Of a DNA stretch of 64,000 bases, positions 1 through 64,000 are shown piece after piece. The number at the start of each line of letters is the position of its first letter. Position 1 is the first letter of the stretch. A program made the position numbers and the translations under genes. Below the pieces are notes generated by a model. It worked only from the letters and a program-made list of their open reading frames with translations. It searched no databases and was not told where the DNA came from. This DNA is from Elusimicrobiota bacterium (GTDB lineage: Bacteria > Elusimicrobiota > Elusimicrobia > Elusimicrobiales > UBA9959): assembly GCA_026388155.1 (NCBI GenBank), contig JAPLKI010000022.1, positions 310,001 through 374,000 on the forward strand, in the 5' to 3' direction.

Positions 1-1
1 T

Positions 2-3000
2 ACTAACGAGGAGTATGACCCCGCAGCCGATACCTGGAGTATAAAAGCTGTAATACCCGCACTCCGTGGTTTTGGTTCTGCGGAAATAATAGGCGGGAAG
101 CTGTATGTCGTGGGGGGAGATAGTGGAGCTGGTACCTTGCATACAAACGAGGAATACGACCCCGGCGTGGCGTCTTCGTTTACGGCGTTGACACCCAACA
201 TGTTGTACAGCTTCAAAGCCAAGGCCCGCAACGCGCTTGGCGTGGAGACCGGCGAAATTACGGTTTCAACATATACGCTTGCGGCTGTGGCCTTGCCGCA
301 TACTGGAACGCCGCTTTTCGCCTCAATTGCCACTTCAACCATAATGGTTAATTGGTCCTCCGGCTCGGTTACCGGCGGGTTCAACGGCTCAGGTGCGAGT
401 TATAAGATTCAGGTTTCATCGTTATCTGATTTTTCGGTAATTACATCCTCAAGTTTGGTATCCAGTATCCAGTATCCAGTATCCGGTCTTTCTGCAGATA
501 CTACTTATTTTTTCCGGGCGCGGGCTTATAACACGGCGGGCGTTACCGATTATTCCTGGCTGGAGCTGGGCTCAACCTCAACATTAGCCGAGCAAGTTAC
601 AGGCGTACAACTCACAAGTGTTATTCTTTCAAGCGCCACCATGATCTGGAACACTGTTACAGGCCAGGGCTACGCAGTTGAAGCCTCTACAGCCTCTGAT
701 TTCTCGGGTGTCATTCTTTCTTCTTTAACCCTTCAGCCTTCAGCCTTCAGCCTTTCCGTAGGCTCTCTCTTTCCCAACACCACCTACTTCTTCCATGCGG
801 GCGCTCTGAACTGGAATGGAACGGGGAACTTTGCCTCCGCAATAGCTTCATCCACACTGGCAAACCAGGTTACAGGGCAGCAATTACACCTTTTTATTTC
901 AAGCGTAGCGGTTAGCTGGGCAGCGTTGCCGTTAACGCCTTCAAGCGCTTCCTGCGAGGGATTCATTGTTGACGCCTCCACCGTCTCCGATTTCTCCGGT
1001 CTTGTTTTTTCTTCTTTCACCCTTCAGCCTTCGGCCTTCAGCCTTTCCGTTGCTAATCTTGACTCCGATGTGGAGTATTATTTCCGCGTCGGGTCGCTGG
1101 GCTGGGCAAATATCCCTAATTACACTTTCGCGGGAAGCACGGTTACTCCCGACATAATACCGCCGGGTATTTCTACCGGCGTTGCGGCATATCAGTCTGG
1201 CGCCGCCAATTCCGTTAAGCTGTTCTGGACCGCCCCCGGAAACAATGGATATCTGAAAAATCTGGCTATGGGGAGCGAATTCAGGATACAATGGAGTACA
1301 AATCCGCCGGAAACGGTAATATGGAGCACCGCAAACGTCCAGGCTATAATGCCTACGGATTTCGTTAATGCGGGGGTAACAGTATCAGCGCTTATTAACA
1401 ATCTTCCGGCGGAAAAGACCGCTTATTTCAGAGTGTGGGTCGCGGACGAAAAACAAAACTGGTCGGTACAGTCCGACACTGTAAGCGCGTCCGTCTCCCC
1501 GTTTGACTTTGCAATAGTGAACAGCGCCGGGAACGCGGGCAGGCACACTTCCCTGGCTTTGGACGGCCTGGGTAATACGCATATCAGCTACTACTCCCCT
1601 GGCGACACTTCTCTCAGATATGCAAAAGGGAACGGAACCTCCTGGGCCGTTCAAGCCGTGGACAACGCCGGGGATGCCGTCACCTCCCTCGCTTTGGACG
1701 GTTCGGGAAATCCTCATATAAGCTACTATGACGGCGCGAATAAAAAGCTTAAGTACGCAAGCTGGACGGGGACCTCATGGAGCATTGAGACTGTGGACAG
1801 CGCGGGGGATGTGGGCGAATATGCTTCCCTTGCTTTGGACGGAGTAGGCAACCCCCGGATAAGCTACTTTGACAACACCAATCAAGACCTCAAATACGCA
1901 AAATGGACAGGCGCTTCATGGAGTACCCAGACTGTGGACAGCGCTGGCGATGTGGGCGAATATACTTCCCTCGCATTGGATGGCGCCGGCAACCCCCGGA
2001 TAAGCTACTTTAACAACACCAATCAAGACCTCAAATACGCAAAATGGACGGGCGCTTCATGGGATGTTGAAACTGTGGACGGCGCGGGGGGGAATGTGGG
2101 CGAATATACTTCCCTCGCTTTGGACGGGGCGGGAAACCCTCATATCAGTTATTATGATGGATACAATGGCGGCCTGAAATATACAAAACGGACAGGCGCT
2201 TCATGGGACATCCAAACCGTGGACAACGCGGGGGCCGCGGGCACTTATACTTCTCTCGCTTTGGACGGAGCGGGCAATCCTTATATAAGCTACTCCGCTG
2301 CCGCCGCCGGCGACCTCAAATTTGCAAGATGGACCGGAACATCCTGGAGTACGCAAACAGTGGACAGCGAGGGGGATGTGGGTTCTTACACCTCCCTTGC
2401 TTTGGACGGCGCTGGCAGCCCTGGTATCAGCTACTATGGTGTGACCAACGGCGGCCTTAAAACCGCTAAATGGACAGGGGCGGAGTTTACCATACCCATG
2501 GGCGGCAATGCCCGGGGAAAAGTTCAGGCGCCTGACAATATGCATACGGGCCTTTTAGGGTCAACTTCAATACAATGGCTGTGGACCGACCACGCGGCCA
2601 ATGAGGCGGGCTTCAGGGTTTATTATTCAAGCTATGGGAGCGCCAATGACGATTTCACCCTTGCCGCGGGGACGGCCACTCTTTTAACGGATGCAGCGAA
2701 TTGGTTCCAGACCGGGCTGACGCCGAATACTTCCTATCAGGCCTATGCCGCGGCGGTAAATGACGGAGGAGCGGTAGTTTCAAGCGCGGCCGTAATTTAT
2801 ACCTGGGCCGCTCAGCCGCAAAATTCCCGTTTTGCCGGAGTTTATATATCCAGCGCCGCTTTGGCCTGGAACTTCGGCACAAATAATCCCTCCTGGACCA
2901 ATTACGAGGCGGAAGTTTCCTCCGAGCCCGGCTTTTCCGCGCCGGCGTCAAGTTACTCTGATACAGGCAATGCATTCCTGGCTGCCGGCCTGGTCTCCAA

Positions 3001-6000
3001 CGCCACATATTATTTACGCGTTAAAGCGGTCAGCGCGCAGGGCATATCCACCGCTTATACGGCCGCCGTTTCCACCATAACCAATCCCGCTGCTCCTGCC
3101 GCCGTAAGCGTTTCAAGCGTGACTTATTCAAGCTTTACCGTGAACTGGAACTCCAACGGGAATTCTCCCTATACCCGGTATATCGTACAGGCTGCGGCCG
3201 ACCCCGGATTTACCGTCAGTTTTATGTCGACCGTCACCTACCTGAACCAGTACGCTTTTGAAGGGCTTTCCGCCAATACGACCTATTTCACGCGGTTGAG
3301 GGCCAAAGGCCTGACAGGCGTAGAAACCGCTTTCGTCGAGTTCGGTTCAACTGTAACCACGACCTTATATCCGTCCTACGCGCCGCTAAGCTCAGTGACC
3401 GCGACTTCGGTCCGCGCTAACTGGGGCAAGAACAGCAACGCGGACGGAACCCTTTATCTGGCGCAGGTTTCAACGGATAACTTCGGCTCGGTGCTTGCCT
3501 CGTCCAAAACCGCGGACAACAACCTTGTTTTTTCTATGCTGACGCCCAATACCACACACTATTTCAGGGCGGCGTCAATTAACGCGGTGGGGTCTTTAAG
3601 CCTGTATATCAGCCTTGGCAGCACGATAACCTACGCCGCGCCGGCTTTGCAACATATCAACACCTTCCCGGCTGTCGGAGGGTTTACTGTCCTCTTCCAG
3701 TGGCTGGCGAACGGCAATCCCGCTTATACCGAATATTTCGCCCAGGTTTCCACCGCCGCTGATTTTTCGGGCGACGCGAAGTTCCCGGCGCGGTGGTTCA
3801 CCGGGGTTTCCACCCAGGCGGCGCATCTTACCCCGTTCACCGGATATTATTTCAGGGTAAAGGCGAGAAATATTTCGGGGACTGAAACCGGCTACTTAAA
3901 TTTAGGTTCCACCACCACATTCACGGACGTGGATATAAGCTCGCCTGTCATTACTAACAATCAGACCGGCGACAATACCTGGCGGGGTTCCAACAACGGC
4001 GTGTATGATGTGGATTTTGCCGATTACGGCGGGTCGTTCTTACAGCAGGTAGAGGTAAAGGCGATGACAGGCATGGCGCAGACCGGGACATTGGTCTCAG
4101 ACTGGGCCCCGGTGCTGACAAATATAAATTCCGCGGCGTATACCGCTGATTTCAGCCTTTCGCCCGCGGTTTTCGGCCTTCTTGCGCAAGGGACGAACTA
4201 TATCTCCGTGCGCGCGATCGACGGCGCCGGAAATCATACGGACCTGACCGACGCGTTCTATGTGATCAAAGACAGCGCGGCGCCGGTCATTGCGGATAAT
4301 CAGGCGGGCGATAATATTTGGCGGCAGACGGACCCCGGCCCGATATATAACGTGGATTTCGCGGACTCGGACTCCGGGCTTGAGGGCATAGAGTATAGCG
4401 CGAGCGACAACCCTAATTCCGCCGACGCCGATGTGCTCGACTGGACCCGGATAGCGGCGCTTAGCGCCGGACAGAATTCCTATACCGCGGACTGGGGCGT
4501 AAACTTCGCTGGGCTTTTAAACGTCGTCACGAATTATATTTCCGTGCGCGCGCGGGACAGGGCGGGAAATGAGGCGACGGCCGTTGACGCGTTCAAGGTG
4601 CTGAAGAATATCAACGGCCCCGAAGTGAAAATAACCGCGCCGGCCTCCGGCTACCGATCGGCGCTTGCGGCCGTCTCCGGAACCGCAGCGCAGGTGCTGG
4701 CTTATCCGATAACCGGCGTGGAACTTAAGATACTGGATAAATCCGCCATGCTCTACTGGAACGGTTTTGATTTCAGTTCCCCGGCGCCGCTTTGGTTTAA
4801 CGCTTCCGGGACCGCGGTCTGGAATTACGACACTTCCGCTGTCGCCTGGCTTAACGGAGTCTCTTATGAGGCGGTAGTCCGCTCAAGCGATACCACCGGC
4901 AATTATTCCGCGCCTTACGCCACCGCAACCTTCACCTTTGACGCGAGCGTTCCCTCCGCGGGCGTTACCTGGCCGCAAAACGGCGTGGCGGTAAGCAGTT
5001 TGAATTACATAACCGGCACGGCCCTTGACGCGCCGCCTAATTCCGGCATAGCTTCGGTCGCGCTCAGGTTCGGGAGAGCTTCCGACGGGAAATGGTGGAA
5101 CTTCTTCGGCAGGAACTGGTCGGACATGGCGGTTTCAACACTCGCCGCCGGCGGGGCGTCCTGGCATTATCAGCCCGACTGCTACCTGAAGAGTAATCTG
5201 GCTTCCAATGCCTCGTATTATCTTACCGCCGCCCCCGGAGACTGGGCGACGCCTTCAAATTCTCCTCTGTTCGGCGTTTACGGGACGACTTTCACATTCC
5301 TGGATGTTTCCTCTCCTTCGGCCGTAAGCGTTATTTCCGCTTCAAGCGGAACTTTGCCGGGCAGGATACAGCTCCAATGGGCCGCCGCCGGTGATGACGG
5401 GGACGACGGTATCATGCTGTACGGCCAGTTCGCCGTCCAATATTCAACCTGGGCGGGGGCGGAGTTCAGCACCCGGACCGCCCAGGTAATGGTTTCAACC
5501 ATGAATATAACCCCCGGTTCCACGCAGTACCTGACTATTTCAGGGCTGGTCCCTTCCGTTACTTATTACCTGACCCTCTGGACAATGGATGACGCGGAGC
5601 TTTGGTCGGACGCTTCCCCGGCCGTTTCTGAGATATCGGGCGCGTACCTGACGGATCAGATATCCGGCTACGTGAAAAATCCGGCCGCGCAGGGGATAAC
5701 CGGCGTGCTGGTGGAAGCCATCAACGGTTTCGGCTCAACCTCCGGGAACGCTTACACCATTGACGACGGGAGCGGCACTTTTGTCGTTTCAGGGCTTGCC
5801 GACGGCTTTTACCGCATCCAGGTCACCTGGACGGAGAACGGTTTTGTGAGTTCGGTTTCAAAAGACCTGATCCCGATGGGTTACGCGGACGCGGATTTTG
5901 AGCTTTCGGTCGCTTACCAGCTCGCGAGCGTTTCCGGGCAGGTGGCAGCGTACACGAAGGCTGAAGGCTTAAGGCTGAAGGCTAAAGGGAGGAGTAAGGT

Positions 6001-6511
6001 TGAAGGGGCGGGAGTTTACGTGGAACTTTATCAGGGGGGGAGAAAGATCGCTACAGCGGATGTGGGGGATGATGGAAGATTTAAAATAGCGAACCTTCTG
6101 CCCGGGAAATACACTGTGAAGATAGTCGGACTTCCTGAAGGCTCAAAAGAGGTCAAGGTCCAGTTGAAAGAGGGGCAGAATCTTGAAATAAGTCCTTTAG
6201 GGACGCTTCTAAAGAAGGATAAAGTCTATGCCTATCCGAATCCCGCCTCAAAGAGCGTTATTTTCCATATAGAATCGGATAGACCGGCGCTTAAAAAACA
6301 TATAATAGTTTTTGAAGTTGACGGCCGGGTTATCCGGGAGTTTGCCGATGCGGATGCGGGCTGGAATACATCGGGCGCCTACGTATACGAATTTACCTGG
6401 AATATAGACCCCAAAGTGGCCTCCGGCATTTACATCTATATGGTCAAAGTGAAAGACGAGGGAACCGGAGACACTGAAAAAACTATAAAGAAACTGGCTA
6501 TAGTAAGATAG
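2..6511 (+). CDS. Giant secreted kelch/FN3/beta-propeller surface protein (5' partial)
   Basis: The frame is open from base 2, so the gene starts left of the window; the ATG at 110 is internal. At least 2169 residues are visible. In order: the end of a kelch-like propeller (TNEEYDP occurs twice, residues 1-55); several fibronectin type III modules (about 60-490); seven copies of a 45-residue SLALDGxGNPxISYY repeat (about 500-830); more FN3 modules (to about 1310); two Ig-like repeats sharing GDNxWR; a further FN3; two carboxypeptidase-regulatory-like beta-sandwiches (about 1885-2070); and a C-terminal domain opening with YAYPNPAS. That last domain resembles the type A sorting domain of type IX secretion substrates. 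I infer an exported adhesin-like surface protein. No catalytic site is visible. Heptad DNA repeats occur inside the gene at 457-484, 732-752, 1023-1043 and 5956-5983. Confidence 0.85.
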   Translation, partial: TNEEYDPAADTWSIKAVIPALRGFGSAEIIGGKLYVVGGDSGAGTLHTNEEYDPGVASSFTALTPNMLYSFKAKARNALGVETGEITVSTYTLAAVALPHTGTPLFASIATSTIMVNWSSGSVTGGFNGSGASYKIQVSSLSDFSVITSSSLVSSIQYPVSGLSADTTYFFRARAYNTAGVTDYSWLELGSTSTLAEQVTGVQLTSVILSSATMIWNTVTGQGYAVEASTASDFSGVILSSLTLQPSAFSLSVGSLFPNTTYFFHAGALNWNGTGNFASAIASSTLANQVTGQQLHLFISSVAVSWAALPLTPSSASCEGFIVDASTVSDFSGLVFSSFTLQPSAFSLSVANLDSDVEYYFRVGSLGWANIPNYTFAGSTVTPDIIPPGISTGVAAYQSGAANSVKLFWTAPGNNGYLKNLAMGSEFRIQWSTNPPETVIWSTANVQAIMPTDFVNAGVTVSALINNLPAEKTAYFRVWVADEKQNWSVQSDTVSASVSPFDFAIVNSAGNAGRHTSLALDGLGNTHISYYSPGDTSLRYAKGNGTSWAVQAVDNAGDAVTSLALDGSGNPHISYYDGANKKLKYASWTGTSWSIETVDSAGDVGEYASLALDGVGNPRISYFDNTNQDLKYAKWTGASWSTQTVDSAGDVGEYTSLALDGAGNPRISYFNNTNQDLKYAKWTGASWDVETVDGAGGNVGEYTSLALDGAGNPHISYYDGYNGGLKYTKRTGASWDIQTVDNAGAAGTYTSLALDGAGNPYISYSAAAAGDLKFARWTGTSWSTQTVDSEGDVGSYTSLALDGAGSPGISYYGVTNGGLKTAKWTGAEFTIPMGGNARGKVQAPDNMHTGLLGSTSIQWLWTDHAANEAGFRVYYSSYGSANDDFTLAAGTATLLTDAANWFQTGLTPNTSYQAYAAAVNDGGAVVSSAAVIYTWAAQPQNSRFAGVYISSAALAWNFGTNNPSWTNYEAEVSSEPGFSAPASSYSDTGNAFLAAGLVSNATYYLRVKAVSAQGISTAYTAAVSTITNPAAPAAVSVSSVTYSSFTVNWNSNGNSPYTRYIVQAAADPGFTVSFMSTVTYLNQYAFEGLSANTTYFTRLRAKGLTGVETAFVEFGSTVTTTLYPSYAPLSSVTATSVRANWGKNSNADGTLYLAQVSTDNFGSVLASSKTADNNLVFSMLTPNTTHYFRAASINAVGSLSLYISLGSTITYAAPALQHINTFPAVGGFTVLFQWLANGNPAYTEYFAQVSTAADFSGDAKFPARWFTGVSTQAAHLTPFTGYYFRVKARNISGTETGYLNLGSTTTFTDVDISSPVITNNQTGDNTWRGSNNGVYDVDFADYGGSFLQQVEVKAMTGMAQTGTLVSDWAPVLTNINSAAYTADFSLSPAVFGLLAQGTNYISVRAIDGAGNHTDLTDAFYVIKDSAAPVIADNQAGDNIWRQTDPGPIYNVDFADSDSGLEGIEYSASDNPNSADADVLDWTRIAALSAGQNSYTADWGVNFAGLLNVVTNYISVRARDRAGNEATAVDAFKVLKNINGPEVKITAPASGYRSALAAVSGTAAQVLAYPITGVELKILDKSAMLYWNGFDFSSPAPLWFNASGTAVWNYDTSAVAWLNGVSYEAVVRSSDTTGNYSAPYATATFTFDASVPSAGVTWPQNGVAVSSLNYITGTALDAPPNSGIASVALRFGRASDGKWWNFFGRNWSDMAVSTLAAGGASWHYQPDCYLKSNLASNASYYLTAAPGDWATPSNSPLFGVYGTTFTFLDVSSPSAVSVISASSGTLPGRIQLQWAAAGDDGDDGIMLYGQFAVQYSTWAGAEFSTRTAQVMVSTMNITPGSTQYLTISGLVPSVTYYLTLWTMDDAELWSDASPAVSEISGAYLTDQISGYVKNPAAQGITGVLVEAINGFGSTSGNAYTIDDGSGTFVVSGLADGFYRIQVTWTENGFVSSVSKDLIPMGYADADFELSVAYQLASVSGQVAAYTKAEGLRLKAKGRSKVEGAGVYVELYQGGRKIATADVGDDGRFKIANLLPGKYTVKIVGLPEGSKEVKVQLKEGQNLEISPLGTLLKKDKVYAYPNPASKSVIFHIESDRPALKKHIIVFEVDGRVIREFADADAGWNTSGAYVYEFTWNIDPKVASGIYIYMVKVKDEGTGDTEKTIKKLAIVR

Positions 6512-6547
6512 GCTGAAGGAACGGAAAGAAGGGCGGAATTGACGGCA

Positions 6548-6645
6548 AAGTTTGTCATTGCGAGCCGAAGGCGAAGCGATCCCGTAGTATAAACAGCGGG
6601 ATCGCCATGGGCCGGAACATCGAGCCTCGCGATGACAGAGTGGGA
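6548..6645. repeat. Intergenic repeat with TTGCGAGCCGAAGGCGAAGC word
   Basis: The gap before the next gene carries TTGCGAGCCGAAGGCGAAGC, followed by GCGATCCCG and its inverted partner CGGGATCGC. The same word recurs at 10683-10702 in another intergenic gap. The inverted arms suggest a hairpin in RNA. An upstream in-frame ATG at 6632 falls inside this repeat and is not a credible start for the following gene. Confidence 0.6.
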
Positions 6646-6667
6646 TAATCTCTTGTGGGAGAAAAAT

Positions 6668-8764
6668 ATGCGCGGACTTAAAAATTTAATTATTCTCGCG
6701 GTTATTCTGGCGGTTCCCGGCATTTCCGCAGCCGCTGATCTTACCGCTCAGGGTATATCCATTCTGGACGGCAACGGAAATTCCAGGGCTACATTTTCAA
6801 ACACGGAATCCCTTATTCTCCGCCAGCAGGTCAGGAACGACACTTTAAGCAAAGGCATGATGATACGGTTCAAATTTTTTATCCTGAACCCGGCCGGAGC
6901 GGTTGTGTTCACCCATACGGGAAACGCCGCCCCCGGCACTCCCGGAACCGCCCAGACCCAGATTTCCGGCATCTCCATACCTTCCTTTTATAACGTGCCG
7001 GGCGTATATGTTTACAGGGCGGAGGCGGATCTTGACACGGAAATCGTGGTACAGGAGGTAAAGTTCACGATCTCGTCTCCCAATATAACCCTTATCTATC
7101 CGCCCTATGGGGCGAAAGGGCTTTCCGACAAACCTCTGATTTTCCGCTGGATCGCCAGCGGCGCGAGCCGCTACAGAATAACGGTTTCAGATAACGCGGG
7201 GCTTTACAATCCCGCGCATCAGGGCGTAAACTCCGGAGAAGGCTTCTATACCTACCCTGAAACTTCCACCCAGCCCCGGGAAGAGCTGGTGCCGGAGCAG
7301 GTTTATTACTGGAAGATAGAAGGGCTTGATGCCGCCGGCAATAAACTATCCGAGAGCGATATCTCCAATTTTTCGCTGAAGTCGCAGGTGTCCAGCCAGA
7401 CACGGGACGTGGCGGTCAGCGCACTTGAAACGACCACGCCCGAAAATGATTTTAAAAAACCGATGAATTTCAAGGCGACGCTTTCAAACACCGGGAGCAC
7501 GAATGAAACTAATATCACGGCCAAACTGACGCTGGGCGGACTGCCCGCGCAGGATTCGCCCAAACAGGTTGCGTTCATCAATGCCGGCGAAAAGAAGGAA
7601 ATCCCTTTCACCGCCTTTGTTCCCGACGGGCAGGATACGGCGCTTGCGGTCGCCTGTATTGACCTTTTTGACGATAATATTCCGGACAACTGCAAGACCT
7701 TGCTGATCTCCAGGAACATCGGGTTGCTGTCCGGAACCTCAAACGGGGCTTCCGGCGGCGGGGCGAAAGAAATGACATTCGAAGAGATGTATGACGCGAT
7801 CCTTCAAAAACTGGGCCCCGACGCGCTGAACGCGCTTGACGGCTATACTTTTGAATCCATAGCCTGTCCTAACTGCGCGCAGGGGGAGTTGGGCGGCCTG
7901 GTACAGTCCTTAACGACCGGGGATGCGGGCATCTCAAACGCCTCTTTAGAGGGGGCCGCGCAGGCGGCGCAGCCGGGGACGGGCCAGGGAACCGCGCCGG
8001 CGCAGCCTTCCGAAGACGCGGCCGCCGGATACCCTGACGAACCGGACCTTGAATTAGCCGGTAAACTGTCACCCCAGGAGATGTATTACGCGATCCTTCT
8101 CAAACTGGGCCCTGACGCGTTGAACGCGCTTGAAGGCTATACTTTTGAATCCATAATCTGCGCTGACTGCGCGCAGGGTGAGTTGGTCGGCCTGGTGCAG
8201 TCCTTAATGAAGGGCCAAGCGGGCATCTCAAACGCCTCTATAGAGGGGACCGCGCAGGAGCCGCAGTCAGCGGCGGGCCAGATAACCGCGCCGGCGCAGC
8301 CTTCCGAAGACGCGGCCGCCGGATACCCTGACGAACCGGACCTTAATATTCCCGGCGCAAAAAACCCCCAGCCTCATACCGAAGCGACCGAGCAGAAAAC
8401 CGGGACAGACATTGAGTGGAGCGGATTTTCCGAGGCGCTGCCTTCCGACGAAGGCAGGACTTATGCCATCAGGACAAAGAAAGACTGGCAGGAGGTATGG
8501 AAGCTCCTGTCCAACGAGAACACTCCCGAGATAGATTTTAACGCCAAAACCATTATCGGAATTATCACGGGACGGAAAGACAGGGCCGAAACGGTAAGGC
8601 TGCTGGGCAGAAGAACTAGCGACGAGGGAATAGTGTTTGATTATTACGTTGTGGAAGTTCCGAAAGATACTACAACTATGTTCTCCGCTTATGTCTTCAG
8701 GGCGGTGGACAAATTGACCGAAAAAGTGGAGTTCAAAAGACTGGATGTGTCTAAGCAGCAGTAA
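6668..8764 (+). CDS. Secreted protein with duplicated CxxC modules and PrcB-like C-terminal domain
   Basis: The start is placed at 6668 because a GGGAGA site lies just upstream and the product opens with a signal peptide (MRGLKNLIILAVILAVPG). The 698-residue product has an Ig/FN3-like N-terminal half and a CARDB-like segment around 240-350. It then has two near-identical modules of about 97 residues (about 367-560), each with a LGPDALNAL helix and one CxxC pair (CPNC, CADC), ending in a low-complexity linker. The last 110 residues resemble the PrcB C-terminal domain, known from a protein that stabilises a treponeme outer-sheath protease complex. It sits between the giant FN3 protein and a FecR-domain protein on the same strand. 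Function is inferred as envelope-associated; no enzyme motif is seen. Confidence 0.75.
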   Translation: MRGLKNLIILAVILAVPGISAAADLTAQGISILDGNGNSRATFSNTESLILRQQVRNDTLSKGMMIRFKFFILNPAGAVVFTHTGNAAPGTPGTAQTQISGISIPSFYNVPGVYVYRAEADLDTEIVVQEVKFTISSPNITLIYPPYGAKGLSDKPLIFRWIASGASRYRITVSDNAGLYNPAHQGVNSGEGFYTYPETSTQPREELVPEQVYYWKIEGLDAAGNKLSESDISNFSLKSQVSSQTRDVAVSALETTTPENDFKKPMNFKATLSNTGSTNETNITAKLTLGGLPAQDSPKQVAFINAGEKKEIPFTAFVPDGQDTALAVACIDLFDDNIPDNCKTLLISRNIGLLSGTSNGASGGGAKEMTFEEMYDAILQKLGPDALNALDGYTFESIACPNCAQGELGGLVQSLTTGDAGISNASLEGAAQAAQPGTGQGTAPAQPSEDAAAGYPDEPDLELAGKLSPQEMYYAILLKLGPDALNALEGYTFESIICADCAQGELVGLVQSLMKGQAGISNASIEGTAQEPQSAAGQITAPAQPSEDAAAGYPDEPDLNIPGAKNPQPHTEATEQKTGTDIEWSGFSEALPSDEGRTYAIRTKKDWQEVWKLLSNENTPEIDFNAKTIIGIITGRKDRAETVRLLGRRTSDEGIVFDYYVVEVPKDTTTMFSAYVFRAVDKLTEKVEFKRLDVSKQQ

Positions 8765-8800
8765 GAGATTACAGCGATGCACAGGGCGATTACAGTGATC
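8763..8800. repeat. GATTACAGCGAT heptad-word repeat
   Basis: Directly after the stop codon the text reads AGAGATTACAGCGAT and then GCGATTACAGTGATC. The same word follows the stop codons at 10657 and 12694. Units are spaced by seven bases. It belongs to the dispersed heptad repeats of this window. Confidence 0.6.
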
Positions 8801-8846
8801 AATGTTCCTGCGACTTTTAGAGCGGGAACTACTTAACGGAGGTAAT

Positions 8847-9566
8847 ATGAAAGTAAGAGGGGTGAAACTGTTGGTTGCGGGAGCGCTGGTTTCCGGTTTG
8901 TGCGCGAGCGCTTTCTGCGCCGGGAGCCTTAGCGCGGTAGTGGTGTTTGTTAAAGGGGATGTCCAGGTCAAGCGCGCCGGCGAGAAAGAATACGCTGAGA
9001 TCAAGGTCAATGACATGCTCAACTCCGGGGATGGAATAAAGACCGGGGCGGCAAGTCAGGCATCCGTTGTTACGAAAGGAGGCGCCGAGGTGAGGCTCAA
9101 TGAAAATTCCAATTTTGAGATCTCGCCCAAAGGCAAACTCCGGGAGGTGATTAACCTCGCCGTCGGCCAGGTTTGGACCAAGATGCTGCATAAGATGGCT
9201 AAACTTAACGTAAGAACGCCATCCGCCGTCTGCGCGGTGCGCGGCACCGAGGCCGACATAGAACAGCGGGATCTTCTTACCGTGAAGGTCTATGAAGGGC
9301 ATGTGGATGTCGGAAATGCCCTCGGCAAACAGGAGCTCAAAGCCGGACAGATGACCACCGTTGCCGGCGCCAATGCCGCGCCGGGAGCGGCCAAGCAGAT
9401 GAGCGGCGGAGATATGGGCAAGTGGCAGGAGGAGATAAGCGTAAAGGACTACGATAAATTCTCCAAGCTGCTCAAGGACCGCAGCGAGAGCGAAAAGAAA
9501 CTCAAAGTCGATATCACGAAAGGCAGCCAGACCAAGGAAGTGGACATAAAGCTGAAGAAGAAATAA
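8847..9566 (+). CDS. FecR-domain secreted protein
   Basis: The ATG at 8847 follows a GGAGG four bases upstream and gives a 239-residue protein with a signal peptide ending near AFCA. Residues 30-160 match the FecR beta-rich domain: VKGDVQVKRAG, LNSGDGIKTGAASQASV, and the NVRTPSAVCAVRGTE signature. The tail is lysine-rich and charged, with no second membrane segment. In FecR proper the domain senses signals in the periplasm. Here there is no adjacent sigma factor or TonB receptor, so a structural or scaffolding role in the envelope is more likely. Its position before a PorV-like protein suggests it works with the surface/secretion genes. Confidence 0.8.
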   Translation: MKVRGVKLLVAGALVSGLCASAFCAGSLSAVVVFVKGDVQVKRAGEKEYAEIKVNDMLNSGDGIKTGAASQASVVTKGGAEVRLNENSNFEISPKGKLREVINLAVGQVWTKMLHKMAKLNVRTPSAVCAVRGTEADIEQRDLLTVKVYEGHVDVGNALGKQELKAGQMTTVAGANAAPGAAKQMSGGDMGKWQEEISVKDYDKFSKLLKDRSESEKKLKVDITKGSQTKEVDIKLKKK

Positions 9567-9633
9567 AGCAGGGTATAGGGGTTAGGGTATAGGGTAGAGA
9601 ATAATTATAAATTCTTTGCCCTATATCCTGTTG
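9567..9633. repeat. TAGGGTA heptad repeat with inverted partner
   Basis: The gap contains tandem TAGGGTA-like heptads (9573-9596) facing an inverted copy (GCCCTATATCC) near 9618, with an AT spacer. The arms can pair, so it may act as a terminator or mRNA-stabilising stem. Related sequence occurs at 35384-35473 and 43661-43724. Confidence 0.55.
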
Positions 9634-9700
9634 TTTGGCGGGACCCCTGAAACCTTTACCCGATTTGTTCTATTGCTGTAATCTCGTCTTTGGAGGAGTT

Positions 9701-10657
9701 ATGAAACTTTACAGGGTAATGGCGCAGTTTAGCTGCTCTGTTTCGTTAATTCTATGCTGTTGCCCTTTCGGTTACGGGGCGCAGTCTTCCGCGGCGCAAT
9801 TCCTGAAACTCGGCTTCGGGGCCCGGGCGCTCGGGATGGGCGAAAGTTTCGTCGCGGTGGCGGACGATATTTCTTCGGTCTACTACAATCCCGCGGGGCT
9901 CGCGCTTAAAGGCGGAGCGAAAGAAAAAGAGTTCCTGTTCTCCCACGCCTGGCATATCCAGGATATGGGAATCTCCCAGCTGGGCTTTACAAAAAGGCCT
10001 TACGGCTTCGCTTTGACATATTTTTCGGCCGGGGAGATAGAAGGGATGGACAGCAATCAGACCCCGACCGGGAATTTCACCGCGGAGGACCTCGCTTTTT
10101 CCGCCGGCTACGGCTTTGACGTTAACGCTCTGCATTTGGGCGTTAATGGCCGCTATATCCACCAGCGTATAAAATCAAGCGCCGCCAGCGCCGTTTGCTC
10201 GGACTTCGGCGCGCTTTATCATTTTGACGGCACGCCTTATTGGGCAGGGGCGTCTGTTTCCAATTTGGGCACTAAGATAAAGTTCGTCGACGAGAGTTTC
10301 CCGCTGCCGCTTATCTACAGGCTGGGTGCCGCAGCCGATTTCAAGGGGCAGAAACTGCTTTTAGCCCTTGAGGCCGATTTTCCGAACGACTCAGGCGCGG
10401 CAATAAGGGCGGGGGCTGAATACCGGGGTGTGGACAATGTGGCCTTTCGCTTAGGCTATAAAACCGGATCTTCCTCGGACAGGGACGCGATACTGGGCCG
10501 TGAACTTGGCAGCTCCTCCTCGGGCGTTTCCAGCCTTTACGGGTTTTACGCCGGGGTGGGCTTTAATTACAGAAGCTTCGCGCTGGATTACGCGTTCCTG
10601 CCTTATGGGGAGCTTGGCAATTCCCACAGATTTTCAGTGGGTGTTAAATTCCAGTGA
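9701..10657 (+). CDS. PorV/PorQ-family outer-membrane protein
   Basis: The start at 9701 is preceded by GGAGG and yields a 318-residue protein with a signal peptide (a CCC cluster then GYGAQSS). The segment GFGARALGMGESFVAVADD followed by VYYNPAGLA is the hallmark of the PorV/PorQ (FadL-like) barrel family. The C-terminus ends VGVKFQ, a plausible barrel-insertion signal. In Bacteroidota, PorV shuttles type IX secretion substrates at the outer membrane. Here the neighbour at 2-6511 has a matching kind of C-terminal domain. The substrate link is inferred, since no other type IX component is visible. Confidence 0.8.
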   Translation: MKLYRVMAQFSCSVSLILCCCPFGYGAQSSAAQFLKLGFGARALGMGESFVAVADDISSVYYNPAGLALKGGAKEKEFLFSHAWHIQDMGISQLGFTKRPYGFALTYFSAGEIEGMDSNQTPTGNFTAEDLAFSAGYGFDVNALHLGVNGRYIHQRIKSSAASAVCSDFGALYHFDGTPYWAGASVSNLGTKIKFVDESFPLPLIYRLGAAADFKGQKLLLALEADFPNDSGAAIRAGAEYRGVDNVAFRLGYKTGSSSDRDAILGRELGSSSSGVSSLYGFYAGVGFNYRSFALDYAFLPYGELGNSHRFSVGVKFQ

Positions 10658-10716
10658 AGAGATTACAGCGATAAAATGTCTGGTATTGCGAGCCGAAGGC
10701 GAAGCAACTCCGCTGT
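10655..10716. repeat. Composite intergenic repeat (GATTACAGCGAT word plus TTGCGAGCC word)
   Basis: AGAGATTACAGCGATAAAATG begins at the stop codon and is followed at 10683 by TTGCGAGCCGAAGGCGAAGC, the word also seen at 6553. Two repeat families lie back to back in one gap. Confidence 0.6.
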
Positions 10717-10772
10717 GGCTATCTGCCGGCCAGGACCTTTGAGGCTATAAGTTCCGGACTTTTTCAGAATGG

Positions 10773-10778
10773 TATAAT
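10773..10778 (+). promoter_or_regulatory. Candidate -10 box, near-leaderless start
   Basis: TATAAT ends nine bases before the ATG at 10787, so transcription would begin within a few bases of the start codon. No Shine-Dalgarno sequence is present. The -35 is unclear. Confidence 0.4.
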
Positions 10779-10786
10779 GGCGTTTT

Positions 10787-12694
10787 ATGTATAAAATATT
10801 ATTCGCCGGGATTTTGCTTCTGCTCCCCGGCAGCCGCGTTTTCGCGGACGACTCGGCGGCTCTTCAGTTCACCGTGGCCGCGCCCGACCCAGTAATGGCG
10901 GGCGACGAGGTCAAGCTTCAGACGCTTGTCGTTAACACCGGCCCCTCCGCCTGGGTTAAAGGGACTTATTACTGGGCGGGCGAAATATACACCATTGAGG
11001 GGGAAAATCACAAATTTCTGGCCCAAACGGAAACTGTTTCCCCGCAGGAAGATGTCGCCCCCGGCACGGCTCACGGCGCACAGCTTTCTTTCACGGTGCC
11101 GGAGAACACGCGCGGAAGCCTGCTTTACCGCGTTTTCCTCATAAAAGACGGCAAGCGTATCGTGGAAACGGACTATAAAAGCTTTCAGGTTATCGAAAAA
11201 GAATTCCACCCTCCCCCGCCCCAGGACTTCAAGATAGGCGGAGACGTTACTTTCAGTTATAAAAATTCAAGCGCTGACGAGTGGAAGAAACACCAGGGCA
11301 TCACCGCCGCCAACATCGTGGGCAAGGTGAAGAAATCTTCTTTCCTTTTCAACACCTATATAGTGCACACCTACGCACGCCCCATTAACCCCCTCATAGT
11401 GCTTCTTAATTATTACGCCCCCTGGGGAACTTTAAGCGTGGGGGATATTTCCCCGTCGCTCACGCCGCTTTCCATGGATGGGCAGGGCATGAGAGGCGTA
11501 TCGCTGGACCAGACCAGGAATAAACTCTCCTGGACCGCGCTTGCGGGCAGGATAGTGGCGCCGGACTCCCCAAAAGCTTTCAATACCGGCAGATTTGCCA
11601 GATATACCGGCGGGCTCAAAGCCTCTTATCAGGCCCGGCCCAATCTCAAGATTTCCCTTAATTCGGTACTGAGCAGCGATGATCAATATTCCATTTCCAT
11701 AGATACGAGCGCAAGCACCCTGAAACCGCAGCAAAGCGTTGTTTACGGTACGCTTGTGGAATGGAATTTGCGCAAACAACTTACCTTTGCGAGCGAGTAT
11801 CAGCTGAGTTCCCATAAGCCGGATCTCAGGTCAAACCTCAGGGCCGAGAGCGGAGGCGCCTGGAAGCAGGAGCTTAAATACAGGGGGGGGGTAGCCACCG
11901 CCCGCGCTTCGCTTGCAAGGGTCGACCCCAAATTCGCCTCGTTCGCAAGCCCCTCCGTCATATCGGACCGCGAAGTGCGCGAGATAGAACTGGGGCTTTA
12001 TCCAGCGGACTGGACCACTTTTTCGATGGGCTTCAATAACTACGCGGACAACCTCAAAAACGATCCCGCCAAAACCACAACGAACCAGACCCAGACCAGT
12101 TTTTCAAATACCCTGAAAGTGTTCGGCCATACCATGATCAATAGTTCCTATCTGGTCAACGCGGCCAAGGGGAAACCGTCGACGGTGCAGAACAACCAGA
12201 CCACCACGCTTAATTTTTCCGTGCTCCAGCCGGTTAACGCTCACACGCTGAATCTGGGGCTGCAGACAAGCGGTTTTAAGGACAAAACGCATATCTCCCA
12301 TGATCTGGACACGACCCTTGTTTCCTTAAGCGGCGCTTTTAAGCTGAGCGACAGGCTTTCCATGTCTACGGGATTTGTCAACTCGAACACCAAGGATAAA
12401 TTAGACTTCACCACCTCTAAAAACAACACCATAACGGGAAATTTTACCTATACTATGCCCCGCCGCGCCATGGCCGTTCAGCTTTGGACCACCATCTCTT
12501 CCAATAAAAACAATTCGCCCGCGCTGCCCGGCGATTCCCACTCGCTTTCCGTGAATCTGGAAACCGTGTGGCTGAAGAGCCGGAGTTCCAAATTCACGTT
12601 CGGCGTCGGCGGTACTTCAAAAAAAGACAAGGTAAATCCCGCCAACGGCTCAAACGCGATCAACATACTCACCAGATATAATTATTCGTTCTAA
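10787..12694 (+). CDS. Outer-membrane beta-barrel protein with N-terminal Ig-like domain
   Basis: The 635-residue product has a signal peptide (MYKILFAGILLLLPGSRVFA). A CARDB/Ig-like domain follows (about 20-135; AAPDPVMAGDEVKLQTLVVN). About 480 residues of alternating polar/hydrophobic strands come next and end in TRYNYSF, an aromatic terminus typical of BAM-inserted barrels. I do not recognise a specific family. The start has a TATAAT only nine bases upstream and no ribosome-binding site, so the transcript may be leaderless. It closes the + strand surface locus. A channel or anchor for the exported proteins upstream is an inference. Confidence 0.7.
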   Translation: MYKILFAGILLLLPGSRVFADDSAALQFTVAAPDPVMAGDEVKLQTLVVNTGPSAWVKGTYYWAGEIYTIEGENHKFLAQTETVSPQEDVAPGTAHGAQLSFTVPENTRGSLLYRVFLIKDGKRIVETDYKSFQVIEKEFHPPPPQDFKIGGDVTFSYKNSSADEWKKHQGITAANIVGKVKKSSFLFNTYIVHTYARPINPLIVLLNYYAPWGTLSVGDISPSLTPLSMDGQGMRGVSLDQTRNKLSWTALAGRIVAPDSPKAFNTGRFARYTGGLKASYQARPNLKISLNSVLSSDDQYSISIDTSASTLKPQQSVVYGTLVEWNLRKQLTFASEYQLSSHKPDLRSNLRAESGGAWKQELKYRGGVATARASLARVDPKFASFASPSVISDREVREIELGLYPADWTTFSMGFNNYADNLKNDPAKTTTNQTQTSFSNTLKVFGHTMINSSYLVNAAKGKPSTVQNNQTTTLNFSVLQPVNAHTLNLGLQTSGFKDKTHISHDLDTTLVSLSGAFKLSDRLSMSTGFVNSNTKDKLDFTTSKNNTITGNFTYTMPRRAMAVQLWTTISSNKNNSPALPGDSHSLSVNLETVWLKSRSSKFTFGVGGTSKKDKVNPANGSNAINILTRYNYSF

Positions 12695-13063
12695 GGAAGA
12701 GATTACGGCGATAAAATAAAACGATTACAGGGATAAGATAAGAGCCGGGTATTGCATCCTTTCCCCGAATATTATTTCCGTGATCGGTCCGCTATTGTGA
12801 TCAGACTAGCCTGAAAAATTCAATTGAATTTTTCCCTTCGCGGTGCTCAGGTGCGCTTCGCGCGGCATACACCCTCGCAAATTCTGCGCGCAATGCGCTT
12901 GATTTGCGACCCGCAAAGCGGGGGATCCTGGCCGTCTGATGGCCATAGGCCTTTGTTACGGCACCTGCGAAAGCATTGCATATTTTTGTTCCTTATGTTT
13001 TCAAATGAGAATAACCTTGAACTGCAGGATTCAGGCTAGCGGGAATTTTCCAACAGACACGGA
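12695..13063. other. Structured intergenic region bounded by 10-bp inverted repeats
   Basis: No convincing gene lies here. A GATTACGGCGAT repeat word occupies the first 50 bases. CTAGCCTGAA at 12806-12815 is answered by TTCAGGCTAG at 13030-13039, enclosing 214 bases. A perfect 22-bp palindrome (12813-12834) opens the interior. Internal stems include CCCGCAAAGCGGG, TGGCC with GGCCA, and CGCAAAT with ATTTGCG. It could be a MITE-like element or a structured RNA. Flanking genes converge on it. Confidence 0.5.
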
Positions 13064-13984
13064 TCAACCCCGCTTTTTTCGTTTTAACGGTTTTTTTGTT
13101 TTGGTTTGTCCGGGGGGGGAGGCTTTATCAAGAGCTTCCAGATAATCCTTTAATTGCGCGTCGCCGGGCGAGAGGTCGTAGGCTTTCTGCCAGGCCGCCC
13201 TGGCCTTTGGATAATATTTAAGCTGAATGTAAGCCGAACCCAGCCGTTTGAGGGAGGTTATATCTTCCGGTTCAAGTCTGAGGGCGCTTTCAAGCTCTTT
13301 TACGGCCAGATAAAATTTTGAGTCGTAAATATAGTGCAGGGCTACATCTTTTTTATTCTCCAGAACGCTTACATTCGGCGGTTTGGTATCGTTTATTTTT
13401 AATTGGGGGGTTTCTTCCTCAAGCGCGGAAATCATGCGGTGGAACCTGCCTTCTGTCGGCGAAAGTTCAAGGGCGTAGCGCAGGGCGTCGTAAGCGAAAA
13501 GTGCGTCCTCTTTCTCGCTCAGCCAGGCGGAAAGGCCGTCCGAGGCGATATTCCATGGTTTTGTGGATGCAGGCTTTATAGGCGTTATGGCCGATACTAT
13601 CCGCAAACGGCCGTGAAGTTTCTGATAGCCCTGGTTGGTGGGGTCGGCGACGAGCATATTTTCCGTTTTTGCCAGAGCGTCGGCGTAGCGGCCTTTCCTG
13701 ATAAGCGCGTAACAGACGTCTTTCATGCCCACGGAAGATTTCGCCATCTTTTGCCGGGCTTCTTCTATCATATTGCGGGCCGTCACCTGCTTGGGGTCGG
13801 CTTTGATCACCAGGTTCCAGTAATCCATGGCTTTCTGGTAATTCCCGGCCATATAAAATCCGAAAGCTTTGTCATAATATTCGTGCATCTGCACGGCCTG
13901 CGCGTCCGGCGTGCCGGAAGGCGCTTCGGCTGCGATTGCGGAAGCCAACGGCAAAAATATAGAAATGAGAATAAGCTGTCTCAT
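13064..13984 (-). CDS. Periplasmic TPR protein of the motor operon
   Basis: A 306-residue protein with a signal peptide (MRQLILISIFLPLASAIA). TPR-like helices lie around 35-75 (AFGFYMAGNYQKAMDYWNL), 88-120 and 210-290 (AVKELESALRLEPEDITSL, KARAAWQKAYDLSPGDAQL). The start codon overlaps the stop of the upstream MotB-like gene as ATGA, so the two are translationally coupled. It is the last gene of the operon. Secreted TPR proteins often scaffold envelope complexes, so a periplasmic partner of the motor stators is the likely role, by inference. The C-terminus is a lysine/arginine-rich tail. Confidence 0.75.
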   Translation of the reverse strand: MRQLILISIFLPLASAIAAEAPSGTPDAQAVQMHEYYDKAFGFYMAGNYQKAMDYWNLVIKADPKQVTARNMIEEARQKMAKSSVGMKDVCYALIRKGRYADALAKTENMLVADPTNQGYQKLHGRLRIVSAITPIKPASTKPWNIASDGLSAWLSEKEDALFAYDALRYALELSPTEGRFHRMISALEEETPQLKINDTKPPNVSVLENKKDVALHYIYDSKFYLAVKELESALRLEPEDITSLKRLGSAYIQLKYYPKARAAWQKAYDLSPGDAQLKDYLEALDKASPPGQTKTKKPLKRKKRG

Positions 13985-14628
13985 GTCTTTTTTTCTCCGT
14001 TTTCCTGCCGTATTATGATTATTTCTATCCTGCGGTTTTTGGCGCGGCCGCTCTCGGTATCATTGGGAGCCAGCGGTCTGAATTCCCCGTAGCCGAAGGC
14101 TGAAAGATACTGCGGCGGCACCCCGTTTTTTATCAGGTGATTTATCACTGAAAAAGAGCGCATCAGCGAAAGCTGCCGGTTTGACGCGAATTTTTTGCCG
14201 AGCATTCTGGCCGCATCGGTGTGTCCTTCCACGGTCACCTGGTTTTCCATTTTTATCAGGCTTTTGGCCACCTGGCTGAGCGCGGTTTTGGCCGACTCTT
14301 TAAGCTGGTCGGAGCCGGAGTCGAACAGCACGGGCGAGGAGAAGGTAAGCTTTATGCGCGAAGTGGTAACTTCCACGCCCAAATTCCCCGCCTGTATCTG
14401 TTTTTTCAGGTCTTCCTCCACCTGCCTGGTGGCTTTCATTTCTTCAACCTTTTTGGCCGCACTCTTTACGCCAAGCTCTTTTTGCAGCCCCGCTATGGCG
14501 GCCTCGTAGTCGGACTTTTTCATATTAAACGAAAAACCGTAAAGGGAGAGAAATAAAATCACCATGACCGTCATCAGGTCCGCGAAGGGCACCATCCACA
14601 GCTGGGTATTGTTTTTTTTAACGCTCAT
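13981..14628 (-). CDS. MotB/OmpA-type stator subunit, second copy
   Basis: A 215-residue protein with one N-terminal membrane helix carrying the proton-channel Asp of MotB (Asp17 in PFADLMTVMVILF). A coiled linker follows (about 36-80), then an OmpA-like peptidoglycan-binding domain with GHTDAARMLGKKF and a C-terminal NRRIEIII strand. Its start overlaps the stop of the preceding MotB-like gene (ATGA). It differs clearly from that paralogue, so the two could form a heterodimeric B subunit. Confidence in the family is high. Assignment to a non-flagellar motor rests on the operon. Confidence 0.85.
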   Translation of the reverse strand: MSVKKNNTQLWMVPFADLMTVMVILFLSLYGFSFNMKKSDYEAAIAGLQKELGVKSAAKKVEEMKATRQVEEDLKKQIQAGNLGVEVTTSRIKLTFSSPVLFDSGSDQLKESAKTALSQVAKSLIKMENQVTVEGHTDAARMLGKKFASNRQLSLMRSFSVINHLIKNGVPPQYLSAFGYGEFRPLAPNDTESGRAKNRRIEIIIIRQENGEKKT

Positions 14629-15299
14629 TTTCTTGAAACTATTATTTCTATGCGCCTGTTCAGCGCTCTGCCTTTCGGCGTGTCGTTTAAGGCCACGGGG
14701 CGGTACTCCCCGTAAGCCGCGCAGATCATTCTGGTGTTGGAAATAGCGAATTTAGCCGCCAGAAAATCAGCCACAGCGGTGGCCCGCGCGGAGGAAAGTT
14801 CCCAGTTGGTTGAGTAATCGCCTGAGCGTATGGGCACATTGTCGGTGTGGCCCTCGATTATTATGTCGTTCGGGAGACGCGTCAGAACTTTAGCGAGCGC
14901 CCCGAGTATCCCGGCGGAACTTGTATTAAGCCTGGCTTTGCCGGAAGCGAAAAGAACCGGCGCCGCAATGTTTATTCTTATCTGTTTCTCCGTCATCTGC
15001 ACTTCGGCGGCATTCTTCAGTCCGGCTTTTGCCAGTTCCTCTTCCAGGTTTTTGGCCATATCCTGTTCCCTGTACTTTTGCACAACATTTTCGGCCTTCC
15101 TCGCTTTCTGGGCTTCGGCATGTTCCTTGTCGAAGCCGTTCATGAAAATGGTTTTTGCCTCGCTCTCCGGCTGTATATTGAAAACGTACAGTATCAGGAA
15201 GAAGAGCATGAGGTTGGTCATGATATCGGAAAGCACGATCAGCCAAAGGGGATTCTCAACGGTTTTTTGGCCGGTATATCTGCTTAGAAAGGATTTCAT
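14625..15299 (-). CDS. MotB/OmpA-type stator subunit, first copy
   Basis: A 224-residue protein with a single membrane helix containing Asp25 (IVLSDIMTNLMLFFLILYVF), the position of the essential MotB proton-binding Asp. An EAQKARKAE-type helical linker and an OmpA-like domain (about 120-224; GHTDNVPIRSGDYSTNWELS, NRRIEIIVSRK) follow. The start overlaps the MotA stop as TAATG, giving direct translational coupling. A conventional stator needs one MotB. Two different ones in a row are unusual and suggest an asymmetric stator or two alternative stators. Confidence 0.85.
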   Translation of the reverse strand: MKSFLSRYTGQKTVENPLWLIVLSDIMTNLMLFFLILYVFNIQPESEAKTIFMNGFDKEHAEAQKARKAENVVQKYREQDMAKNLEEELAKAGLKNAAEVQMTEKQIRINIAAPVLFASGKARLNTSSAGILGALAKVLTRLPNDIIIEGHTDNVPIRSGDYSTNWELSSARATAVADFLAAKFAISNTRMICAAYGEYRPVALNDTPKGRALNRRIEIIVSRK

Positions 15300-16072
15300 T
15301 ATTTTTTCGTTCTGGCCTTGCGCCTGAGTGCCAGCGACAGGAAGCCCTCAAGTTTTTTTGAGACCAGCCAGGGCACGTCTCCGTCATAAATAGAGAGCAC
15401 TCCCTTCGCTATCATCTCGCGGCTGAGAATATCCTCTTCGGAATAAAAGCCGAGTTTGCTCGCTATGGGCAGAAAAATGAAATTGGCGGAGAAAATGCCG
15501 TAGAAAGAGGCGGTCATGGCTATAGCCATGGAAGAGCCCATCATCTGCGGGTTTGAAATGTTCCGGAGCACCTGTACCACGCCGATGAGCGTGCCGAGAA
15601 GTCCGAAAATGGGGGCGAAAGTTCCGGCGGAGGTGAAAATATTGGTCTGCTGCTGGTGACGCAGGCGGGTGGTGTTTATGTCGTGCTCCATCCTTTCGGA
15701 CAGGATGTGAGCGTCCACCCCGTCGATCATCATCTGGCAGGCGTCAGTCAGGAACGGATGGGGGGATTTCGAAAGTTCTCCAGCCAAAGATCCAATTCCC
15801 TTTTTTTTGCTGACCTCCGCGAAATAAACCATGGCCCGTATCAGGTCTACGATGGGCGGGCGCTTCGGCGGGAAAAGAACAAGCCGGAAGGAGGAGGTTA
15901 CCCACTTGAGCGCCGCCCAGGGATAGGAAATCATGATCGAACCAAGCGTGCCCCCGAAGATGAGCACTATGGCTTCCCAGTTAAGCAGAAACTTTACCAT
16001 GCCGCCGGCTGAAAGCACAAATACTATAACCCCTATGCCGATCGTGGCGCCGAGTACTGTCATTAGGTCCAT
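15299..16072 (-). CDS. MotA-type proton-channel stator protein
   Basis: A 257-residue membrane protein with four predicted helices: two at the N-terminus (about 5-50) and two around 150-205 (TFAPIFGLLGTLIGVVQVL, MTASFYGIFSANFIFLPIAS). A large cytoplasmic loop lies between them, containing HPFLTDACQMMIDGVD. This topology and the long loop match MotA rather than the shorter ExbB/TolQ. In flagella the loop pushes on FliG. Here the upstream gene encodes a FliG-like domain fused to a FliF-like domain, which supports a real rotor-stator pair. The MotB-like gene overlaps its stop codon by one base. Confidence 0.85.
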   Translation of the reverse strand: MDLMTVLGATIGIGVIVFVLSAGGMVKFLLNWEAIVLIFGGTLGSIMISYPWAALKWVTSSFRLVLFPPKRPPIVDLIRAMVYFAEVSKKKGIGSLAGELSKSPHPFLTDACQMMIDGVDAHILSERMEHDINTTRLRHQQQTNIFTSAGTFAPIFGLLGTLIGVVQVLRNISNPQMMGSSMAIAMTASFYGIFSANFIFLPIASKLGFYSEEDILSREMIAKGVLSIYDGDVPWLVSKKLEGFLSLALRRKARTKK

Positions 16073-16103
16073 TGTTTTTTACCTCCGGTTAGGGCCTGAA
16101 AAA

Positions 16104-17588
16104 TCAGGGTTTTGGGACGGTTGGCTGGGCCGGCCGGGCAGACTGCTGGTTAACTGGCGGCTTTGTCGCGGCCTGTGCGGGGATGGCGGCCGGTTTTACA
16201 GCCGGGTGTGAAAGCGTATCGGCATGCGGGCGGGGAGCGGAATTCTCCGCGGTCATCAGGCCTTCCTTTATCATCTGTCGCAGCGCCTCCACCACCTTGG
16301 CCCGTTCAGCTTTGTAGGCCGCGGCAGGCATGACACGGGTGAGTTCCAGTTCCTGCCGGAAGCGTTCCTGCATACCCGCGCTGAGTTTTGTCAGGAAGCT
16401 TTCCGCATAGTTTGAACCTTTTAAAGCCGCCGCCATAACGCGCATCGGCACGCGGCGCGCCAGCATTTGGGCGTGTACGTTTTCAAGACGCGCCACATCC
16501 GCCAGCCTTACTACGGAGGATTTCACCTTTATTGAAAACAGGGGATTAAGCCTGGCAAAATCCGTTATGGCTTTATCCTGCACGGTCTCGTCAAGAGTTT
16601 CCATTATGCCGAGTGTCTTATCCTCTCCTCCCACCACGTAGTCAAGCGCCGCCCTGATCTCCGCCTCAAGGGCGCGTATGCTTTGCTCGGGCATGAGCGT
16701 TACTTTCGGCAGGGCGGCCAAAGCCTGCATGCTTCTGGGATACAGCGCCTCGACCAGTTTTACCGAGACATCTTTCGGGGCGTAATTCAGCACTATCGTA
16801 AGGTCCTGCGTTGTTCTTGTTCTCATTAAAAATATCAGGTTTGAAATGTTATCGGCGGACAGAAATCCGAAAAGAGGCGTTTTCCCGCCCTGGGCGGACT
16901 CCTGCGCGGCCGCAGATTGCGTTTCCATAACTTCCGCCTCGCGCTTTTCTTCGTAACGCTGTCCCTCTGCTTGTGAGGTCTGGGCGTTTTGGGCGGAAAA
17001 AGCCGCGACAAAAGCTTTCGCCGAGCGCGACAGCGGAAAGAGGAACACGAAAATAGCCAGCAGCGTCAGTACCGCAACCAGCATGATCCACGTCACGTTC
17101 CAGAGATTCGGGGGCACAAGCAGATCGCTTGCTGTGAAAGGGCGCGCTTTCCTGAAATTCATCTTCTCGATGGTTATCAGGTTTTCCCGCTCCGGCGGCA
17201 GACCGAGCAGCCCCGCCGTAAGTTTTCGGGCCAATTTTGTATCCTCTTCGGAGATGGTTTTGTCAAGTATAAGGCTGGCGGAAAGTTTCTTTAACATGGT
17301 CAGCGTGCCTGACAGAGAAAGTTCGCCCATCTTTTTCTCTTTTGGAATACCCGGCATGATTTCAACCGGCGCTTTTTTCTCCTGTTCCTGCAGTTCGGCC
17401 GAGATTATAACTATTATGTCCTCCGTGCCCAGCGCTTCGGACAAGACCATCTTCAGCCTTTTTTCGAGTGAGTTCTCAAGAGCAAGTTTGGCTTCAAGCG
17501 CGTTGCGGCTCTCCGCCTGCGCCCGGACGGATGAAACCGCGCAGAAAGTAAGCGACAGCGATAGTAAAAAAAACAATGATCTTTTCAT
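16104..17588 (-). CDS. FliF-FliG fusion, single-chain rotor protein
   Basis: A 494-residue protein. Residues 1-23 are a signal or anchor helix. Residues 35-145 match the ring-building motif next to the FliF C-terminal helix (LEKRLKMVLSEALG, then LSASLILDKTISEED and a LITIEKMNF end). A membrane helix lies at about 165-186. Residues 235-455 resemble the middle and C-terminal domains of FliG: ISNLIFLMRTRTTQDLTIVL, VVRLADVARLENV, VMAAALKGSNYAESFLTKLS and MQERFRQELE. A Pro/Ala-rich tail ends the chain. FliF's other ring motifs and FliG's N-terminal domain are missing, so this looks like a minimal MS/C ring in one polypeptide. It leads the MotA-MotB-MotB-TPR operon. No flagellar hook, export or filament gene is in the window. 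Confidence 0.8.
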   Translation of the reverse strand: MKRSLFFLLSLSLTFCAVSSVRAQAESRNALEAKLALENSLEKRLKMVLSEALGTEDIIVIISAELQEQEKKAPVEIMPGIPKEKKMGELSLSGTLTMLKKLSASLILDKTISEEDTKLARKLTAGLLGLPPERENLITIEKMNFRKARPFTASDLLVPPNLWNVTWIMLVAVLTLLAIFVFLFPLSRSAKAFVAAFSAQNAQTSQAEGQRYEEKREAEVMETQSAAAQESAQGGKTPLFGFLSADNISNLIFLMRTRTTQDLTIVLNYAPKDVSVKLVEALYPRSMQALAALPKVTLMPEQSIRALEAEIRAALDYVVGGEDKTLGIMETLDETVQDKAITDFARLNPLFSIKVKSSVVRLADVARLENVHAQMLARRVPMRVMAAALKGSNYAESFLTKLSAGMQERFRQELELTRVMPAAAYKAERAKVVEALRQMIKEGLMTAENSAPRPHADTLSHPAVKPAAIPAQAATKPPVNQQSARPAQPTVPKP

Positions 17589-17626
17589 TAGTGGCGTGCC
17601 CCCAGCGTTTAAACAGTCAATAAATA

Positions 17627-17656
17627 ATTATATTATTATTGCCTTGTCCGGCACAA
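17627..17656 (-). promoter_or_regulatory. Candidate promoter of the motor operon
   Basis: On the minus strand TTGTGC (17651-17656) and TATAAT (17627-17632) are separated by 18 bases, about 39 bases before the FliF-FliG start. The gap to the divergent protease gene is about 290 bases and holds no other gene. Confidence 0.45.
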
Positions 17657-17882
17657 TTAAAAAATTCGGCCGGAATTTGAGAGATTCCAACGATAGAGAG
17701 CTGATTGCGGAGATGGAAAAGGGAACAATATGGGGATAATCCATGCTCGTTTATTTTGTTGCCATTCTAATCTATTCATAAAATCCGCAATCCGCGGGCT
17801 TGGAAATCGCCTTGACTATCGGAGCGGTCATTTAATAGGATTGTTTCAATTGAAAAATAAAACGGTGTTACGGAGGCTTATG

Positions 17883-19148
17883 ATGCGTAATAGGTTATTT
17901 GGGGTTTTGGCTTGTCTCGGCCTGGTTCCATGCGCGTTCGCGCTTGACGGTAATATTACCTTTGATCAGCCCGGCAGCGTTTCAAAAATGGTCAGCCAGC
18001 TTAAAGCGGCCAATCCGGGCGCGGAAATAATCCCGCTGCCGCAGGGTATGGCAAAAGCGGATAAAGAATGGACCGTAATGGTCTATGTCAACGCCAAAAA
18101 CAATCTTGAGTCATACGGCCTCAAGGATGTTAACGAGATGGAAATGGTGGGCTCCGACGCCAAGGTAAACATTGTGGCGGAACTGGGCCGCATTAATGGC
18201 TATTCCACTTCCGACGGCGACTGGAAAACCACGCGGCGCTATCTGGTCCGGAAAGACAATGATATTTCAATAATCTCTTCCCCCGTAGTGATGGAAATAG
18301 CCAAGACCGACATGGGCGACTGGAATCACCTGGTGGAATTTACCAAGTGGGCCATGACCGCTTATCCCGCGCGGCATTACGCGCTGGTGGTCTGGAACCA
18401 CGGTTCCGGCTGGAACAAGGACCTTGCCTTTGAATCCGATAAAGGCATTTCCTACGACGATGAGAGCGGCAACCACATAACCACTCCCCAGCTCAGACAG
18501 GCCATGGAACAGATAGGTAAAATTGATATTCTTGGGATGGACGCCTGCCTGATGCAGATGGTTGAGGTAGGCTATGAAGTAAAGAACTACGCAGATTATA
18601 TAGTCGGCTCCGAAGAAACCGAGCCCGGCGACGGCTACACCTATAACACCTGGCTGGAGCCGCTGGAGGCAAAGCCTGCTATGCCTGCGGCGGAACTTGC
18701 CACGGCTATGGTTAATTCCTACGGCGACCATTACCAGAGTGTAAATCAGCAGGCCACGCAGTCGGCCATTAAAACCGCGGCGTTCGATAAGTTCACCGCG
18801 CTTATAAACGACTGGGCCGCCGAGGTAATGAAAGCCGGCGAGCTTGCCAGCGCCAAGAATGCCAGGACCAACGCCCAGGCGTTCTATTATTCGTCAAACA
18901 AGGATGTCTATCACTTTGTTAAACTTGTGGACGACGCGGCTGTAAGCCAGGCGGTTTCGGCCAAGGGCAAAACCCTGCTTGACTTCATAAAGAGCGATGT
19001 CGTAATAAGCAACCGTGCGGTGGGCGCGAAGTATGCGAACGCCACAGGGCTTGCCATCTACATCCCCACCTCTTACACCTCTTCTTATGACGCTCTGAAA
19101 TGGGCGGCCGACTCGAATTGGGATGATTTCATAAAGTGGATAAAATAA
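17883..19148 (+). CDS. Clostripain-family (C11) secreted cysteine peptidase
   Basis: The start is one of two adjacent ATGs after GGAGG (17872-17876); 17883 has the better spacing. The 421-residue product has a signal peptide (MRNRLFGVLACLGLVPCAFA). The peptidase core begins at EWTVMVYVNAKNNLE. The catalytic His is in VVWNHGSGW (about 180) and the catalytic Cys in DILGMDACLMQM (about 223), both as in clostripain-like C11 peptidases, which cleave after basic residues. VGSEETEPGDGY follows as expected. A strong terminator follows the stop, so it is probably monocistronic. It may process exported proteins, which is an inference. Confidence 0.88.
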   Translation: MRNRLFGVLACLGLVPCAFALDGNITFDQPGSVSKMVSQLKAANPGAEIIPLPQGMAKADKEWTVMVYVNAKNNLESYGLKDVNEMEMVGSDAKVNIVAELGRINGYSTSDGDWKTTRRYLVRKDNDISIISSPVVMEIAKTDMGDWNHLVEFTKWAMTAYPARHYALVVWNHGSGWNKDLAFESDKGISYDDESGNHITTPQLRQAMEQIGKIDILGMDACLMQMVEVGYEVKNYADYIVGSEETEPGDGYTYNTWLEPLEAKPAMPAAELATAMVNSYGDHYQSVNQQATQSAIKTAAFDKFTALINDWAAEVMKAGELASAKNARTNAQAFYYSSNKDVYHFVKLVDDAAVSQAVSAKGKTLLDFIKSDVVISNRAVGAKYANATGLAIYIPTSYTSSYDALKWAADSNWDDFIKWIK

Positions 19149-19173
19149 AGCAGGTATTAACGATAAAGTCCTA

Positions 19174-19204
19174 AAAAAGGGCGGGAGGCAACTCCCGCCC
19201 TTTT
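19174..19204 (+). terminator. Rho-independent terminator
   Basis: GGGCGGGAG and CTCCCGCCC form a perfect 9-bp stem with a GCAA loop, flanked by A and T runs, 26 bases after the protease stop codon. Confidence 0.9.
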
Positions 19205-19276
19205 AATTTCCCGGCTTGCGGAGTCCGGGCAATTATTCATCTCGCAGTCTGCGTACGGAGTGTAACATTTTAGACA

Positions 19277-19304
19277 TTGAAAAAAGTAAATGCGGGTGTA
19301 TACT
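19277..19304 (+). promoter_or_regulatory. Candidate sigma70-like promoter
   Basis: TTGAAA (19277-19282) and TATACT (19299-19304) are 16 bases apart and lead into the PorV-like gene at 19346, leaving a leader of about 35 bases. Confidence 0.5.
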
Positions 19305-19345
19305 ATTAGTGGCGGCGAAGCAGAACTGCGCCTGCCGGTTTTTTT

Positions 19346-20395
19346 ATGGTTAAAACTGCGTATATAAAGGGAATATCGCGGGCCGCCGTTCTTTACGGCA
19401 TCCTGTGGTGCTGCCCGCTCCCTGCCGAAGCCGGGGCCTCCGTCGGGACCACTTCGGCAAATTTTCTGAAAGTCCCGGTCGCCGCCATTCCCACCAGCCT
19501 TGGGGAGGCCTACACCGCCATGGTGGGGCCCGATTCCATACTTTATAATCCCGCTGGTTTGGGATTGCTCAGTTACAGCTCTTTTTCCGGTTCCCATAAC
19601 CTGTATATTAACGGCGTTACCCAGGAGTATGTGGCGGCCGCTTATCATGCGACTTACGGAACTATCGGGTTTGGCTTTTCGTCTCTTTCCAGCGGAAAGA
19701 TCGACGCTTACGATGAGAATGATATGCTCATCGGCAAAACTTCTACGTCCCACCAGCTTTGGGTATTATCTTATTCCCAGTCCTGGCCGCATTTTAACGA
19801 GGATATAGGCATGCTTGACCCCATGCTTATCAGCCCCGACTGGATCAGGGTGGAACCTGTAAGAAAATACCGCCCCAAAGCCTACAGGCTTTCATTGGGG
19901 GCAAGCGTCCGGCAGATCAGTGAAACTCTGGACCGCTATAACGCTAAAGCTTACGCTTGCGATTTTGGCGTTCTGCTGGTTCTGCCCCATCATTTCCACC
20001 TGGGCGCTTCGGCCTTAAACTTCGGGGGAAAACAGAAATTCGTTCAGGCAAGCTCAACTTTGCCGAGCGAACTGCGGGCCGGTCTTGCAAAAGACTTTCA
20101 TTCCAAAAACGACACAATAGTTTTCACCCTGGCTTCGGATCTGATAAAGTATTCCGACAGCGCCGGCTTAAGCGCCACAGGGCTTGAAGTGAATATCCTC
20201 CAAATGTTTCAAATGCGCCTTGGCTATAAGACGCAAAAAGATTCCGGTTCCCGCCTGAGCGCCGGGATGGGTATGAATTTTGACCGTCTTTCCGATAAGA
20301 CGAGCATCCTGCGCGGGGTCAGACTTGATTATTCCTACATGGACTACGGCGGCCTTGGCGCTACCAGCCGTATAGGTGTGCAGTTTATCTGGTAA
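19346..20395 (+). CDS. PorV/PorQ-family outer-membrane protein, second copy
   Basis: A 349-residue protein with a signal peptide ending near PAEAGA. The family hallmark is present: TTSANFLKVPVAAIPTSLGE, then AMVGPDSILYNPAGLGLL. The C-terminus ends in IGVQFIW, an aromatic barrel terminus. It is diverged from the PorV-like protein at 9701 and has its own promoter. No clear Shine-Dalgarno precedes the ATG. Outer-membrane transport or secretion-shuttle roles are both possible; sequence alone does not decide. Confidence 0.78.
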   Translation: MVKTAYIKGISRAAVLYGILWCCPLPAEAGASVGTTSANFLKVPVAAIPTSLGEAYTAMVGPDSILYNPAGLGLLSYSSFSGSHNLYINGVTQEYVAAAYHATYGTIGFGFSSLSSGKIDAYDENDMLIGKTSTSHQLWVLSYSQSWPHFNEDIGMLDPMLISPDWIRVEPVRKYRPKAYRLSLGASVRQISETLDRYNAKAYACDFGVLLVLPHHFHLGASALNFGGKQKFVQASSTLPSELRAGLAKDFHSKNDTIVFTLASDLIKYSDSAGLSATGLEVNILQMFQMRLGYKTQKDSGSRLSAGMGMNFDRLSDKTSILRGVRLDYSYMDYGGLGATSRIGVQFIW

Positions 20396-20403
20396 GCCTG
20401 TGG

Positions 20404-20470
20404 CAGCGGATAGCGAATAGCGGCGGAGTTCCCTATAAACAATCCGCTGCTTCGCTATTCGCAATTCGTA
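20404..20470. repeat. Inverted GCGAATA/TATTCGC heptad repeat
   Basis: GCGGATAGCGAATAGCGG faces CCGCTGCTTCGCTATTCGC across a short AT-rich spacer, giving a possible long stem after the PorV-like gene. Related words occur at 34663-34762 and 62598-62628. Confidence 0.6.
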
Positions 20471-20485
20471 TCCCCGGCATTTTTG

Positions 20486-20491
20486 TATAAT
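20486..20491 (+). promoter_or_regulatory. Candidate -10 box, leaderless start of the prenyl synthase gene
   Basis: TATAAT ends eight bases before the ATG at 20499, which places the expected transcription start on the start codon. No ribosome-binding site is present. Confidence 0.4.
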
Positions 20492-20498
20492 TTAACAA

Positions 20499-21452
20499 AT
20501 GGATATCAATAAGTATCTGGCGCGAAAAGCGGCGGCCGTGGACGGCGCTTTGCCCGGGTTTATCAACGGTCTTGAAACTTCCCATCCCAAATTAAAAGAA
20601 GCCATGCTTTATTCGCTTTCCGCGGGAGGAAAGCGGCTGCGCCCCGCGCTTTTGGGAGCGGCTTACGAGCTTTACGGCGGTAATTTCCGCGACGTGCTCC
20701 CTGCCGCCTGCGCGCTTGAAATGGTGCATACCTACTCGCTCATACATGACGATCTGCCCGCCATGGACGACGATGATCTGCGCCGGGGCAGGCCGACGAA
20801 TCATAAGGTTTACGGCGAAGCTCTTGCCATACTCGCCGGCGATGCGCTGCTTACCGACGCTTTTTCTGTTTTAGTTTCCCTTTCCGGAAGTGCAAGGCGG
20901 GCAAAAAAACCGGCACGCGGCGTTAAAAAAGAAAATGTTCTTAAAGCCGTTGCCGTTCTTGCGCGTCACGCCGGCGCCTGCGGCATGGTTTCAGGCCAGG
21001 CCGCGGATCTGGAAGCGGAAGGGTTTAGGTCCGCCGGAAAAATGACGCCCGCCGTCAGGAAGAGGGGGGCAAACCTCCTCGCGTATATTCATCTTCATAA
21101 AACCGCGGACCTGCTTATGGCCTCGGTAGAGATGGGGGCGGCGCTCGCGGGGGCTCCCGACGGGGATTTGAAGGCGCTATCCGCTTTCGCGCGTAAGATC
21201 GGCCTGTGTTTCCAGATAGCCGATGACATTCTTGACGTTACAGGCGACAAAAAAAAACTGGGCAAGAACGGCAGCGACCGGAAAAATAAAAAACTCACCT
21301 GCGTTTCCCTTTTCGGTCTTGAAGCGGCCGGGCACAAAGCCGAGGCGCTTATGTGTGAGGCGAAAGCGGAGCTGCGCCGCCTTTCCCGGCCGCCGGAGAA
21401 GGTAAAAATACTTTCAGAAATAGCCGAATTCGTTTACAGACGGGAGAGTTAA
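20499..21452 (+). CDS. ispA: Polyprenyl (farnesyl/geranylgeranyl-type) diphosphate synthase
   Basis: A 317-residue member of the trans-prenyltransferase family. It condenses isopentenyl diphosphate with allylic diphosphates in the cytoplasm. The first Asp-rich motif is DDLPAMDDDD (residues 84-93) followed by RRGRPTNHKVYGE. The second is QIADDILDVTGD (about 239-250). GGKRLRP near residue 45 binds diphosphate. The length fits bacterial FPP synthases, with an extra basic insert around 130-145 (ARRAKKPARGVKKENV). Product chain length cannot be fixed from sequence alone. The next gene encodes Dxs, so the pair likely serves isoprenoid supply through the MEP route. Confidence 0.9.
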   Translation: MDINKYLARKAAAVDGALPGFINGLETSHPKLKEAMLYSLSAGGKRLRPALLGAAYELYGGNFRDVLPAACALEMVHTYSLIHDDLPAMDDDDLRRGRPTNHKVYGEALAILAGDALLTDAFSVLVSLSGSARRAKKPARGVKKENVLKAVAVLARHAGACGMVSGQAADLEAEGFRSAGKMTPAVRKRGANLLAYIHLHKTADLLMASVEMGAALAGAPDGDLKALSAFARKIGLCFQIADDILDVTGDKKKLGKNGSDRKNKKLTCVSLFGLEAAGHKAEALMCEAKAELRRLSRPPEKVKILSEIAEFVYRRES

Positions 21453-21540
21453 GCTTGGAAATCAGCATTACGCATTAAGCGCGGTCCTTACAACCCGTTG
21501 CCTGCAGCTTGTGATTTGCGCAATGATGGAGGCTGTATTC

Positions 21541-23439
21541 ATGAAATACCTGCCAAATATCCTGGGACCTCAGGACCTTAAAAAACTTCCGCCTGAGGCG
21601 TTGGATGCGGTGGCCGCAGAAATAAGGGAAACCATCCTTAATTCCATCAGCAAAACCGGCGGACATCTGGCTTCAAGTCTTGGCGCTACGGACCTGATAG
21701 TGGCCCTTCATTACGTTTATAACTCGCCGGCGGACAAAATAGTTTTTGACACCGGGCATCAGGCCTATGCCCACAAACTGCTGACCGGCCGCCTGGAAGG
21801 GTTTAAAACCATACGCCAGAAAAACGGGCTTTCCGGGTTTTTAAAACGCCATGAGTCTCCGCATGACGCCTTCGGGGCGGGACACGCCTCAACGGCCCTT
21901 TCAGCGGCCGCGGGCATGGCCGCCTCAAGGGACCTTGCCGACTCCAGGCATAAGGTCGTGGCTGTGGTTTCAGACGGATGCATGACCGGCGGCATGGCTT
22001 GGGAAGCTCTGCAAAATATCGGTCAGTCCGGCACCGATCTGCTTGCCGTGTTAAATGACAACCAGATGTTTATCTCAACGCGCGTAGGGCGGCTCGGGCG
22101 GATACTGACCAGGCTTCTCACGCTCGGCACGGTGCAGAGCGCGGAGCGCAAGGCGGAGGTTTTTCTCAGCCGCTTCCAGTTCTGGGGCAAGAGCATACTA
22201 AAGGTGGCAAAACGCACCAGGGTTTTGCTTTTCCCGGGCATGACCTTTGAGGAAATGGGTTTTACTTATTTCGGGCCCGTGAACGGTCATAATATCAGCG
22301 AGCTTACCGAGGTGCTGGGCTATGTAAAAGACATGAAGGGGCCAGTGCTGCTTCATGTGGTAACCAAGAAAGGCAAGGGTTATGAGCCCGCCGAAGAGGA
22401 GCCTACAGAGTTCCACGGCGCCCCTGTTTTCAACCTTGAAACGGGCGAAGCGAAAAAGGCGTCCGCGTCCGCGCCCTCTTTTACAAAAGTCTTCGGACAG
22501 ACCATTGTCCGTCTTGCGGAAAAAAACCAGAAAATCTGCGCTATCACGGCGGCCATGCCCGAGGGCACGGGCCTTGATAAATTCCGGGATACTTTCCCAA
22601 AACGATATTACGACGTGGGCATTGCCGAAGAACACGCCCTTACCTTCGCGGCGGGGCTGGCTGCGGACGGTCTCAGGCCCGTGGCGGCCATTTACTCATC
22701 TTTCATACAGCGGGCCTTTGACCAGATAATGCATGACATCTGCCTGCAGAAGCTGCCTGTGGTGGTAGCCCTCGACCGGGCGGGGCTTGTGGGGGAAGAC
22801 GGCCCCACTCACCACGGTGTTTTTGACCTGTCGCTTTTTCGGATGCTGCCCGATATCGCCGTAATGGCGCCCGCCGATGAAAACGAGCTGCAGCACATGC
22901 TTTCAAGCGCTTTTGGCTACAACATGCCCGTTGTGATCCGCTATCCGCGGGGACGGGGCTTCGGAGCGGAGATGGACGAGGAGTTTAAAAACTATCCTCT
23001 GGGGAAAGGCCGCTGGTTTTCAAAAGGCGGGGATATCAATATACTTGCCGTAGGGAACCGTGTCCACCCGGCCCTTGAAGCGGCGCGCCTGCTTAAAGCC
23101 AAGGGGATAGACGCGGGCGTGGCCGATATGCGTTTTATAAAACCGCTTGACCTGGACCTTTTGAAAGAGGCCTGCGGCCTTTGCGGCCGCCTGGCAACAG
23201 TTGAGGATAACGCTTTGTCCGGCGGTTTCGGCTCAGCCGTGCTTGAGGCCATGAACGCCGCGGGCTTAACGGCGCAGGTTCTGCGCATCGGCATCCCGGA
23301 CAATTATATTGAGCAGGGTAAACCGGACGAGCTTTACGCGGAATTGGGTCTGGACGCCAACGGGATAACGGCCGCTGTCACGGACTGGCTTTCTCGGTTT
23401 GGTACCCAGGCCGCTTGTGCCGGGAACGACTCTGAATAA
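21541..23439 (+). CDS. dxs: 1-deoxy-D-xylulose-5-phosphate synthase
   Basis: The start at 21541 follows GGAGG (21528-21532); an in-frame GTG at 21511 lacks such a site. The 632-residue enzyme makes DXP from pyruvate and glyceraldehyde 3-phosphate with thiamine diphosphate, the first step of the MEP pathway. Visible signatures: DTGHQAYAHKLLTGR, the TPP motif SDGCMTGGMAWEAL (a Ser replaces the usual first Gly of GDG), FGPVNGHN, the catalytic Glu in VGIAEEHALTFAAGLA, and DRAGLVGEDGPTHHG in the pyrimidine domain. Length is normal. It sits 88 bases after the polyprenyl synthase on the same strand. Confidence 0.95.
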   Translation: MKYLPNILGPQDLKKLPPEALDAVAAEIRETILNSISKTGGHLASSLGATDLIVALHYVYNSPADKIVFDTGHQAYAHKLLTGRLEGFKTIRQKNGLSGFLKRHESPHDAFGAGHASTALSAAAGMAASRDLADSRHKVVAVVSDGCMTGGMAWEALQNIGQSGTDLLAVLNDNQMFISTRVGRLGRILTRLLTLGTVQSAERKAEVFLSRFQFWGKSILKVAKRTRVLLFPGMTFEEMGFTYFGPVNGHNISELTEVLGYVKDMKGPVLLHVVTKKGKGYEPAEEEPTEFHGAPVFNLETGEAKKASASAPSFTKVFGQTIVRLAEKNQKICAITAAMPEGTGLDKFRDTFPKRYYDVGIAEEHALTFAAGLAADGLRPVAAIYSSFIQRAFDQIMHDICLQKLPVVVALDRAGLVGEDGPTHHGVFDLSLFRMLPDIAVMAPADENELQHMLSSAFGYNMPVVIRYPRGRGFGAEMDEEFKNYPLGKGRWFSKGGDINILAVGNRVHPALEAARLLKAKGIDAGVADMRFIKPLDLDLLKEACGLCGRLATVEDNALSGGFGSAVLEAMNAAGLTAQVLRIGIPDNYIEQGKPDELYAELGLDANGITAAVTDWLSRFGTQAACAGNDSE

Positions 23440-23732
23440 GATTACTGCTGGTTCGCGTGCTGTGCATGCCGCTAACAGCCGCCAGAGGCAACGCGGCACG
23501 CTGTGCAGTGCGAGCGGGGTTTTAATTCCTCCCTCTCCTCAAGGAGAGGGAACAGGCCAACACCCCTTCCCAACAGTTGAGGGGACACCGCAGTGCGGTT
23601 TCCCCTTGGCCTATGTAGGGATTAAAAAGGCGGAGCGATATTGAATCAGTAGATGAAATCGCGAGCCGGGGCCGCGAGTTCAACCGATTGACGGCGAGGT
23701 TGAAACTTGTGGCCGACAATAAGGAGAACACA
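23440..23732. other. Structured intergenic element, probable MITE-like repeat
   Basis: No gene is supported here. TTTTAATTCC (23520-23529) is answered by an imperfect inverted copy ending at 23637 (GGGATTAAAA). Inside are a perfect 9-bp hairpin CCCTCTCCT/AGGAGAGGG (23531-23550), GGCCAA (23555-23560) paired with TTGGCC (23606-23611), and a small ACCGC/GCGGT stem. The nested symmetry suggests a mobile or structured-RNA element. Confidence 0.45.
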
Positions 23733-24617
23733 GTGCCGACAAAAAAACAACTCATAAAACAGGCGTTTGCCCTCAAACGTTCCCACGCTTACAGAAGGGC
23801 TTACGCTGACGCCGATTTTTTAAGCAGGAACGAACTGCGGCCGGTGCGCCTTCAGCTTGAATTGCTGAAACCCGAACTATATCTTGCCGATCACAATGTC
23901 ACCGATACCGTGGTGGTTTTCGGCAGCGCACGCACCTGGGACAAGCCGGAGTCGGAAGAACGGATAATTGAACTGCAGAAGCTGGTAAAACGAAAACCCA
24001 AAGATGCGGAACTGCGAAAAAAACTCGCCGCGGTAAGACGGCTGATGAGTTCCGTAAAATATTACGATGAGGCGCGCAACCTTGGAAAAATAGTCGCCGA
24101 AAACAGCCTGGACGGCAGAAAGTTAATTGTCGTAACCGGCGGCGGCCCGGGCATAATGGAGGCCGCCAACCGTGGGGCTTATGAGGCGGGGGCAAAAACC
24201 GTAGGCCTTAATATCACGCTGCCAAACGAACAGGCGCCAAACCCTTACGTATCGCCCGAATTCTGCTTCCGCTTCCATTACTTTGCCGTCCGAAAAATGC
24301 ATTTTGTAATGCGGGCCAGAGCCCTTGTGGCGTTCCCCGGCGGATTCGGCACGATGGATGAGCTTTTTGAAGTGCTTACGCTGGTTCAGACCGGAAAAAA
24401 ACGCCGCCTTCCCATAATCTTAATGGGGCGCAAATATTGGGATGATGTTATTAATTTCGCGAACATAGCGAAATGGGGCTATATCGCGAAAGAGGATATT
24501 AAACTCTTTCATTATGCTGAAACCGGCCGCGAAGCCTGGAACATAATAAGCGGGTTTTACAAGGAACATCCTCTTGTTTCAGATTCCGTGACAGGGGAAT
24601 CAGGGAAATTCTACTAG
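23733..24617 (+). CDS. LOG-family protein (nucleoside monophosphate phosphoribohydrolase-like)
   Basis: The GTG at 23733 follows AAGGAG (23721-23726); the longer TTG-started frame runs back into a repeat-like gap. The 294-residue product has the Rossmann-like LOG core: VVFGSARTW, VVTGGGPGIMEAANRGAYEAG and the PGGFGTMDELFE motif with its catalytic Glu. LOG enzymes release free base from nucleoside 5'-monophosphates; many bacterial members are of uncertain role. An N-terminal helical extension and a charged insert (about 80-115; KRKPKDAELRKKLAAVRR) make it longer than the minimal family. The gene stands alone on the + strand. Confidence 0.85.
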   Translation: MPTKKQLIKQAFALKRSHAYRRAYADADFLSRNELRPVRLQLELLKPELYLADHNVTDTVVVFGSARTWDKPESEERIIELQKLVKRKPKDAELRKKLAAVRRLMSSVKYYDEARNLGKIVAENSLDGRKLIVVTGGGPGIMEAANRGAYEAGAKTVGLNITLPNEQAPNPYVSPEFCFRFHYFAVRKMHFVMRARALVAFPGGFGTMDELFEVLTLVQTGKKRRLPIILMGRKYWDDVINFANIAKWGYIAKEDIKLFHYAETGREAWNIISGFYKEHPLVSDSVTGESGKFY

Positions 24618-24621
24618 GAAA

Positions 24622-24649
24622 GGCTTAAGGCTGAAGGCTGAGGGCTAAT
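24622..24649. repeat. GGCTGAA heptad tandem repeat
   Basis: Four consecutive heptads (GGCTTAA, GGCTGAA, GGCTGAG, GGCTAAT) lie between the LOG gene and the radical SAM gene. The same heptad, on one strand or the other, is inside coding sequence at 732-752, 1023-1043, 5956-5983 and 42361-42388. Confidence 0.75.
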
Positions 24650-24665
24650 TGAGCATGGGGGATTG

Positions 24666-25895
24666 GTGATTGACAAGGTTGAAACAAAACTGGCGCTGGG
24701 TCTGGCGGCCGTAACTGTCTGTCTGGCGCTTGTCCTTTGCGGTCTTCTAGCCGCTTACCCGCTGCCGGGCACTTTTGAGGCGCTTTACCCTGCAAATAAT
24801 CCGGGTGTGCGCAACGGCATGTTCGCGGCGCCTGTCTGCAACGGAGTTCAGTGCCATCTTTGTCCTTACAATTGTTTCCTTCCGGAAGGGGCGCGCGGCC
24901 GCTGCCGGGTGCGTATTAATTACGGCGGGCGGATAAAAACCCTTGTTTATTCAAAGCCTGTTTCAGTCCACCTTGACCCCATAGAAAAAAAGCCGGTCTA
25001 TCATCTTTACCCCGGCTCCCTGATCTATTCGCTGGCTACTCCCGGATGCAACCTGAAATGCAAGGCCTGCCAGAACTGGGAAATATCCCAGATCTGGCCT
25101 GAGGAAGCGGCCCGCTCGTCGCCGGTGCCCTCGGCCCTGACGGTAAAAACCGACGCCTCAGGCAGAGTTTACGGGGAACTGGCGCAAAAAGAAGTTTCCG
25201 CTCTTTCTCCCTCGGACATCGTGTCCTTCGCGCTCGCCACCCGTTCCAAAGCCGTCGCCTACACTTATTCCGAACCCGTGATTTTTTATGAATACATGTA
25301 TGACACGGCCCGCTTTGCCAGGGAGAAAGGTCTTAAAAATGTGATGGTAAGCGCCGGCTATATCAACCGCGGGCCCCTGCTGGAGCTGCTGAAATACATG
25401 GATGTGGTTAAAATCGACCTTAAGGGCTTCAGCCCGGAGTTTTACCGCGCTTATGTGGGCGGGCGCCTTGAACCGGTAAAAGAAACGCTTCTGACTTTGA
25501 AAAAAAGCGGCGCCTTGTTTGAAGTGGTAAATCTGGTGGTGCCGGGCCTTAACGACGACGATAAAAGCCTTGACGAAATGATCGTCTGGATAAAAACAAA
25601 CCTTGGCTCCGATACCCCGCTTTTTTTCTCGCGCTTCATGCCCAATTACCGGCTTGAAAATCTGGCGGCCACGCCGGTTGAAACGCTTACCCGGGCGCGC
25701 GCCGCGGCCCTTAAGGCGGGACTGAAATATGTTTATGTGGGCAATGTGCCCGGCCACGAGGGTGAAAACACCTACTGCCCGAAGTGCGGCCGGGTGCTGG
25801 TGCGGCGCTACGGCTATGCCGTGCTTGAAAACCTGCTGTCTTCGAACGGCGGCCGCTGCCCCTACGACGGCACAAAAATACCGGGAATATGGTGA
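24666..25895 (+). CDS. AmmeMemoRadiSam system radical SAM enzyme with N-terminal membrane anchor
   Basis: The start is GTG at 24666 after a GGGG run; TTG at 24663 is the alternative. About 409 residues. The radical SAM cluster motif is GCNLKCKACQNWE (about residues 128-140). An N-terminal Cys cluster (CNGVQCHLCPYNC, then GRC) and a C-terminal CPKCG/CPYDG pair match AmrS-type enzymes. Unusually, a hydrophobic helix (about 9-32; ALGLAAVTVCLALVLCGLL) precedes the catalytic domain. It either tethers the enzyme to the membrane or, if topology follows the positive-inside rule, places it outside the cytoplasm, which would be odd for a radical SAM protein. The partner MEMO1-AMMECR1 fusion lies two genes downstream. 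The reaction of this system is not established to my knowledge. Confidence 0.88.
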   Translation: MIDKVETKLALGLAAVTVCLALVLCGLLAAYPLPGTFEALYPANNPGVRNGMFAAPVCNGVQCHLCPYNCFLPEGARGRCRVRINYGGRIKTLVYSKPVSVHLDPIEKKPVYHLYPGSLIYSLATPGCNLKCKACQNWEISQIWPEEAARSSPVPSALTVKTDASGRVYGELAQKEVSALSPSDIVSFALATRSKAVAYTYSEPVIFYEYMYDTARFAREKGLKNVMVSAGYINRGPLLELLKYMDVVKIDLKGFSPEFYRAYVGGRLEPVKETLLTLKKSGALFEVVNLVVPGLNDDDKSLDEMIVWIKTNLGSDTPLFFSRFMPNYRLENLAATPVETLTRARAAALKAGLKYVYVGNVPGHEGENTYCPKCGRVLVRRYGYAVLENLLSSNGGRCPYDGTKIPGIW

Positions 25896-25941
25896 ACAGC
25901 GAATAGTACCCTTTTAAAAAAGGCGGAAAATGGAGGCAAGT

Positions 25942-26265
25942 ATGGAAATTGGAAAAGAACTTCTTACGATAGTAGTGCAGCGCAAGGACGGAGACAAAGC
26001 CCTGGATGCCGCGTTGAAGGGGGGCGCTCCGGGGGCCAGCTATTTTTATGGAAGGGGGAAGGGCGTCAGGGAAAAACTGGGATTTCTGGGCAGTTTCATC
26101 GAAGCTGAGAAAATGATAATAATGATAGTGACTGAAACCGGGAAGGCAAAATCCGTTTTGGATGAAGTGGTTAAACAGGTGGGTATAAACACACCTGGCA
26201 AAGGCTTCGCGTTCGTTCAGAAAATAGACCATGTTACGGGTTTTTATATGGGGGACAGTAAATGA
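25942..26265 (+). CDS. P-II-like signalling protein
   Basis: The start at 25942 is chosen because GGAGG (25932-25936) lies inside the longer frame's first codons. The 107-residue protein has a ferredoxin-like P-II pattern: a first strand ELLTIVVQRKDGDKALDAAL, a Gly-rich loop GASYFYGRGKG where P-II proteins carry the T-loop base, MIIMIVTETGKAKSVLDEVV, and a C-terminal GKGFAFVQKIDHVTGF. P-II relatives sense nucleotides or metabolites and bind a membrane or enzyme partner. The next gene, a membrane protein, overlaps its stop by four bases, so that protein is the probable partner. The uridylylated Tyr of GlnB cannot be assigned. Confidence 0.75.
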   Translation: MEIGKELLTIVVQRKDGDKALDAALKGGAPGASYFYGRGKGVREKLGFLGSFIEAEKMIIMIVTETGKAKSVLDEVVKQVGINTPGKGFAFVQKIDHVTGFYMGDSK

Positions 26266-26984
26266 AATTTCTGATTCCTCTTCTGTTGCTCGGGGCGGGC
26301 TCTTTCGGGATGACCTCTCTGATGATGAATCAGCTTATGGGTTCCGTGACGAAAACGGCGCAGACGTACCAGAAAAGCATAGACAGCCCGCTGGCTGCTT
26401 TGGAAGAAATCAGGGGGGGAGACCAGGACTTGTCCGACGGCGACGATACCGCGGAGGTTAACCCTAGACAGGCCGCTTTGCAGAAATTGGTAAAGGGGCT
26501 TGGCAAAAACCGCGGTTTCGGTGAATTCGGCGGGAAAAAACATGGCCGGCGGCTCCTGCCCAAAAGTAAAGGCTTTATGTCGCAAGCCGGAGAATCGTTT
26601 AGGAAAAATAAAAATGCCGTGCTGCCCATGATATGGTGGGGTGTGCCGCTTATTTTGATGGTGCTTACGCTGTTAGGCATAGTTTTTTTTCATTATGCTT
26701 TTGCAAGGCTCTTATGCTCCTGCACTTTTAAATTCTGCACTCTTACGCTGACCGTGCTGTCGCTGGGTGTTTTGGCCGCCGCCATAGCGGGCAAGCCTGG
26801 CTTTATCGTTGCAATACCGCGGGATATATGGTTCGCTCCGGTCCTGTTTATACTGGGCTCGGCCACGGTGATTAGGATCATAGACATGAATTACCCCATC
26901 TGGAACGAGGCATTGAAAGCTTTTGCATTTCCTATCCTCAGTTCAGTCGTGGTGATGGCCTGGACTTATTTGAAGGGCAGCTGA
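26262..26984 (+). CDS. Unknown polytopic membrane protein coupled to P-II-like protein
   Basis: I do not recognise this 240-residue protein. It has an N-terminal hydrophobic segment (MKFLIPLLLLGAGSFGMTSL). A polar acidic-to-basic region follows (about 45-115; RGGDQDLSDGDDTAEVN, then GKKHGRRLLPKSKG). Four membrane helices between about 123 and 238 complete it (PLILMVLTLLGIVFFHYAF and others). The start codon overlaps the stop of the P-II-like gene (ATGA), which points to a stoichiometric partnership. The polar segment is a reasonable docking site for the regulator. The pair lies between the two AmmeMemoRadiSam genes on the same strand. Confidence 0.65.
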   Translation: MKFLIPLLLLGAGSFGMTSLMMNQLMGSVTKTAQTYQKSIDSPLAALEEIRGGDQDLSDGDDTAEVNPRQAALQKLVKGLGKNRGFGEFGGKKHGRRLLPKSKGFMSQAGESFRKNKNAVLPMIWWGVPLILMVLTLLGIVFFHYAFARLLCSCTFKFCTLTLTVLSLGVLAAAIAGKPGFIVAIPRDIWFAPVLFILGSATVIRIIDMNYPIWNEALKAFAFPILSSVVVMAWTYLKGS

Positions 26985-26997
26985 AAAGTCAGCGGCC

Positions 26998-28485
26998 ATG
27001 AAAGCGGCTATGAAAACTAAAATCTGGTTTTTTGTTTTTACCATTTCTTTTGTCGCCTGCGATGTTTCTGCCCGGGAGGCGGCGTTCGCGGGTAAATTTT
27101 ATCCGGCGGACAAGGCGGAACTGACCGCCTTTGTCGATAAGGCTCTGGCCGCCGCTCCGGCTCCCAAGGCGGATTCAAAAGTTATAGCGATTTTGGCGCC
27201 TCACGCCGGCTACCCATATTCAGGCCGCGCGGCCGCTTATGCCTACAAGCTCACAGCTGACAGTTATGACCTGGTGGTAATTCTCAGCACGGCTCACACT
27301 AAGTCGGTTAAAGGAGCGGCCTTGCTCGCCTCCGGCTTTTACGAAACACCGCTCGGGCGCGTGCCGGTAGATGAAAAACTTTCGCGCGAGCTTATAAAGG
27401 CGGACCCGCTTTTTACCGACGACGCCGCGGCTCACTTAAACGAGCATGCCGTTGAAGTGCAGCTGCCCTTTCTCCAGCGCAGACTGAAAAAACCGTTTAA
27501 GCTTGTGGCCGGCGTGATGAATTCCGAAAACCTTCCCGACCTGCTCAAAGTCGGCCGGGTGCTGGCCTCAAAACTCAAAGGCCGCAAGGTATTGCTTGTT
27601 ATTTCTTCCGATATGTCGCATTATCCGGAGCATGAAACGGCCCGCGCCGTTGACCTTACGCAGGCGCTTGCCCTGCAAACCATGTCGCCGGAATATTTTC
27701 AGCTGACCGGCATGGCTTTAATGTCAAAAGGCGTGGCCGGGCTTGAAACCTGCGCCTGCGGCTCGGCCGCCATAACGGCCGGGCTTGAGGCCGCAAAACA
27801 GCTTGGGGCGGGGGAATTTGTGAATCTGAAATACGGAGATTCCTATGACGAGGCCCCTGAAATTTCGGAAAAGGGCAGGGTGGTGGGTTACCTCGCGGGC
27901 GTTTTTATCGCAAAACCAAAAGCTGAACCGTACAAAATAAAATTTGACGCCGGACGCAAGGATCTGCTGCTTAAAACGGCCAGGGCGGTTATTGCCGAGG
28001 TGCTGGCGGGTTCAAAGCCGCGCGCGGAGCTTGAAAAAACGGATTACGCTTTGAATCTGCCCGCGGCCGTTTTTGTGACGCTTACAAAAAGCGGCGCGCT
28101 CCGCGGCTGCATAGGCACGATTGAGCCGCAAATGGCGCTGCTGGACGCCGTTAAGTACGCCGCGATATCGGCCGCTTTCAGCGACCACCGTTTTGAGCCG
28201 CTTACAAAAGAAGAGCTGCCGGGCATAAAAATAGAGATTTCCGCGCTTTCGCGCTTAGAGCGGGTTGCTTCCGCCAAAAACATAACTCCGGTCCGCCACG
28301 GCGTGGTGGTCCGCAACGGCGGCCAGTCGGGCCTGTTCCTGCCGCAGGTTTGGGAACAGATTCCGGGAAAAGAAGATTTTTTAAGCGAACTGTGTTCCCA
28401 GAAAGCCGGCCTGCCGCGCGATTGCTGGAAAGACCCCAAAACGGAACTCTACACCTTCACCGTAGAAGCCTTTAAGGAAAAATAA
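26998..28485 (+). CDS. MEMO1-AMMECR1 fusion (AmmeMemoRadiSam proteins B and A), exported
   Basis: A 495-residue fusion. An ATG at 27010 is an alternative start. The N-terminus is a signal peptide (KIWFFVFTISFVACDVSA) with a borderline lipobox. Residues about 25-300 are MEMO1-like, with metal-site candidates in APHAGYPYSG, STAHTKS, NEHAVEVQLPFLQ and ETCACGSAA. Residues about 315-495 are AMMECR1-like with the signature LRGCIGTIEPQ. In many bacteria these are separate genes beside the radical SAM partner found here at 24666. Export of the fusion is unusual but agrees with the membrane anchor on the radical SAM enzyme. Its exact chemistry is unknown. Confidence 0.9.
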   Translation: MKAAMKTKIWFFVFTISFVACDVSAREAAFAGKFYPADKAELTAFVDKALAAAPAPKADSKVIAILAPHAGYPYSGRAAAYAYKLTADSYDLVVILSTAHTKSVKGAALLASGFYETPLGRVPVDEKLSRELIKADPLFTDDAAAHLNEHAVEVQLPFLQRRLKKPFKLVAGVMNSENLPDLLKVGRVLASKLKGRKVLLVISSDMSHYPEHETARAVDLTQALALQTMSPEYFQLTGMALMSKGVAGLETCACGSAAITAGLEAAKQLGAGEFVNLKYGDSYDEAPEISEKGRVVGYLAGVFIAKPKAEPYKIKFDAGRKDLLLKTARAVIAEVLAGSKPRAELEKTDYALNLPAAVFVTLTKSGALRGCIGTIEPQMALLDAVKYAAISAAFSDHRFEPLTKEELPGIKIEISALSRLERVASAKNITPVRHGVVVRNGGQSGLFLPQVWEQIPGKEDFLSELCSQKAGLPRDCWKDPKTELYTFTVEAFKEK

Positions 28486-28847
28486 TAATTGTAAAGAAAG
28501 GGAGCCAGTGGATTTTCCGTGCGCTCCAAGACCGGGTTTTATCGGGAAGAAGGCTGGGGTCTTCCGCCGGTTCCGGAACTCGGCAAAAAAACAAGGTTTT
28601 TTGCCTCAAACATCCTCGCCGTCCCTGAGGGATACGCTACAGACCCCGGCCTTAAAACTCTCAAAGGAGCGCGCAGAAAACCCGCTGGCTCCCTTGTTTA
28701 TATTACATGTCCCCACCCTTAATATCGGTACAGTGATAATTACCCGCCCAGTGGAAAACTTCGCAAAAATTTATAAAAATACCGCTGATTTTTGCAGAAA
28801 AGGTACAGGAAAGGTAGACGCTACCTTTCCTTTTATGTACATGCCTT
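28486..28847. other. Intergenic region with a 194-bp inverted-repeat element
   Basis: No gene is supported. Arms of 28 bases at 28500-28527 and 28666-28693 are inverted copies matching at 24 of 28 positions, with all four differences transitions. Weaker similarity continues inward (AAGGCTGGGGTCT against AAGGCCGGGGTCT). A separate terminator lies at 28808-28834. Confidence 0.6.
28808..28834 (+). terminator. Rho-independent terminator
   Basis: GGAAAGGTAG and CTACCTTTCC form a perfect 10-bp stem with an ACG loop followed by TTTT. It can end + strand transcription coming from the MEMO1-AMMECR1 gene. Confidence 0.8.
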
Positions 28848-30893
28848 TTAACGGCAGTATTTTTTGACCGCGTGTTCTGCCCCCGCGTATCCCGATATAA
28901 AAGCGTCCTCCAAGTCTTCGCAGGCGCTCGTTCTGTCTTTCAGGTTTAAATATGAAACGCCGCGGTTAAAACGGGCTATGCTGTCGTTAGGGTTCAGTTT
29001 TAATAAATTACTGAAATTATCAACCGCTCCGGCGAAATCGCCTGTTTTTACCATAAGCGCGCCCCTGTTGTAGTAAGCTTTGGCAAATAATGGATTCACC
29101 AGGATAGACTTGGTAAAATCCTGCATAGCTGATTCCACATTGCCCGACTCGTAATACGCCCAGCCTCTGTTATTGTACGCTTCAGCATATACAGGGTTCA
29201 GCAGGATAGCTTTAGTGTAATCTTGTATAGCTGACGTCCTATCGCCCGATTCGTAATACGCCCAGCCTCTGTTATTATACGCGTCAGCATATGCGGGATT
29301 CAGCAGGATGGCTTTATTATAATCTTGCATAGCTGCTGCTTTATCGCCCAATTCGTAATGCGCCCAGCCTCTGTTGTTATATGCCTCGGCAATTGTCGCG
29401 TCCATGCTTATAGCGCTATTCAGATCCCGCAGCGCGTCCTTGTATTCGTTAAGAATAGTGTAAACACATCCCCTGGCCGCTAAGGCGGCGGCAAAGCGGG
29501 GGTTGTATTCCAAGGCTTTGGTATAATCCTGCAGCGCACCGATCATGTCCCCTTTCCTGTATTTAACGTTGCCCCTTATCCAGTAGCCGTGATGACTATT
29601 GGGATACTTTTTAATGACATCGGCAAAAAGAGTTTCACCGTCTTGCCACGCTCCTATGCGCTTCCAGGCATGGTACGAAAATATAATTATTGAAATATAC
29701 AGCCCGGCTATGACAAGGTTTTTTACCTGTTTTTTTTCGATATCCGAAATCCATTGCCCCGCGATATAAAATAAACCGATGTAAGGCATGTAGGTGTAGC
29801 GTTCAGCCGTGACGGCGATGCCGACGGGAATAATTTGCAGCATAATGGAAATGGTCGTCAAAAAAAAGCAAACGCCGAACGCTATTTCCTTTCGTAATGA
29901 ATTGGGCCTGAATAAAAGCCAGGCAATGAACGCTAAAAAAGGCAAAGATGCGTAGTACTGCCAGGGCAGCGCTCCGCCTTGAGTTCCGGGATAATAGTGC
30001 ATGACCGATAAACCGAACGGAACAGCCGACTTTACAATGTAAAATGCAACGGCATATGTAAAGATGAATATATTGTCGACCAGCCCGTAATGCAAAGAAA
30101 CGTAACTGAGCGCGCCTCCGGCCTGCTGCGAAAGTATCGCCAGTGTTCCGAAAAGCAGCGACAGGAGAAAAAACGGAATTTTTTCCAACAATAGCCTTCT
30201 GCCGATATTTCTTCCTTTATAAACATCGATCGCGATCAAAAGCACGGGCAATGTAACCGCCGCGGATTTGGAAAGAAGCGAAGCTGAGAAAAACAATACC
30301 GCTCCCATAAAGTGCTTAACCCGATAACCGAGGTCGATGTAACGCAGATAGACAAGCAGCGATAACAGGTAGAAAAATGTATACAGCATGTCTTTCAGTT
30401 CGGAAACCCAGGCCACTGATTCCACGTGCATGGGATGTACGGCAAATAAAATAGAAACCACAAGAGCCGCAGGTTTTTTGCCGCTTAACTTCCTGATAAA
30501 TTGAAAAACAAGCCATGTGTTTATCAGATGCAGCGATACATTCAGCAGATGATAGGGCATGGGATTTATTCCGAAGCATGTGTATTCGGCTAAATATGCG
30601 AGCATGGTCAGCGGATGGTAGTTGCTGTTGTAAAAAGTGGTGAAAATCGCTTTAATGCCGTTCACGCTGAAATTCCTGATAAACGGGTTTTGCAGAATGT
30701 ACATATCGTCATCAAGACCGGCAAAACCATTGTGAAGCGCCCTGAAGTAAATTAAAGCGGTAAATGCCAGAACCGCCATAGGCGCCCATTTCTGAATAGC
30801 GGTAAAAACTTCTTTTTTCCACGAACGGGGTGCTGGCTTTGCTTTTTGATTTATGTTTTTTTTGGGATTATCGGACAGATGTGCAGTAGACAT
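28848..30893 (-). CDS. TMTC-like membrane protein: GT-C glycosyltransferase-like domain plus TPRs
   Basis: A 681-residue protein. After a basic N-terminus come about ten membrane helices (37-425). The first extracytoplasmic loop holds GLDDDMYILQNPFI, the acidic motif expected for GT-C O-glycosyltransferases of the PMT/ArnT type. HPMHVESVAWVSELKD follows, as in TMTC/YfhO-like relatives. The C-terminal 240 residues are seven or so TPRs; three (about 500-600, AYNNRGWAYYESGD) are nearly identical also at DNA level, a recent expansion. It probably transfers a sugar from a lipid carrier to exported proteins, by analogy. Base composition is lower in GC than its neighbours, so it may be acquired. Confidence 0.78.
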   Translation of the reverse strand: MSTAHLSDNPKKNINQKAKPAPRSWKKEVFTAIQKWAPMAVLAFTALIYFRALHNGFAGLDDDMYILQNPFIRNFSVNGIKAIFTTFYNSNYHPLTMLAYLAEYTCFGINPMPYHLLNVSLHLINTWLVFQFIRKLSGKKPAALVVSILFAVHPMHVESVAWVSELKDMLYTFFYLLSLLVYLRYIDLGYRVKHFMGAVLFFSASLLSKSAAVTLPVLLIAIDVYKGRNIGRRLLLEKIPFFLLSLLFGTLAILSQQAGGALSYVSLHYGLVDNIFIFTYAVAFYIVKSAVPFGLSVMHYYPGTQGGALPWQYYASLPFLAFIAWLLFRPNSLRKEIAFGVCFFLTTISIMLQIIPVGIAVTAERYTYMPYIGLFYIAGQWISDIEKKQVKNLVIAGLYISIIIFSYHAWKRIGAWQDGETLFADVIKKYPNSHHGYWIRGNVKYRKGDMIGALQDYTKALEYNPRFAAALAARGCVYTILNEYKDALRDLNSAISMDATIAEAYNNRGWAHYELGDKAAAMQDYNKAILLNPAYADAYNNRGWAYYESGDRTSAIQDYTKAILLNPVYAEAYNNRGWAYYESGNVESAMQDFTKSILVNPLFAKAYYNRGALMVKTGDFAGAVDNFSNLLKLNPNDSIARFNRGVSYLNLKDRTSACEDLEDAFISGYAGAEHAVKKYCR

Positions 30894-31002
30894 ATGGGTT
30901 GTCAGCGCGGGTTCCCTCGTCGCCTGAAGTTTCCGGAAGCCCTTGAAATCTGTAAAGGCAAGCCGCTACCGACTATAATACAAAAAATTTGAAATCCTGT
31001 GA

Positions 31003-33147
31003 TCAAGGAGCTGCCGGTCTTTCAGCAGTCCCGAAATAATATTTGCCGTCTATGATTAAGGCCAGAAGCGCCGCCGCGGCCGATAGGATGAAAGCGGATG
31101 TCAGGCCCCATAGCGGCACGGCGAAGGCCGAGGCCGCAAAAGCCCCGAGCGCCGCGCCCGCCAGGTCGCGCGCGTAAACGCCGGGCCCTCTCTGCGGATT
31201 CAGGGCCGAGGCGCATGAAAAATACCAGCCTGAGATCGCGCCCGCCGCCGCCAGCGCTGCAACGGCGCAAATGAAAACCGTGTTAATGCCGCAGGAGAGA
31301 GTGTTTTTTACGACCGCCGCCGCTAAAATTGAAAGCCCCAGCGCCATAAATTCCGCACGCACCAGCACGGTTTCGCGCTTTTTGAACGGCGTAAGCGCGC
31401 CCAAGGCCGCGCCTGCCATAAAAGCCGAAAACAGCGCACCAAGCTTCCAGGCAAGCTGGCCGGTCAGCGTCTGAAAAACCAGGATCAATCCCGCTTCAAA
31501 AGCCATTCCCCAGAAGCCTATCAGCAAAGAAGATGCCCCGGCTGGTTCCTTCCATGTTGCCGAGGACCCGAAAAGGCCGGCGAACGAAACAATAAGTATA
31601 AGCGCCGTAAGCGCGAGGCCTAAAAGCATAGAGGGCGTTGCCACCATGGCAAGCCACAGCCGCCAGAAGTAGAAATATGAAATGGGGTCCATGTCCGAGT
31701 TTACCCGAGGGTTCTTTATTTTCTCAAGCGAAGCCTGCGCCCATCGGGCGCGATAGGGGTCAAGCAAAAAAGGAAAAGCGCTTGGCACGGCGTTGCGGTT
31801 CTTCAGCTTTCTTGCGGCGTAAGCTCCTGTCATGGCCGAGGGGTCCAGGTTAACCGGTTTGGCTGAAGCTATTATCGTCAGCCTGTTCGCCGCCGGTATA
31901 AGCGTAATATTTCCAAAAGCCCCGCGCGCGGTATTTATCAGGCAGGCGGCCAGATAGCCCTGCTCCGGTGAAATATAATTTTCCGAGAAAGGCAGTTCAA
32001 AAACAAGCAGGCCGTCAGGCGTTAATTTTTGGGCGGCAAGGCGGAAAAATTCCAGCGTATAAAGACGGTTTGCCGCCGCGTTTACGGGGCCGCCCGAGGC
32101 GAGCATTATGGCCGTGTAACTGTCGGTGGAAGAGGCCAGCAGCCGGCGGGCGTCTTCGTTCGTTATTTTAACGGCGCCGGGTTTTAAGGTCAGTTTGCCA
32201 AGTATATACTCCGCTCTGAAGCGATCCGGCTCCGCTACTTCAAGAACTCCGGGTTTATGCTTAAGCAGTTCCTGCGCCGCAAAAAAAGCTTTTTCACCGG
32301 CTGCAAGTATTTTCAGCGGTTTTGCCCGCGCAAGCAGCGGCAGGGCGAAAGTTTCATAAGTTCCGCTTTCATCGGGCAAAGCGGCAAGCAGCGCTCCGTT
32401 TTCTGTGATCTCCGTGACGGCGCCGGAAGCGGCGGAAACTGCCAGGCGGGAGCCGGTTGAATTAAACACCTCCGCCGGCCGCGCTCCGCCTTTAAGAAAC
32501 ACGCTTCGCGCATCGCCCCGCCAGAAAAAGGCAAGCACAGCCATTGTCGCGGCTAAAGCCAATATTTTAAGCGGTTTGACAGACTTGCTGGCTGTTATTT
32601 GCGACTTGTGGGCCTGTAACAGCGCCGCCGCGGCAAGTACCCCGCTACAGGCTGACGTCAGCCTGAGCGGGCTGAAACCCGGGAAATAGCGCAAATACAA
32701 CAGGGCGCAAATTCCGGCCAGCGCCCCGCCTGCCGCCTCCGCAGCGTAGAAGGGAATTCCGCGCTTGCGCAGACTGGCGGCCGCAGCAACGCCTCCGGCG
32801 AGTCCCGCCGGCATGGTGAGCAGAAGAGTTCCCGCGATCATTTCGAAGAAACCCGGCATAAGGCCTGTTTGGGCCAGCCGCGCGGCCTGCCTTGCGGCCA
32901 GCATGCAAGCCGGTACGGACAGGGCAAAAAAGGCGAAAGAAAAAGCCGCGGCGTTTTCTTGTTCAACAAGGGCGTCAAGCCGCCTGTTTTGGCGCGCGGC
33001 CCTGATGCCGGCCCCGGTCCAGAAAAGCCAGAAAGCCAAAGCGCAGGCTATGGAAAGTTCGTGCGCCGTGAAGAGAAAAGATATTTCCCGCAGCAGCAGC
33101 GCTTGCGAGAGAAGGGCGAAAAAACCGAAGATAAAAAACAAAAGCAT
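31003..33147 (-). CDS. Membrane protein with embedded spermidine-synthase-like domain
   Basis: A 714-residue protein. Membrane helices occupy about 1-205 (MLLFFIFGFFALLSQALLLR) and 480-710. Between them is a Rossmann-like methyltransferase-fold domain (about 230-470) resembling polyamine aminopropyltransferases: ILAAGEKAFFAAQELLKH, LEVAEPDRF and LTPDGLLVFELPFSENY. Fused MFS-like/spermidine-synthase proteins of this layout are widespread and mostly uncharacterised. The usual catalytic acidic residues of SpeE are not obvious, so polyamine synthesis should not be assumed. It is divergent from the ferredoxin-type gene at 33169 with only 21 bases between start codons. Confidence 0.75.
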   Translation of the reverse strand: MLLFFIFGFFALLSQALLLREISFLFTAHELSIACALAFWLFWTGAGIRAARQNRRLDALVEQENAAAFSFAFFALSVPACMLAARQAARLAQTGLMPGFFEMIAGTLLLTMPAGLAGGVAAAASLRKRGIPFYAAEAAGGALAGICALLYLRYFPGFSPLRLTSACSGVLAAAALLQAHKSQITASKSVKPLKILALAATMAVLAFFWRGDARSVFLKGGARPAEVFNSTGSRLAVSAASGAVTEITENGALLAALPDESGTYETFALPLLARAKPLKILAAGEKAFFAAQELLKHKPGVLEVAEPDRFRAEYILGKLTLKPGAVKITNEDARRLLASSTDSYTAIMLASGGPVNAAANRLYTLEFFRLAAQKLTPDGLLVFELPFSENYISPEQGYLAACLINTARGAFGNITLIPAANRLTIIASAKPVNLDPSAMTGAYAARKLKNRNAVPSAFPFLLDPYRARWAQASLEKIKNPRVNSDMDPISYFYFWRLWLAMVATPSMLLGLALTALILIVSFAGLFGSSATWKEPAGASSLLIGFWGMAFEAGLILVFQTLTGQLAWKLGALFSAFMAGAALGALTPFKKRETVLVRAEFMALGLSILAAAVVKNTLSCGINTVFICAVAALAAAGAISGWYFSCASALNPQRGPGVYARDLAGAALGAFAASAFAVPLWGLTSAFILSAAAALLALIIDGKYYFGTAERPAAP

Positions 33148-33168
33148 ATATTTTTTATATTATATTAC
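33148..33168. promoter_or_regulatory. 21-bp A/T-only divergent promoter region
   Basis: The whole gap between the two divergent ATGs is 20 A/T bases and one C. It reads TATATTATATT toward the + gene and TAATATAATATAA on the other strand, so -10-like boxes for both directions overlap. Neither gene has a Shine-Dalgarno site, so both messages may be leaderless. Confidence 0.4.
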
Positions 33169-34299
33169 ATGCTCCCGGATTATAAAAAGTTATTTCCCGC
33201 GCTGGTCTTCGCAGCGCTGGTTTTTGTCCCGGTCGCCGTGTTCTCAAACCTGATAGTTTCGCGGGAGATCAGCCCTTTTTACGCTATAGCCTGGGCACTA
33301 TTTGCGGGCGGCACGGCTTTTGCCGTTTTTTACACCGGCAGGGTATCATTTTTCAGGCGTATATTTTTTTCGGCTTCCGCCCTGGCTTTTCTGATACATT
33401 TTAAACTCGGCCTTCTTTTAAAAGGCTTTCACCTTTCCTGCTTTAAAGATACTCCTTACTGCCACATCGCCATCGCGCCCTCTTTTCTGAATTACCTCTA
33501 CCAGCAATACCTGGCGGTGATGAGCGGCGGGTGGAAATTGTGGGGCCCTTTAAGCCTGGTATTTCTCTGGCTGTTCGCCACGCTTGTCCTGGGCAGGGGC
33601 TGGTGTTCCTGGACCTGTTTTTATGGAGGCATTGACGACGGGCTTTCGGCCCTGCCGAAGAAGGCGCTTTTGAAGACGGAAAAGTCGGGGCTGAAACTGC
33701 GGGATTTTCCGGCCGCGCTTCTTATTTTTCTGCTTCTGATTTCTTTCGCCAATATGGCGCCGTCTTACTGCCTTTGGCTTTGCCCTTTCAAGCTGACCGG
33801 AGTTTTTCTTGACCCTGACGATGCCTTGATCCGTAAAATACAATATGGCCTGATGGGACTGGCTCTTGCGGTTCTTGTTATCGGGCCCGTCCTGACAAAA
33901 AAAAGAACCTTCTGCTCTTTCCTTTGCCCATTCGGCGCCTGGCAGGCATTCTGGGGCAGGCTTAATCCTTTCAGAGTAAGCGTTGATCCGCAAAAATGTT
34001 CAGGCTGCCTGGCTTGCGTTAGCGCCTGTCCGATGTACGCCATTAACTGCGTGCCCGGGGGGAAAGCGGAAATCACCGCTTACTGTAACATGTGCGGGGA
34101 ATGCCTTAAAGCCTGCGGCAACGGGGGGATAAACTATTCTGTTTTAGGTTTTAGTTTCGGCTTGTCGCAGGAAGGTTTCTGGAAGCTTCTTAATCCGGAA
34201 AGTTTTTTTGTTTTTGCCGCGCTGACGCTTAGCGCCGTTTTCGCCTCGTTTTGGGCCCCGGCGGCATTGAGAGATGTTCTCAAATTGATCATGCCATAA
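33169..34299 (+). CDS. NapH/CcoG-like polyferredoxin membrane protein
   Basis: The start at 33169 (MLPDYKKLFPALVF) fits the first membrane helix. The longer frame would run back through the divergent gene. The 376-residue product has about five membrane helices. Cys motifs are CSWTCFYGG, CLWLCPFK and CSFLCPFGAWQ, followed by two 4Fe-4S ferredoxin clusters, CSGCLACVSACPM and CNMCGECLKAC. This is the layout of NapH/NosR/CcoG-type electron-transfer proteins, which pass electrons across or along the membrane. No nitrate or nitrous-oxide reductase is nearby; downstream are a zinc-ribbon peptide and a SafE-like membrane protein. The stop codon lies inside a GCCATAA repeat. Confidence 0.85.
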   Translation: MLPDYKKLFPALVFAALVFVPVAVFSNLIVSREISPFYAIAWALFAGGTAFAVFYTGRVSFFRRIFFSASALAFLIHFKLGLLLKGFHLSCFKDTPYCHIAIAPSFLNYLYQQYLAVMSGGWKLWGPLSLVFLWLFATLVLGRGWCSWTCFYGGIDDGLSALPKKALLKTEKSGLKLRDFPAALLIFLLLISFANMAPSYCLWLCPFKLTGVFLDPDDALIRKIQYGLMGLALAVLVIGPVLTKKRTFCSFLCPFGAWQAFWGRLNPFRVSVDPQKCSGCLACVSACPMYAINCVPGGKAEITAYCNMCGECLKACGNGGINYSVLGFSFGLSQEGFWKLLNPESFFVFAALTLSAVFASFWAPAALRDVLKLIMP

Positions 34300-34455
34300 G
34301 CCATAAGGGTGCTGCACCCGCCATAAGCTTTCAGCCATATGCCATACGCAGAAATCTTATGTAAGGTCTTCTGGAACTCCTTAAAAGCTTATGGCCTAAG
34401 GCATACGGCGTATGGCAGTTTCTCAGCCTACGGCTTAAAGCTTATGGTAGTATAG
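34297..34455. repeat. GCCATAA/GCCATAC heptad repeats, inverted pair
   Basis: GCCATAAGCCATAAGGG and GCCATATGCCATACGC face reverse-complement copies (GGCATACGGCGTATGGC, CTTAAAGCTTATGG) across the gap. The TAA stop of the upstream gene is part of the first unit. The same family occurs at 36968-37000 and 39178-39293. Confidence 0.7.
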
Positions 34456-34463
34456 GAGACCTT

Positions 34464-34658
34464 ATGCAAGAAGGTAAATGGCTTGACCCAAGGTATACCG
34501 ACAAAGAAATATTTGAAAAGGACTATCCCAAACTGGATCTCTCGGGTATGGATGTTAAATGTCCCGGGTGCAAAAATCAGGTGACGCTCAACCGCAAAAA
34601 CAACTCGCTAAAAGCCGCAGGCTGGTGCAAGCAGTGCAACAGAGCGGTGCATATATAA
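34464..34658 (+). CDS. Small zinc-ribbon protein
   Basis: A 64-residue protein with AGGAG five bases before the ATG. It ends with CPGCKNQVTLNRKNNSLKAA and CKQCNRAVH, that is two CxxC pairs 18 residues apart, which would hold one zinc (or a rubredoxin-like iron). The N-terminal 30 residues are charged and polar with no membrane segment, so it is cytoplasmic. It lies between the polyferredoxin membrane protein and a SafE-like protein on the same strand. Function unknown. Confidence 0.7.
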   Translation: MQEGKWLDPRYTDKEIFEKDYPKLDLSGMDVKCPGCKNQVTLNRKNNSLKAAGWCKQCNRAVHI

Positions 34659-34662
34659 CTAC

Positions 34663-34762
34663 AGCGAATAGCGAACAGCGAAATAGCGAATAGGGCTGGA
34701 GTTATTCCTTATTTGGTCGGTTTGCTCGTACATCATCACTATTCGCTAACCCCTATTCGCTG
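34663..34762. repeat. GCGAATA heptad repeat with inverted partner
   Basis: GCGAATAGCGAACAGCGAAAT is followed about 50 bases later by TATTCGCTAACCCCTATTCGC, its inverted partner. Family shared with 20404-20470, 25892-25906 and 62598-62628. Confidence 0.65.
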
Positions 34763-34767
34763 CCTCT

Positions 34768-35385
34768 ATGCCTGCACTTTTTTCAGAGGGTTTCCTTCTT
34801 GGTCTTTCCACCGGGGTATATTGCCTGGCTTCCTGCCTGCCGGTGCTCGCGCCGTATCTGCTTGCCGGCGGAAGCGGGTTTTGGAAAGCTAATTTGTTTA
34901 TTTTCCTTGAATTTTTGGCCGGGCGATTCCTGGCTTATATGCTTTTCGCGCTGGCCGCCGTCTCGTTCGGAAAATTATCGGGCCCCTATCTTCCGCCCAG
35001 AGTGCTTGCCGCGGGCATGGCCGTGACGGCGCTTTTAATGTTTTATTCCCTCTTTTCCGGACATCTCAAACAACACTCGTCTTGTCTTGCTTCGTTCCCG
35101 GCCGCCTGGGCCGAAAAGCGGATACCTTGTTTACTTGGTTTCCTGACCGGTATCAACATCTGTCCGCCTTTTGCCGCTGGTCTTTTGCGTCTTGTGGGTC
35201 TTGCCGATATACTTAAAGGTCTGGCTTATTTTGGGGGTTTTTTCGTGTCCACCTCTCTTTTTCTGCTTCCGGCACTCGCCCCGACGTCTTTTTTGAGCTC
35301 CAGATTAAAAAACATTGGCCGTATGACGCTGTTTTTGGCCGCATCATGGTATCTTTTACTCGGATTGAGAGGAATAGTTGGGTGA
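34768..35385 (+). CDS. Sulfite exporter TauE/SafE-like (DsbD-like) membrane protein
   Basis: A 205-residue protein of about six membrane helices. The N-terminal motif GLSTGVYCLASCLPVLAPYL and the mid-protein GFLTGINICPPFAAGL each carry Cys or Pro signatures seen in the SafE_2/UreH-like branch next to CcoG-type ferredoxins. Members are annotated as sulfite or metal exporters or as redox carriers. A role with the polyferredoxin protein at 33169 is suggested by the shared strand and spacing. No good ribosome-binding site is visible because a heptad repeat fills the upstream gap. Confidence 0.7.
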   Translation: MPALFSEGFLLGLSTGVYCLASCLPVLAPYLLAGGSGFWKANLFIFLEFLAGRFLAYMLFALAAVSFGKLSGPYLPPRVLAAGMAVTALLMFYSLFSGHLKQHSSCLASFPAAWAEKRIPCLLGFLTGINICPPFAAGLLRLVGLADILKGLAYFGGFFVSTSLFLLPALAPTSFLSSRLKNIGRMTLFLAASWYLLLGLRGIVG

Positions 35386-35546
35386 GGAAAGGATATAGGG
35401 GAGAGAGGCTAGGGATTCAGGGAATGAGTTCTTTATTCCTACCCTAAACCCTATTCTCTCACCCCTACCCGCTGCCAATATAGGTCCTTAGACCTATAAA
35501 GGCATAGGCCCTTTGACCTTGCATATATTAGGCCTTTGGTCTTATA
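35384..35546. repeat. TAGGG-type and TAGGCC/GGTC-type heptad repeats
   Basis: GGATATAGGGGAGAGAGGCTAGGG faces ACCCTAAACCCTATTC. After it, a second family (TAGGTCC, TTAGACC, ATAGGCC, TTAGGCC words) runs to 35546. Inverted arms are again apparent. Confidence 0.6.
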
Positions 35547-35548
35547 AT
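35519..35548 (+). promoter_or_regulatory. Candidate promoter of the zinc carboxypeptidase gene
   Basis: TTGCAT (35519-35524) and TATAAT (35543-35548) are 18 bases apart. The leader to the ATG at 35589 is about 35 bases and contains GGAGG. The boxes sit within the repeat tract. Confidence 0.45.
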
Positions 35549-35588
35549 CTAACAACTATTGATTTGTAACAACATGGAGGCATCCCGG

Positions 35589-36908
35589 ATGAAAAAACTT
35601 GCGCTTATTCTCCTGCTTTTCGGTTTGTGTGCCCATAATCTTAAGGCCGAAGAACCCAAACAATCTAATACTACTGTGTCTTTTAACCAGTTGCTTGGCC
35701 AATTGGTTGCGTCATCCCTTGGAAACATAAATATCCCTGAACCCGTGCTGGACAAGGATGCCCAGGCCGCAATAAACGCCGACGACAGATACTGGGTAAC
35801 TGTTCTTGCTTCCGATAAATACGAGAGGACAAAACTGCTTGACGCGGGCATGGATATCGTTGAGGTGAAGAAGGACAAGGTCTCCGGTTTTGTCAATAAA
35901 AAGACTTTAGACACGCTTTCCGAGAAAGGTTTCGTTGTGGAAAGCAAAATGACCATGGCACAGTATGTGCAGCAGTTTGGGAAGGATTTTCCCGCGGCCG
36001 ACAGCGCCTATCACAACTATAAAGAAACCACCGACCTGTTGAAAACTCTTGCCTCCAATAATTCGACTATCGCTTCCCTGTTCTCTATCGGCAAGACCAT
36101 TGAAGGCCGGGATATATGGTGCCTGAGGATAAACACGAACGCCAAAGGAGAGGGCGCAAGCACCAAGCCGGGCGCGGTCTTTATCGGAAATCACCACGCG
36201 CGCGAGCACCTTTCGAACGAGGTTCCGCTGTTATTCGCATCCTGGCTTTTTGACCACAAGGGCGACGCGGATGTGAAAAAATATATAGATTCCCTGGATA
36301 TTTATATCATACCCATGCTGAACCCCGACGGGGTGGAATATGACATAAAGACCGGAAAATACCAGTGGCAGAGGAAAAATATGCGTGTGAACTCCGATAA
36401 GAGCATCGGCGTTGACTTGAACCGCAACTATGATTCCTGGTTCGGCGGCGAGGGCGCATCGCACTCCCCGAATTCCGATACGTATTGCGGCCCCTCGGCC
36501 TTCTCAGAGCCCGAAACCACAGCCATAAAAAAATTCGTGCTGGCCCGGAAGAATCTCAAAACCCTGAATAGCTACCATTCCTACGCGGACACTATAATGT
36601 ATCCGTGGGGCGGCAAAGACGGCCCGATAGACAGCGATAAAGACAAGCAGGTGTTCATCAAGATGGCCAATGAAATGGCGAAAGACACCGGCTACACCGC
36701 CGAACAGTCAAATGAAATGTATATCGCCACCGGCGACGCCTGCGACTGGGCTTATGATGTGGCCAAGATCTTCGCTTTCACCACGGAGCTTGGCGGCAAC
36801 AGTTTCTACCCCGGTGCCGGCATTATAGCTAAAACCGTTACCGACAACATCAAGGCCGCTGTTTACATGCTGAGCATGACGGAGAACCCGTACAAGACGA
36901 TTAATTAG
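35589..36908 (+). CDS. Secreted zinc carboxypeptidase (M14 family)
   Basis: The start at 35589 has GGAGG eight bases upstream and opens with a signal peptide (MKKLALILLLFGLCAHNLKA); an in-frame start at 35559 is not needed. 439 residues. A propeptide-like region (about 25-135) contains YWVTVLASDKYERTKLLDAG. The M14 core has the zinc ligands HAREH (about 202-206), the third His in NSYHSYADTIMYPWG, the substrate Arg/Asn in VDLNRNYD, and the catalytic Glu in FTTELGG. It removes C-terminal residues from peptides outside the cytoplasm. A strong terminator follows, so it is probably a single-gene transcript. Confidence 0.92.
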   Translation: MKKLALILLLFGLCAHNLKAEEPKQSNTTVSFNQLLGQLVASSLGNINIPEPVLDKDAQAAINADDRYWVTVLASDKYERTKLLDAGMDIVEVKKDKVSGFVNKKTLDTLSEKGFVVESKMTMAQYVQQFGKDFPAADSAYHNYKETTDLLKTLASNNSTIASLFSIGKTIEGRDIWCLRINTNAKGEGASTKPGAVFIGNHHAREHLSNEVPLLFASWLFDHKGDADVKKYIDSLDIYIIPMLNPDGVEYDIKTGKYQWQRKNMRVNSDKSIGVDLNRNYDSWFGGEGASHSPNSDTYCGPSAFSEPETTAIKKFVLARKNLKTLNSYHSYADTIMYPWGGKDGPIDSDKDKQVFIKMANEMAKDTGYTAEQSNEMYIATGDACDWAYDVAKIFAFTTELGGNSFYPGAGIIAKTVTDNIKAAVYMLSMTENPYKTIN

Positions 36909-36924
36909 CGAACAGTAAAAAGGA

Positions 36925-36957
36925 AATGAAAAAGCCCGGAAAACTTTCCGGGCTTTT
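36925..36957. terminator. Bidirectional Rho-independent terminator
   Basis: GAAAAAGCCCGGAAA and TTTCCGGGCTTTTTC form a long stem with A and T runs on both sides. It lies between the + carboxypeptidase and the convergent minus-strand DUF2156 gene and can serve both. Confidence 0.9.
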
Positions 36958-37000
36958 TCATTTTATCTGCTTACGGCCTACGGCTTATAGCTTATGGCGT

Positions 37001-37906
37001 TTATTTTAATGTCAGCGTATAGGATTTAACTTTTTTACATGGGTAATAGGATTCCTTGGTTTTGGCGAGCCCCGGCTTTTCCAGGTCGCTTTCCTTGTTG
37101 ATAAAGGCGTAATGAGGGGGGAGATGTTTTGCCAGCTCATTATCCAGAAACTGATACAGTCCCTTTACATTATCCAGGGCCTTCTCAAAATTAAGCACAA
37201 AAGTGTCGTTGGAAAGCCGTGAGCCGAAAGCGAAGCCGGAGATCTCGTCGTCTATAAACACCAGCACCCCTTTCATTCCAAGCAGGTCAAAGTGGTTCAG
37301 CGAATTTATTATGGCTTTTCGTTCGCAATTAAGCATGTCCAGGTGTTTTCCTGTTTCCGGGTCGCCGGTCCAGCGGTCCAGCAGGTTAAGGCAGAGGCCG
37401 TTATTCTTCGCGGTTATGGACTCAACCTTCACTTTGCGCGCGGCGGCGGTCTGTTTGTCGAACTGGGCTATCAGGTTGCGTTTTTTTGAATACTTGTGTC
37501 CGGCAAGCCCCGCCAGGTCGCGGAGATTATAAAGATAGTCCATGTACCCCGGCTGTTCCGTAATGGTAAAAAGCGTTTCAAGTTCCGTCCGGCGCGGCTC
37601 AATATAACCTTCCGGAACATAGTAGTAGCGTCCATGCCTGTTGCGCATGGCTATGTCAGCCAGCTCACGCGGAGTTATTTCGCGAAAAGGTACCGGCAGC
37701 GGCATCAGCAGGCGCCTGCCTGCCGGCGGCTCAAGGTCGGTTTCCGCCACCAGCAGCGTATCGCCGTCAATTTTCCAGGAAACCTCGTAGAGGCAGCGGT
37801 TCCAGACTATAATTGAAGCCAGCGAGTATTCACAAAGCGCGTAGCTGTGCCCTTCAAAAAAACTCTTCAGGGCGCTATGGTCTTCCGGTTTAAGGCGGTT
37901 AAACAT
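37001..37906 (-). CDS. DUF2156-family protein (aminoacyl-phosphatidylglycerol synthase C-domain-like)
   Basis: A 301-residue protein with the double-GNAT layout of DUF2156: N-terminal CEYSLASIIVWNR, central YLYNLRDLAGLAGHKYSKKRN, and C-terminal GVLVFIDDEISGFAFGSRLS followed by LYQFLDNELAKHL. Related domains transfer aminoacyl groups from tRNA to lipids, but free-standing cytoplasmic members have no settled substrate. It has no membrane segments. The start overlaps the upstream GNAT gene's end by eight bases, so the two are co-translated. Function beyond an acyl- or aminoacyl-transferase fold is not assigned. Confidence 0.8.
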   Translation of the reverse strand: MFNRLKPEDHSALKSFFEGHSYALCEYSLASIIVWNRCLYEVSWKIDGDTLLVAETDLEPPAGRRLLMPLPVPFREITPRELADIAMRNRHGRYYYVPEGYIEPRRTELETLFTITEQPGYMDYLYNLRDLAGLAGHKYSKKRNLIAQFDKQTAAARKVKVESITAKNNGLCLNLLDRWTGDPETGKHLDMLNCERKAIINSLNHFDLLGMKGVLVFIDDEISGFAFGSRLSNDTFVLNFEKALDNVKGLYQFLDNELAKHLPPHYAFINKESDLEKPGLAKTKESYYPCKKVKSYTLTLK

Positions 37907-38327
37907 TGGTTTCTTTTGAGAGCATGGGGTGTGCCCGCTTAAGAATTTTGAAGCCGAGGCGGGAATAAAAAGGCGAAGAATTATCCTGCGCGATAAGGCC
38001 TATCCACTTTATCCCGTCCGTTTTAAGGCGTTTCTGGATGGCTTTAACTATGGCGGAGCCCGCGCCGGTTCCCCGTTCGGACTTAAGCACCATCACATCC
38101 TGTATGTAGGCGTCGCTTACGCCGTCGCTTATGGCGCGGCCCATGCCTATTGCGCGGCCTTTCCGCTGCGCCAACACAAAACAATGGCTGCCGTTTATTA
38201 TACGCGAGAGCAGTTCCGGCCTGTCACGGCGGCCCCACCAGCCCTGCGCGCGGTAAAGTGTTATAATGCAATTCAGGGTGGCGGCGTCCGCTTTTCTTAT
38301 GAAACGGAATGTTAAGCCGTGGGGCAT
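37899..38327 (-). CDS. GNAT-family N-acetyltransferase
   Basis: A 142-residue GNAT protein. The acetyl-CoA-binding motif is in VMVLKSERGTGAGSAIVKAI (about 80-98), preceded by the strand IGMGRAISDGVSDAYIQDV and followed by the typical end SPFYSRLGFKIL. The substrate is unknown. It overlaps the downstream DUF2156 gene by eight bases, a common arrangement for acyltransferase pairs. Length is normal for the family. Confidence 0.88.
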   Translation of the reverse strand: MPHGLTFRFIRKADAATLNCIITLYRAQGWWGRRDRPELLSRIINGSHCFVLAQRKGRAIGMGRAISDGVSDAYIQDVMVLKSERGTGAGSAIVKAIQKRLKTDGIKWIGLIAQDNSSPFYSRLGFKILKRAHPMLSKETNV

Positions 38328-38394
38328 AAGACCATAATATCAATCTTGCGGCGGGAAAGAAAGCCGCCAGCCGAAGACGGGAAGGGGAGGGGAA

Positions 38395-39207
38395 ATGTAT
38401 ACTGAGGAAAAAAAGGGAATTAAACTTCTTAGATTTGACAGCTTTAAAGGACAGGCTGGAGTGGAATGCTGTGTTTCTACCCGCGCGGGGGGCGTGAGTT
38501 CCGCGCCTTTTGCCGGGCTGAACCTTGGCGCCTGGACCGGGGATAACCCGGAGAATGTGGGAAAGAACCTGGATTTGTTCTGCGCGGCGTTCGGCGCCGA
38601 TCCGGGCAAGCTGACCATTATGCGCCAGCGTCACACGGCTAATGTTTCAGTATTGGAAGCTGGGGGCGGGCCGCCGGCGGAAAATACCGACGCGCTGGTA
38701 ACGGCGGCCGCCGGGGTGCCGCTGCTGGCCCATTCAGCCGATTGCGCGCTGACCGTTTTTTACGACAGCCGGCACCGGGCGCTGGCCGTTGCTCACAGCG
38801 GCTGGCGGGGGGGGCTGCTGAATATTTACAGCTCAGTGCTGAATGTAATGCGCCTGCGCTTTGGGACAGTCCCGGAAAATATTACGGCGGGCGTATCCCC
38901 CATGATTTCCGCCGACCACTTCCCTGTAAGGGGGGATTTCCTTGAAAAACTCCAGGAGTTTTATCCGGGCGAGGAAGGCCGGAAGTTTCTGACGCTGCGC
39001 GAAGGCCGCCATCATTTCAGCCTGCGCGAACTTTTGAAACATCAACTGGCCGCGCTGGGCGTTAAAAAATACGAGTTCATGCACCTGTGCACCTACGCGG
39101 AAAAAGAGCTTTTTTATTCCCGGCGGCGTGACGGAGATACTACAGGCAGGTTCGGATTAATGGCGATGTTAAAATCACTGCCATACGCCGTATGCCTTAG
39201 GCCATAA
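38395..39207 (+). CDS. pgeF: PgeF/YfiH-family protein (laccase-domain multicopper oxidoreductase-like)
   Basis: A 270-residue protein after a strong GGGGAGGGG site. Family motifs: STRAGGVSSAPFAGLNLG, the metal ligands in RQRHTANV, HSADCALTVF and VAHSGWRGG, and CTYAEKELFYSRRRDG near the end. In E. coli PgeF removes wrongly incorporated amino acids from peptidoglycan precursors; other members act on purine nucleosides or phenolics. The last ten residues (about SLPYAVCLRP) and the stop codon are encoded by the intergenic GCCATA heptad repeat, so the natural C-terminus has been extended or replaced by repeat DNA. Confidence 0.88.
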   Translation: MYTEEKKGIKLLRFDSFKGQAGVECCVSTRAGGVSSAPFAGLNLGAWTGDNPENVGKNLDLFCAAFGADPGKLTIMRQRHTANVSVLEAGGGPPAENTDALVTAAAGVPLLAHSADCALTVFYDSRHRALAVAHSGWRGGLLNIYSSVLNVMRLRFGTVPENITAGVSPMISADHFPVRGDFLEKLQEFYPGEEGRKFLTLREGRHHFSLRELLKHQLAALGVKKYEFMHLCTYAEKELFYSRRRDGDTTGRFGLMAMLKSLPYAVCLRP

Positions 39208-39293
39208 GCTATTAAAGAGTTGCATAAAGGCCTGATATAAGATTTCTGCGTATGGCTTATGGCGGGTGCGGCACCCGTATGGCTTATGGCGTT
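39178..39293. repeat. GCCATAC/GCCATAA heptad repeat overlapping the pgeF end
   Basis: GCCATACGCCGTATGCC and GGCCATAAGC are followed by reversed copies (GCGTATGGCTTATGGCGG, GTATGGCTTATGGCG) before the convergent TauE/SafE gene. The first copy lies inside the pgeF frame. The tract closely resembles 34297-34455 in inverted order. Confidence 0.7.
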
Positions 39294-39294
39294 T

Positions 39295-40068
39295 TTACCT
39301 CACCATATCCCATGCGATTTTAGCAAGCAGCGAGCCTGAAACCAGCAAAAGCGCGGGGCGTATCACCCAAACGCCTTTTTTAAGTGCCAGGTGCGAGCCA
39401 AGATAGTTGCCGGCCATTCCGGCGCAGCCCATGGCAAGCCCGAGGCGTATATTTACCTTGCCCAGCGCCAGAAAAGTAGCCAGAGCGGCTAAGTTCGAGG
39501 TGAGGTTTATAAGCTTGCTGAGCGCGGTGGCGCTAAGCAGGTCGTAGCGGCAGAAGCGCGCGAAAGCCACCGCCAAAAAAGTGCCGGTTCCGGGGCCGAG
39601 CATACCGTCGTAAAAACTTATAAAAAAAGCTATTGCGCCCGCGCGCGCCAGAAGCCCTTTTTCGCCAAGACTCGAGCTTGAGTCCGAAAGGCCGAAATTA
39701 TGTCTTACCGCTAAAAAAACAGCTATCGGCGGCAGTGTCACTATCAGAAGATATTTAACCGCGGCGGGCGGGACCAGGGATATCACCCGCGCTCCCGCGC
39801 TTGAGCCGGCGGCTGCCAGAACGATCAGGATAAAAAGAAAAGACTTGCCAAAACTGCAGTCCTTTAAAAATTTGAAAGCCGCCACCGTGGTGCCCATGGA
39901 GGAGGAAAGCTTGTTGGTGCCCAGCAGTAAACCCGGGCGCAGCCCGAAGTGCAGATAAGCCGGCAGGGTTATCAGGCCGCCGCCCCCGGCGATGGCGTCT
40001 ATGCAGCCCGCCAGGCAGACAAAAAACGCCAACAGCATCAAAGAGTAGAAGTGCGGATTGTCAAACAT
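39295..40068 (-). CDS. TauE/SafE (YfcA-type) membrane permease
   Basis: A 257-residue protein with seven to eight membrane helices. Family signatures are GCIDAIAGGGGLITLPAYL near residue 22 and GTNKLSSSMGTTVAAFKFL around 50, the two inverted-topology repeats of YfcA/TauE. FFISFYDGMLGPGTGTFLAV marks the second repeat. Proteins of this family export sulfite, sulfoacetate or related anions; the substrate here is not determined. It is convergent with the pgeF-like gene and is a single minus-strand gene. Confidence 0.88.
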   Translation of the reverse strand: MFDNPHFYSLMLLAFFVCLAGCIDAIAGGGGLITLPAYLHFGLRPGLLLGTNKLSSSMGTTVAAFKFLKDCSFGKSFLFILIVLAAAGSSAGARVISLVPPAAVKYLLIVTLPPIAVFLAVRHNFGLSDSSSSLGEKGLLARAGAIAFFISFYDGMLGPGTGTFLAVAFARFCRYDLLSATALSKLINLTSNLAALATFLALGKVNIRLGLAMGCAGMAGNYLGSHLALKKGVWVIRPALLLVSGSLLAKIAWDMVR

Positions 40069-40255
40069 AAGCTAAATCCCGTATTTGCGGCTCAAGTGGC
40101 ATAAGCCGATAGATTTAATGATTAAAGAGTATAAAAAAGGCGATGGCAAAGGAAAGAGATTAAACGGCTTTTTGTTTTATCCCGCATGCAGGAGGGTAAA
40201 AAAGTTAAAATATAGAAAGCGCGAATGATGCCGCGCAAAAACGGGGGCAGGATAG

Positions 40256-40483
40256 ATGATTAAAAAAATATTTCGCTCAAAAGTCTTTTTAACCGGGTTG
40301 GGCATCCTGGCTATCGGCTGCGGTCCTCTTCTCCTTTATGCGTTGTATGAATTCATCACGGGAGCTAAAGGCGGTAATCCTGTCGGCCTGGGGCTGCTGT
40401 TAGCGGTTTCCTTTTGGCCCGGCGTTATTTTGCTGGTTGCGGGTATCATTCTAGGTCTGCTGAATAAGGATAAGGCGGTTTAA
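40256..40483 (+). CDS. Small two-helix membrane protein
   Basis: A 75-residue protein with a basic N-terminus (MIKKIFRSK) and two hydrophobic helices (about 10-32 and 43-68) joined by a short polar turn (TGAKGGNP). A purine-rich CAGGA lies four bases before the ATG. The upstream 187-base gap has no other gene. I recognise no family. Hairpin-topology proteins of this size are often accessory to larger membrane complexes, but no partner is evident here. Confidence 0.55.
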   Translation: MIKKIFRSKVFLTGLGILAIGCGPLLLYALYEFITGAKGGNPVGLGLLLAVSFWPGVILLVAGIILGLLNKDKAV

Positions 40484-40575
40484 GGACGCGTAATTATTCG
40501 TCTTGTTCGCAGGCGTTTGTCGTTGACGCCGATTAAAAAGTAAAATTTAAAAAAGCGCGCGCGGAGGGCAATATC

Positions 40576-42321
40576 ATGACAGACACGGAAAGCGTACTCG
40601 CACAAATTAAAAGTACCATTGAAATTTCGGGCGGGGGAAAAAAAGTCGATCTGCTGCTGAAAAACGCCCGCGTGATAAATACTTTTTCCGGCGACATTCA
40701 CAAAACCGCCGTGGCCGTGCACAAGGACCGCATAGTGGGCTTTGGCGATTATCCGGCCAAGCAGGTTATCGACCTGAAAGGCGCCTATCTGGCCCCCGGC
40801 TTTATAGACGGCCATGTGCATATTGAAAGCTCCATGGTTAAAATCCCGGAGTTCGCCAGCGTCGTCCTGCCGCACGGCACCACCACCGCCGTTATAGACC
40901 CGCATGAAATAGCCAATGTGCTGGGGCTGGACGGCATAAAGTACATGCTGGCCTCCAGCCTTAACAGCGTTTTGAGCGTTTATGTGATGCTGCCTTCCTG
41001 CGTTCCGGCCACACATCTTGAAACCGCCGGGGCCGAACTCACGGCCCACGATCTGAGCCTCCTTTTGAACGATGAGCGGGTGCTGGGCATCGGCGAGATG
41101 ATGAACTATCCGGGCGTTATTTACCGCGACGAAGAGGTATTGAGGAAAATCGCCATCGCCGGCAATAAAGTCATAGACGGCCACGCCCCCATGCTCCAGG
41201 GGAAAGCGCTCTACTCTTATGTGTCGGCCGGCATCCGCTCGGACCACGAATGCACTAATGTGGCCGAAGCGCGCGAAAAACTGCGCGCCGGCATGTATAT
41301 CATGATACGCGAAGGCACCGCGGCAAAAAATCTTAAAGGCCTTCTGCCGCTTGTGAATTCCGAGAACTCAAGGAAATTTATCTTTGTGACCGACGACCGC
41401 CACCTTGACGACATTCTGCGCGAGGGCCATATAGATTACCTGGTGCGCACCGCCATACGCCTGGGCGTTGAGCCCATCCGCGCCATACAGATGGCCACCA
41501 TAAATACCGCCGAATATTTCGGGCTTAAAAACCTGGGCGCCATCGCCCCCGGCTACGCGGCGGATCTGGTGGTTTTTGATGACCTTAAAAAACTGAAAAT
41601 TTCAAAGGTTTTCAAGAGGGGCCGGCTTGTTTCCAGAAACGGCGTTATAGAACCCGGGGTTATCAGCGAGTACAAAGGCAAGACACGCGGCACCGTCAAT
41701 GTCAAATGGATAGAGCACGAGGATTTTGCCCTGAAGGCGGGGGGGCGCCTGGCGCGGGTGATAAATGTGATCCCGGACCAGATAACCACCAAAATGAGCA
41801 TTGAGCCCGTAAAGCAGGACGGCGGCTATGTTTCTTCCGACACCAAAAAAGATATCCTTAAAATCGCCGTAATAGAGCGCCATATGGCCTCGGGCCGCAT
41901 AGCCCTTGGCCTGGTAAAAGGCTTCGGGCTTAAAAAAGGCGCTATCGCCTCGTCGGTTTCCCACGACTCCCACAATATAGTGGTCATAGGCACGCACGAC
42001 GGAGATATGTACACTGCGGCCGTGCAGGTGGTTAAAATGCAGGGCGGCATAGTGGCGGCTTTGAACGGCCAGGTGCTGGAAGCCCTGCCGCTTCCGGTGG
42101 CCGGATTAATGTCGGACCGGAGCACTGACTTTGTGAGGGAAAAACAGCGGCAGTTGAATGAAATCGCGCGCATGCTCGGCTCCGCCTTGCAGGACCCGTT
42201 CATGGCCATGTCGTTCCTGACGCTTCCGCCCATACCTGAAATAAGGATAACAGACCGGGGCATAATTGACGCTGTCAAATTCAAGGTCGTGCCGCTTTTT
42301 GTGAACAAATTAAAAAAATAA
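40576..42321 (+). CDS. ade: Adenine deaminase
   Basis: A 581-residue metal-dependent amidohydrolase that converts adenine to hypoxanthine and ammonia in purine salvage. Motifs: HVHIESSMV (about 80-88) with the first metal His pair, TTAVIDPHEIANV, IGEMMNYPGV, DGHAPML, SDHECTNVAEA, and FVTDDRHLDD with the catalytic Asp pair. The C-terminal half carries SVSHDSHNIVVIG and a PLPVAGLMSD segment, both characteristic of Ade rather than of related adenosine deaminases. Length matches the family (about 580). The next gene starts three bases after its stop, so they may be co-transcribed. Confidence 0.95.
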   Translation: MTDTESVLAQIKSTIEISGGGKKVDLLLKNARVINTFSGDIHKTAVAVHKDRIVGFGDYPAKQVIDLKGAYLAPGFIDGHVHIESSMVKIPEFASVVLPHGTTTAVIDPHEIANVLGLDGIKYMLASSLNSVLSVYVMLPSCVPATHLETAGAELTAHDLSLLLNDERVLGIGEMMNYPGVIYRDEEVLRKIAIAGNKVIDGHAPMLQGKALYSYVSAGIRSDHECTNVAEAREKLRAGMYIMIREGTAAKNLKGLLPLVNSENSRKFIFVTDDRHLDDILREGHIDYLVRTAIRLGVEPIRAIQMATINTAEYFGLKNLGAIAPGYAADLVVFDDLKKLKISKVFKRGRLVSRNGVIEPGVISEYKGKTRGTVNVKWIEHEDFALKAGGRLARVINVIPDQITTKMSIEPVKQDGGYVSSDTKKDILKIAVIERHMASGRIALGLVKGFGLKKGAIASSVSHDSHNIVVIGTHDGDMYTAAVQVVKMQGGIVAALNGQVLEALPLPVAGLMSDRSTDFVREKQRQLNEIARMLGSALQDPFMAMSFLTLPPIPEIRITDRGIIDAVKFKVVPLFVNKLKK

Positions 42322-42323
42322 GC

Positions 42324-43655
42324 ATGAATAAAAAAGCAACGGCGGCATTTTTCCTGCTGAGCTTCAGCTTTCAGCCTTTAGCCCTTCTGCAAGGCGCGAC
42401 CTTCGCGCGCGGGCCTTACCTGGAAAATATGTCTTCCGAAATGGTCGCCGTCCGCTTCCGCCTTGACACGGCCACGTCCGCCTGGATCACTTACGGCGCC
42501 TGGCCTGATTGCGAAAGATTCATGACTACGGCCCCGTTTGCCGCTGAACAAAAAATAACGCTCTTCGGACTGCTCGCCGATACCACGCACTGCTATCGCA
42601 TTTATCTCCCGGCGGACCAGGGCGTGGGCGTATCCTCGCCCTCCGCTTTGGAATCGGACGGGCTTGCCTCCTCATACGCGGACAGCGATGCAGGTCCGAT
42701 GCCCGATGTCACAGCCGAACAGCCGGCTGCCGGGCTTCCGCCGCAAAAGTCCGGCGGGAAAACGGGCGGGGCGGTGTACAAAGCCTTTGAGGGAACGTTC
42801 CGCACTTTCCGCGACGCGGACAAACCTTATTTTGACTTCCTCGCTTTCGGCGATTCCGGCTCCGGCTCCGAAGAACAGCTTGCTGTTGCGGCCCAGATGG
42901 ATAAATTCAACCCGGATTTCGTGCTGAATACCGGTGATGTCCTGGAAACGGGACTGGACTCCGACGCCGACGCGCAATATTTCAAGCCCTACGCCAAAAT
43001 GCTTTCCCGCGAGCCGTTTTTTCTGACTTTGGGAAATCACGACTACGGAGAAAAATACAACAAAGAGGAGGGGAAAGGTTTTGTAAAGGCCAATTATCAG
43101 TCTTTTCACAGCGTTCCGCTGACCGGTTTGCCGCCTCATTACTATTTTTTTGACATCGGCGACGCCCGTTTCTTCGTGCTGGACACCAACTCTTTCTACG
43201 GGGCCAAATTCGCCCCGTCGCTCGCGCCGGGCTCAAAGCAGTATAAGTGGCTGGATTATTTCCTGGGCAAAACCGCGAAGGCCTGGAAATTTATAGTCCT
43301 GCATCACCCGCTCTATTCCACAGGCGCGTATGGCTGGCTGGAGCCGGAACGCGCCGCGCTTGAACCGCTTTTCCTTAAATATGACGTGGACATGGTATTG
43401 CAGGGCTACAACCACAATTATGAAAGGACCAAACCGATGAAGGAGGGCCTGCCCGACGATGAAAACGGGATTGTTTATGTCACCCTTGGCGGCGGCGGGC
43501 AGCTAGTTCATCCCCAGCGCGAGAACGAGGACTGGTCGGACAAATTCCTGCCGGTTTATCATTTCGCTTACTTTGAGTTAAGGGATAAAAGTCTGACAAT
43601 GACCGTCTACGATAAAGGCGGCCAGGTTATAGACAATCTTGCAATACAGAAGTGA
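42324..43655 (+). CDS. Secreted purple-acid-phosphatase-like metallophosphoesterase
   Basis: A 443-residue protein with a signal peptide. An FN3-like N-terminal domain (about 30-170) precedes the phosphoesterase core: FLAFGDSGSGSEE, LNTGDVLETG, LGNHDYGEKYN, LHHPLYSTGAYG and GYNHNYERT. Purple acid phosphatases usually have GHxH at the last motif; here the first His is Tyr (about 361), so one metal ligand may be lost or supplied differently. The signal-peptide core is encoded by TTCAGCC-type heptad repeat DNA (42361-42388). The start lies three bases after the ade stop with no clear Shine-Dalgarno. The substrate is unknown. Confidence 0.85.
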   Translation: MNKKATAAFFLLSFSFQPLALLQGATFARGPYLENMSSEMVAVRFRLDTATSAWITYGAWPDCERFMTTAPFAAEQKITLFGLLADTTHCYRIYLPADQGVGVSSPSALESDGLASSYADSDAGPMPDVTAEQPAAGLPPQKSGGKTGGAVYKAFEGTFRTFRDADKPYFDFLAFGDSGSGSEEQLAVAAQMDKFNPDFVLNTGDVLETGLDSDADAQYFKPYAKMLSREPFFLTLGNHDYGEKYNKEEGKGFVKANYQSFHSVPLTGLPPHYYFFDIGDARFFVLDTNSFYGAKFAPSLAPGSKQYKWLDYFLGKTAKAWKFIVLHHPLYSTGAYGWLEPERAALEPLFLKYDVDMVLQGYNHNYERTKPMKEGLPDDENGIVYVTLGGGGQLVHPQRENEDWSDKFLPVYHFAYFELRDKSLTMTVYDKGGQVIDNLAIQK

Positions 43656-43660
43656 TCCGC

Positions 43661-43724
43661 AGTGTAGCGGGGTAGGGGTAAGGAGTTCTTTCTTTCCGCC
43701 CCTTTGCCCTAGCCCCCAGCCCCT
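43661..43724. repeat. TAGGGGT heptad repeat with inverted partner
   Basis: GTAGCGGGGTAGGGGTAAGG faces CCCTAGCCCCCAGCCCCTG after a TTC-rich spacer. It could end transcription from the phosphoesterase gene. Family related to 9567-9633 and 35384-35473. Confidence 0.5.
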
Positions 43725-43747
43725 GTTGTTACTACCCTCGTGTTGTT

Positions 43748-43776
43748 TTGCTTTCCCCGCGTTTTTCTGCTATACT
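43748..43776 (+). promoter_or_regulatory. tRNA gene promoter
   Basis: TTGCTT (43748-43753) and TATACT (43771-43776) are 17 bases apart and end six bases before the tRNA. Confidence 0.6.
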
Positions 43777-43781
43777 ATAAC

Positions 43782-43862
<81 letters not shown>

Positions 43863-43899
43863 CAACAGATCCGAACCTGAGATCAGAAATATCAGGACC

Positions 43900-43930
43900 A
43901 GCCCTGGGCGCAAGCCCGGGGCTTTGTGTT
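43900..43930 (+). terminator. Probable terminator after the tRNA (island-borne)
   Basis: AGCCCTGGG and CCCGGGGCT form a 9-bp stem with one G-U-type pair and a CGCAAG loop, followed by TTGTGTTT. Confidence 0.6.
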
Positions 43931-44083
43931 TATATGATGCTATCGTTCTATCGTACTGTAACATCTTCCCGATAGATACTCCAGCCCAGGGATAAATTTC
44001 TCTCTCCTAAACCGCCATTTGCTAAAATATTTTAACTAGTTTCGGAGGAAAGTCACTCGGGCCAAAGCACGGATTAATTTTTA

Positions 44084-44962
44084 ATGAATGAGTTCCGATT
44101 TATGAATAAAATCTTCCAAAGTAACGATTTCATATGTACCCGATTTTTATTTTTTATACCCGGCAGATCTAAATACGAAAGATTGAAAAACAGGGTGCGC
44201 CGTTTCCCGGCTTTTTTGAATTTTAAAAAGTCCGTAAAAACGCTCATTTCTGCTTTCCGTTTCTCAATTATGCTGCCTATGATGCACAAACAGAAAGAAC
44301 TCATTATTATCGTTCCGTTCCGCAACCGCGAAGAAAATCTTAAACAGTTTGTGCCATATATGCGTCATTTCCTGAAAGACGTCAAACACCGCATCGTAGT
44401 GGTAGAGCAGACAGAGGATGGATTGTTCAATAGAGCCAAATTACTGAATGTCGGTTTTAGTCTGTATCAGGACGCAAATGCTTATTTTTGTTTTCATGAT
44501 GTCGATATGCTGCCGGCATCCGCATTATGCGATTACTCTTATCCCGTCATGCCAACTCATCTTTCCGTTTACTGTTCACAGTTTGAATATCAGTTTGTTC
44601 CTCATTATTTCGGGGGCGTTCTTTTGGTTAATAAAGAAGACTTTCTGAAACTTAACGGATTTAGCAATCAATACTGGGGGTGGGGAGCTGAGGACGATGA
44701 TTTAAGAAGGAGGTTCGAGCGAACTTGGACCATCCCCTGGACCCGGAGGATGGGCAGGTATCATTCCATCGAGCAGGTAGCTTTTGGCCATCCCCGCGCT
44801 CATGAAGCTGTTAAGCGCAGCGGAAATCCGCAATATCTGAAAAATTGCATGCGCCTGATGTCGGGTTACGATTCAAAAACTGACGGCCTGTCCGATCTGA
44901 AGTTCGAGCTTCTCGAAACGATCGCTGGAGACGGATTCGTCAAACACATTGTCCGTCTTTGA
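44084..44962 (+). CDS. GT7-type galactosyltransferase-like protein, copy 1
   Basis: A 292-residue protein whose core strongly recalls animal beta-1,4-galactosyltransferases (GT7). Motifs: IVPFRNREENLKQF, LFNRAKLLNVGFSLY, the metal-binding FCFHDVDMLP (DVD at about 140-142), HYFGGVLLVNKEDF, NGFSNQYWGWGAEDDDLRRR, and a C-terminal SKTDGLSDLKFELLE. It would transfer a sugar, galactose by analogy, from UDP-sugar to a glycan. No signal peptide; a hydrophobic stretch near residues 20-27 is weak. The start is uncertain (44084 or 44102). A tandem paralogue follows. The gene is AT-richer than the genome backbone and is the first in the tRNA island. Confidence 0.82.
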   Translation: MNEFRFMNKIFQSNDFICTRFLFFIPGRSKYERLKNRVRRFPAFLNFKKSVKTLISAFRFSIMLPMMHKQKELIIIVPFRNREENLKQFVPYMRHFLKDVKHRIVVVEQTEDGLFNRAKLLNVGFSLYQDANAYFCFHDVDMLPASALCDYSYPVMPTHLSVYCSQFEYQFVPHYFGGVLLVNKEDFLKLNGFSNQYWGWGAEDDDLRRRFERTWTIPWTRRMGRYHSIEQVAFGHPRAHEAVKRSGNPQYLKNCMRLMSGYDSKTDGLSDLKFELLETIAGDGFVKHIVRL

Positions 44963-45017
44963 GAACAACAAGGTTTGTTAACGGGAAGATTAAAACGAAT
45001 ATTTATTATTTAATTTT

Positions 45018-45833
45018 ATGCTCAGCGTATCTCAATACGAAAGATTGAAAAGATTGAAAAACAGAGCGCGCCGTTTCCCGGCTTTTTTGAATTTTAAAAA
45101 GTCCGTAAAAACGCTCGTTTCTGTTCTTCGTTTTTCAATTATGCTGCCTATGATGCACAAACAGAAAGAACTCATTGTTATCGTTCCATTCCGCAACCGC
45201 GAAGAAAATCTGAAACGGTTTATCCCGCATATGCAGCATTTCCTGAGGGACGTCAAATACCGCATCGTAGTGATCGAACAGACAGGGGATGGCTTATTCA
45301 ATAAAGCTAAATTACTGAATGCGGGTTTTAGTCTGTATCAGGATGCAAACGCCTATTTTTGTTTTCATGATGTGGATCTGCTGCCGGAATCCGCGTTATG
45401 CGATTACTCTTATCCCGTCATACCAACCCACCTTTCCGTTTACTGTTCACAGTTTGACTATCAGGTTGCCGCTTATCACTTCGGGGGCGTTATTTTGGTG
45501 AATAAAAGGGACTTTCGGAGAGTTAACGGATGCAGCAATCAATACTGGGGGTGGGGAGCGGAGGACAGTGATTTAAGAAAGAGGTTCGAGCGAACTTGGA
45601 CTATCCCCTGGACCCGGAGGATGGGCAGGTATCATTCCATCGAGCAGGTAGCTTTTGGCCATCCCCGCGCTCATGAAACTTTTAAGTGCCGCGGAAATCC
45701 GCAATATCGAAAAAATTGCATGCGCCTAATGTCGGACTACGATTCAAAAACTGACGGCCTGTCCGATCTGAAGTTCGAGCTTCTCGAAACGATCGCTGGA
45801 GACGGATTCGTCAGACATATTGTCCGTCTTTGA
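45018..45833 (+). CDS. GT7-type galactosyltransferase-like protein, copy 2
   Basis: A 271-residue paralogue of the preceding gene, alike over nearly its whole length in protein and DNA, so the pair arose by recent tandem duplication. It keeps PFRNREENLK, HDVDLLPE, HFGGVILVN and QYWGWGAED, but the acidic triplet is now EDSD instead of EDDD, and FSNQ became CSNQ. That change may alter the acceptor or the catalytic acid. The N-terminal 17 residues differ from copy 1. The stop is followed within 10 bases by the GT4 gene, so they are probably one transcript. Confidence 0.82.
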   Translation: MLSVSQYERLKRLKNRARRFPAFLNFKKSVKTLVSVLRFSIMLPMMHKQKELIVIVPFRNREENLKRFIPHMQHFLRDVKYRIVVIEQTGDGLFNKAKLLNAGFSLYQDANAYFCFHDVDLLPESALCDYSYPVIPTHLSVYCSQFDYQVAAYHFGGVILVNKRDFRRVNGCSNQYWGWGAEDSDLRKRFERTWTIPWTRRMGRYHSIEQVAFGHPRAHETFKCRGNPQYRKNCMRLMSDYDSKTDGLSDLKFELLETIAGDGFVRHIVRL

Positions 45834-45844
45834 GAAAGATTAAA

Positions 45845-47043
45845 ATGAATATTTGTTATTTAATACGTTCCTTCAGCAATCAGGCGGGAACGGAGAGTTA
45901 CGTTTATTATATGTCAAGAGCTTTGGCCGAACTGGGACACCAGGTGCATATTATCAGTTTAACCGGAAAAGGACAGAGGGACTTTAGTGGTTTTGAAGGT
46001 AAAATATTTGTCCATCATTTAAATTTCAAACGAGCATCTTTTAAGGGTTCTTGGCTATTAGAAAATGTCTTTCCTCTGGATACATGGCGTTATGGACAAT
46101 TTATTAATAAAATTCTGCCTGATTTGATCGATAAACATGCTATTGACATAATTGAAGCCACAGATTGGGGGATAGATGCCTGGGCTTATTTAACCGAACG
46201 GAAAGTGCCTGTTTGTGTAAGACTTCACGGTTACCCCGGTTTTAAAGATGATTTTGACCGGGGGATATTAAAAAAATGGCCTAAAAACTATTTTCTCTGG
46301 TCTTTATTCAGAAAACACCTTTCAGGCGCGGATCTTGTGACGGGAGTATCGGAATCTTACACTGACTTCGTGCGGAATGCCTGGGAATTAAAAGAAAGAG
46401 ACGTTCAAATTATTCCCATCAGCGTTAATTTAAATGTTTTCCGCCCGGCGGAAGCTTCCAGGGAAAATCAGGCAATTCTATTCGCGGGCAGACTGGAAAA
46501 GTCTAAAGGCATAGAGGTGCTCGCGCAGGCGATTCCTTTGGTTTTAAAAGAATTACCGGGCGCCAGATTTTATTTGGCTGGCCGGGATTATAAATACATG
46601 GACAGCCGACAGACATGGTCGCAATATTTAATGGAAAATTTTGGCAAGGGAAGAATTATTTATTTAGGCTCCCTGCCCACGCAGGAATTGGTGCATTATT
46701 ATCAATCAGCAACTATTTGTGTTGTGCCCTCGCTGTATGAGCCTGGAGGAACAGCGGTCTTTGAGGCTATGGCTTGCGGCTGTCCCGTTATCGCCAGCAA
46801 GGTGGGCGGCCTTGTTGAGATTATTAAAGACGGGCGAACAGGAGATCGCTGATCCCGCCTGCTGAGGCCCAGGCCCTTGCCGATGCAATAATTGAATTGC
46901 TTCAAAAACCCCAGATGAGGCATGAAATCTCACAAAACGCTCTTGAATCTATACGAAAAAATTTTGACATAAACAACATCGTCCGGCCAACACTGGATGC
47001 TTACACGCGAACGATCGGGTTTTTTAAAACCCGCAAAACTTAA
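45845..47043 (+). pseudogene. GT4-family glycosyltransferase, frameshifted near the C-terminus
   Basis: The frame from ATG 45845 reads MNICYLIRSFSNQAGTES and contains GT4 signatures: CVRLHGYP, GVSESYTDFV, LFAGRLEKSKGIEVL, and the EPGGTAVFEAMACGCPVIAS donor-site motif with its two Glu residues. It stops at 46852 just after VEIIKDGRTGDR. A one-base shift near 46845-46851 restores the normal continuation IPPAEAQALADAIIELLQK through to 47043. So this is one GT4 gene broken by a single indel, or an assembly error. If real, the last 60 or so residues (the terminal helix crossing back to the N-domain) are lost. Confidence 0.8.
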
Positions 47044-47047
47044 CAGC

Positions 47048-47974
47048 ATGAACAAAGACCAGGTTTTCTTATTCTTAACTCATATTTATTCAAAAGAAAT
47101 ATACAGGGAATTTGAAAAGATACAGCGCGCCACCAAAACAATGGGGGAGTGCATTCTGCTTTATCAGCAAAAACCCGGCATTTCTATCGATCGCAGGTTT
47201 TTAAATCTTCCTCATTGCATCCTGACCGATCTGGATTTAACAAGGCTGTCGGATGTGCCGTATTTTGCTGATTCCCGGGCATGCTTTAAACCCGACAGGT
47301 CCTTGATAAAATTTTCCAGGGAACACGAATTTAATTATTACTGGCTTATCGAATATGATGTCCGCTTCTCCGGCAATTGGGAATATTTTTTCCGTTATTT
47401 TTCCGAAAGCACTGAGGATTTCCTGACCTCCCATATCCGCAGGTATGCACAGGAGCCTGACTGGTTCTATTGGCATCTGGATCAGTTCGATGAAAAAATA
47501 GATTTAGTGCAAGCCCTTCGATCTTTTAATCCCATATTCCGGATCTCTTATCCGGCCCTGGAATATGTTTACCAGATGTATTTAAAAGGATGGACAGGGA
47601 TTTATGAGGCGCTCATTCCCACCTTGTTGTTTCATGGAAACTTCACTTTGCGGGATTTTGGGGGAACCGGCGATTTCGTTTTGCCGCAAGACGTTAACCG
47701 TTTTTATCTGGATTCGTCCGGTTGCAGGCTTTCCGACGGGAAAACAATGCGCTATCGCCCGTTCCATACCTCTTTAGCCGGTTATCCCGAAAACAAACTT
47801 GTTCATCCGGTAAAGCCACGACAGAGGGAGTCTTTATTAAAAACCGTATCGTTGAAATATTCTGACCCTTCTATCACCTGGGACAATTTACGCCGGTTCG
47901 TCCGTGTCGCACGTTTACATGGGCTTCATGAAGCCTGGCGCCGTACCCAACGCCGTCTTAAAAAGGAAGTATAG
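47048..47974 (+). CDS. Hypothetical glycan-synthesis protein, possible GT-A glycosyltransferase
   Basis: The start at 47048 (MNKDQVFLFLTHIYSKEIY) follows the GT4 end by four bases; the frame open from 46997 overlaps that gene. 308 residues with no membrane segment. The acidic motif YYWLIEYDVRFSGNW (about 97-111) resembles the nucleotide-sugar-binding DxD region of GT-A enzymes, and HGNFTLRDFGGTGDFV lies near 200. I do not recognise the family firmly; DUF3405-like proteins are the closest idea. Context (two GT7 genes, a GT4, a GT2) supports glycan assembly. The C-terminus is basic. Confidence 0.6.
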   Translation: MNKDQVFLFLTHIYSKEIYREFEKIQRATKTMGECILLYQQKPGISIDRRFLNLPHCILTDLDLTRLSDVPYFADSRACFKPDRSLIKFSREHEFNYYWLIEYDVRFSGNWEYFFRYFSESTEDFLTSHIRRYAQEPDWFYWHLDQFDEKIDLVQALRSFNPIFRISYPALEYVYQMYLKGWTGIYEALIPTLLFHGNFTLRDFGGTGDFVLPQDVNRFYLDSSGCRLSDGKTMRYRPFHTSLAGYPENKLVHPVKPRQRESLLKTVSLKYSDPSITWDNLRRFVRVARLHGLHEAWRRTQRRLKKEV

Positions 47975-48007
47975 AAAAAAACAGACGCTGAATGAGGAGC
48001 GGTTAAT

Positions 48008-49963
48008 GTGAGCGCAATATTTGGAGTAATAAACTGGAACGATCAGCCGGTCAGTGCGAACGACCTGGAGCGGATGCGCGCGGCCCTGGCGGCACACGGC
48101 GCAGACGGCGGAGGTATCTGGAACCGCGGGTCCGCGGGGCTGGGACAACAACTGATGTGTTTTACTCCCGAAGATCGCTTTGAGCGGCAGCCGTTGGCCG
48201 GCGCGGACGGGCAGCGCGTCCTGGTCAGCGATGGACGTCTTGACAATCGCCCTGAGTTGATGCGCGAACTGGGCGGCGCGCCGTTGGATACGCGCGAGGC
48301 GCCGGATTCGGATTTTATTTTGCGCGCGTACAATAAATGGGGCGAAGATTGTATGCGCCATCTAATCGGGGTTTTTGCGTTTGCGGTGTGGGATGCGCGC
48401 GCCCAAACTCTTTTCCTCGCGCGGTCGCCTATTGTCGCGCCCCAGCTTCTTTATTGGGCCGCTCCGTCCAGACTGGCGTTCGCCACTACGGTCCGGGCGT
48501 TGTGCGCATTGCCTTTCGTTCCGCGCGCGCTCAACGAGGAAAAATTGGCCGACTTTCTCGTGGATTTGGGAGGCAAACCGCGCACCACCCTTTATCGCGA
48601 TATTTATCGCCTGCCTACCGGACATCTGCTTGCCGCCGGCCGGAATGGATTCAAGACACGGTGTTTTTGGCAACCCGATCTGCAACGTGAGATTCGCTTT
48701 CCGCGCGACACGGATTACCTTGCCGCGTTTGACGAACTGTTCACGCGCGTTGTGCGCGATAATATGCGCAGTAGTGCGCCGGTCGGCGCGATGATGAGCG
48801 GCGGATTGGATTCTTCGTCGCTGGCGGTGACGGCGGCGCGTTTGCTCAGGCCGCAAGGCAAACGCCTGGCAACGTTTACCGAAGTGCCGCGCGCCGGTTT
48901 TGACGGTCCTGTGCCGGCCGGACGTTATGCCGACGAGACGCCTTTGGTTCAGGCGATTGCCCGGACATACGATAATCTTGACCTGAACCCGGTGCATACC
49001 GATGGCCGCACATTCCTGGACGACCTCGACCGGCTCTTTTTCAATCTGGAAGGCCCGTTTCGCAACACAGCAAATCGCGTGTGGATCGAAGCGATCTTGC
49101 AAGCGGCGCGCCAGCGCGGGATCGGCGTCATTCTGGATGGCATGCAGGGCAATTTAACGGTCAGTTGGGAAGGCAGCGGTTTGTTGCCGGAACTGCTGCG
49201 CGGCGGGCGCTGGGCCCGGGCTTTGCGCGAGGCGCAGGCGTCTGCGAGGCAAAACGCAAACCGTTCATCCCTGCGTATATTGGTTGGGCAGGGCGTCATG
49301 CCGCTCCTGCCGGCGCCGTTGAGGCTGGCTATCAACTGGTTGCGTGGTAAGCCGGAAAACAGAATTACTCAGCATTGGCGCGACTTCTCTTCCATTCATC
49401 CCGACTTTGCGGCCGCGTACAAGGTGGATGCGCGCGCCCGTGAGCAGAGATACGATTTTCGCATTCGCTCCATGCCGGCCAGTCGTCAGATCCGTTATGA
49501 TGCGCTTGTCGCGCAGGATTTAGGAGCCTTTATCACCGCCTTCCGCGCAATGTTCGGCGTGGATTCCCGCTCGCCGCTTGCCGATGTGCGCTTGGCCGAG
49601 TTCTGCCTCGCTCTGCCGGAGGACCAGTTCCTGCGCGACGGCGAACCGCGTTCGCTCATACGCCGGGCCATGGCAGGCCGTCTGCCGCCGGAGGTGCTCT
49701 CGAACCGCAAGCGCGGCCTGCAGGCGGCGGATTGGTTTGAAGAATTGAGCGGCGTCCGCGCGGAATTGCCGGCGGAGCTGGACCGGCTGGAAAAGTGCGG
49801 CCTGGCGCACCGCGCGTTGGACCTGCCGCGGCTGCGCCGGCTGGTCGAATACTGGCCGAAGGGCGGCTACGACCAGGTCCAAGTAACGCGTGAGTATAGT
49901 TGTATTCTGGAACGCGGCCTGATGGCTGGGCGCTTCCTGCGGTGGTTTGAGGAGCAAGGATGA
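48008..49963 (+). CDS. Lasso peptide cyclase (asparagine-synthetase-like, lasso C protein)
   Basis: GTG start at 48008 after GAGGAG (47994-47999). 651 residues. The N-terminal glutaminase-like domain opens MSAIFGVINW: the catalytic Cys2 of AsnB is Ser, so it cannot use glutamine like AsnB. The synthetase domain has the ATP loop GAMMSGGLDSSSLAV (about 261-275). This combination beside PqqD, B2 protease and exporter genes fits the lasso cyclase, which adenylates the Asp/Glu side chain and closes the macrolactam on the core N-terminus. The kinase gene overlaps its stop (ATGA). The gene is GC-rich with many GCGCGC runs, unlike the AT-rich genes before it. Confidence 0.85.
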   Translation: MSAIFGVINWNDQPVSANDLERMRAALAAHGADGGGIWNRGSAGLGQQLMCFTPEDRFERQPLAGADGQRVLVSDGRLDNRPELMRELGGAPLDTREAPDSDFILRAYNKWGEDCMRHLIGVFAFAVWDARAQTLFLARSPIVAPQLLYWAAPSRLAFATTVRALCALPFVPRALNEEKLADFLVDLGGKPRTTLYRDIYRLPTGHLLAAGRNGFKTRCFWQPDLQREIRFPRDTDYLAAFDELFTRVVRDNMRSSAPVGAMMSGGLDSSSLAVTAARLLRPQGKRLATFTEVPRAGFDGPVPAGRYADETPLVQAIARTYDNLDLNPVHTDGRTFLDDLDRLFFNLEGPFRNTANRVWIEAILQAARQRGIGVILDGMQGNLTVSWEGSGLLPELLRGGRWARALREAQASARQNANRSSLRILVGQGVMPLLPAPLRLAINWLRGKPENRITQHWRDFSSIHPDFAAAYKVDARAREQRYDFRIRSMPASRQIRYDALVAQDLGAFITAFRAMFGVDSRSPLADVRLAEFCLALPEDQFLRDGEPRSLIRRAMAGRLPPEVLSNRKRGLQAADWFEELSGVRAELPAELDRLEKCGLAHRALDLPRLRRLVEYWPKGGYDQVQVTREYSCILERGLMAGRFLRWFEEQG

Positions 49964-50949
49964 AACACCCCCGCCGCAGCATGAAACGATATTGTTACGA
50001 TTATTTCGGACTGCGCATCCGTTCGGAAATTGAAATCCCCGATTGGCTCCCTTTTAGGAAAGACGAGGAGCTTAACTTTCCCGATGTTGTCATCAGCCTG
50101 AATATCGACGCGGCCGCACACCTGCCGGAAAGCGAAAGCCGGCCTGTAGTCGACGCACAGGCCTATAGCTTTCATATTCCCGGAACCGGAGGCTATTTGG
50201 TGCATCACGGACGTGAGATAGTAATCACACCCGCGTCGAGCGCGCAAGCGCGCGAACTGCGCCTGTTTTTGCTCGGCTCGGCGTGGGGCGCGCTCTGTTA
50301 TCAGCGCGGTTTGCTCGCGCTCCACTCCAGCGCCGTGCAGGTTGGCGATCAGGCCGTCGTGTTTTGCGGTGAAGCCGGATCCGGCAAATCATCGGCTGCC
50401 GCATGGCTGATCGCGCGCAGCCATCGCTTTGTAGGAGATGATCTGTGTCTCTTCGGTGTCGCCGCCGGACAGGCGAGCGTTTATCCCTCGTCGCCGCGCT
50501 TGAAACTGTGGCGCGAGGCGCTGGGTGCGCTGGGCTTAAGCGACGAAGGCCTGGAGCGCGATCATTTCCGGTTGGACAAGTTCCACTTGCCGCGGCGCAG
50601 CGCGCTCACGCCATTGCCCGTGCGCGCCATCTATCTGCTCGAATGGGGCGAACCGGGTTTGAGACGCTTGACCGGCGTGGATGCGTTGCGCCGTTTTATT
50701 ATCTCCGCAACCTATCGCGGCGACCTGCTTGAGCCGATGGGACAGGTTGCCGCGCATTGGGAACGCTGCGCCGAACTGGCGCGGGGCGTGCCGGTCTGGG
50801 TATTTTCCCGTCCGCGGGATTGGCCGGAGATGGACGCGGCGATGCGCTTGTTGCAGGCGCATTTGCGCAATAGCGTCCGCCTAAGGCGGAAAGCTGGAGG
50901 GATATGCCGGACTTGCGGACCGCGCCGGAGAAAAATAAAATCCGATTGA
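49960..50949 (+). CDS. HPr-kinase-like lasso peptide tailoring kinase
   Basis: A 329-residue protein resembling the C-terminal domain of HPr kinase. The P-loop is CGEAGSGKSSAA (about 137-148), preceded by GLLALHSSAVQVG and followed by FVGDDLCLF, the HPrK-type acidic motif. The N-terminal 100 residues are a separate domain seen in RiPP-associated members. In paeninodin-type clusters such a kinase phosphorylates the C-terminal Ser of the precursor; the precursor here also ends in Ser. The start overlaps the cyclase stop by four bases. The C-terminal 25 residues are basic and Cys-containing and look atypical, perhaps a read-on past the original end. Confidence 0.82.
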   Translation: MKHPRRSMKRYCYDYFGLRIRSEIEIPDWLPFRKDEELNFPDVVISLNIDAAAHLPESESRPVVDAQAYSFHIPGTGGYLVHHGREIVITPASSAQARELRLFLLGSAWGALCYQRGLLALHSSAVQVGDQAVVFCGEAGSGKSSAAAWLIARSHRFVGDDLCLFGVAAGQASVYPSSPRLKLWREALGALGLSDEGLERDHFRLDKFHLPRRSALTPLPVRAIYLLEWGEPGLRRLTGVDALRRFIISATYRGDLLEPMGQVAAHWERCAELARGVPVWVFSRPRDWPEMDAAMRLLQAHLRNSVRLRRKAGGICRTCGPRRRKIKSD

Positions 50950-50975
50950 TGTAAAAAAGAATATAATGAAGAAGC

Positions 50976-51056
50976 GCCAAGCGCGGCAAAAATGAGCAGT
51001 TCGGCCAACTGGACAGCGAACTGTTTGCAATTCAGATCAATATCTATGGAGGTTAA
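50976..51056 (+). pseudogene. Truncated pqqD (lasso B1) remnant
   Basis: In this frame the DNA encodes KRGKNEQFGQLDSELFAI and then stops at 51054. It matches residues 15-31 of the intact PqqD-like protein at 54965 (KRGKDVPFSQLDDELLAI). Only the first strand pair survives. The DNA runs straight into the GT2 gene, whose upstream start candidates overlap it in another frame. Confidence 0.65.
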
Positions 51057-51057
51057 G

Positions 51058-52173
51058 TTGCGTTCCCTGCCCCTTATATCAGTGGTGATGCCGGTCCATG
51101 ACCGCGCGCGGTATGTGGCCGAGGCGGTCAATTCGATTTTGGCGCAGACTTATCCCCATTTTGAGCTCATCATCGTGGACGATGGATCCACCGATGAGTC
51201 GCCGGAAATTGTGCGGGCGCTTGCCGCGCGCGATCCCAGGATTCGCGCGCTGTTTTCGCCGCATTACAGCCAGGGACGCGCGCGCAATGCCGGGATTGCG
51301 CTGGCGCGCGGCGAATACATCGCTCACATGGACGACGATGATGTCGCGCTGCCGGACCGGCTTGCCGCCCAACTGGACTGGATGCACCTCACCGGCGTGG
51401 ATATTTGCGGCGGCTGCTCGCAAGCGTTCGGAGACAGCCATGGCCTGTTATGGTTTCCCGAGACGCACGAAGCCATCCGCAATGAACTGGTCTTTCGGTG
51501 TGGATTTCTTCAAGGAACCGTGTTAATGCGCGCGGATATCGCGAAGGCGCATCCCTACGATGAGCAGGCGTCCTTCGAAGACTATGAACTGTGGACCCGG
51601 CTCGCTCCGCTCTACCGCATGGGAAACTTGCCCCGGATTCTGCTCAGGGAACGCTTCCACCCGCAACAGATCCATAAGGCGAAGGCGGTTGAGCTTTGCG
51701 CAGACTGGCGGAAGTATTGCGAGCGTTATTTGTGCGCCCTGTTCCCCCAGGCGACACCGGCGGAGCGCGCCATAATCGCCCGCGCCGCGGCGGGAGAGCC
51801 TTTCACGCGCCTGGAGGAGCTGGAGGAGGCCGGCAGGTGGCTGGCGCGCCTGTCGCAAACGCCGGACGCGTTCCTGCGCCGGCGTATGGCGGACCGCTGG
51901 TTTGCGGTTTGCCGGAGGTCGGCGCCCCTGGGGTTGGCTTGTCATCGGCTCTACCGGCGGCTCACGCCGCAGTTCAACATTACCACCGGCCAGGGGACGT
52001 TCAAGTTATGGCTGGCGTGCGGCTTGCGGCTCAAGCCGGACTCCGGACTTTACGCCGCGCTGACGGCATGCAAACGCAGAATTGCACATCCGCAATGGTT
52101 TTCAAGCAAGGCGGATAAAGCGTTTTTCTTAACGAAGCCGCATTCCCCTACAACAAACCGAACGGTTGAGTGA
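51058..52173 (+). CDS. GT2-family glycosyltransferase in the lasso cluster
   Basis: I place the start at TTG 51058 because GGAGG (51048-51052) lies five bases upstream; ATG 51046 or 50992 are alternatives. 371 residues. GT-A motifs: LISVVMPVHDRARYV, FELIIVDDGSTDESPEI, GRARNAGIALARGEYIAHMD and the metal-binding MDDDDVALPDR. ASFEDYELWTRLAP is the usual acceptor-side acidic motif. The C-terminal 150 residues are helical with many Arg and Trp. The gene interrupts the lasso cluster between the kinase and the PqqD gene. It could glycosylate the peptide or belong to the island's glycan genes; sequence does not decide. Confidence 0.82.
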   Translation: MRSLPLISVVMPVHDRARYVAEAVNSILAQTYPHFELIIVDDGSTDESPEIVRALAARDPRIRALFSPHYSQGRARNAGIALARGEYIAHMDDDDVALPDRLAAQLDWMHLTGVDICGGCSQAFGDSHGLLWFPETHEAIRNELVFRCGFLQGTVLMRADIAKAHPYDEQASFEDYELWTRLAPLYRMGNLPRILLRERFHPQQIHKAKAVELCADWRKYCERYLCALFPQATPAERAIIARAAAGEPFTRLEELEEAGRWLARLSQTPDAFLRRRMADRWFAVCRRSAPLGLACHRLYRRLTPQFNITTGQGTFKLWLACGLRLKPDSGLYAALTACKRRIAHPQWFSSKADKAFFLTKPHSPTTNRTVE

Positions 52174-52456
52174 TAAACGTTGCCCGCTCCCTAGCCTTAT
52201 ATTTTTCTTCAAAATAACTCAGAACTGTCCGAAAATTAGTTAAAGGCCAACGCCTTTGATCATGCGACGCTTGAGCATGTACTCTAACAATAAAATCATT
52301 TTCCGTAAAAGCATTTACCGTCCAAAAATTCTCTGCAAGGGCTTGCTCTTTTCCTGTAAAGAAGATCTGTGGGGTTTTAAACTTTTCTGAAAGATTGAGA
52401 GAAATCTTTAGCTGAAATGGCGCACTCAATTTTTCAATTTTACACCCATAGAACAC
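52148..52456 (-). CDS. Small hypothetical protein downstream of the HAD gene
   Basis: A 102-residue frame that overlaps the end of the HAD-type gene by 31 bases and the end of the GT2 gene by 26. It is AT-rich like the HAD gene and has protein-like composition (KTPQIFFTGKEQALAENFW, then RWPLTNFRTVLSYFEEKY). No family or membrane segment is recognised. It may be a real gene or the displaced end of a longer acquired gene. Confidence 0.35.
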   Translation of the reverse strand: MFYGCKIEKLSAPFQLKISLNLSEKFKTPQIFFTGKEQALAENFWTVNAFTENDFIVRVHAQASHDQRRWPLTNFRTVLSYFEEKYKARERATFITQPFGLL

Positions 52457-54495
52457 ATTTTTTGAGCAAAGATCTTAAATTTTGAAGAAAGAAATATTTT
52501 ATTTATCAGGTTACTGCGAGCCCATGTTCCCCGCCACCAAAAGGTCATATTCATTGATTTGCAACGGTCTAAAAAATGAAATCTGAGCGCCTCCATGACA
52601 GAGAATGGCGGAGCAAACCTCCTCATTACGGTTTCTGTTTGATCGCCGCTAAAACGATAGTCACCAAGTGCCTCCGCCTCTTCTCTCGACGGATCATTCA
52701 TTAAACACTTCATTAATTCGCAACTTCTCCTTTTATATTCTTCCAAAAACAATTCATTTAATCTTAAATCATTAATGAAATCGGTTGGGATCGTCTTAAG
52801 AAAATACTGGTACCCAGAACGAAGATGATCTAATCCCCATTCTTTAATATTGTAGTGGTTCATATTATTAAATCTAGGGCATGGCTTATCTTCTTCTCCA
52901 TAACAATAAGACATAACAGAGCCGTGGTATGCAGTTGTAAAGATTTCAAAAAAATTTATAGCTTGAAATCCCGTACTATAAACAAAGTGGGGGGATTTTT
53001 CCGAAAAGAAAAAACTATCTTTTTTATTTGTATCGTTTTCAATAAATATATTCCCTTTTATTATTCCAAAATAAAATCCGTGAATTGCGGTAGCGGCATA
53101 GCCTGCATAATTCAGGATTTCACGTAGTGCGGATTGGAGATGCCCCATCCAACCCAAATCGACGATCCCCCAGCGGATTTTATCAAAAAAACCAGCTTGC
53201 TGAAAATAATCGGCCGCAGCGATTTTCGCCTTCTTTGCATTATTGAGAATTAATGATGACAACAATGGGCCTTTAATTAAACCAATAAGGTGAGCTCTCT
53301 CTTGAGGATTCAGATTTTTATTGGTATTAATTCTTCTATGCGCTACGGTTTGAAGTTCTTTTTGCACTACAGCAGGATTTAAGCCCACTCTTCGGGCAAA
53401 TATATTAATGGAACAATATGGGTCTTGTGACATCATCCAGGAAAGCGCATTTTTGTTGATTTCACTTAATCCCGGCAATGAAAGCGCTTGTCTTGAGGCA
53501 TACAAATACCTCAATTCGATATTCATGCCTAATGCGCCGTTCACGTATTTTGCTATCTCCAAGAGTATTTGGCCATCGCGCGAAAGAAAATATAACCGCT
53601 GTATATTGTTTTTCTTCGCTTCTCGCAAGAGCCAAATTACATATATAAGAAAAATCGGACAAGCAATACTGCCTCCAAGGTTAGACAGAGTGCGATAGCG
53701 GGTAGTTTTTATGTGCGAGTTTAACCGAACCAAACGAGAAGCTCCGGCAATTATTTGCCAAACATAATTAGAGGGATGACCGCTAGGACCATACCGTGAC
53801 CCGTAAAGAAGTATGTTTTCGTATCTGCTGAGCTGAGTATCGCTGTAATAAAGCGTTTTGATGCCTGCTTTCCCGGCCTGTAATATATCAACGTGAAAAT
53901 TGTCCCCTATATGCACCATATCGCGCGGTGAACAACCCTCGAGAAGAAGAATTTTCTTAAATAATTTACCTGACGCTTTTGTAATTAATAACTCACTCGA
54001 ACAGTAAAGAGCCGCATCCGCCTTATACACCCCAAAAGTTACAAGAATCTTTTTAATTGCATCTTTAGGCAAATATGTGTCCGAAGTAAAAATTATTCGT
54101 TTATTTTTCTCGTATAAAGAATTTAAAAGATGGACCATCTGCGGCACAGGTCGAGTCTCTTGCAGCTCCTGGTCAATCTCTAAGGACGCCAGCGAATCCC
54201 GAATGTTATGCGATAGATTAAATTTTTGCGCCACTATTCCGTAAATTTCATCAAGCGTCACTTCTTCATTGCGGGTAATCCTCCGAGCCTCCTGTTCTGC
54301 CATGATACGTATTTCAGTAAAATTCTCCGTTAACTGTTTGGGCAAGCAATCATTCTTCTCTAATAGTACTTTTTGAATGATCATAAATAGGCCTATTGGA
54401 GTAGCTGTTCTTCTGGTCGCCACGGTATCAAAGACATCAAAGCTATACACCTTAAAATGCGACTGCAGGATATTATCAAAATTTATTGCAGCCAT
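52426..54495 (-). CDS. Large HAD-type protein, glycan-cluster family
   Basis: A 689-residue protein. Residues 15-225 are a HAD phosphatase-like domain: FDVFDTVATRR with Asp20 and Asp23, IIFTSDTYLPKD (motif II), KASGK (motif III Lys) and VHIGDNFHVDILQA (motif IV). The remaining 450 residues (YFLSRDGQILLEIAKYVN, GIVDLGWMGHLQSALREIL) match a C-terminal region common to large HAD proteins found in polysaccharide gene clusters, whose activity is unknown to me. The gene is markedly AT-rich and runs against the lasso genes around it, so it is a separate insertion. It splits the lasso cluster. Confidence 0.75.
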   Translation of the reverse strand: MAAINFDNILQSHFKVYSFDVFDTVATRRTATPIGLFMIIQKVLLEKNDCLPKQLTENFTEIRIMAEQEARRITRNEEVTLDEIYGIVAQKFNLSHNIRDSLASLEIDQELQETRPVPQMVHLLNSLYEKNKRIIFTSDTYLPKDAIKKILVTFGVYKADAALYCSSELLITKASGKLFKKILLLEGCSPRDMVHIGDNFHVDILQAGKAGIKTLYYSDTQLSRYENILLYGSRYGPSGHPSNYVWQIIAGASRLVRLNSHIKTTRYRTLSNLGGSIACPIFLIYVIWLLREAKKNNIQRLYFLSRDGQILLEIAKYVNGALGMNIELRYLYASRQALSLPGLSEINKNALSWMMSQDPYCSINIFARRVGLNPAVVQKELQTVAHRRINTNKNLNPQERAHLIGLIKGPLLSSLILNNAKKAKIAAADYFQQAGFFDKIRWGIVDLGWMGHLQSALREILNYAGYAATAIHGFYFGIIKGNIFIENDTNKKDSFFFSEKSPHFVYSTGFQAINFFEIFTTAYHGSVMSYCYGEEDKPCPRFNNMNHYNIKEWGLDHLRSGYQYFLKTIPTDFINDLRLNELFLEEYKRRSCELMKCLMNDPSREEAEALGDYRFSGDQTETVMRRFAPPFSVMEALRFHFLDRCKSMNMTFWWRGTWARSNLINKIFLSSKFKIFAQKMCSMGVKLKN

Positions 54496-54964
54496 TTGCG
54501 TTCGGTCCCTTCTTTAAATTGGTCGAGTAGAGCGCTGAACATACAAAGCGGAAGGGTGGCTTATCTGTTTACGTCCCTTTCGGTGGACGGTGCCTCAATA
54601 GCCAGCCCCCAAAGCTTGAGGTCCGCCTGACGACGACTCCCAGTCGGATCCGCGGGCTGACTTATACGAAGAAATAGACCTTTCCCCGGCTGACGACTGA
54701 CCGACTCCCACACATTCACCCGTCCGACAACCGCCAGGCTGCGGAGAAATTTCATAAAATTTACTAAATAGCCCTGCTTTTTGTATTATAGCGAGAGTGC
54801 AATGCTTTTACAAATCTTTTTAGCGTCCGGAAGTTTCAGATGGTGGGAGTGCTAACGATAATGGCCCTCATGTTTACTGCAGATCTTAGTATGCGGAATT
54901 ATTTATTGACGAGACGCAGAACCGAAAGCCGAGTGATACTAAAAGGCAGGGAGGATACGAAACC
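54496..54964. other. Gene-free stretch before the PqqD gene
   Basis: I see no supported gene. A 64-codon minus-strand frame (54561-54755) lacks a start signal and family features. A weak promoter, TTTACT (54760-54765) and TATTAT (54784-54789) with 18 bases between, could serve the PqqD gene. The junction of AT-rich HAD DNA with GC-rich lasso DNA falls here. Confidence 0.4.
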
Positions 54965-55288
54965 ATGGGACCCGCAACCAAAATAAATTCCGCCAACATA
55001 ATCAAGCGCGGCAAAGATGTGCCGTTCAGCCAGTTGGACGACGAACTGCTGGCCATCGACGCGCAGGCCGGTTATTGCTATTCGCTCAATGAAACGGCGG
55101 GGAGAGTGTGGGAGTTGATATCCGCCCCTATGCCGGTCAGCGCGGTGTGCGCGCAATTGCGGCAGGAGTTCGCGGTGGACGAGGCAACTTGCCTGCGCGA
55201 GACGCTCGCGCTGTTACAGGCGCTTTGTGACGCAGAACTAGCGCAGGTAATCGGCGAAGCGCCCGGCCGGGCTTCAACGGCGCCATGA
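54965..55288 (+). CDS. PqqD-family RiPP recognition protein (lasso B1)
   Basis: A 107-residue protein with GGGAGG upstream. It has the PqqD winged-helix pattern: IIKRGKDVPFSQLDDELLAI, the beta hairpin AGYCYSLNETAGRVWELI, and a C-terminal helix pair EATCLRETLALLQALCDAEL. In lasso systems the free-standing B1 protein binds the precursor leader, usually through a [Y/W]xxP motif, and delivers it to the B2 protease. The precursor 160 bases downstream has WRTP. A truncated relative lies at 50976, suggesting duplication or rearrangement of the cluster. Confidence 0.85.
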   Translation: MGPATKINSANIIKRGKDVPFSQLDDELLAIDAQAGYCYSLNETAGRVWELISAPMPVSAVCAQLRQEFAVDEATCLRETLALLQALCDAELAQVIGEAPGRASTAP

Positions 55289-55393
55289 ACTGAGGAGGTG
55301 TCTATTTTTTCACTATATTCACGGGTGGAATATGTGATTATGACTCTGCCGTTGGCATTTGAGCCCGGCCATAGTGTCTGTGTACCGTGTGTT

Positions 55394-55402
55394 TGGTATA
55401 AT
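55394..55402 (+). promoter_or_regulatory. Extended -10 promoter of the lasso precursor gene
   Basis: TGGTATAAT matches an extended -10 element (TGnTATAAT) 46 bases before the precursor ATG, so the precursor can be transcribed apart from the PqqD gene, as expected for a product needed in high amount. Confidence 0.5.
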
Positions 55403-55448
55403 GTTTGGTCAAAGATATTGAAAATTTAATTATTACATGGAGGACAAC

Positions 55449-55622
55449 ATGCAAGAGAAAGAACCCATTCGAACTCAGAATGAAGCGGTTGTTCCGAGCG
55501 TGGTTGAAACAGTGAATCGTTCCACACTCCGCCCCTGGCGCACGCCGACCTTAGAGCGCATACCCTTGAATGAAGCGCTTTCGGGCTCGGGGCAGGGAGT
55601 TGATGCGGGGTTAACGTCCTAA
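55449..55622 (+). CDS. Lasso peptide precursor
   Basis: ATG 55449 has TGGAGG five bases upstream; the ATG at 55437 overlaps that site and is not used in my reading. 57 residues: a 44-residue leader and a 13-residue core. The leader ends WRTPTLERIPLNEAL, closely like the paeninodin leader, with the [Y/W]xxPxL recognition motif. The predicted core is SGSGQGVDAGLTS: Ser1 to Asp8 would form an eight-residue ring, leaving a five-residue tail ending in Ser, the site phosphorylated in paeninodin-type peptides. The usual Thr at leader position -2 is Ala. A core starting at the following Gly (ring of seven) is the alternative. Confidence 0.72.
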   Translation: MQEKEPIRTQNEAVVPSVVETVNRSTLRPWRTPTLERIPLNEALSGSGQGVDAGLTS

Positions 55623-55804
55623 GAGAGCGCTTTTCAGATGTTGGCGGATGGAACGATCTCGCCAACGCGCCCGCGGAGATGCGGCGGCGCAACGCGGCAT
55701 TTCTGCTGACGGCCGCGAAACTGATGATGTGCTTGCGGAAGCATTTTGAAAAGCCCAAAACAGCAGAAAAAAGAGATGCTGAAACCCGGATTGATATATG
55801 TGGG
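55623..55804 (+). other. Short unassigned open frame between precursor and B2 gene
   Basis: A frame open from the precursor stop encodes a stretch containing MRRRNAAFLLTAAKLMMCL and ends at 55804, overlapping the B2 start in another frame. It has no ribosome-binding site. It may be the remnant of a gene, or just spacer. Nothing else is seen in this gap. Confidence 0.3.
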
Positions 55805-56325
55805 TAAAGCAAAGACTGGTCAGATTCCGCCGGTTTTCACCGCCGGTCCGCAGCTATCTGCTTGAGGTAATATCCTGTCTGATTCTCGCCCGTCTGTCCC
55901 TGCGGGTGATTCCTTTTAGATGGTTGACATCGTATTTCAAGCGTCCGGCTGAATTACCGGAAGCCTCTTATGCCCGGCGTGAGCGGATATGGAAATCATC
56001 TTTATTAAGATCCTACACGCCGCACAAGGAGAAGATTACCGGCGACGAGCGCAAGCGATTGCGCGAGGGAATACAAGGGCTAATTAACGAGGCGGCATGG
56101 TTTCTGCCGGGTGAAACGGCGTGTTTTGCGCGCGCGATCGCCGCGCAGAGCATACTGCGCCGGCTTGGCATAGGAACGACCTTATACTATGGCGCCGCAA
56201 CACACTTCGCCGGCGGCTTAACCGCCCATGTTTGGCTGCAGGATGGCGCAGTGGGTGTTATCGGGTACGACACGGCGCAGCGCTACCACATTCTGGCGCG
56301 CTATCCGGATAAAAGCCGGGAATGA
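55798..56325 (+). CDS. Lasso peptide B2 leader protease (transglutaminase-like)
   Basis: A 175-residue member of the lasso B2 family. The catalytic Cys is Cys109 in FLPGETACFARAIAA, the His is His144 in GGLTAHVWLQDG, and an Asp follows at 149 or 158. The N-terminus (YLLEVISCLILARLSLRVI) is a hydrophobic helix, as in many B2 proteins. It cuts the leader off the precursor before cyclisation. The ABC exporter gene begins 14 bases after its stop. No strong Shine-Dalgarno precedes the ATG. Length is slightly above the usual 140-160 residues. Confidence 0.85.
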   Translation: MWVKQRLVRFRRFSPPVRSYLLEVISCLILARLSLRVIPFRWLTSYFKRPAELPEASYARRERIWKSSLLRSYTPHKEKITGDERKRLREGIQGLINEAAWFLPGETACFARAIAAQSILRRLGIGTTLYYGAATHFAGGLTAHVWLQDGAVGVIGYDTAQRYHILARYPDKSRE

Positions 56326-56339
56326 AGGACTGGTAACGG

Positions 56340-58160
56340 ATGATCAAGCAGCTTGCCGACGCGGCCGGGCGGCTCCGGCAACAGCTCCCCTATCTGCCAC
56401 AGGCTTTTAAACTGATCCGGCGGGCGGCCGGAGGATTGGCTGTTGTTTGGGCGGCCCTGCTCCTGGTCCAGGGTCTGCTGCCGGTCGCCACGGTATATCT
56501 GACCCGGACGCTTGTGAACGGAATTGCTGCGATGATCGGCGCCGGAGGCGGATGGGGGGCCATGCGGCCGCTGCTTCCGGCGGGCGCTGCCATGGTCCTG
56601 GTGCTGATCGGAATGGAAGTGTTTCAGAGCATCGGCAGATGGGTCAGCGTCGCCCAGGCGGAGCGCGTGCAGGACCGCGTTCAGCAACTCATCCATCAGC
56701 AGGCCATGCGGCTCGATCTCTCTTTTTACGACGATCCCGGTTACTACGATCAACTCCACCGCGCCCGGATAGACGCCCTTAGCCGGCCGGCCCTCCTGCT
56801 GGAAAACGCGGGCGCCCTGCTGCAAAGCCTTGTCACTTTGGCCGCGATGGGGGGAGTTCTTCTTACCTTCGGGGTATGGATACCCCTGTTGCTGGCGTTC
56901 AGCACCCTGCCCGCACTTTTGGTAGTGCTCCGCCACACGCTCCGCTTTCATCGCTGGCGGATCCAAAACACCACGGCCATCCGCAAAACAAGTTACTATG
57001 ATATGTTGCTCACCCAGAGGGAGGCGGCGGCTGAAATGCGGCTGTTCGGCCTTGGCTCGTATTTCAGGACGCTTTTTAAAAATTTGAGTAAACGATTGCG
57101 CCATGAGCGGGTAGAGCTTGCCCGCAGCGAAACAGTCGCACAGGCCACTGCGGCTCTTATCGGGCTGGGGAGTATGGCCGGAGCTCTTGCCTGGATGGGC
57201 CGTCAGGCCTTAAAAGGCGCGGTCCGGCTGGGGGACCTGGCCCTTTTTTATCAGGCATTTTTCCAGGGTCAGCGCATGCTGCGTTCGCTTTTGGGCAGCG
57301 CCGGAGAGATTTACCGCAACATGATGTTTTTGGAAAATCTGTTTGAATTTCTGGCCCTTGAGCCCCGGATCGGCTCTCCGGAAATACCGCTTCCCCATCC
57401 CGGTCTGCGAAAAGAAATAGAGTTTCAAAACGTCACTTTCCGCTACTGCGGCATGACGCAGCCCGCCCTGGAGCGCTTCAATCTGCGGATTGCGGCAGGG
57501 CAGATCACGGCGCTGGTGGGCGAGAACGGCGCCGGCAAAACAACCCTGATCAAACTCCTCTGCCGTTTTTATGATCCTGAAAAAGGACGACTGCTCATCG
57601 ATGGAACGGACATCCGCTCCCTTTCTATTCCGGGGCTGCGGCAGCGGATCACCGTGCTTTTTCAGGACCCGGTGCGCTATCATGACACGGTCTTCAATAA
57701 TATCGCTTTCGGGGACATTGACAGCCGTCCGGATATGGACCGGATTGCCGCGGCAGCCCGGGCCGCAGGGGCGGATGCACCTATCAGCCGGTTGCCCGGC
57801 GCCCACGAAGCCGTGCTGGGGAAATGGTTCGGCGGCGCCGAACTGAGCGGCGGCGAGTGGCAGCGCCTGGCCCTGGCGCGCGCCTTTCTTAGAAACGCGG
57901 AACTCATTATACTGGATGAGCCGACCAGCGCTATGGATTCTTGGGCGGAAGCTGACTGGCTGCTGCGTTTTCGCCAGCTCACCGCCGGCCGGACAGCCCT
58001 GATCATCACCCATCGCTTCACGACCGCCTTACAGGCGGATGTAATTCATGTTATGGATAGCGGCCGCATCGTTGAATCCGGCAGCCACGAAGAACTGTTG
58101 GCAGCCCAGGGGCGCTATGAAAAATCCTGGACCCGGCAGATGCGGGGAAAAAATAATTAA
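56340..58160 (+). CDS. ABC exporter of the lasso cluster (lasso D)
   Basis: A 606-residue half-transporter: six membrane helices (about 25-320), then an ATPase domain with Walker A GENGAGKTT (about 394-402), signature LSGGEWQRLALARAF (about 502-516), Walker B LIILDEPTSAMD, and ITHRF as H-loop. It would work as a homodimer exporting the mature lasso peptide and giving self-immunity. No C39 peptidase domain is present, as expected because leader removal is done by B2. It lies between B2 and the nucleotidyltransferase on the same strand. Confidence 0.9.
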   Translation: MIKQLADAAGRLRQQLPYLPQAFKLIRRAAGGLAVVWAALLLVQGLLPVATVYLTRTLVNGIAAMIGAGGGWGAMRPLLPAGAAMVLVLIGMEVFQSIGRWVSVAQAERVQDRVQQLIHQQAMRLDLSFYDDPGYYDQLHRARIDALSRPALLLENAGALLQSLVTLAAMGGVLLTFGVWIPLLLAFSTLPALLVVLRHTLRFHRWRIQNTTAIRKTSYYDMLLTQREAAAEMRLFGLGSYFRTLFKNLSKRLRHERVELARSETVAQATAALIGLGSMAGALAWMGRQALKGAVRLGDLALFYQAFFQGQRMLRSLLGSAGEIYRNMMFLENLFEFLALEPRIGSPEIPLPHPGLRKEIEFQNVTFRYCGMTQPALERFNLRIAAGQITALVGENGAGKTTLIKLLCRFYDPEKGRLLIDGTDIRSLSIPGLRQRITVLFQDPVRYHDTVFNNIAFGDIDSRPDMDRIAAAARAAGADAPISRLPGAHEAVLGKWFGGAELSGGEWQRLALARAFLRNAELIILDEPTSAMDSWAEADWLLRFRQLTAGRTALIITHRFTTALQADVIHVMDSGRIVESGSHEELLAAQGRYEKSWTRQMRGKNN

Positions 58161-58186
58161 GAATTCAAAACTGTATTCATTTGGCG

Positions 58187-59476
58187 ATGTCTATGGAAAC
58201 GATGGAACAGAAGTATTGCAGGCTCCTGATTGATTGTTTAAAGAATGATAAAACAGGATTAGATGTCGCCCGGCTTTCAAGTCTTTCAACGGAACATTGG
58301 CAAGCCTTTCTAGCTTTGGCAAAAACGCAGCGGGTCATGCCCCTGCTGTGGCATCGGCTCAGGCAAAAAGGGCTGGAGAGGGCAGTGCCTGCTGCAGCGG
58401 CAAAAGCCTTTCGGGAGGCTGCCCGCCGCAACACCCTGCATAACCTGCGATATTACGGAGAATTGCGGCTCCTTTTGTCCGCCATGAAGCGTGAGGGAAT
58501 GCCGCTGATCCTGCTTAAGGGTATATATCTGGCGGAAGCGGTTTACGACGAAGTCGGGCTTCGGGAAATGAACGATATCGATGTGCTGGCCCGCCCCGCA
58601 GATCTTACGCGGATTTCGGATATCCTGGCGGCTATGGGCTACACGCCGCTCCAGCCTATTTGCGCGGATACCACCCTCAAGATGCATCATCATCTGCCCC
58701 GCATGGTCAAGAATGGTTATGCTTCTTTTGAAATACACTGGAACCTTACAGGTCCGGGTAAAAGCTACAGCATGGATCCCGGCGGCTTATGGAAGCGCGC
58801 CGTGCCTGGTCAGATTACCGGTTGCGATGCGTTGTCGCTTGCGCCTGAAGACCTGCTCCTGCATCTTTGCCTACACACCTCCTACCACCACCAGTTCGCT
58901 TTTGGGTTGCGCCCTTCCTGCGATATCGCGGAAACCATTCTCCGCTTCGGTTCCGCGCTTGACTGGCAGACTGTTGCGGAACGGGCTGTCAGCCAAGGCT
59001 GGCAGAGGGGCGTTTACCTGGCTCTGCGGCTGGCGGGGGAATTGGCAGGCGCGTCTGTGCCGGACGATATCCTGGCCAGGCTGCGGCCGGCGGATATGGA
59101 GGAAGCTGTTCTGGAGACCGCCCGCGCCCAGGTGTTCACCGACAAAAGCTTTGCCTTCTCGGTGCCCGTGTCTTTTGCGGAACTTCTGAACAGCAAACGC
59201 CTTTGGGATAAAATCCGTATTTTCTGGCAGCGGGTTTTTCTGCCCCGGCCCGTTATCGCCGAGCAATATTCGGTCCCGATGGATTCTGTAAAAATTTACG
59301 GCTGTTATCCGCGCCGCTTTATTGATGTGCTGCGCCGGCACGGCCGCACGCTGAAAAAGTTCCATGAAAATGATGCCCTGCTGAAAGCTCTTGTTGCCCG
59401 TACGAATCATATCGCAAACTGGCTGGCCGGGCCGACAGAGGAACCGGTGGGCCGCTCCCCGCGGCATAGCCGGTAA
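58187..59476 (+). CDS. Nucleotidyltransferase-family protein of the lasso cluster
   Basis: About 429 residues; TTG 58181 is an alternative start. The nucleotidyltransferase fold is shown by LILLKGIYLAEAVYDEVGLR, the metal-binding EMNDIDVLARPADL and FEIHWNLTGPGKSYS. PEDLLLHLCLHTSYHH follows, typical of the PF14907-type proteins near RiPP genes. In the pseudomycoidin system such an enzyme is reported to add phosphate groups to the C-terminal end of the peptide. With the kinase at 49960 this predicts a multiply modified C-terminal Ser. The function here is by analogy only. Confidence 0.78.
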   Translation: MSMETMEQKYCRLLIDCLKNDKTGLDVARLSSLSTEHWQAFLALAKTQRVMPLLWHRLRQKGLERAVPAAAAKAFREAARRNTLHNLRYYGELRLLLSAMKREGMPLILLKGIYLAEAVYDEVGLREMNDIDVLARPADLTRISDILAAMGYTPLQPICADTTLKMHHHLPRMVKNGYASFEIHWNLTGPGKSYSMDPGGLWKRAVPGQITGCDALSLAPEDLLLHLCLHTSYHHQFAFGLRPSCDIAETILRFGSALDWQTVAERAVSQGWQRGVYLALRLAGELAGASVPDDILARLRPADMEEAVLETARAQVFTDKSFAFSVPVSFAELLNSKRLWDKIRIFWQRVFLPRPVIAEQYSVPMDSVKIYGCYPRRFIDVLRRHGRTLKKFHENDALLKALVARTNHIANWLAGPTEEPVGRSPRHSR

Positions 59477-59691
59477 TCTTAGGCTATATTCCGCCAAAAT
59501 AGATGGCAAATCTGTAAAGTTGCAAGATGTAATACTTATAAGTTGGGTAGGTAGGAACCTTTATTGTGCGGATTTTTAAAAAATCCCCCTAAAAATGCCA
59601 ATTATTCCGACTTTTCCGCTTTTCCAGCCTGAAAAAAGGGATTTTAAGCACTTTTTGATAGGTTTCAAAGTATCTGTAAAAAACATTGCGG

Positions 59692-59708
59692 GCCCCCGCA
59701 ACCAGATT
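59692..59708 (+). other. attR-like copy of the tRNA 3' end
   Basis: GCCCCCGCAACCAGATT repeats 43846-43862 exactly, including the encoded CCA. No tRNA 5' part precedes it. It is followed at once by a terminator, which fits the original downstream flank of the tRNA gene. Confidence 0.7.
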
Positions 59709-59712
59709 TAAT

Positions 59713-59747
59713 AACCCCGGAATTATCAGGCGGGGTTTATTTTTTTT
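59713..59747 (+). terminator. Terminator, probably the original tRNA terminator
   Basis: AACCCCG and CGGGGTT pair around an 11-base loop and are followed by TATTTTTTTT. It begins five bases after the attR-like repeat. Confidence 0.75.
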
Positions 59748-59783
59748 GCGTTCACTCATACTTTTTACTAGAATAGTATTACT

Positions 59784-60185
59784 ATGAAAGAGAGATCCAC
59801 CATCTGCCTGGAGAAAGGTCTGTTCTCCCGTCTGGATAAGATAGCCGGGGAACGGGGCTACTCCAGCCGTTCACGGGCCATATCTGATTTTATACGCCGG
59901 GCGCTGGTGAAAAAGGATTGGAACGGCGGCCGGGAATGCGCTGGAACGATTTCCGTGATGTACGCTTGTTCCGATCTCCGTCCGGGCAGGGGTATAGAGC
60001 GACTCCTGCTGGAAAACGCAAAAAGCGTCCTTTCCGCGCAAACGCATATATTGCGTGAAAAAAAGCTGCTTTGCGTTGTCGCTGTTACCGGTAGACCGGA
60101 AAAACTTCAGCGTCTGGCCGACGCGTTGCGCGGTCTCAAAGGAGTTACGCACGGCTCCTTCTCTATAATAGCACCGCTTTCATGA
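59784..60185 (+). CDS. NikR-like ribbon-helix-helix regulator with reduced metal site
   Basis: A 133-residue protein. The N-terminal ribbon-helix-helix (STICLEKGLFSRLDKIAGER, SRSRAISDFIRRAL) and the C-terminal ACT-like half (LREKKLLCVVAVTGRPEKLQ, LKGVTHGSFSIIAP) match NikR. Of the four nickel ligands in NikR only one His (THILREKK) and the Cys (LLCVVAV) appear retained; the helix His and one of the HxH pair are gone. It may sense another metal or none. Its stop overlaps the start of the membrane-protein gene (ATGA), so it likely controls that gene and itself. Confidence 0.78.
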   Translation: MKERSTICLEKGLFSRLDKIAGERGYSSRSRAISDFIRRALVKKDWNGGRECAGTISVMYACSDLRPGRGIERLLLENAKSVLSAQTHILREKKLLCVVAVTGRPEKLQRLADALRGLKGVTHGSFSIIAPLS

Positions 60186-61309
60186 AGAACCCCGTCCACC
60201 ACAGTCTTGTCTGGCGCAAAGCCGCCGTTCTTGGCAGCCTTTGGGCGGCTTCTGAAATAGTCCTCGGCAGCTTTCTCCATAATGCGCGCATACCGTTTTC
60301 CGGCGAATTTCTTACCGCCATAGGCATAACCATACTTGTAGCCGGGCACCGGTTGTGGCCGGAGCGCGGTCTGCTGTGGCGCGCGGGCCTTGTCTGCGCG
60401 GCCATGAAGTCCGTTTCGCCCAGCGCGGTGATCTTCGGCCCGATGTTCGCTATTTCCATGGAGGGTCTGCTTGCCGAAGCTGGTGTCAGCCTGCTGGGCG
60501 GGAATTTTGCGGGCTATTTTCTTGCCGGCGGGCTTGCCATGAGCTGGGCGCTGGCGCAGAAACTGGCCACGATGCTGATCCTTTACGGCCCGGACGCCGT
60601 TTCCATCTATATCCGGGGGCTTGAATGGCTGCGCTCCCGGGCGGGGCTGGGGCCGCAGAATTTATGGTGGCCGCTGATTTTGCTTCTGGCCGCATATTTC
60701 TTGGCCGGGCTTGCGGCGGCGGCTGCCGGAATGCGGGCCGGAAAGATAGAAGCGGTAAACCCGGAGCCAATTGCGACCGGGATGTCGTTTAAACCGCGCG
60801 GGAACTGTGAAAACTCCCGCCGCCGCTATTCCACGGCGGCGCTTCTGCTGCATATACTGTTTGTGTCGGCGGTAATGGCGGCCGGGCGTAAAATCCCGGC
60901 GGCCGCTATGCTGGGAGGCGCGGCTTTATACGCCTTTATCTGCGTCCGCGCCTATCCGCGCGCGAGCGCCTTGCTGAAGCGCGTTGGCGTATGGGCGGGG
61001 GTTATGGCCGCTTCATTATCGGCGGGCCTGCTGCTCGGCAGCGCCGTTTCCGGACTTTATATGGCTTTGCGCGCTTTTATTCTGACGATGGGATTTGCGG
61101 CTGTCGGAGAGGAACTCCTTAACCCATCGATACGCTTGCGGCTGGAGCGTTTTTGCGGCGGCGTCTTCTTTGAAACGCTGGAATACGCGTTCAGCGCCCT
61201 GCCGGGCATCATTTCCAGCCTGCCGCCGGGGCGGGAGCTGGCAAGGCGGCCTGTAGCGTCGTTAAGTAAGGCTATTTCGCGCGCGCCCTCCTGGCTGGAA
61301 CTTGTTTGA
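60182..61309 (+). CDS. Polytopic membrane protein co-translated with the NikR-like regulator
   Basis: A 375-residue protein with about nine membrane helices. The N-terminal half (KAAVLGSLWAASEIVLGSFL, SPSAVIFGPMFAISMEGLL, LATMLILYG) has a small-residue-rich pattern reminiscent of ECF-transporter substrate-binding proteins. The C-terminal half has further helices and a basic tail. I do not recognise a defined family. Overlap with the NikR-like gene suggests a metal or cofactor uptake role, which is an inference. No ATPase subunit is adjacent; the following gene is an unrelated FKBP with its own ribosome-binding site. Confidence 0.6.
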   Translation: MKNPVHHSLVWRKAAVLGSLWAASEIVLGSFLHNARIPFSGEFLTAIGITILVAGHRLWPERGLLWRAGLVCAAMKSVSPSAVIFGPMFAISMEGLLAEAGVSLLGGNFAGYFLAGGLAMSWALAQKLATMLILYGPDAVSIYIRGLEWLRSRAGLGPQNLWWPLILLLAAYFLAGLAAAAAGMRAGKIEAVNPEPIATGMSFKPRGNCENSRRRYSTAALLLHILFVSAVMAAGRKIPAAAMLGGAALYAFICVRAYPRASALLKRVGVWAGVMAASLSAGLLLGSAVSGLYMALRAFILTMGFAAVGEELLNPSIRLRLERFCGGVFFETLEYAFSALPGIISSLPPGRELARRPVASLSKAISRAPSWLELV

Positions 61310-61437
61310 GGGCCGCCTTTGTCCATCTAGGGCCTTCAACCGGTTGACCGATTTTCCGGGTTAGTGATTTCCAAGGCGGTTTTTTTGTAATATATTCAGG
61401 ACAGTTTGCAACATGTGTAAAATAGTAGGAGGAAACA

Positions 61438-62265
61438 ATGAATAAAATAGTTCTTGCGGTTTTAGCGGTAACCTTGCCGGCGGGGCTTATGGCCCAGACT
61501 CCGGCTCCGGCGACAGGCACGGGAGCGGCGCCGGCAGCGGTAGCGGTTCCCTTTGACACTCAGGGGGGGCTATTCGCGAACGACGACCAGAAAACCCTGT
61601 ATTTCCTTGGCACGGCGGTCAGTTCAAAAATAAAGCAGCTCGGTTTTACTACCGAGGAAAGCAAATATATTATCATGGGCTTTTCCGACACGATGAACGG
61701 GGAAAAAACAAAGGTGGACGAATCGTACGGCCAGAAACTTAATGAGTATCTGGGCAAGAAACAGCTTGCGATGGTGAACAAGGAGAAAGAGAAAAACAAG
61801 CCGTTTGTCGAAGCGATGTCCAAGGAAAAAGGCGCCCAGAAACTGGCAAGCGGGGTCGTTTATATTCCGGTAACGGAAGGCACCGGCGCGGCACCTAAGG
61901 CCACTGACATGGTAAAAGTCCACTATCACGGCACCTTTCCGGACGGCAAGGTTTTTGACAGCTCGGTTGACAGGGGAACGCCGGCGGAATTCCCGCTTAA
62001 CGGCGTGATTCCCTGCTGGACCGAGGGAGTCCAGAAAATGAAAGTGGGCGGCAAGGCGAAGCTGATATGTCCGTCAGATACCGCTTACGGAGACCAGGGC
62101 GCGGGCGGGGCTATACCCGGCGGCGCAACACTGGTATTTGATGTGCAGCTGCTTGAAATACTTAAGCCCGCGGTCGCAGTGGGGGAGAACCCCGCGAAAG
62201 CCGCAAAGCCAGTGAAGGTTGTAAAGCCCGCCGCAGTCAAGCCGGCTGCGAAACCGGCGAAATAA
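61438..62265 (+). CDS. Exported FKBP-type peptidyl-prolyl isomerase (FkpA/Mip-like)
   Basis: A 275-residue protein after AGGAGG. The signal peptide ends near LMAQTP. An Ala/Pro linker and a helical dimerisation domain (about 40-130; FLGTAVSSKIKQLGFTTEES) precede the FKBP domain (about 140-240): VKVHYHGTFPDGKVFDSS, VIPCWTEGVQKMKVGGKAKL, and PGGATLVFDVQLLEI. This is the FkpA/Mip layout; it speeds prolyl isomerisation and helps fold envelope proteins in the periplasm. A Lys/Ala/Pro-rich tail (about 247-275) is unusual and may bind peptidoglycan or polyanions. A strong terminator follows. Confidence 0.92.
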   Translation: MNKIVLAVLAVTLPAGLMAQTPAPATGTGAAPAAVAVPFDTQGGLFANDDQKTLYFLGTAVSSKIKQLGFTTEESKYIIMGFSDTMNGEKTKVDESYGQKLNEYLGKKQLAMVNKEKEKNKPFVEAMSKEKGAQKLASGVVYIPVTEGTGAAPKATDMVKVHYHGTFPDGKVFDSSVDRGTPAEFPLNGVIPCWTEGVQKMKVGGKAKLICPSDTAYGDQGAGGAIPGGATLVFDVQLLEILKPAVAVGENPAKAAKPVKVVKPAAVKPAAKPAK

Positions 62266-62303
62266 AATTATAGAACACAGAATATAAAATAGCAGAAGCA
62301 TAC

Positions 62304-62339
62304 AAAAAGGCCGCAGGCTTTATACGCCTGCGGCCTTTT
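62304..62339 (+). terminator. Rho-independent terminator
   Basis: AAAAGGCCGCAGGC and GCCTGCGGCCTTTT form a perfect stem with a short TTTATAC loop, about 40 bases after the FKBP stop codon. Confidence 0.92.
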
Positions 62340-62608
62340 ATTTGCCCGCAAGTTGCAGTCAACTGCAACTTTCGTCCCAGAGGGGCCGCCCTTTTCCGCT
62401 AGTTGGTTGCGCCGGTGCAAGCAAAATGCAGAATGAACGGAAATATGCATTTACTAATTGCACTATGGTCGTAAAAGGGCGGGGCAACCCAGCCCTTTTG
62501 CCCAATAATTCACGAATCAGTGGGCAAAAGAGCTGCCCTTCGGGCGAATCCTTCGACTGAAGGATTCGGGTTTGTCCTGTGTTCACTGCATCCCCTGTCC
62601 GCTATTCG
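62340..62608. other. Structured intergenic element
   Basis: No gene is supported. A 10-bp hairpin AAGTTGCAGT/ACTGCAACTT lies at 62350-62371. GCCCTTTT (about 62387) can pair with AAAAGGGC (about 62473). CAGCCCTTTTGCCCA (near 62490) faces TGGGCAAAAGAGCTG (near 62521). A perfect 10-bp hairpin CGAATCCTTC/GAAGGATTCG is at 62545-62568. The last 30 bases are TATTCGC-type heptad repeat. Flanking genes converge here. Confidence 0.5.
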
Positions 62609-62628
62609 CTATTTCCTATTCGCTTCCC
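62598..62628. repeat. TATTCGC heptad repeat
   Basis: CCGCTATTCGCTATTTCC followed by TATTCGCTTCC, the same family as 20404-20470 and 34663-34762, directly before the TerC gene end. Confidence 0.6.
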
Positions 62629-63541
62629 TTTTATCCTTTTCCGGCATCACCGCCGACAGCAGCATGGAAGCGGCCAACAGGCCCAGCACCACGCCCAGCG
62701 AAAGGATGGCCGGTATGTGGATAAAGTTGGAAAGCAGCATTTTTAGTCCCACATAAAAAAGTATTACGGAGATGCCGGTTTTCAGAAAACGGAAAGAATC
62801 AATTATCGAGGCGAGGAAAAAATAAAGCGAGCGCAATCCCACCACCGCAAACACGTTGGAAGTGTAGACCACGAATTTATCGGTTGAAACGGCCAGCACC
62901 GCGGGTATTGAGTCAACCGCGAAAATAATATCCGAGGTTTCCACCACCACAAGCGTGGCAAGCAGCGGTGTGGCGTACCAGAGCCCTTTTTTTATTAAAA
63001 AATCAGGCGTATCGGCGGAATTGTCAAAGGGGATGAATTTGGACAGCAGTTTTAAAACGAAGTTCCTGCCGGGGTCCATTTTTTCCTCTTCCTGCTTAAG
63101 CATTCTGACCGCCGTCAAAATAAGCACGGCTCCGAACACATAAATAAGCCAGTGGAATGTGTGGAGCAGGCCTATGCCGGCGAAAATAAGCACGAGGCGC
63201 ATGATAATGGCGCCAAGTATGCCCCAGGTGAGTATTTTAGGCTGATATTTGTCGGGGATGGCGAAATAAGAGAAAATTAGCAGGAACACGAACATGTTGT
63301 CCATGGAAAGCGAGTATTCGATCACATAGCCCGTGAAGAACTCAAGCATTTTTTCATAGCCCAGCATATAGCCGGTAAGCAGGCCGAAAAGGCCTGCCAC
63401 AAGCACCCAGAAGCCGCAAAGCGCCATGGATTCCCTGCGGGATATCACATGCGCTTTGCCGGCGGAAAGCTTTATGTCGGCGATAAAAAGCGCGGCCGTG
63501 GTGACAATAAAAACGCTCCACATGATCTCAAGGCGGGTCAT
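62609..63541 (-). CDS. TerC-family integral membrane protein
   Basis: I place the start at 63541 (MTRLEIMWSVFIV) because a promoter ends just before it; an ATG at 63565 is possible and the longest frame (63721) runs through the divergent gene. 310 residues, about eight helices. TerC signatures: EYSLSMDNMFVFLLIF, VVETSDIIFAVDSIPAVLAV with conserved acidic residues, and SLYFFLASIID. The family (TerC, Alx, YkoY) is linked to manganese export and to metalation of exported enzymes. The C-terminus is short and charged. Length fits the Alx branch. Confidence 0.9.
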   Translation of the reverse strand: MTRLEIMWSVFIVTTAALFIADIKLSAGKAHVISRRESMALCGFWVLVAGLFGLLTGYMLGYEKMLEFFTGYVIEYSLSMDNMFVFLLIFSYFAIPDKYQPKILTWGILGAIIMRLVLIFAGIGLLHTFHWLIYVFGAVLILTAVRMLKQEEEKMDPGRNFVLKLLSKFIPFDNSADTPDFLIKKGLWYATPLLATLVVVETSDIIFAVDSIPAVLAVSTDKFVVYTSNVFAVVGLRSLYFFLASIIDSFRFLKTGISVILFYVGLKMLLSNFIHIPAILSLGVVLGLLAASMLLSAVMPEKDKREANRK

Positions 63542-63548
63542 TAAGGAA

Positions 63549-63576
63549 ATTATACATTTAATCATGAATAAGACAA
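63549..63576 (-). promoter_or_regulatory. Promoter of the TerC gene, leaderless
   Basis: On the minus strand TTGTCT (63571-63576) and TATAAT (63549-63554) are 16 bases apart. The expected start of transcription, about seven bases on, coincides with the ATG at 63541. There is no Shine-Dalgarno site. Confidence 0.5.
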
Positions 63577-63586
63577 AAAATAGCGC

Positions 63587-63615
63587 TTGAAACCCGCGGA
63601 TAGATAAATTAGAAT
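63587..63615 (+). promoter_or_regulatory. Promoter of the P-loop gene at the right edge
   Basis: TTGAAA (63587-63592) and TAGAAT (63610-63615) are 17 bases apart, upstream of a CGGAGG ribosome-binding site and the ATG at 63642. Confidence 0.5.
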
Positions 63616-63641
63616 AAGGCATATTCTTAATCGGAGGTTCT

Positions 63642-64000
63642 ATGAACGAAACTTTTGACATAGTGCTGCTGCTTGCCCTGCCGGCTTCCGGTAAATCGGA
63701 GGTGCGCCGGTATCTTGCCAATGTTCCGGCCGGAGAACTCAGGAAAGATTTTCACATAGGCGACACTCTTCAGCTTGACGATTTCCCTTATGTGCACATG
63801 ATGCGCCGCGCCGACGATGAACTGGCAAAAATGGGCCGCGCCCGGATATTCTTTAGATCGCCTGACAGGCCTTTTGCGGATCCGAAGGACTGGGGCACGC
63901 TGATACATCTTATCAATGAGGATTATGCCGACCTTATGGCCAAGCGTATTTCAAAAACCGCTTCCGCTGCGGCGCTCCTGATAGAACGCCTGGAAAGGGC
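63642..64000 (+). CDS. P-loop nucleotide-binding protein, 3' partial
   Basis: The frame is open from ATG 63642 (CGGAGG six bases upstream) to the window edge, 119 residues so far. The N-terminus FDIVLLLALPASGKSEVRRYL contains a Walker A loop (ALPASGKS). IGDTLQLDDFPYVHMMRRAD follows, with an acidic pair that may bind metal. This pattern fits a small-molecule kinase or a P-loop NTPase. The gene is divergent from TerC with its own promoter. The family cannot be fixed without the missing end. Confidence 0.75.
   Translation, partial: MNETFDIVLLLALPASGKSEVRRYLANVPAGELRKDFHIGDTLQLDDFPYVHMMRRADDELAKMGRARIFFRSPDRPFADPKDWGTLIHLINEDYADLMAKRISKTASAAALLIERLER

Follow-up and report, generated by a model that had tools for sequence, protein, structure and literature searches.

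Probable non-flagellar use of a flagellar-type rotor and stator in Elusimicrobiota

FliG together with flagellar-type MotA and MotB proteins is usually taken as a mark of flagella. Positions 13064-17588 of the window, the 64-kb stretch of Elusimicrobiota DNA that was analysed, encode such proteins on the minus strand and raise the question of what a rotor and a stator could do in a cell without a flagellum. The sequence-only reading of the locus had listed five minus-strand open reading frames, and all of them are present: a 494-residue FliF-FliG fusion, the putative rotor subunit (16104..17588); a 257-residue MotA stator subunit (15299..16072); MotB1 with 224 residues (14625..15299); MotB2 with 215 residues, which belongs to a second, distinct class of MotB (13981..14628); and a 306-residue exported periplasmic TPR protein (13064..13984). 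The tight junctions described for four of the genes are also real. The MotA and MotB1 genes meet in a TAATG with one base in common, 4-nucleotide ATGA overlaps are present at the MotB1/MotB2 and MotB2/TPR boundaries, and a gap of 31 nucleotides separates the fusion gene from that of MotA. The order fusion-MotA-MotB-MotB-TPR is preserved in 31 of 31 relatives of the window-type operon, counting only those with at least 3.7 kb of downstream DNA. Therefore, the operon is not a chance grouping. Its relatives in named genomes come from Elusimicrobia/Elusimicrobiota, except for a few labelled merely as "bacterium".

The operon is flanked by genes for a clostripain-family protease (17730-19148) and a 635-residue exported protein (10787-12694), and genes of similar size and orientation lie beside the operon in relatives from the same family. 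The gap after the operon contains a 234-base-pair stretch (12806-13039) between imperfect 23-nucleotide inverted repeats (74%), which is possibly a small mobile element.

The fusion protein had been proposed to join a FliF-like ring motif through a membrane helix to the middle and C-terminal domains of FliG, an architecture that profile searches, hhalign, AlphaFold2 and Foldseek all recover. It comprises a signal or anchor segment (residues 3-23), an RBM3-type motif (approximately 30-146), a trans-membrane segment (approximately 161-191) and the FliG middle and C-terminal domains (240-451). Pfam searches with the single sequence detect FliG_C (E=7.6e-10), and the FliF match (E=0.043) remains under the cut-off; a paralogous fusion from the same genome (L008) passes the cut-offs for both FliF_C (9.6e-8) and FliG_M (2.4e-13). 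A profile built from 35 window-type fusion sequences (A6) matches solved FliG in the PDB at E=2e-36 across residues 240-451, the middle and C domains. When profiles are aligned to each other by hhalign, the window type matches true FliG with 99.3% probability (E=2e-20) and true FliF with 94.7% (E=6e-8), and sister-type fusions match true FliF with 96.2% (E=2.7e-9), both FliF alignments being limited to RBM3. One of the three FliF ring motifs is thus aligned, as the sequence-only reading had it, and its type is RBM3. A lack of profile similarity to FliF and FliG, which would have refuted that reading, is not what is found.

The AlphaFold2 model of the fusion has a mean pLDDT of 79.6 and contains a helix-strand-strand-helix-strand arrangement at residues 30-143, a long trans-membrane helix at 159-207 and FliG-like helices at 245-441. 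The low overall pTM (0.43) reflects domains whose mutual positions are not fixed. Foldseek matches the model to FliG middle and C domains (E=5e-7, probability 1.00), to FliG_C of the MotAB-FliG complex 8ucs (TM 0.76 at 1.7 Å) and to FliF RBM3 entries (probability 1.00, E 0.02-0.06). No match to FliG_N is obtained by Pfam in the window fusion, and only marginal ones in its paralogues. On the torque face of the window-type FliG, Lys264 is kept and an acidic residue is present at 289, and Arg281 is replaced by Gly. In L008 and L009, two of the four fusions of the genome, neither position 264 nor position 289 of FliG carries a charged residue, which weakens the case for a motor.

As judged from sequence and predicted fold, MotA is a flagellar-type protein with the cytoplasmic torque loop, not one of ExbB/TolQ type. 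It belongs to the Pfam family MotA_ExbB (2.5e-23), the window type matches MotA/PomA structures with E-values down to 3e-66, and the predicted fold has TM scores of 0.84-0.90 to MotA/PomA and about 0.5 to ExbB/TolQ. The flagellar MotA fold and the profile rule out a motor of the ExbBD/TolQR type. Both channel prolines are present in the window protein; among 68 homologues, 66 have proline at position 173 and all 68 at position 222 (E. coli numbers). The Arg90 position carries Lys in the window MotA and Lys or Arg in 67 of the 68 homologues, among which Glu98 is mostly lost. Arg281 of FliG and Glu98 of MotA form a contact pair in E. coli; this pair is not conserved here, which counts against the reading of the system as a motor.

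The two accompanying proteins are MotBs with channel Asp residues, as had been claimed. In MotB1 and MotB2 alike, Pfam finds the plug (MotB_plug) and the OmpA-like peptidoglycan-binding domain, and the trans-membrane segment of each carries the channel Asp. Window-type operons contain two MotB classes, and the Asp has been lost from MotB1 in three loci, L112 (11364-12038, Cys), L113 (2605-3276, Gly) and L129 (11594-12268, Cys), and from MotB2 in one, L134 (6738-7382, Ala). Among the loci examined, it is never lost from both MotBs of one operon. The one-sided loss agrees with a mixed pair of MotBs, only one of which may need its Asp, an inference from residue patterns.

The host genome (G000; 3.36 Mb in 25 contigs) is 96.9% complete, and neither the type III export gate proteins FlhA and FliP nor the C-ring proteins FliM and FliN were found in it; the rod/hook family Flg_bb_rod gave only a sub-threshold match with an internal stop. 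The statement that export, rod and hook genes are lacking therefore holds genome-wide for these families, and the full flagellar regulon elsewhere in the genome that could have overturned a non-flagellar role did not appear in the searches for export, rod/hook and FliM/FliN genes. Without FliM/FliN there is no known switch, which counts against the motor reading. A survey of the phylum (341 genomes) finds FliG_C in 151 and FlhA in five (G110, G117, G166, G168 and G187). G166, G110 and G117 have a separate FliG of 320-355 residues inside a flagellar operon, and G110 contains both a fusion and a true FliG. In a tree of FliG sequences, 49 fusions are grouped apart from four true FliGs with support of 95/95; several branches of the tree are long, and its inner order is unsure. 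Because the FliF and FliG profile matches are clear, the genome shows no flagellar regulon and FlhA is so much rarer than FliG_C across the phylum, a non-flagellar rotor, as originally suggested, is the best reading.

The label "stand-alone" given to this motor is only partly correct: the genome encodes three further paralogous fusions, of 651 (L006), 510 (L008) and 486 residues (L009), near MotA, MotB and PorV-TPR genes. All four fusions of the genome are close to MotA and MotB genes. In some sister loci, MotA is missing near PorV-TPR and the fusion, and this also counts against the motor reading. The loci L095, L096, L100 and L105 contain PorV-TPR and fusion genes followed by genes of approximately 1600 and 900-1090 residues, with no MotA nearby. 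Of the four motor loci in the genome, two have genes that by eye resemble sensor histidine kinases between or beside the motor genes (L008:5998-6939; L009:3301-5430 and 10930-12354), and these genes perhaps control the motors.

The fifth gene of the operon suggests a connection to the outer membrane. Its product was described as an exported TPR protein; Pfam detects the repeats, and hhalign aligns it to the C-terminal TPR half of PorV-TPR proteins over 191 columns (99.9%, E=6e-33). The TPR protein is probably the output adaptor. At sister loci, the gene immediately upstream of the fusion encodes PorV-TPR in 15 of 16 cases by automatic count. PorV-TPR proteins (E<1e-50) occur in 109 genomes of the phylum, all 109 of which have FliG_C, and at least 97 of 106 PorV-TPR places have a FliG_C match no more than 5 kb away; these counts are not independent, since the species share ancestry. 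For the operon of the window itself, the putative PorV link depends on the homology of the TPR protein. A PorV/PorQ-family outer-membrane barrel is encoded on the plus strand at 9635..10657 (175.7 bits against a cut-off of 90), which establishes a carrier of the PorV family in the host genome, and is a possible output partner. A second PorV/PorQ-family protein (19346..20395, plus strand) is a conserved neighbour across the same genome family. Membership in the machine has not been shown for either barrel. The 2133-residue fibronectin-III surface protein encoded at 110..6511 on the plus strand, with its start near the window edge, ends in a Type 9 secretion system (T9SS) type A sorting domain that scores above the cut-off; it is possibly a cargo, a suggestion based on context only. 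The large surface proteins at 110-6511 of the window and at L006 13-6420 are not homologous beyond a weak resemblance of their C-terminal ends.

In Bacteroidota, PorV is a carrier thought to be pulled off the SprA translocon by a motor powered by the proton-motive force (PMC10994853). The host genome encodes a 1840-residue SprA/Sov-like protein (L092:7703-13225, contig C25) that scores 144.5 bits over three stretches, under the family cut-off of 200, and SprA matches occur in 292 of the 341 genomes. A sequence search of the PDB gave no match for SprA, and the identification rests on the NCBIfam profile. Together, such matches suggest a Type 9-like translocon outside Bacteroidota. SprA is spread more widely than the fusion, and the presence of SprA therefore does not depend on it. 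GldM was matched in none of 336 genomes, in a search that lacked any positive control.

The explanation that we consider probable is that a flagellar-type rotor and stator are used without a flagellum and that their force is transmitted through the TPR protein to PorV barrels. Homologies, predicted folds, gene order, phylum-wide distribution, the lack of the flagellar genes sought, and the homology and co-occurrence that connect TPR and PorV are observed; the workings that follow are inferred without experiment. The fusion would form an inner-membrane ring whose RBM3-type motif lies in the periplasm and is joined by a single membrane helix to a cytoplasmic ring of FliG middle and C domains. 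MotA, MotB1 and MotB2, probably as a 5:1:1 unit containing the inferred mixed MotB pair, would be anchored to peptidoglycan, pass ions, with proton use an inference, and push the FliG ring into rotation. The force of the ring would reach the periplasmic TPR protein and, through a presumed contact, the PorV-type barrels of the outer membrane. The output would most likely be the movement or release of surface-anchored proteins, the cargo likewise being inferred. We are evenly divided on whether these systems constitute a separate class of envelope machine, a FliG-ring rotary motor apart from flagella, with several versions per cell throughout the phylum, that turns TPR/PorV in the periplasm and so moves or exports surface proteins. 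Such a machine might have recruited the flagellar rotor-stator pair independently, or might preserve an early stage of it.

Two proposals are more specific forms of this explanation. GldLM moves SprB in Flavobacterium, and on that model the rotor would be a gliding motor that drives PorV-anchored adhesins along the cell surface. The motor genes adjoin PorV-type barrels and genes for large surface proteins, GldM was not detected (with the reservation about controls given above), and several motors per genome would suit several surface tracks; one motor serves both secretion and gliding in Bacteroidota (PMC10994853). However, the open papers searched contain no report of gliding for these uncultured bacteria and no track protein has been identified, so that gliding is a serious candidate which falls somewhat short of what we would expect to be true. 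Alternatively, the motor may take the place of GldLM and pull PorV-bound cargo off a SprA-like translocon. Extraction of PorV cargo requires energy (PMC10994853), and the SprA-like protein of the host and its spread through the phylum, the sorting domain in the window and the PorV-TPR genes directly upstream of sister fusions are all in favor of it. Nevertheless, SprA is about twice as common as FliG_C (292 versus 151 genomes) and does not need this motor, because it occurs in many genomes without any fusion. The score of the SprA match is also below its family cut-off, and four motors per genome exceed the need of one secretion system. Export is for these reasons the more doubtful proposal, and we lean, with low confidence, towards surface movement of the gliding type.

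The other two readings deny either the rotation or the independence from flagella. The FliG-like domain might not turn at all and instead serve as a fixed clamp by which MotAB channels are gated or positioned, for instance in Tol-Pal-like envelope upkeep or in ion uptake. The loss of the Arg281/Glu98 pair, the two paralogous fusions without charged torque residues and the absence of the switch proteins would all be accounted for in this way. Against it, many families have retained the middle and C domains of FliG as well as the ring motif and a MotA of flagellar type complete with the cytoplasmic loop, and the genome separately contains two further MotA_ExbB-family genes that by score are likely TolQ/ExbB; we consider a clamp improbable. 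That FliF, FliG, MotA and MotB are flagellar proteins, and that FlhA is present in five genomes of the phylum, three of them with a separate FliG in flagellar operons, could indicate that the operon is a leftover or a part of an ordinary flagellum. However, the host genome lacks FlhA, FliP, rod and FliM/FliN genes, the fusions branch apart from true FliGs and coexist with one in G110, and multiple copies in conserved operons are unlike decay. A flagellar locus or relic, to which we give almost no credence, is rejected on the basis of the missing export, rod and C-ring genes together with the tree.

The engine of the proposed non-flagellar motor is itself the flagellar one and already known: FliF RBM3, FliG middle and C domains, the cytoplasmic loop of MotA, and the Asp, plug and peptidoglycan domain of MotB are homologous. 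Unlike the flagellar motor, the system has no RBM1 or RBM2, no clear FliG_N, and no FliM/FliN, export gate, rod or hook, and it includes two MotBs and TPR and PorV partners. The AglRQS system of Myxococcus likewise combines one MotA/TolQ-type with two MotB/TolR-type proteins in the absence of a flagellum, and it is not known to contain a FliG/FliF rotor. It differs in that the MotA described here is of flagellar type; the role of AglRQS is that of the Myxococcus gliding motor (PMC13104615). The GldLM/PorV/SprA machinery of Type 9 secretion and gliding shares an ion-driven inner-membrane motor tied to PorV-family barrels, and SprA-like and sorting-domain proteins occur in this genome (PMC10994853). 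By contrast with GldLM, the motor here consists of MotAB and a FliG rotor, and GldM was not detected by the uncontrolled search. A 2025 survey of MotAB proteins describes a flagellar ion transporter class (FIT) as flagellar (PMC12505986). The MotA fold, the plug and the OmpA-like domain are common to that class and to the proteins described here, which occur without flagella in a phylum that the text of the survey does not name.

A natural FliF-FliG fusion in bacteria without flagella has been reported from Chlamydiaceae (PMC4768692). The sequence-only reading overlooked this precedent, a fusion without MotAB. The SctJ-like ring motifs are partly retained in it, the SpoIIIAG-like motif (RBM3) is missing, and of FliG it contains only FliG_M; FlhA is retained, the fusion is discussed as a possible part of an injectisome, and no MotAB is described (PMC4768692). 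The Elusimicrobiota fusion has kept RBM3, the opposite of the chlamydial one. The open papers searched on FliG, gliding, SprA or PorV in Elusimicrobiota, and on FliG outside flagella, contain no description of the present system; preprints and most subscription papers were outside the scope. No earlier case of MotAB combined with a FliG rotor in a non-flagellar setting was found in the open papers, and phyla other than Elusimicrobiota were not surveyed.

In bacteria without genes for flagellar export, rod and switch, FliG and flagellar-type MotAB have been retained in several copies and inherited together with PorV barrels. Matches to fliG or motAB alone are therefore no safe basis for calling a genome flagellated. 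If the Elusimicrobiota machine rotates, it would be a second use of the rotor-stator pair and might power Type 9-like export or gliding in bacteria other than Bacteroidota. It would also be a minimal natural motor, composed of one fused rotor protein, one MotA and two MotBs, each part of which can be tested.

Follow-up and report, generated by a model that had tools for sequence, protein, structure and literature searches.

The window analysed here, a stretch of 64,000 nucleotides, is part of contig 22 of an Elusimicrobiota genome (3.36 Mb, 97% complete). It contains a complete lasso cluster: precursor, cyclase, kinase, RRE, B2 protease, exporter and nucleotidyltransferase. Table 1 gives these genes and their motifs, which are observed directly. 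The class II lasso gene set (precursor, B1/RRE, B2 and asparagine-synthase-like cyclase) is encoded together, with the precursor gene sitting between the RRE and B2 genes, and the kinase retains its catalytic residues (His, Lys, Asp-Asp).

Table 1. Genes and motifs of the lasso cluster, in window coordinates
Feature	Coordinates	Strand	Remarks
Lasso cyclase, asparagine-synthase-like	48008..49963	+	SGGLDS motif; starts MSAIFG, no Cys2
HprK-like peptide kinase	49960..50949	+	His122, Gly142, Lys143, Ser144, Asp160, Asp161 present
Family 2 glycosyltransferase (GT2)	50992..52173	+	
B1/RRE, PqqD-like	54965..55288	+	PF05402 E 1.4e-14; NF033536 lasso_PqqD_Bac E 9e-13, under its cut-off
Precursor peptide A, 57 aa	55449..55622	+	Leader 55449-55580; predicted core SGSGQGVDAGLTS 55581-55619; stop 55620-55622
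WxxP leader motif (WRTP), W(-15) to P(-12), predicted RRE-bound	55536..55547	+	Alignment and PbaA numbering
B2 leader protease	55798..56325	+	NF033537 above cut-off; PF13471
ABC exporter, MsbA-like	56340..58160	+	
Nucleotidyltransferase, PsmN/LppN-type	58181..59476	+	PF14907 NTP_transf_5 E 2.6e-65; TTG start as listed

The RRE, HprK-like kinase, nucleotidyltransferase and MsbA-like exporter are also found in clusters for linear polyphosphorylated peptides (LPPs). However, an LPP cluster lacks a cyclase and encodes an SpI-like peptidase, whereas the window has both a cyclase (48008-49963) and a B2, and the LPP family was rejected for this reason; no SpI-like leader peptidase was found among the cluster genes scanned with Pfam/NCBIfam.

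On the opposite strand within the lasso operon, positions 52426-54495 (-) encode, at about 40% GC, a protein of 689 aa carrying a HAD domain at its N-terminal end; the flanking lasso genes are at 60-61% GC, and no counterpart of this gene was seen within the related clusters L012 (Elusimicrobia) and L016 (Chloroflexota). The region just upstream (44084-46852) holds a GT4 glycosyltransferase and two family-7-type galactosyltransferases, with a GC content of 43-44%; this is reminiscent of the polysaccharide loci in which paeninodins and LPPs have been described.

The precursor and its predicted core

The open reading frame 55449-55622 (+) translates to MQEKEPIRTQNEAVVPSVVETVNRSTLRPWRTPTLERIPLNEALSGSGQGVDAGLTS. 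A GGAGG Shine-Dalgarno sequence lies at normal distance just 5' of the ATG at 55449. The other in-frame ATG, at 55437, gives a longer leader and the same core: the start affects the leader only, and the longer core that the initial annotation had envisaged through another start codon is ruled out. When the Ser of SGSG is counted as residue 1, the Trp of the WxxP motif is at -15, as in PbaA, the crystallised paeninodin-type precursor (PMC13381572). This spacing, shared with paeninodin-like leaders, yields the core SGSGQGVDAGLTS, with a Ser1-Asp8 ring, an AGLTS tail and a C-terminal Ser13. An alignment with nine kinase-cluster precursors places Trp at -15, Pro at -12 and the Ala of the window in the Thr(-2) column. 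Core, ring and the Ala that replaces the conserved leader Thr, all three proposed in the initial annotation, are thus borne out.

Asp is the single acid among the last 15 precursor residues; it is residue 8 of the predicted core, or 7 or 9 for neighbouring cuts, and is capable of forming a macrolactam. Consequently, whatever the cut, lasso rings of 7, 8 or 9 residues correspond to cores of 12, 13 or 14 residues, which rules out a longer core through another cut, and the post-ring segment is AGLTS at every allowed cut, so that its shortness is independent of the exact position. This segment has no aromatic or basic residue, and its largest side chain is Leu. The tail had been described as five small residues: five there are, one of which, Leu11, is medium-sized.

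The kinases of the window, L012, L016 and L017 fall into a single clade, and all four loci have Ala at -2, which occurs also in L127, L138 and L150. Since published phosphorylated lassos have Ile or Val at -2 (PMC10368454), a missing Thr(-2) is not disqualifying: Thr is customary there but not indispensable.

In random sequences with the composition and length (64 kb) of the window, the pattern W/YxxPxL with a plausible -2 residue and an acid at 7-9 is matched 1.07 times on average, and 0.10 times with a final Ser. The pattern alone is thus not significant, and the case rests on the RRE/B2 context and on the cognate precursors of L012 and L016. A pattern search yielded no second precursor in the window cluster, and a weak whole-genome match on contig 16 was discarded (internal stop codons, 38% identity).

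Relatives and known systems

The same genome carries, on contig 7, a second lasso cluster with its own RRE, cyclase, kinase and B2. Its two precursors end in SGSGIAKTDAGIYS and VSINGGKGADLGSYS, both with a Tyr directly before the terminal Ser (AGIYS, LGSYS). The initial annotation had raised the eventuality of a more typical second precursor elsewhere in the genome; the contig-7 cores are short too. The nearest named relative carrying a window-type cluster is an uncultured Elusimicrobia bacterium, and a genome of the same family, G041, has orthologues of both clusters, with precursor ends ...KAAL GVGSGSASTDSFGSAS for the window type and ...RKTE VGPPNFGTTDMGMYS for the contig-7 type. Beyond the phylum, the closest relative is the Chloroflexota cluster L016, with precursor ...KEAL TGDGPINEDDAFTSYS. 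Among 340 Elusimicrobiota genomes, B2 was found in 5, of which 3 are above the cut-off.

Both L012 and L016 share with the window Ala(-2)-Leu(-1), a C-terminal Ser and the WxxP motif, and their kinases are respectively 57% and 47% identical to that of the window. Unlike the window, they have post-ring segments SFGSAS and about DAFTSYS, cores of about 15-16 residues, and a precursor gene placed after B2. At the aligned cut, the orthologue L012 has a 10-residue ring, which makes the cut site in the window's clade uncertain. The canonical -2 Thr/Ala puts the ring Asp at residue 10 in L010:7452-7631, L011:7082-7252 and L012:10462-10644: either these precursors are cleaved by B2 one or two residues further on, or their rings count 10 residues and exceed the known range of 7-9.

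In each of the two genomes, the two lasso clusters were found to have a single intact ABC exporter between them. Here it belongs to the window cluster (56340-58160), and the contig-7 cluster has a 62-aa N-terminal remnant (L010:11950-12135); in G041 the situation is reversed: the intact exporter lies in the contig-7-type cluster (L011:1005-2822), and of the window-type copy there is a remnant of 29 C-terminal aa (L012:5244-5330). Inside the lasso cluster, L010:7728-8861 and L011:5857-6975 each encode a fusion of a PqqD-like RRE domain with a TylF macrocin O-methyltransferase, possibly a tailoring enzyme so far undescribed for lasso peptides.

Paeninodin and pseudomycoidin (PadeK/PsmK/PsmN, Bacillota) have in common with the window the split B1/B2, cyclase, HprK-like kinase, exporter and C-terminal Ser, and pseudomycoidin also the nucleotidyltransferase; unlike the window, they have cores of 23-24 residues, His/Tyr-containing tails and Thr(-2). 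The spacing of the WxxP leader is that of the paeninodin type. Paeninodins are described as restricted to Bacillota (PMC13381572), whereas the window cluster lies in Elusimicrobiota. The Bsf type (BsfA/BsfK, Bradymonadales) resembles the window by its kinase cluster, non-Thr -2 residue and predicted 8-residue ring, and differs from it by Ile(-2), a YxxP leader, a phosphorylated Ser3, a C-terminal Asp and a 21-residue predicted core.

Short cores and plug-poor tails

The initial annotation put the minimum at about 14 core residues. This is incorrect, as the huascopeptin core counts 13 (PMC12427821) and cores in a 2026 review span 13-33 residues (PMC13352647). Huascopeptin, GYGNAWDSKNGLF, is a very small lasso like the window core. 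Unlike that core, it has a Gly1-Asp7 ring and a 6-residue post-ring segment with Lys and Phe, and phosphorylation is absent from its review descriptions. Five further 13-residue cores with 8-residue rings are predicted in kinase-bearing clusters of Chloroflexota and Alphaproteobacteria: AGPTPITEPTSSS and SGATPITEGGVSS in L138, TGVAYGSDGNCGS in L128, and GGIRGTSDGYCVS and GGVLNGYDGYCGS in L130. Ten precursors of kinase-bearing clusters, including that of the window, have a 5-residue post-ring segment (L010b and L011 were entered with a cut one residue past the aligned position, which leaves this length unaffected); among the characterised kinase-free lasso peptides (n = 53) the minimum is 6. 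The qualification "unusually short" is thus weakened, both by huascopeptin and by the recurrence of 13-residue cores with 5-residue tails in kinase-bearing clusters. Several precursors of L124, L128 and L130 have a single Cys close to the C terminus (GNCGS, GYCVS, GYCGS, GIGCVS, GVGCAS), with L128 and L130 each having two of them.

If the plug is the modified Ser, plug-poor tails are expected in kinase clusters only. Three sets were compared, the precursors being pattern-picked and hand-curated: 42 kinase-associated precursors ending in Ser, whose cores and cut sites are predictions; 37 predicted kinase-free precursors, mostly from Sphingomonadales and mostly with fused B proteins; and the 53 characterised kinase-free peptides, taken from Table 1 of PMC12427821. 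The residues scored are those of the tail beyond ring acid +2. The L140 candidates, whose ring residue is unclear, and near-duplicate review entries (e.g. siamycin II, lariatin B) were left out.

A C-terminal Ser is found in 42 of 56 kinase-associated precursors, and in none of 90 kinase-free ones. Tails without any of F, W, Y, R, K and H number 16 of 42 in the kinase-associated set, the window among them, against 4 of 37 in the predicted kinase-free set (Fisher, p = 0.0086) and 0 of 53 in the characterised one (p = 3e-7): all peptides of this last set, which is biased toward stable threaded peptides, have at least one such residue beyond ring acid +2. When M, I, L and Q are added to the list, the counts become 13/42 versus 0/37 and 0/53 (p = 1.1e-4 and 7e-6), where about 3 would be expected from tail length alone; the window, owing to its Leu, is outside these 13. 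With the same wider list, matching for length (post-ring <=9) gives 12/27 versus 0/25 (p = 1.1e-4), and keeping one precursor per locus gives 10/37 versus 0/29 (p = 0.0017), the loci being related and not phylogenetically independent. Computed as a fraction per tail position, aromatic/basic residues show no difference from the predicted kinase-free set (p = 0.21); the wider bulky class differs (p = 6e-9).

The association between plug-poor tails and kinases is sound as a description, not a proof of cause. Its recurrence suggests, at the level of sequence, that a phosphorylated or phosphoglycosylated C-terminal Ser may help lock the knot. An aromatic or basic tail residue is still present in 26 of the 42 kinase-associated precursors, so the kinase is not merely a substitute plug. 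The phospho-Ser plug imagined in the initial annotation thus gains comparative support, tails without any bulky residue being confined to kinase-bearing clusters, but the window's own tail keeps a Leu.

What may lock the tail

It is with middling confidence that we take the product to be a paeninodin-like class II lasso, among the shortest predicted cores, with the modified Ser13 as its plug. The RRE would bind the WRTP leader motif, and the HprK-like kinase would phosphorylate the C-terminal Ser13 of the linear precursor, as PadeK does with its own substrate (PMC9266682). B2 would then cut after Leu(-1), with Ala standing for Thr at -2, and the cyclase would link the Ser1 amine to Asp8 round the prefolded AGLTS tail. 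A sugar would be put on the phosphate by the nucleotidyltransferase, possibly helped by the glycosyltransferase (PsmN is responsible for one or two hexoses there; PMC9266682), and the ABC protein would export the product. Phosphorylation would probably come first, followed in turn by leader removal, cyclisation, sugar addition and export. We infer these steps from homology, and with them the cleavage site, phosphorylation, threading and plug role. Since the tail has no aromatic or basic residue, the modified Ser13 would plug the ring from below, and Leu11/Thr12 would lie above it.

BsfK and LppK both act on core Ser3, of BsfA (PMC10368454) and of LppA (PMC13381572), and the window core has a Ser3 (S-G-S-G); phosphorylation there, leaving the C-terminal Ser free, would be compatible with the other readings. 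However, the kinase tree sets the window kinase well apart from BsfK and among kinases whose precursors end in Ser, and the precursor alignment shows an invariant terminal Ser and a variable position 3 (Asp in L016; Ile or Asn and Pro in contig-7-type cores). Tree and alignment both disfavour Ser3 as the target, which we judge very unlikely.

Threading, too, can be doubted. A post-ring segment of 5 residues, below the minimum of 6 among characterised kinase-free peptides, may not thread, and Leu is the largest residue that it offers. The product may then be an unthreaded, branched-cyclic (lariat) phosphopeptide, in which Ser1-Asp8 is closed and the tail never threads or slips out, phosphate and sugar serving other ends, e.g. 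export, self-protection or envelope attachment. Linear LPPs, with the same kinase, nucleotidyltransferase and exporter and no cyclase (PMC13381572), indicate that these modifications need no lasso fold. Against this, a lasso cyclase preorganises its substrate before ring closure (PMC13352647), and the contig-7 precursors keep a Tyr before the terminal Ser, as expected if the plug position matters there; we regard a lariat as somewhat unlikely. The Leu of the window could also be a plug by itself. A minimal ordinary lasso, for which Leu11 or Thr12 is enough and phosphorylation is incidental to threading, would be favoured especially by a cut one residue later, giving a 12-residue core with a tighter Gly1-Asp7 ring: this is the ring type of huascopeptin (PMC13352647, reference list), and a cut after Ser places at -2 a Leu conserved in the window, L012 and L016. 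But the alignment sets Ala under Thr(-2) and W at -15 as in PbaA, and comparable tails (GGVSS, PTSSS, GATTSS) lack even a Leu, which makes this reading rather improbable.

The observation itself is real as read from the sequences: the cluster is paeninodin-like, lies in a phylum other than Bacillota, and has Ala(-2) with a predicted core of minimal size. The range of kinase-type lasso clusters grows to include Elusimicrobiota and Chloroflexota. We tentatively conjecture, as a possibility short of even, that a widespread kinase-associated subgroup, with cores of 13-14 residues and tails of about 5 residues without bulky side chain, swapped the plug for a modified C-terminal Ser, giving a bond that is locked by an enzyme and perhaps unlockable. 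Phosphorylation is among the lasso modifications whose role is unresolved (PMC9266682), and a nearly plugless tail with a dedicated kinase offers a clean test of its purpose: a phosphate lock predicts a product that unthreads once the kinase is removed. No lasso peptide in the comparison would then have a shorter post-ring segment than that of the window, whose stopper would be made by an enzyme.
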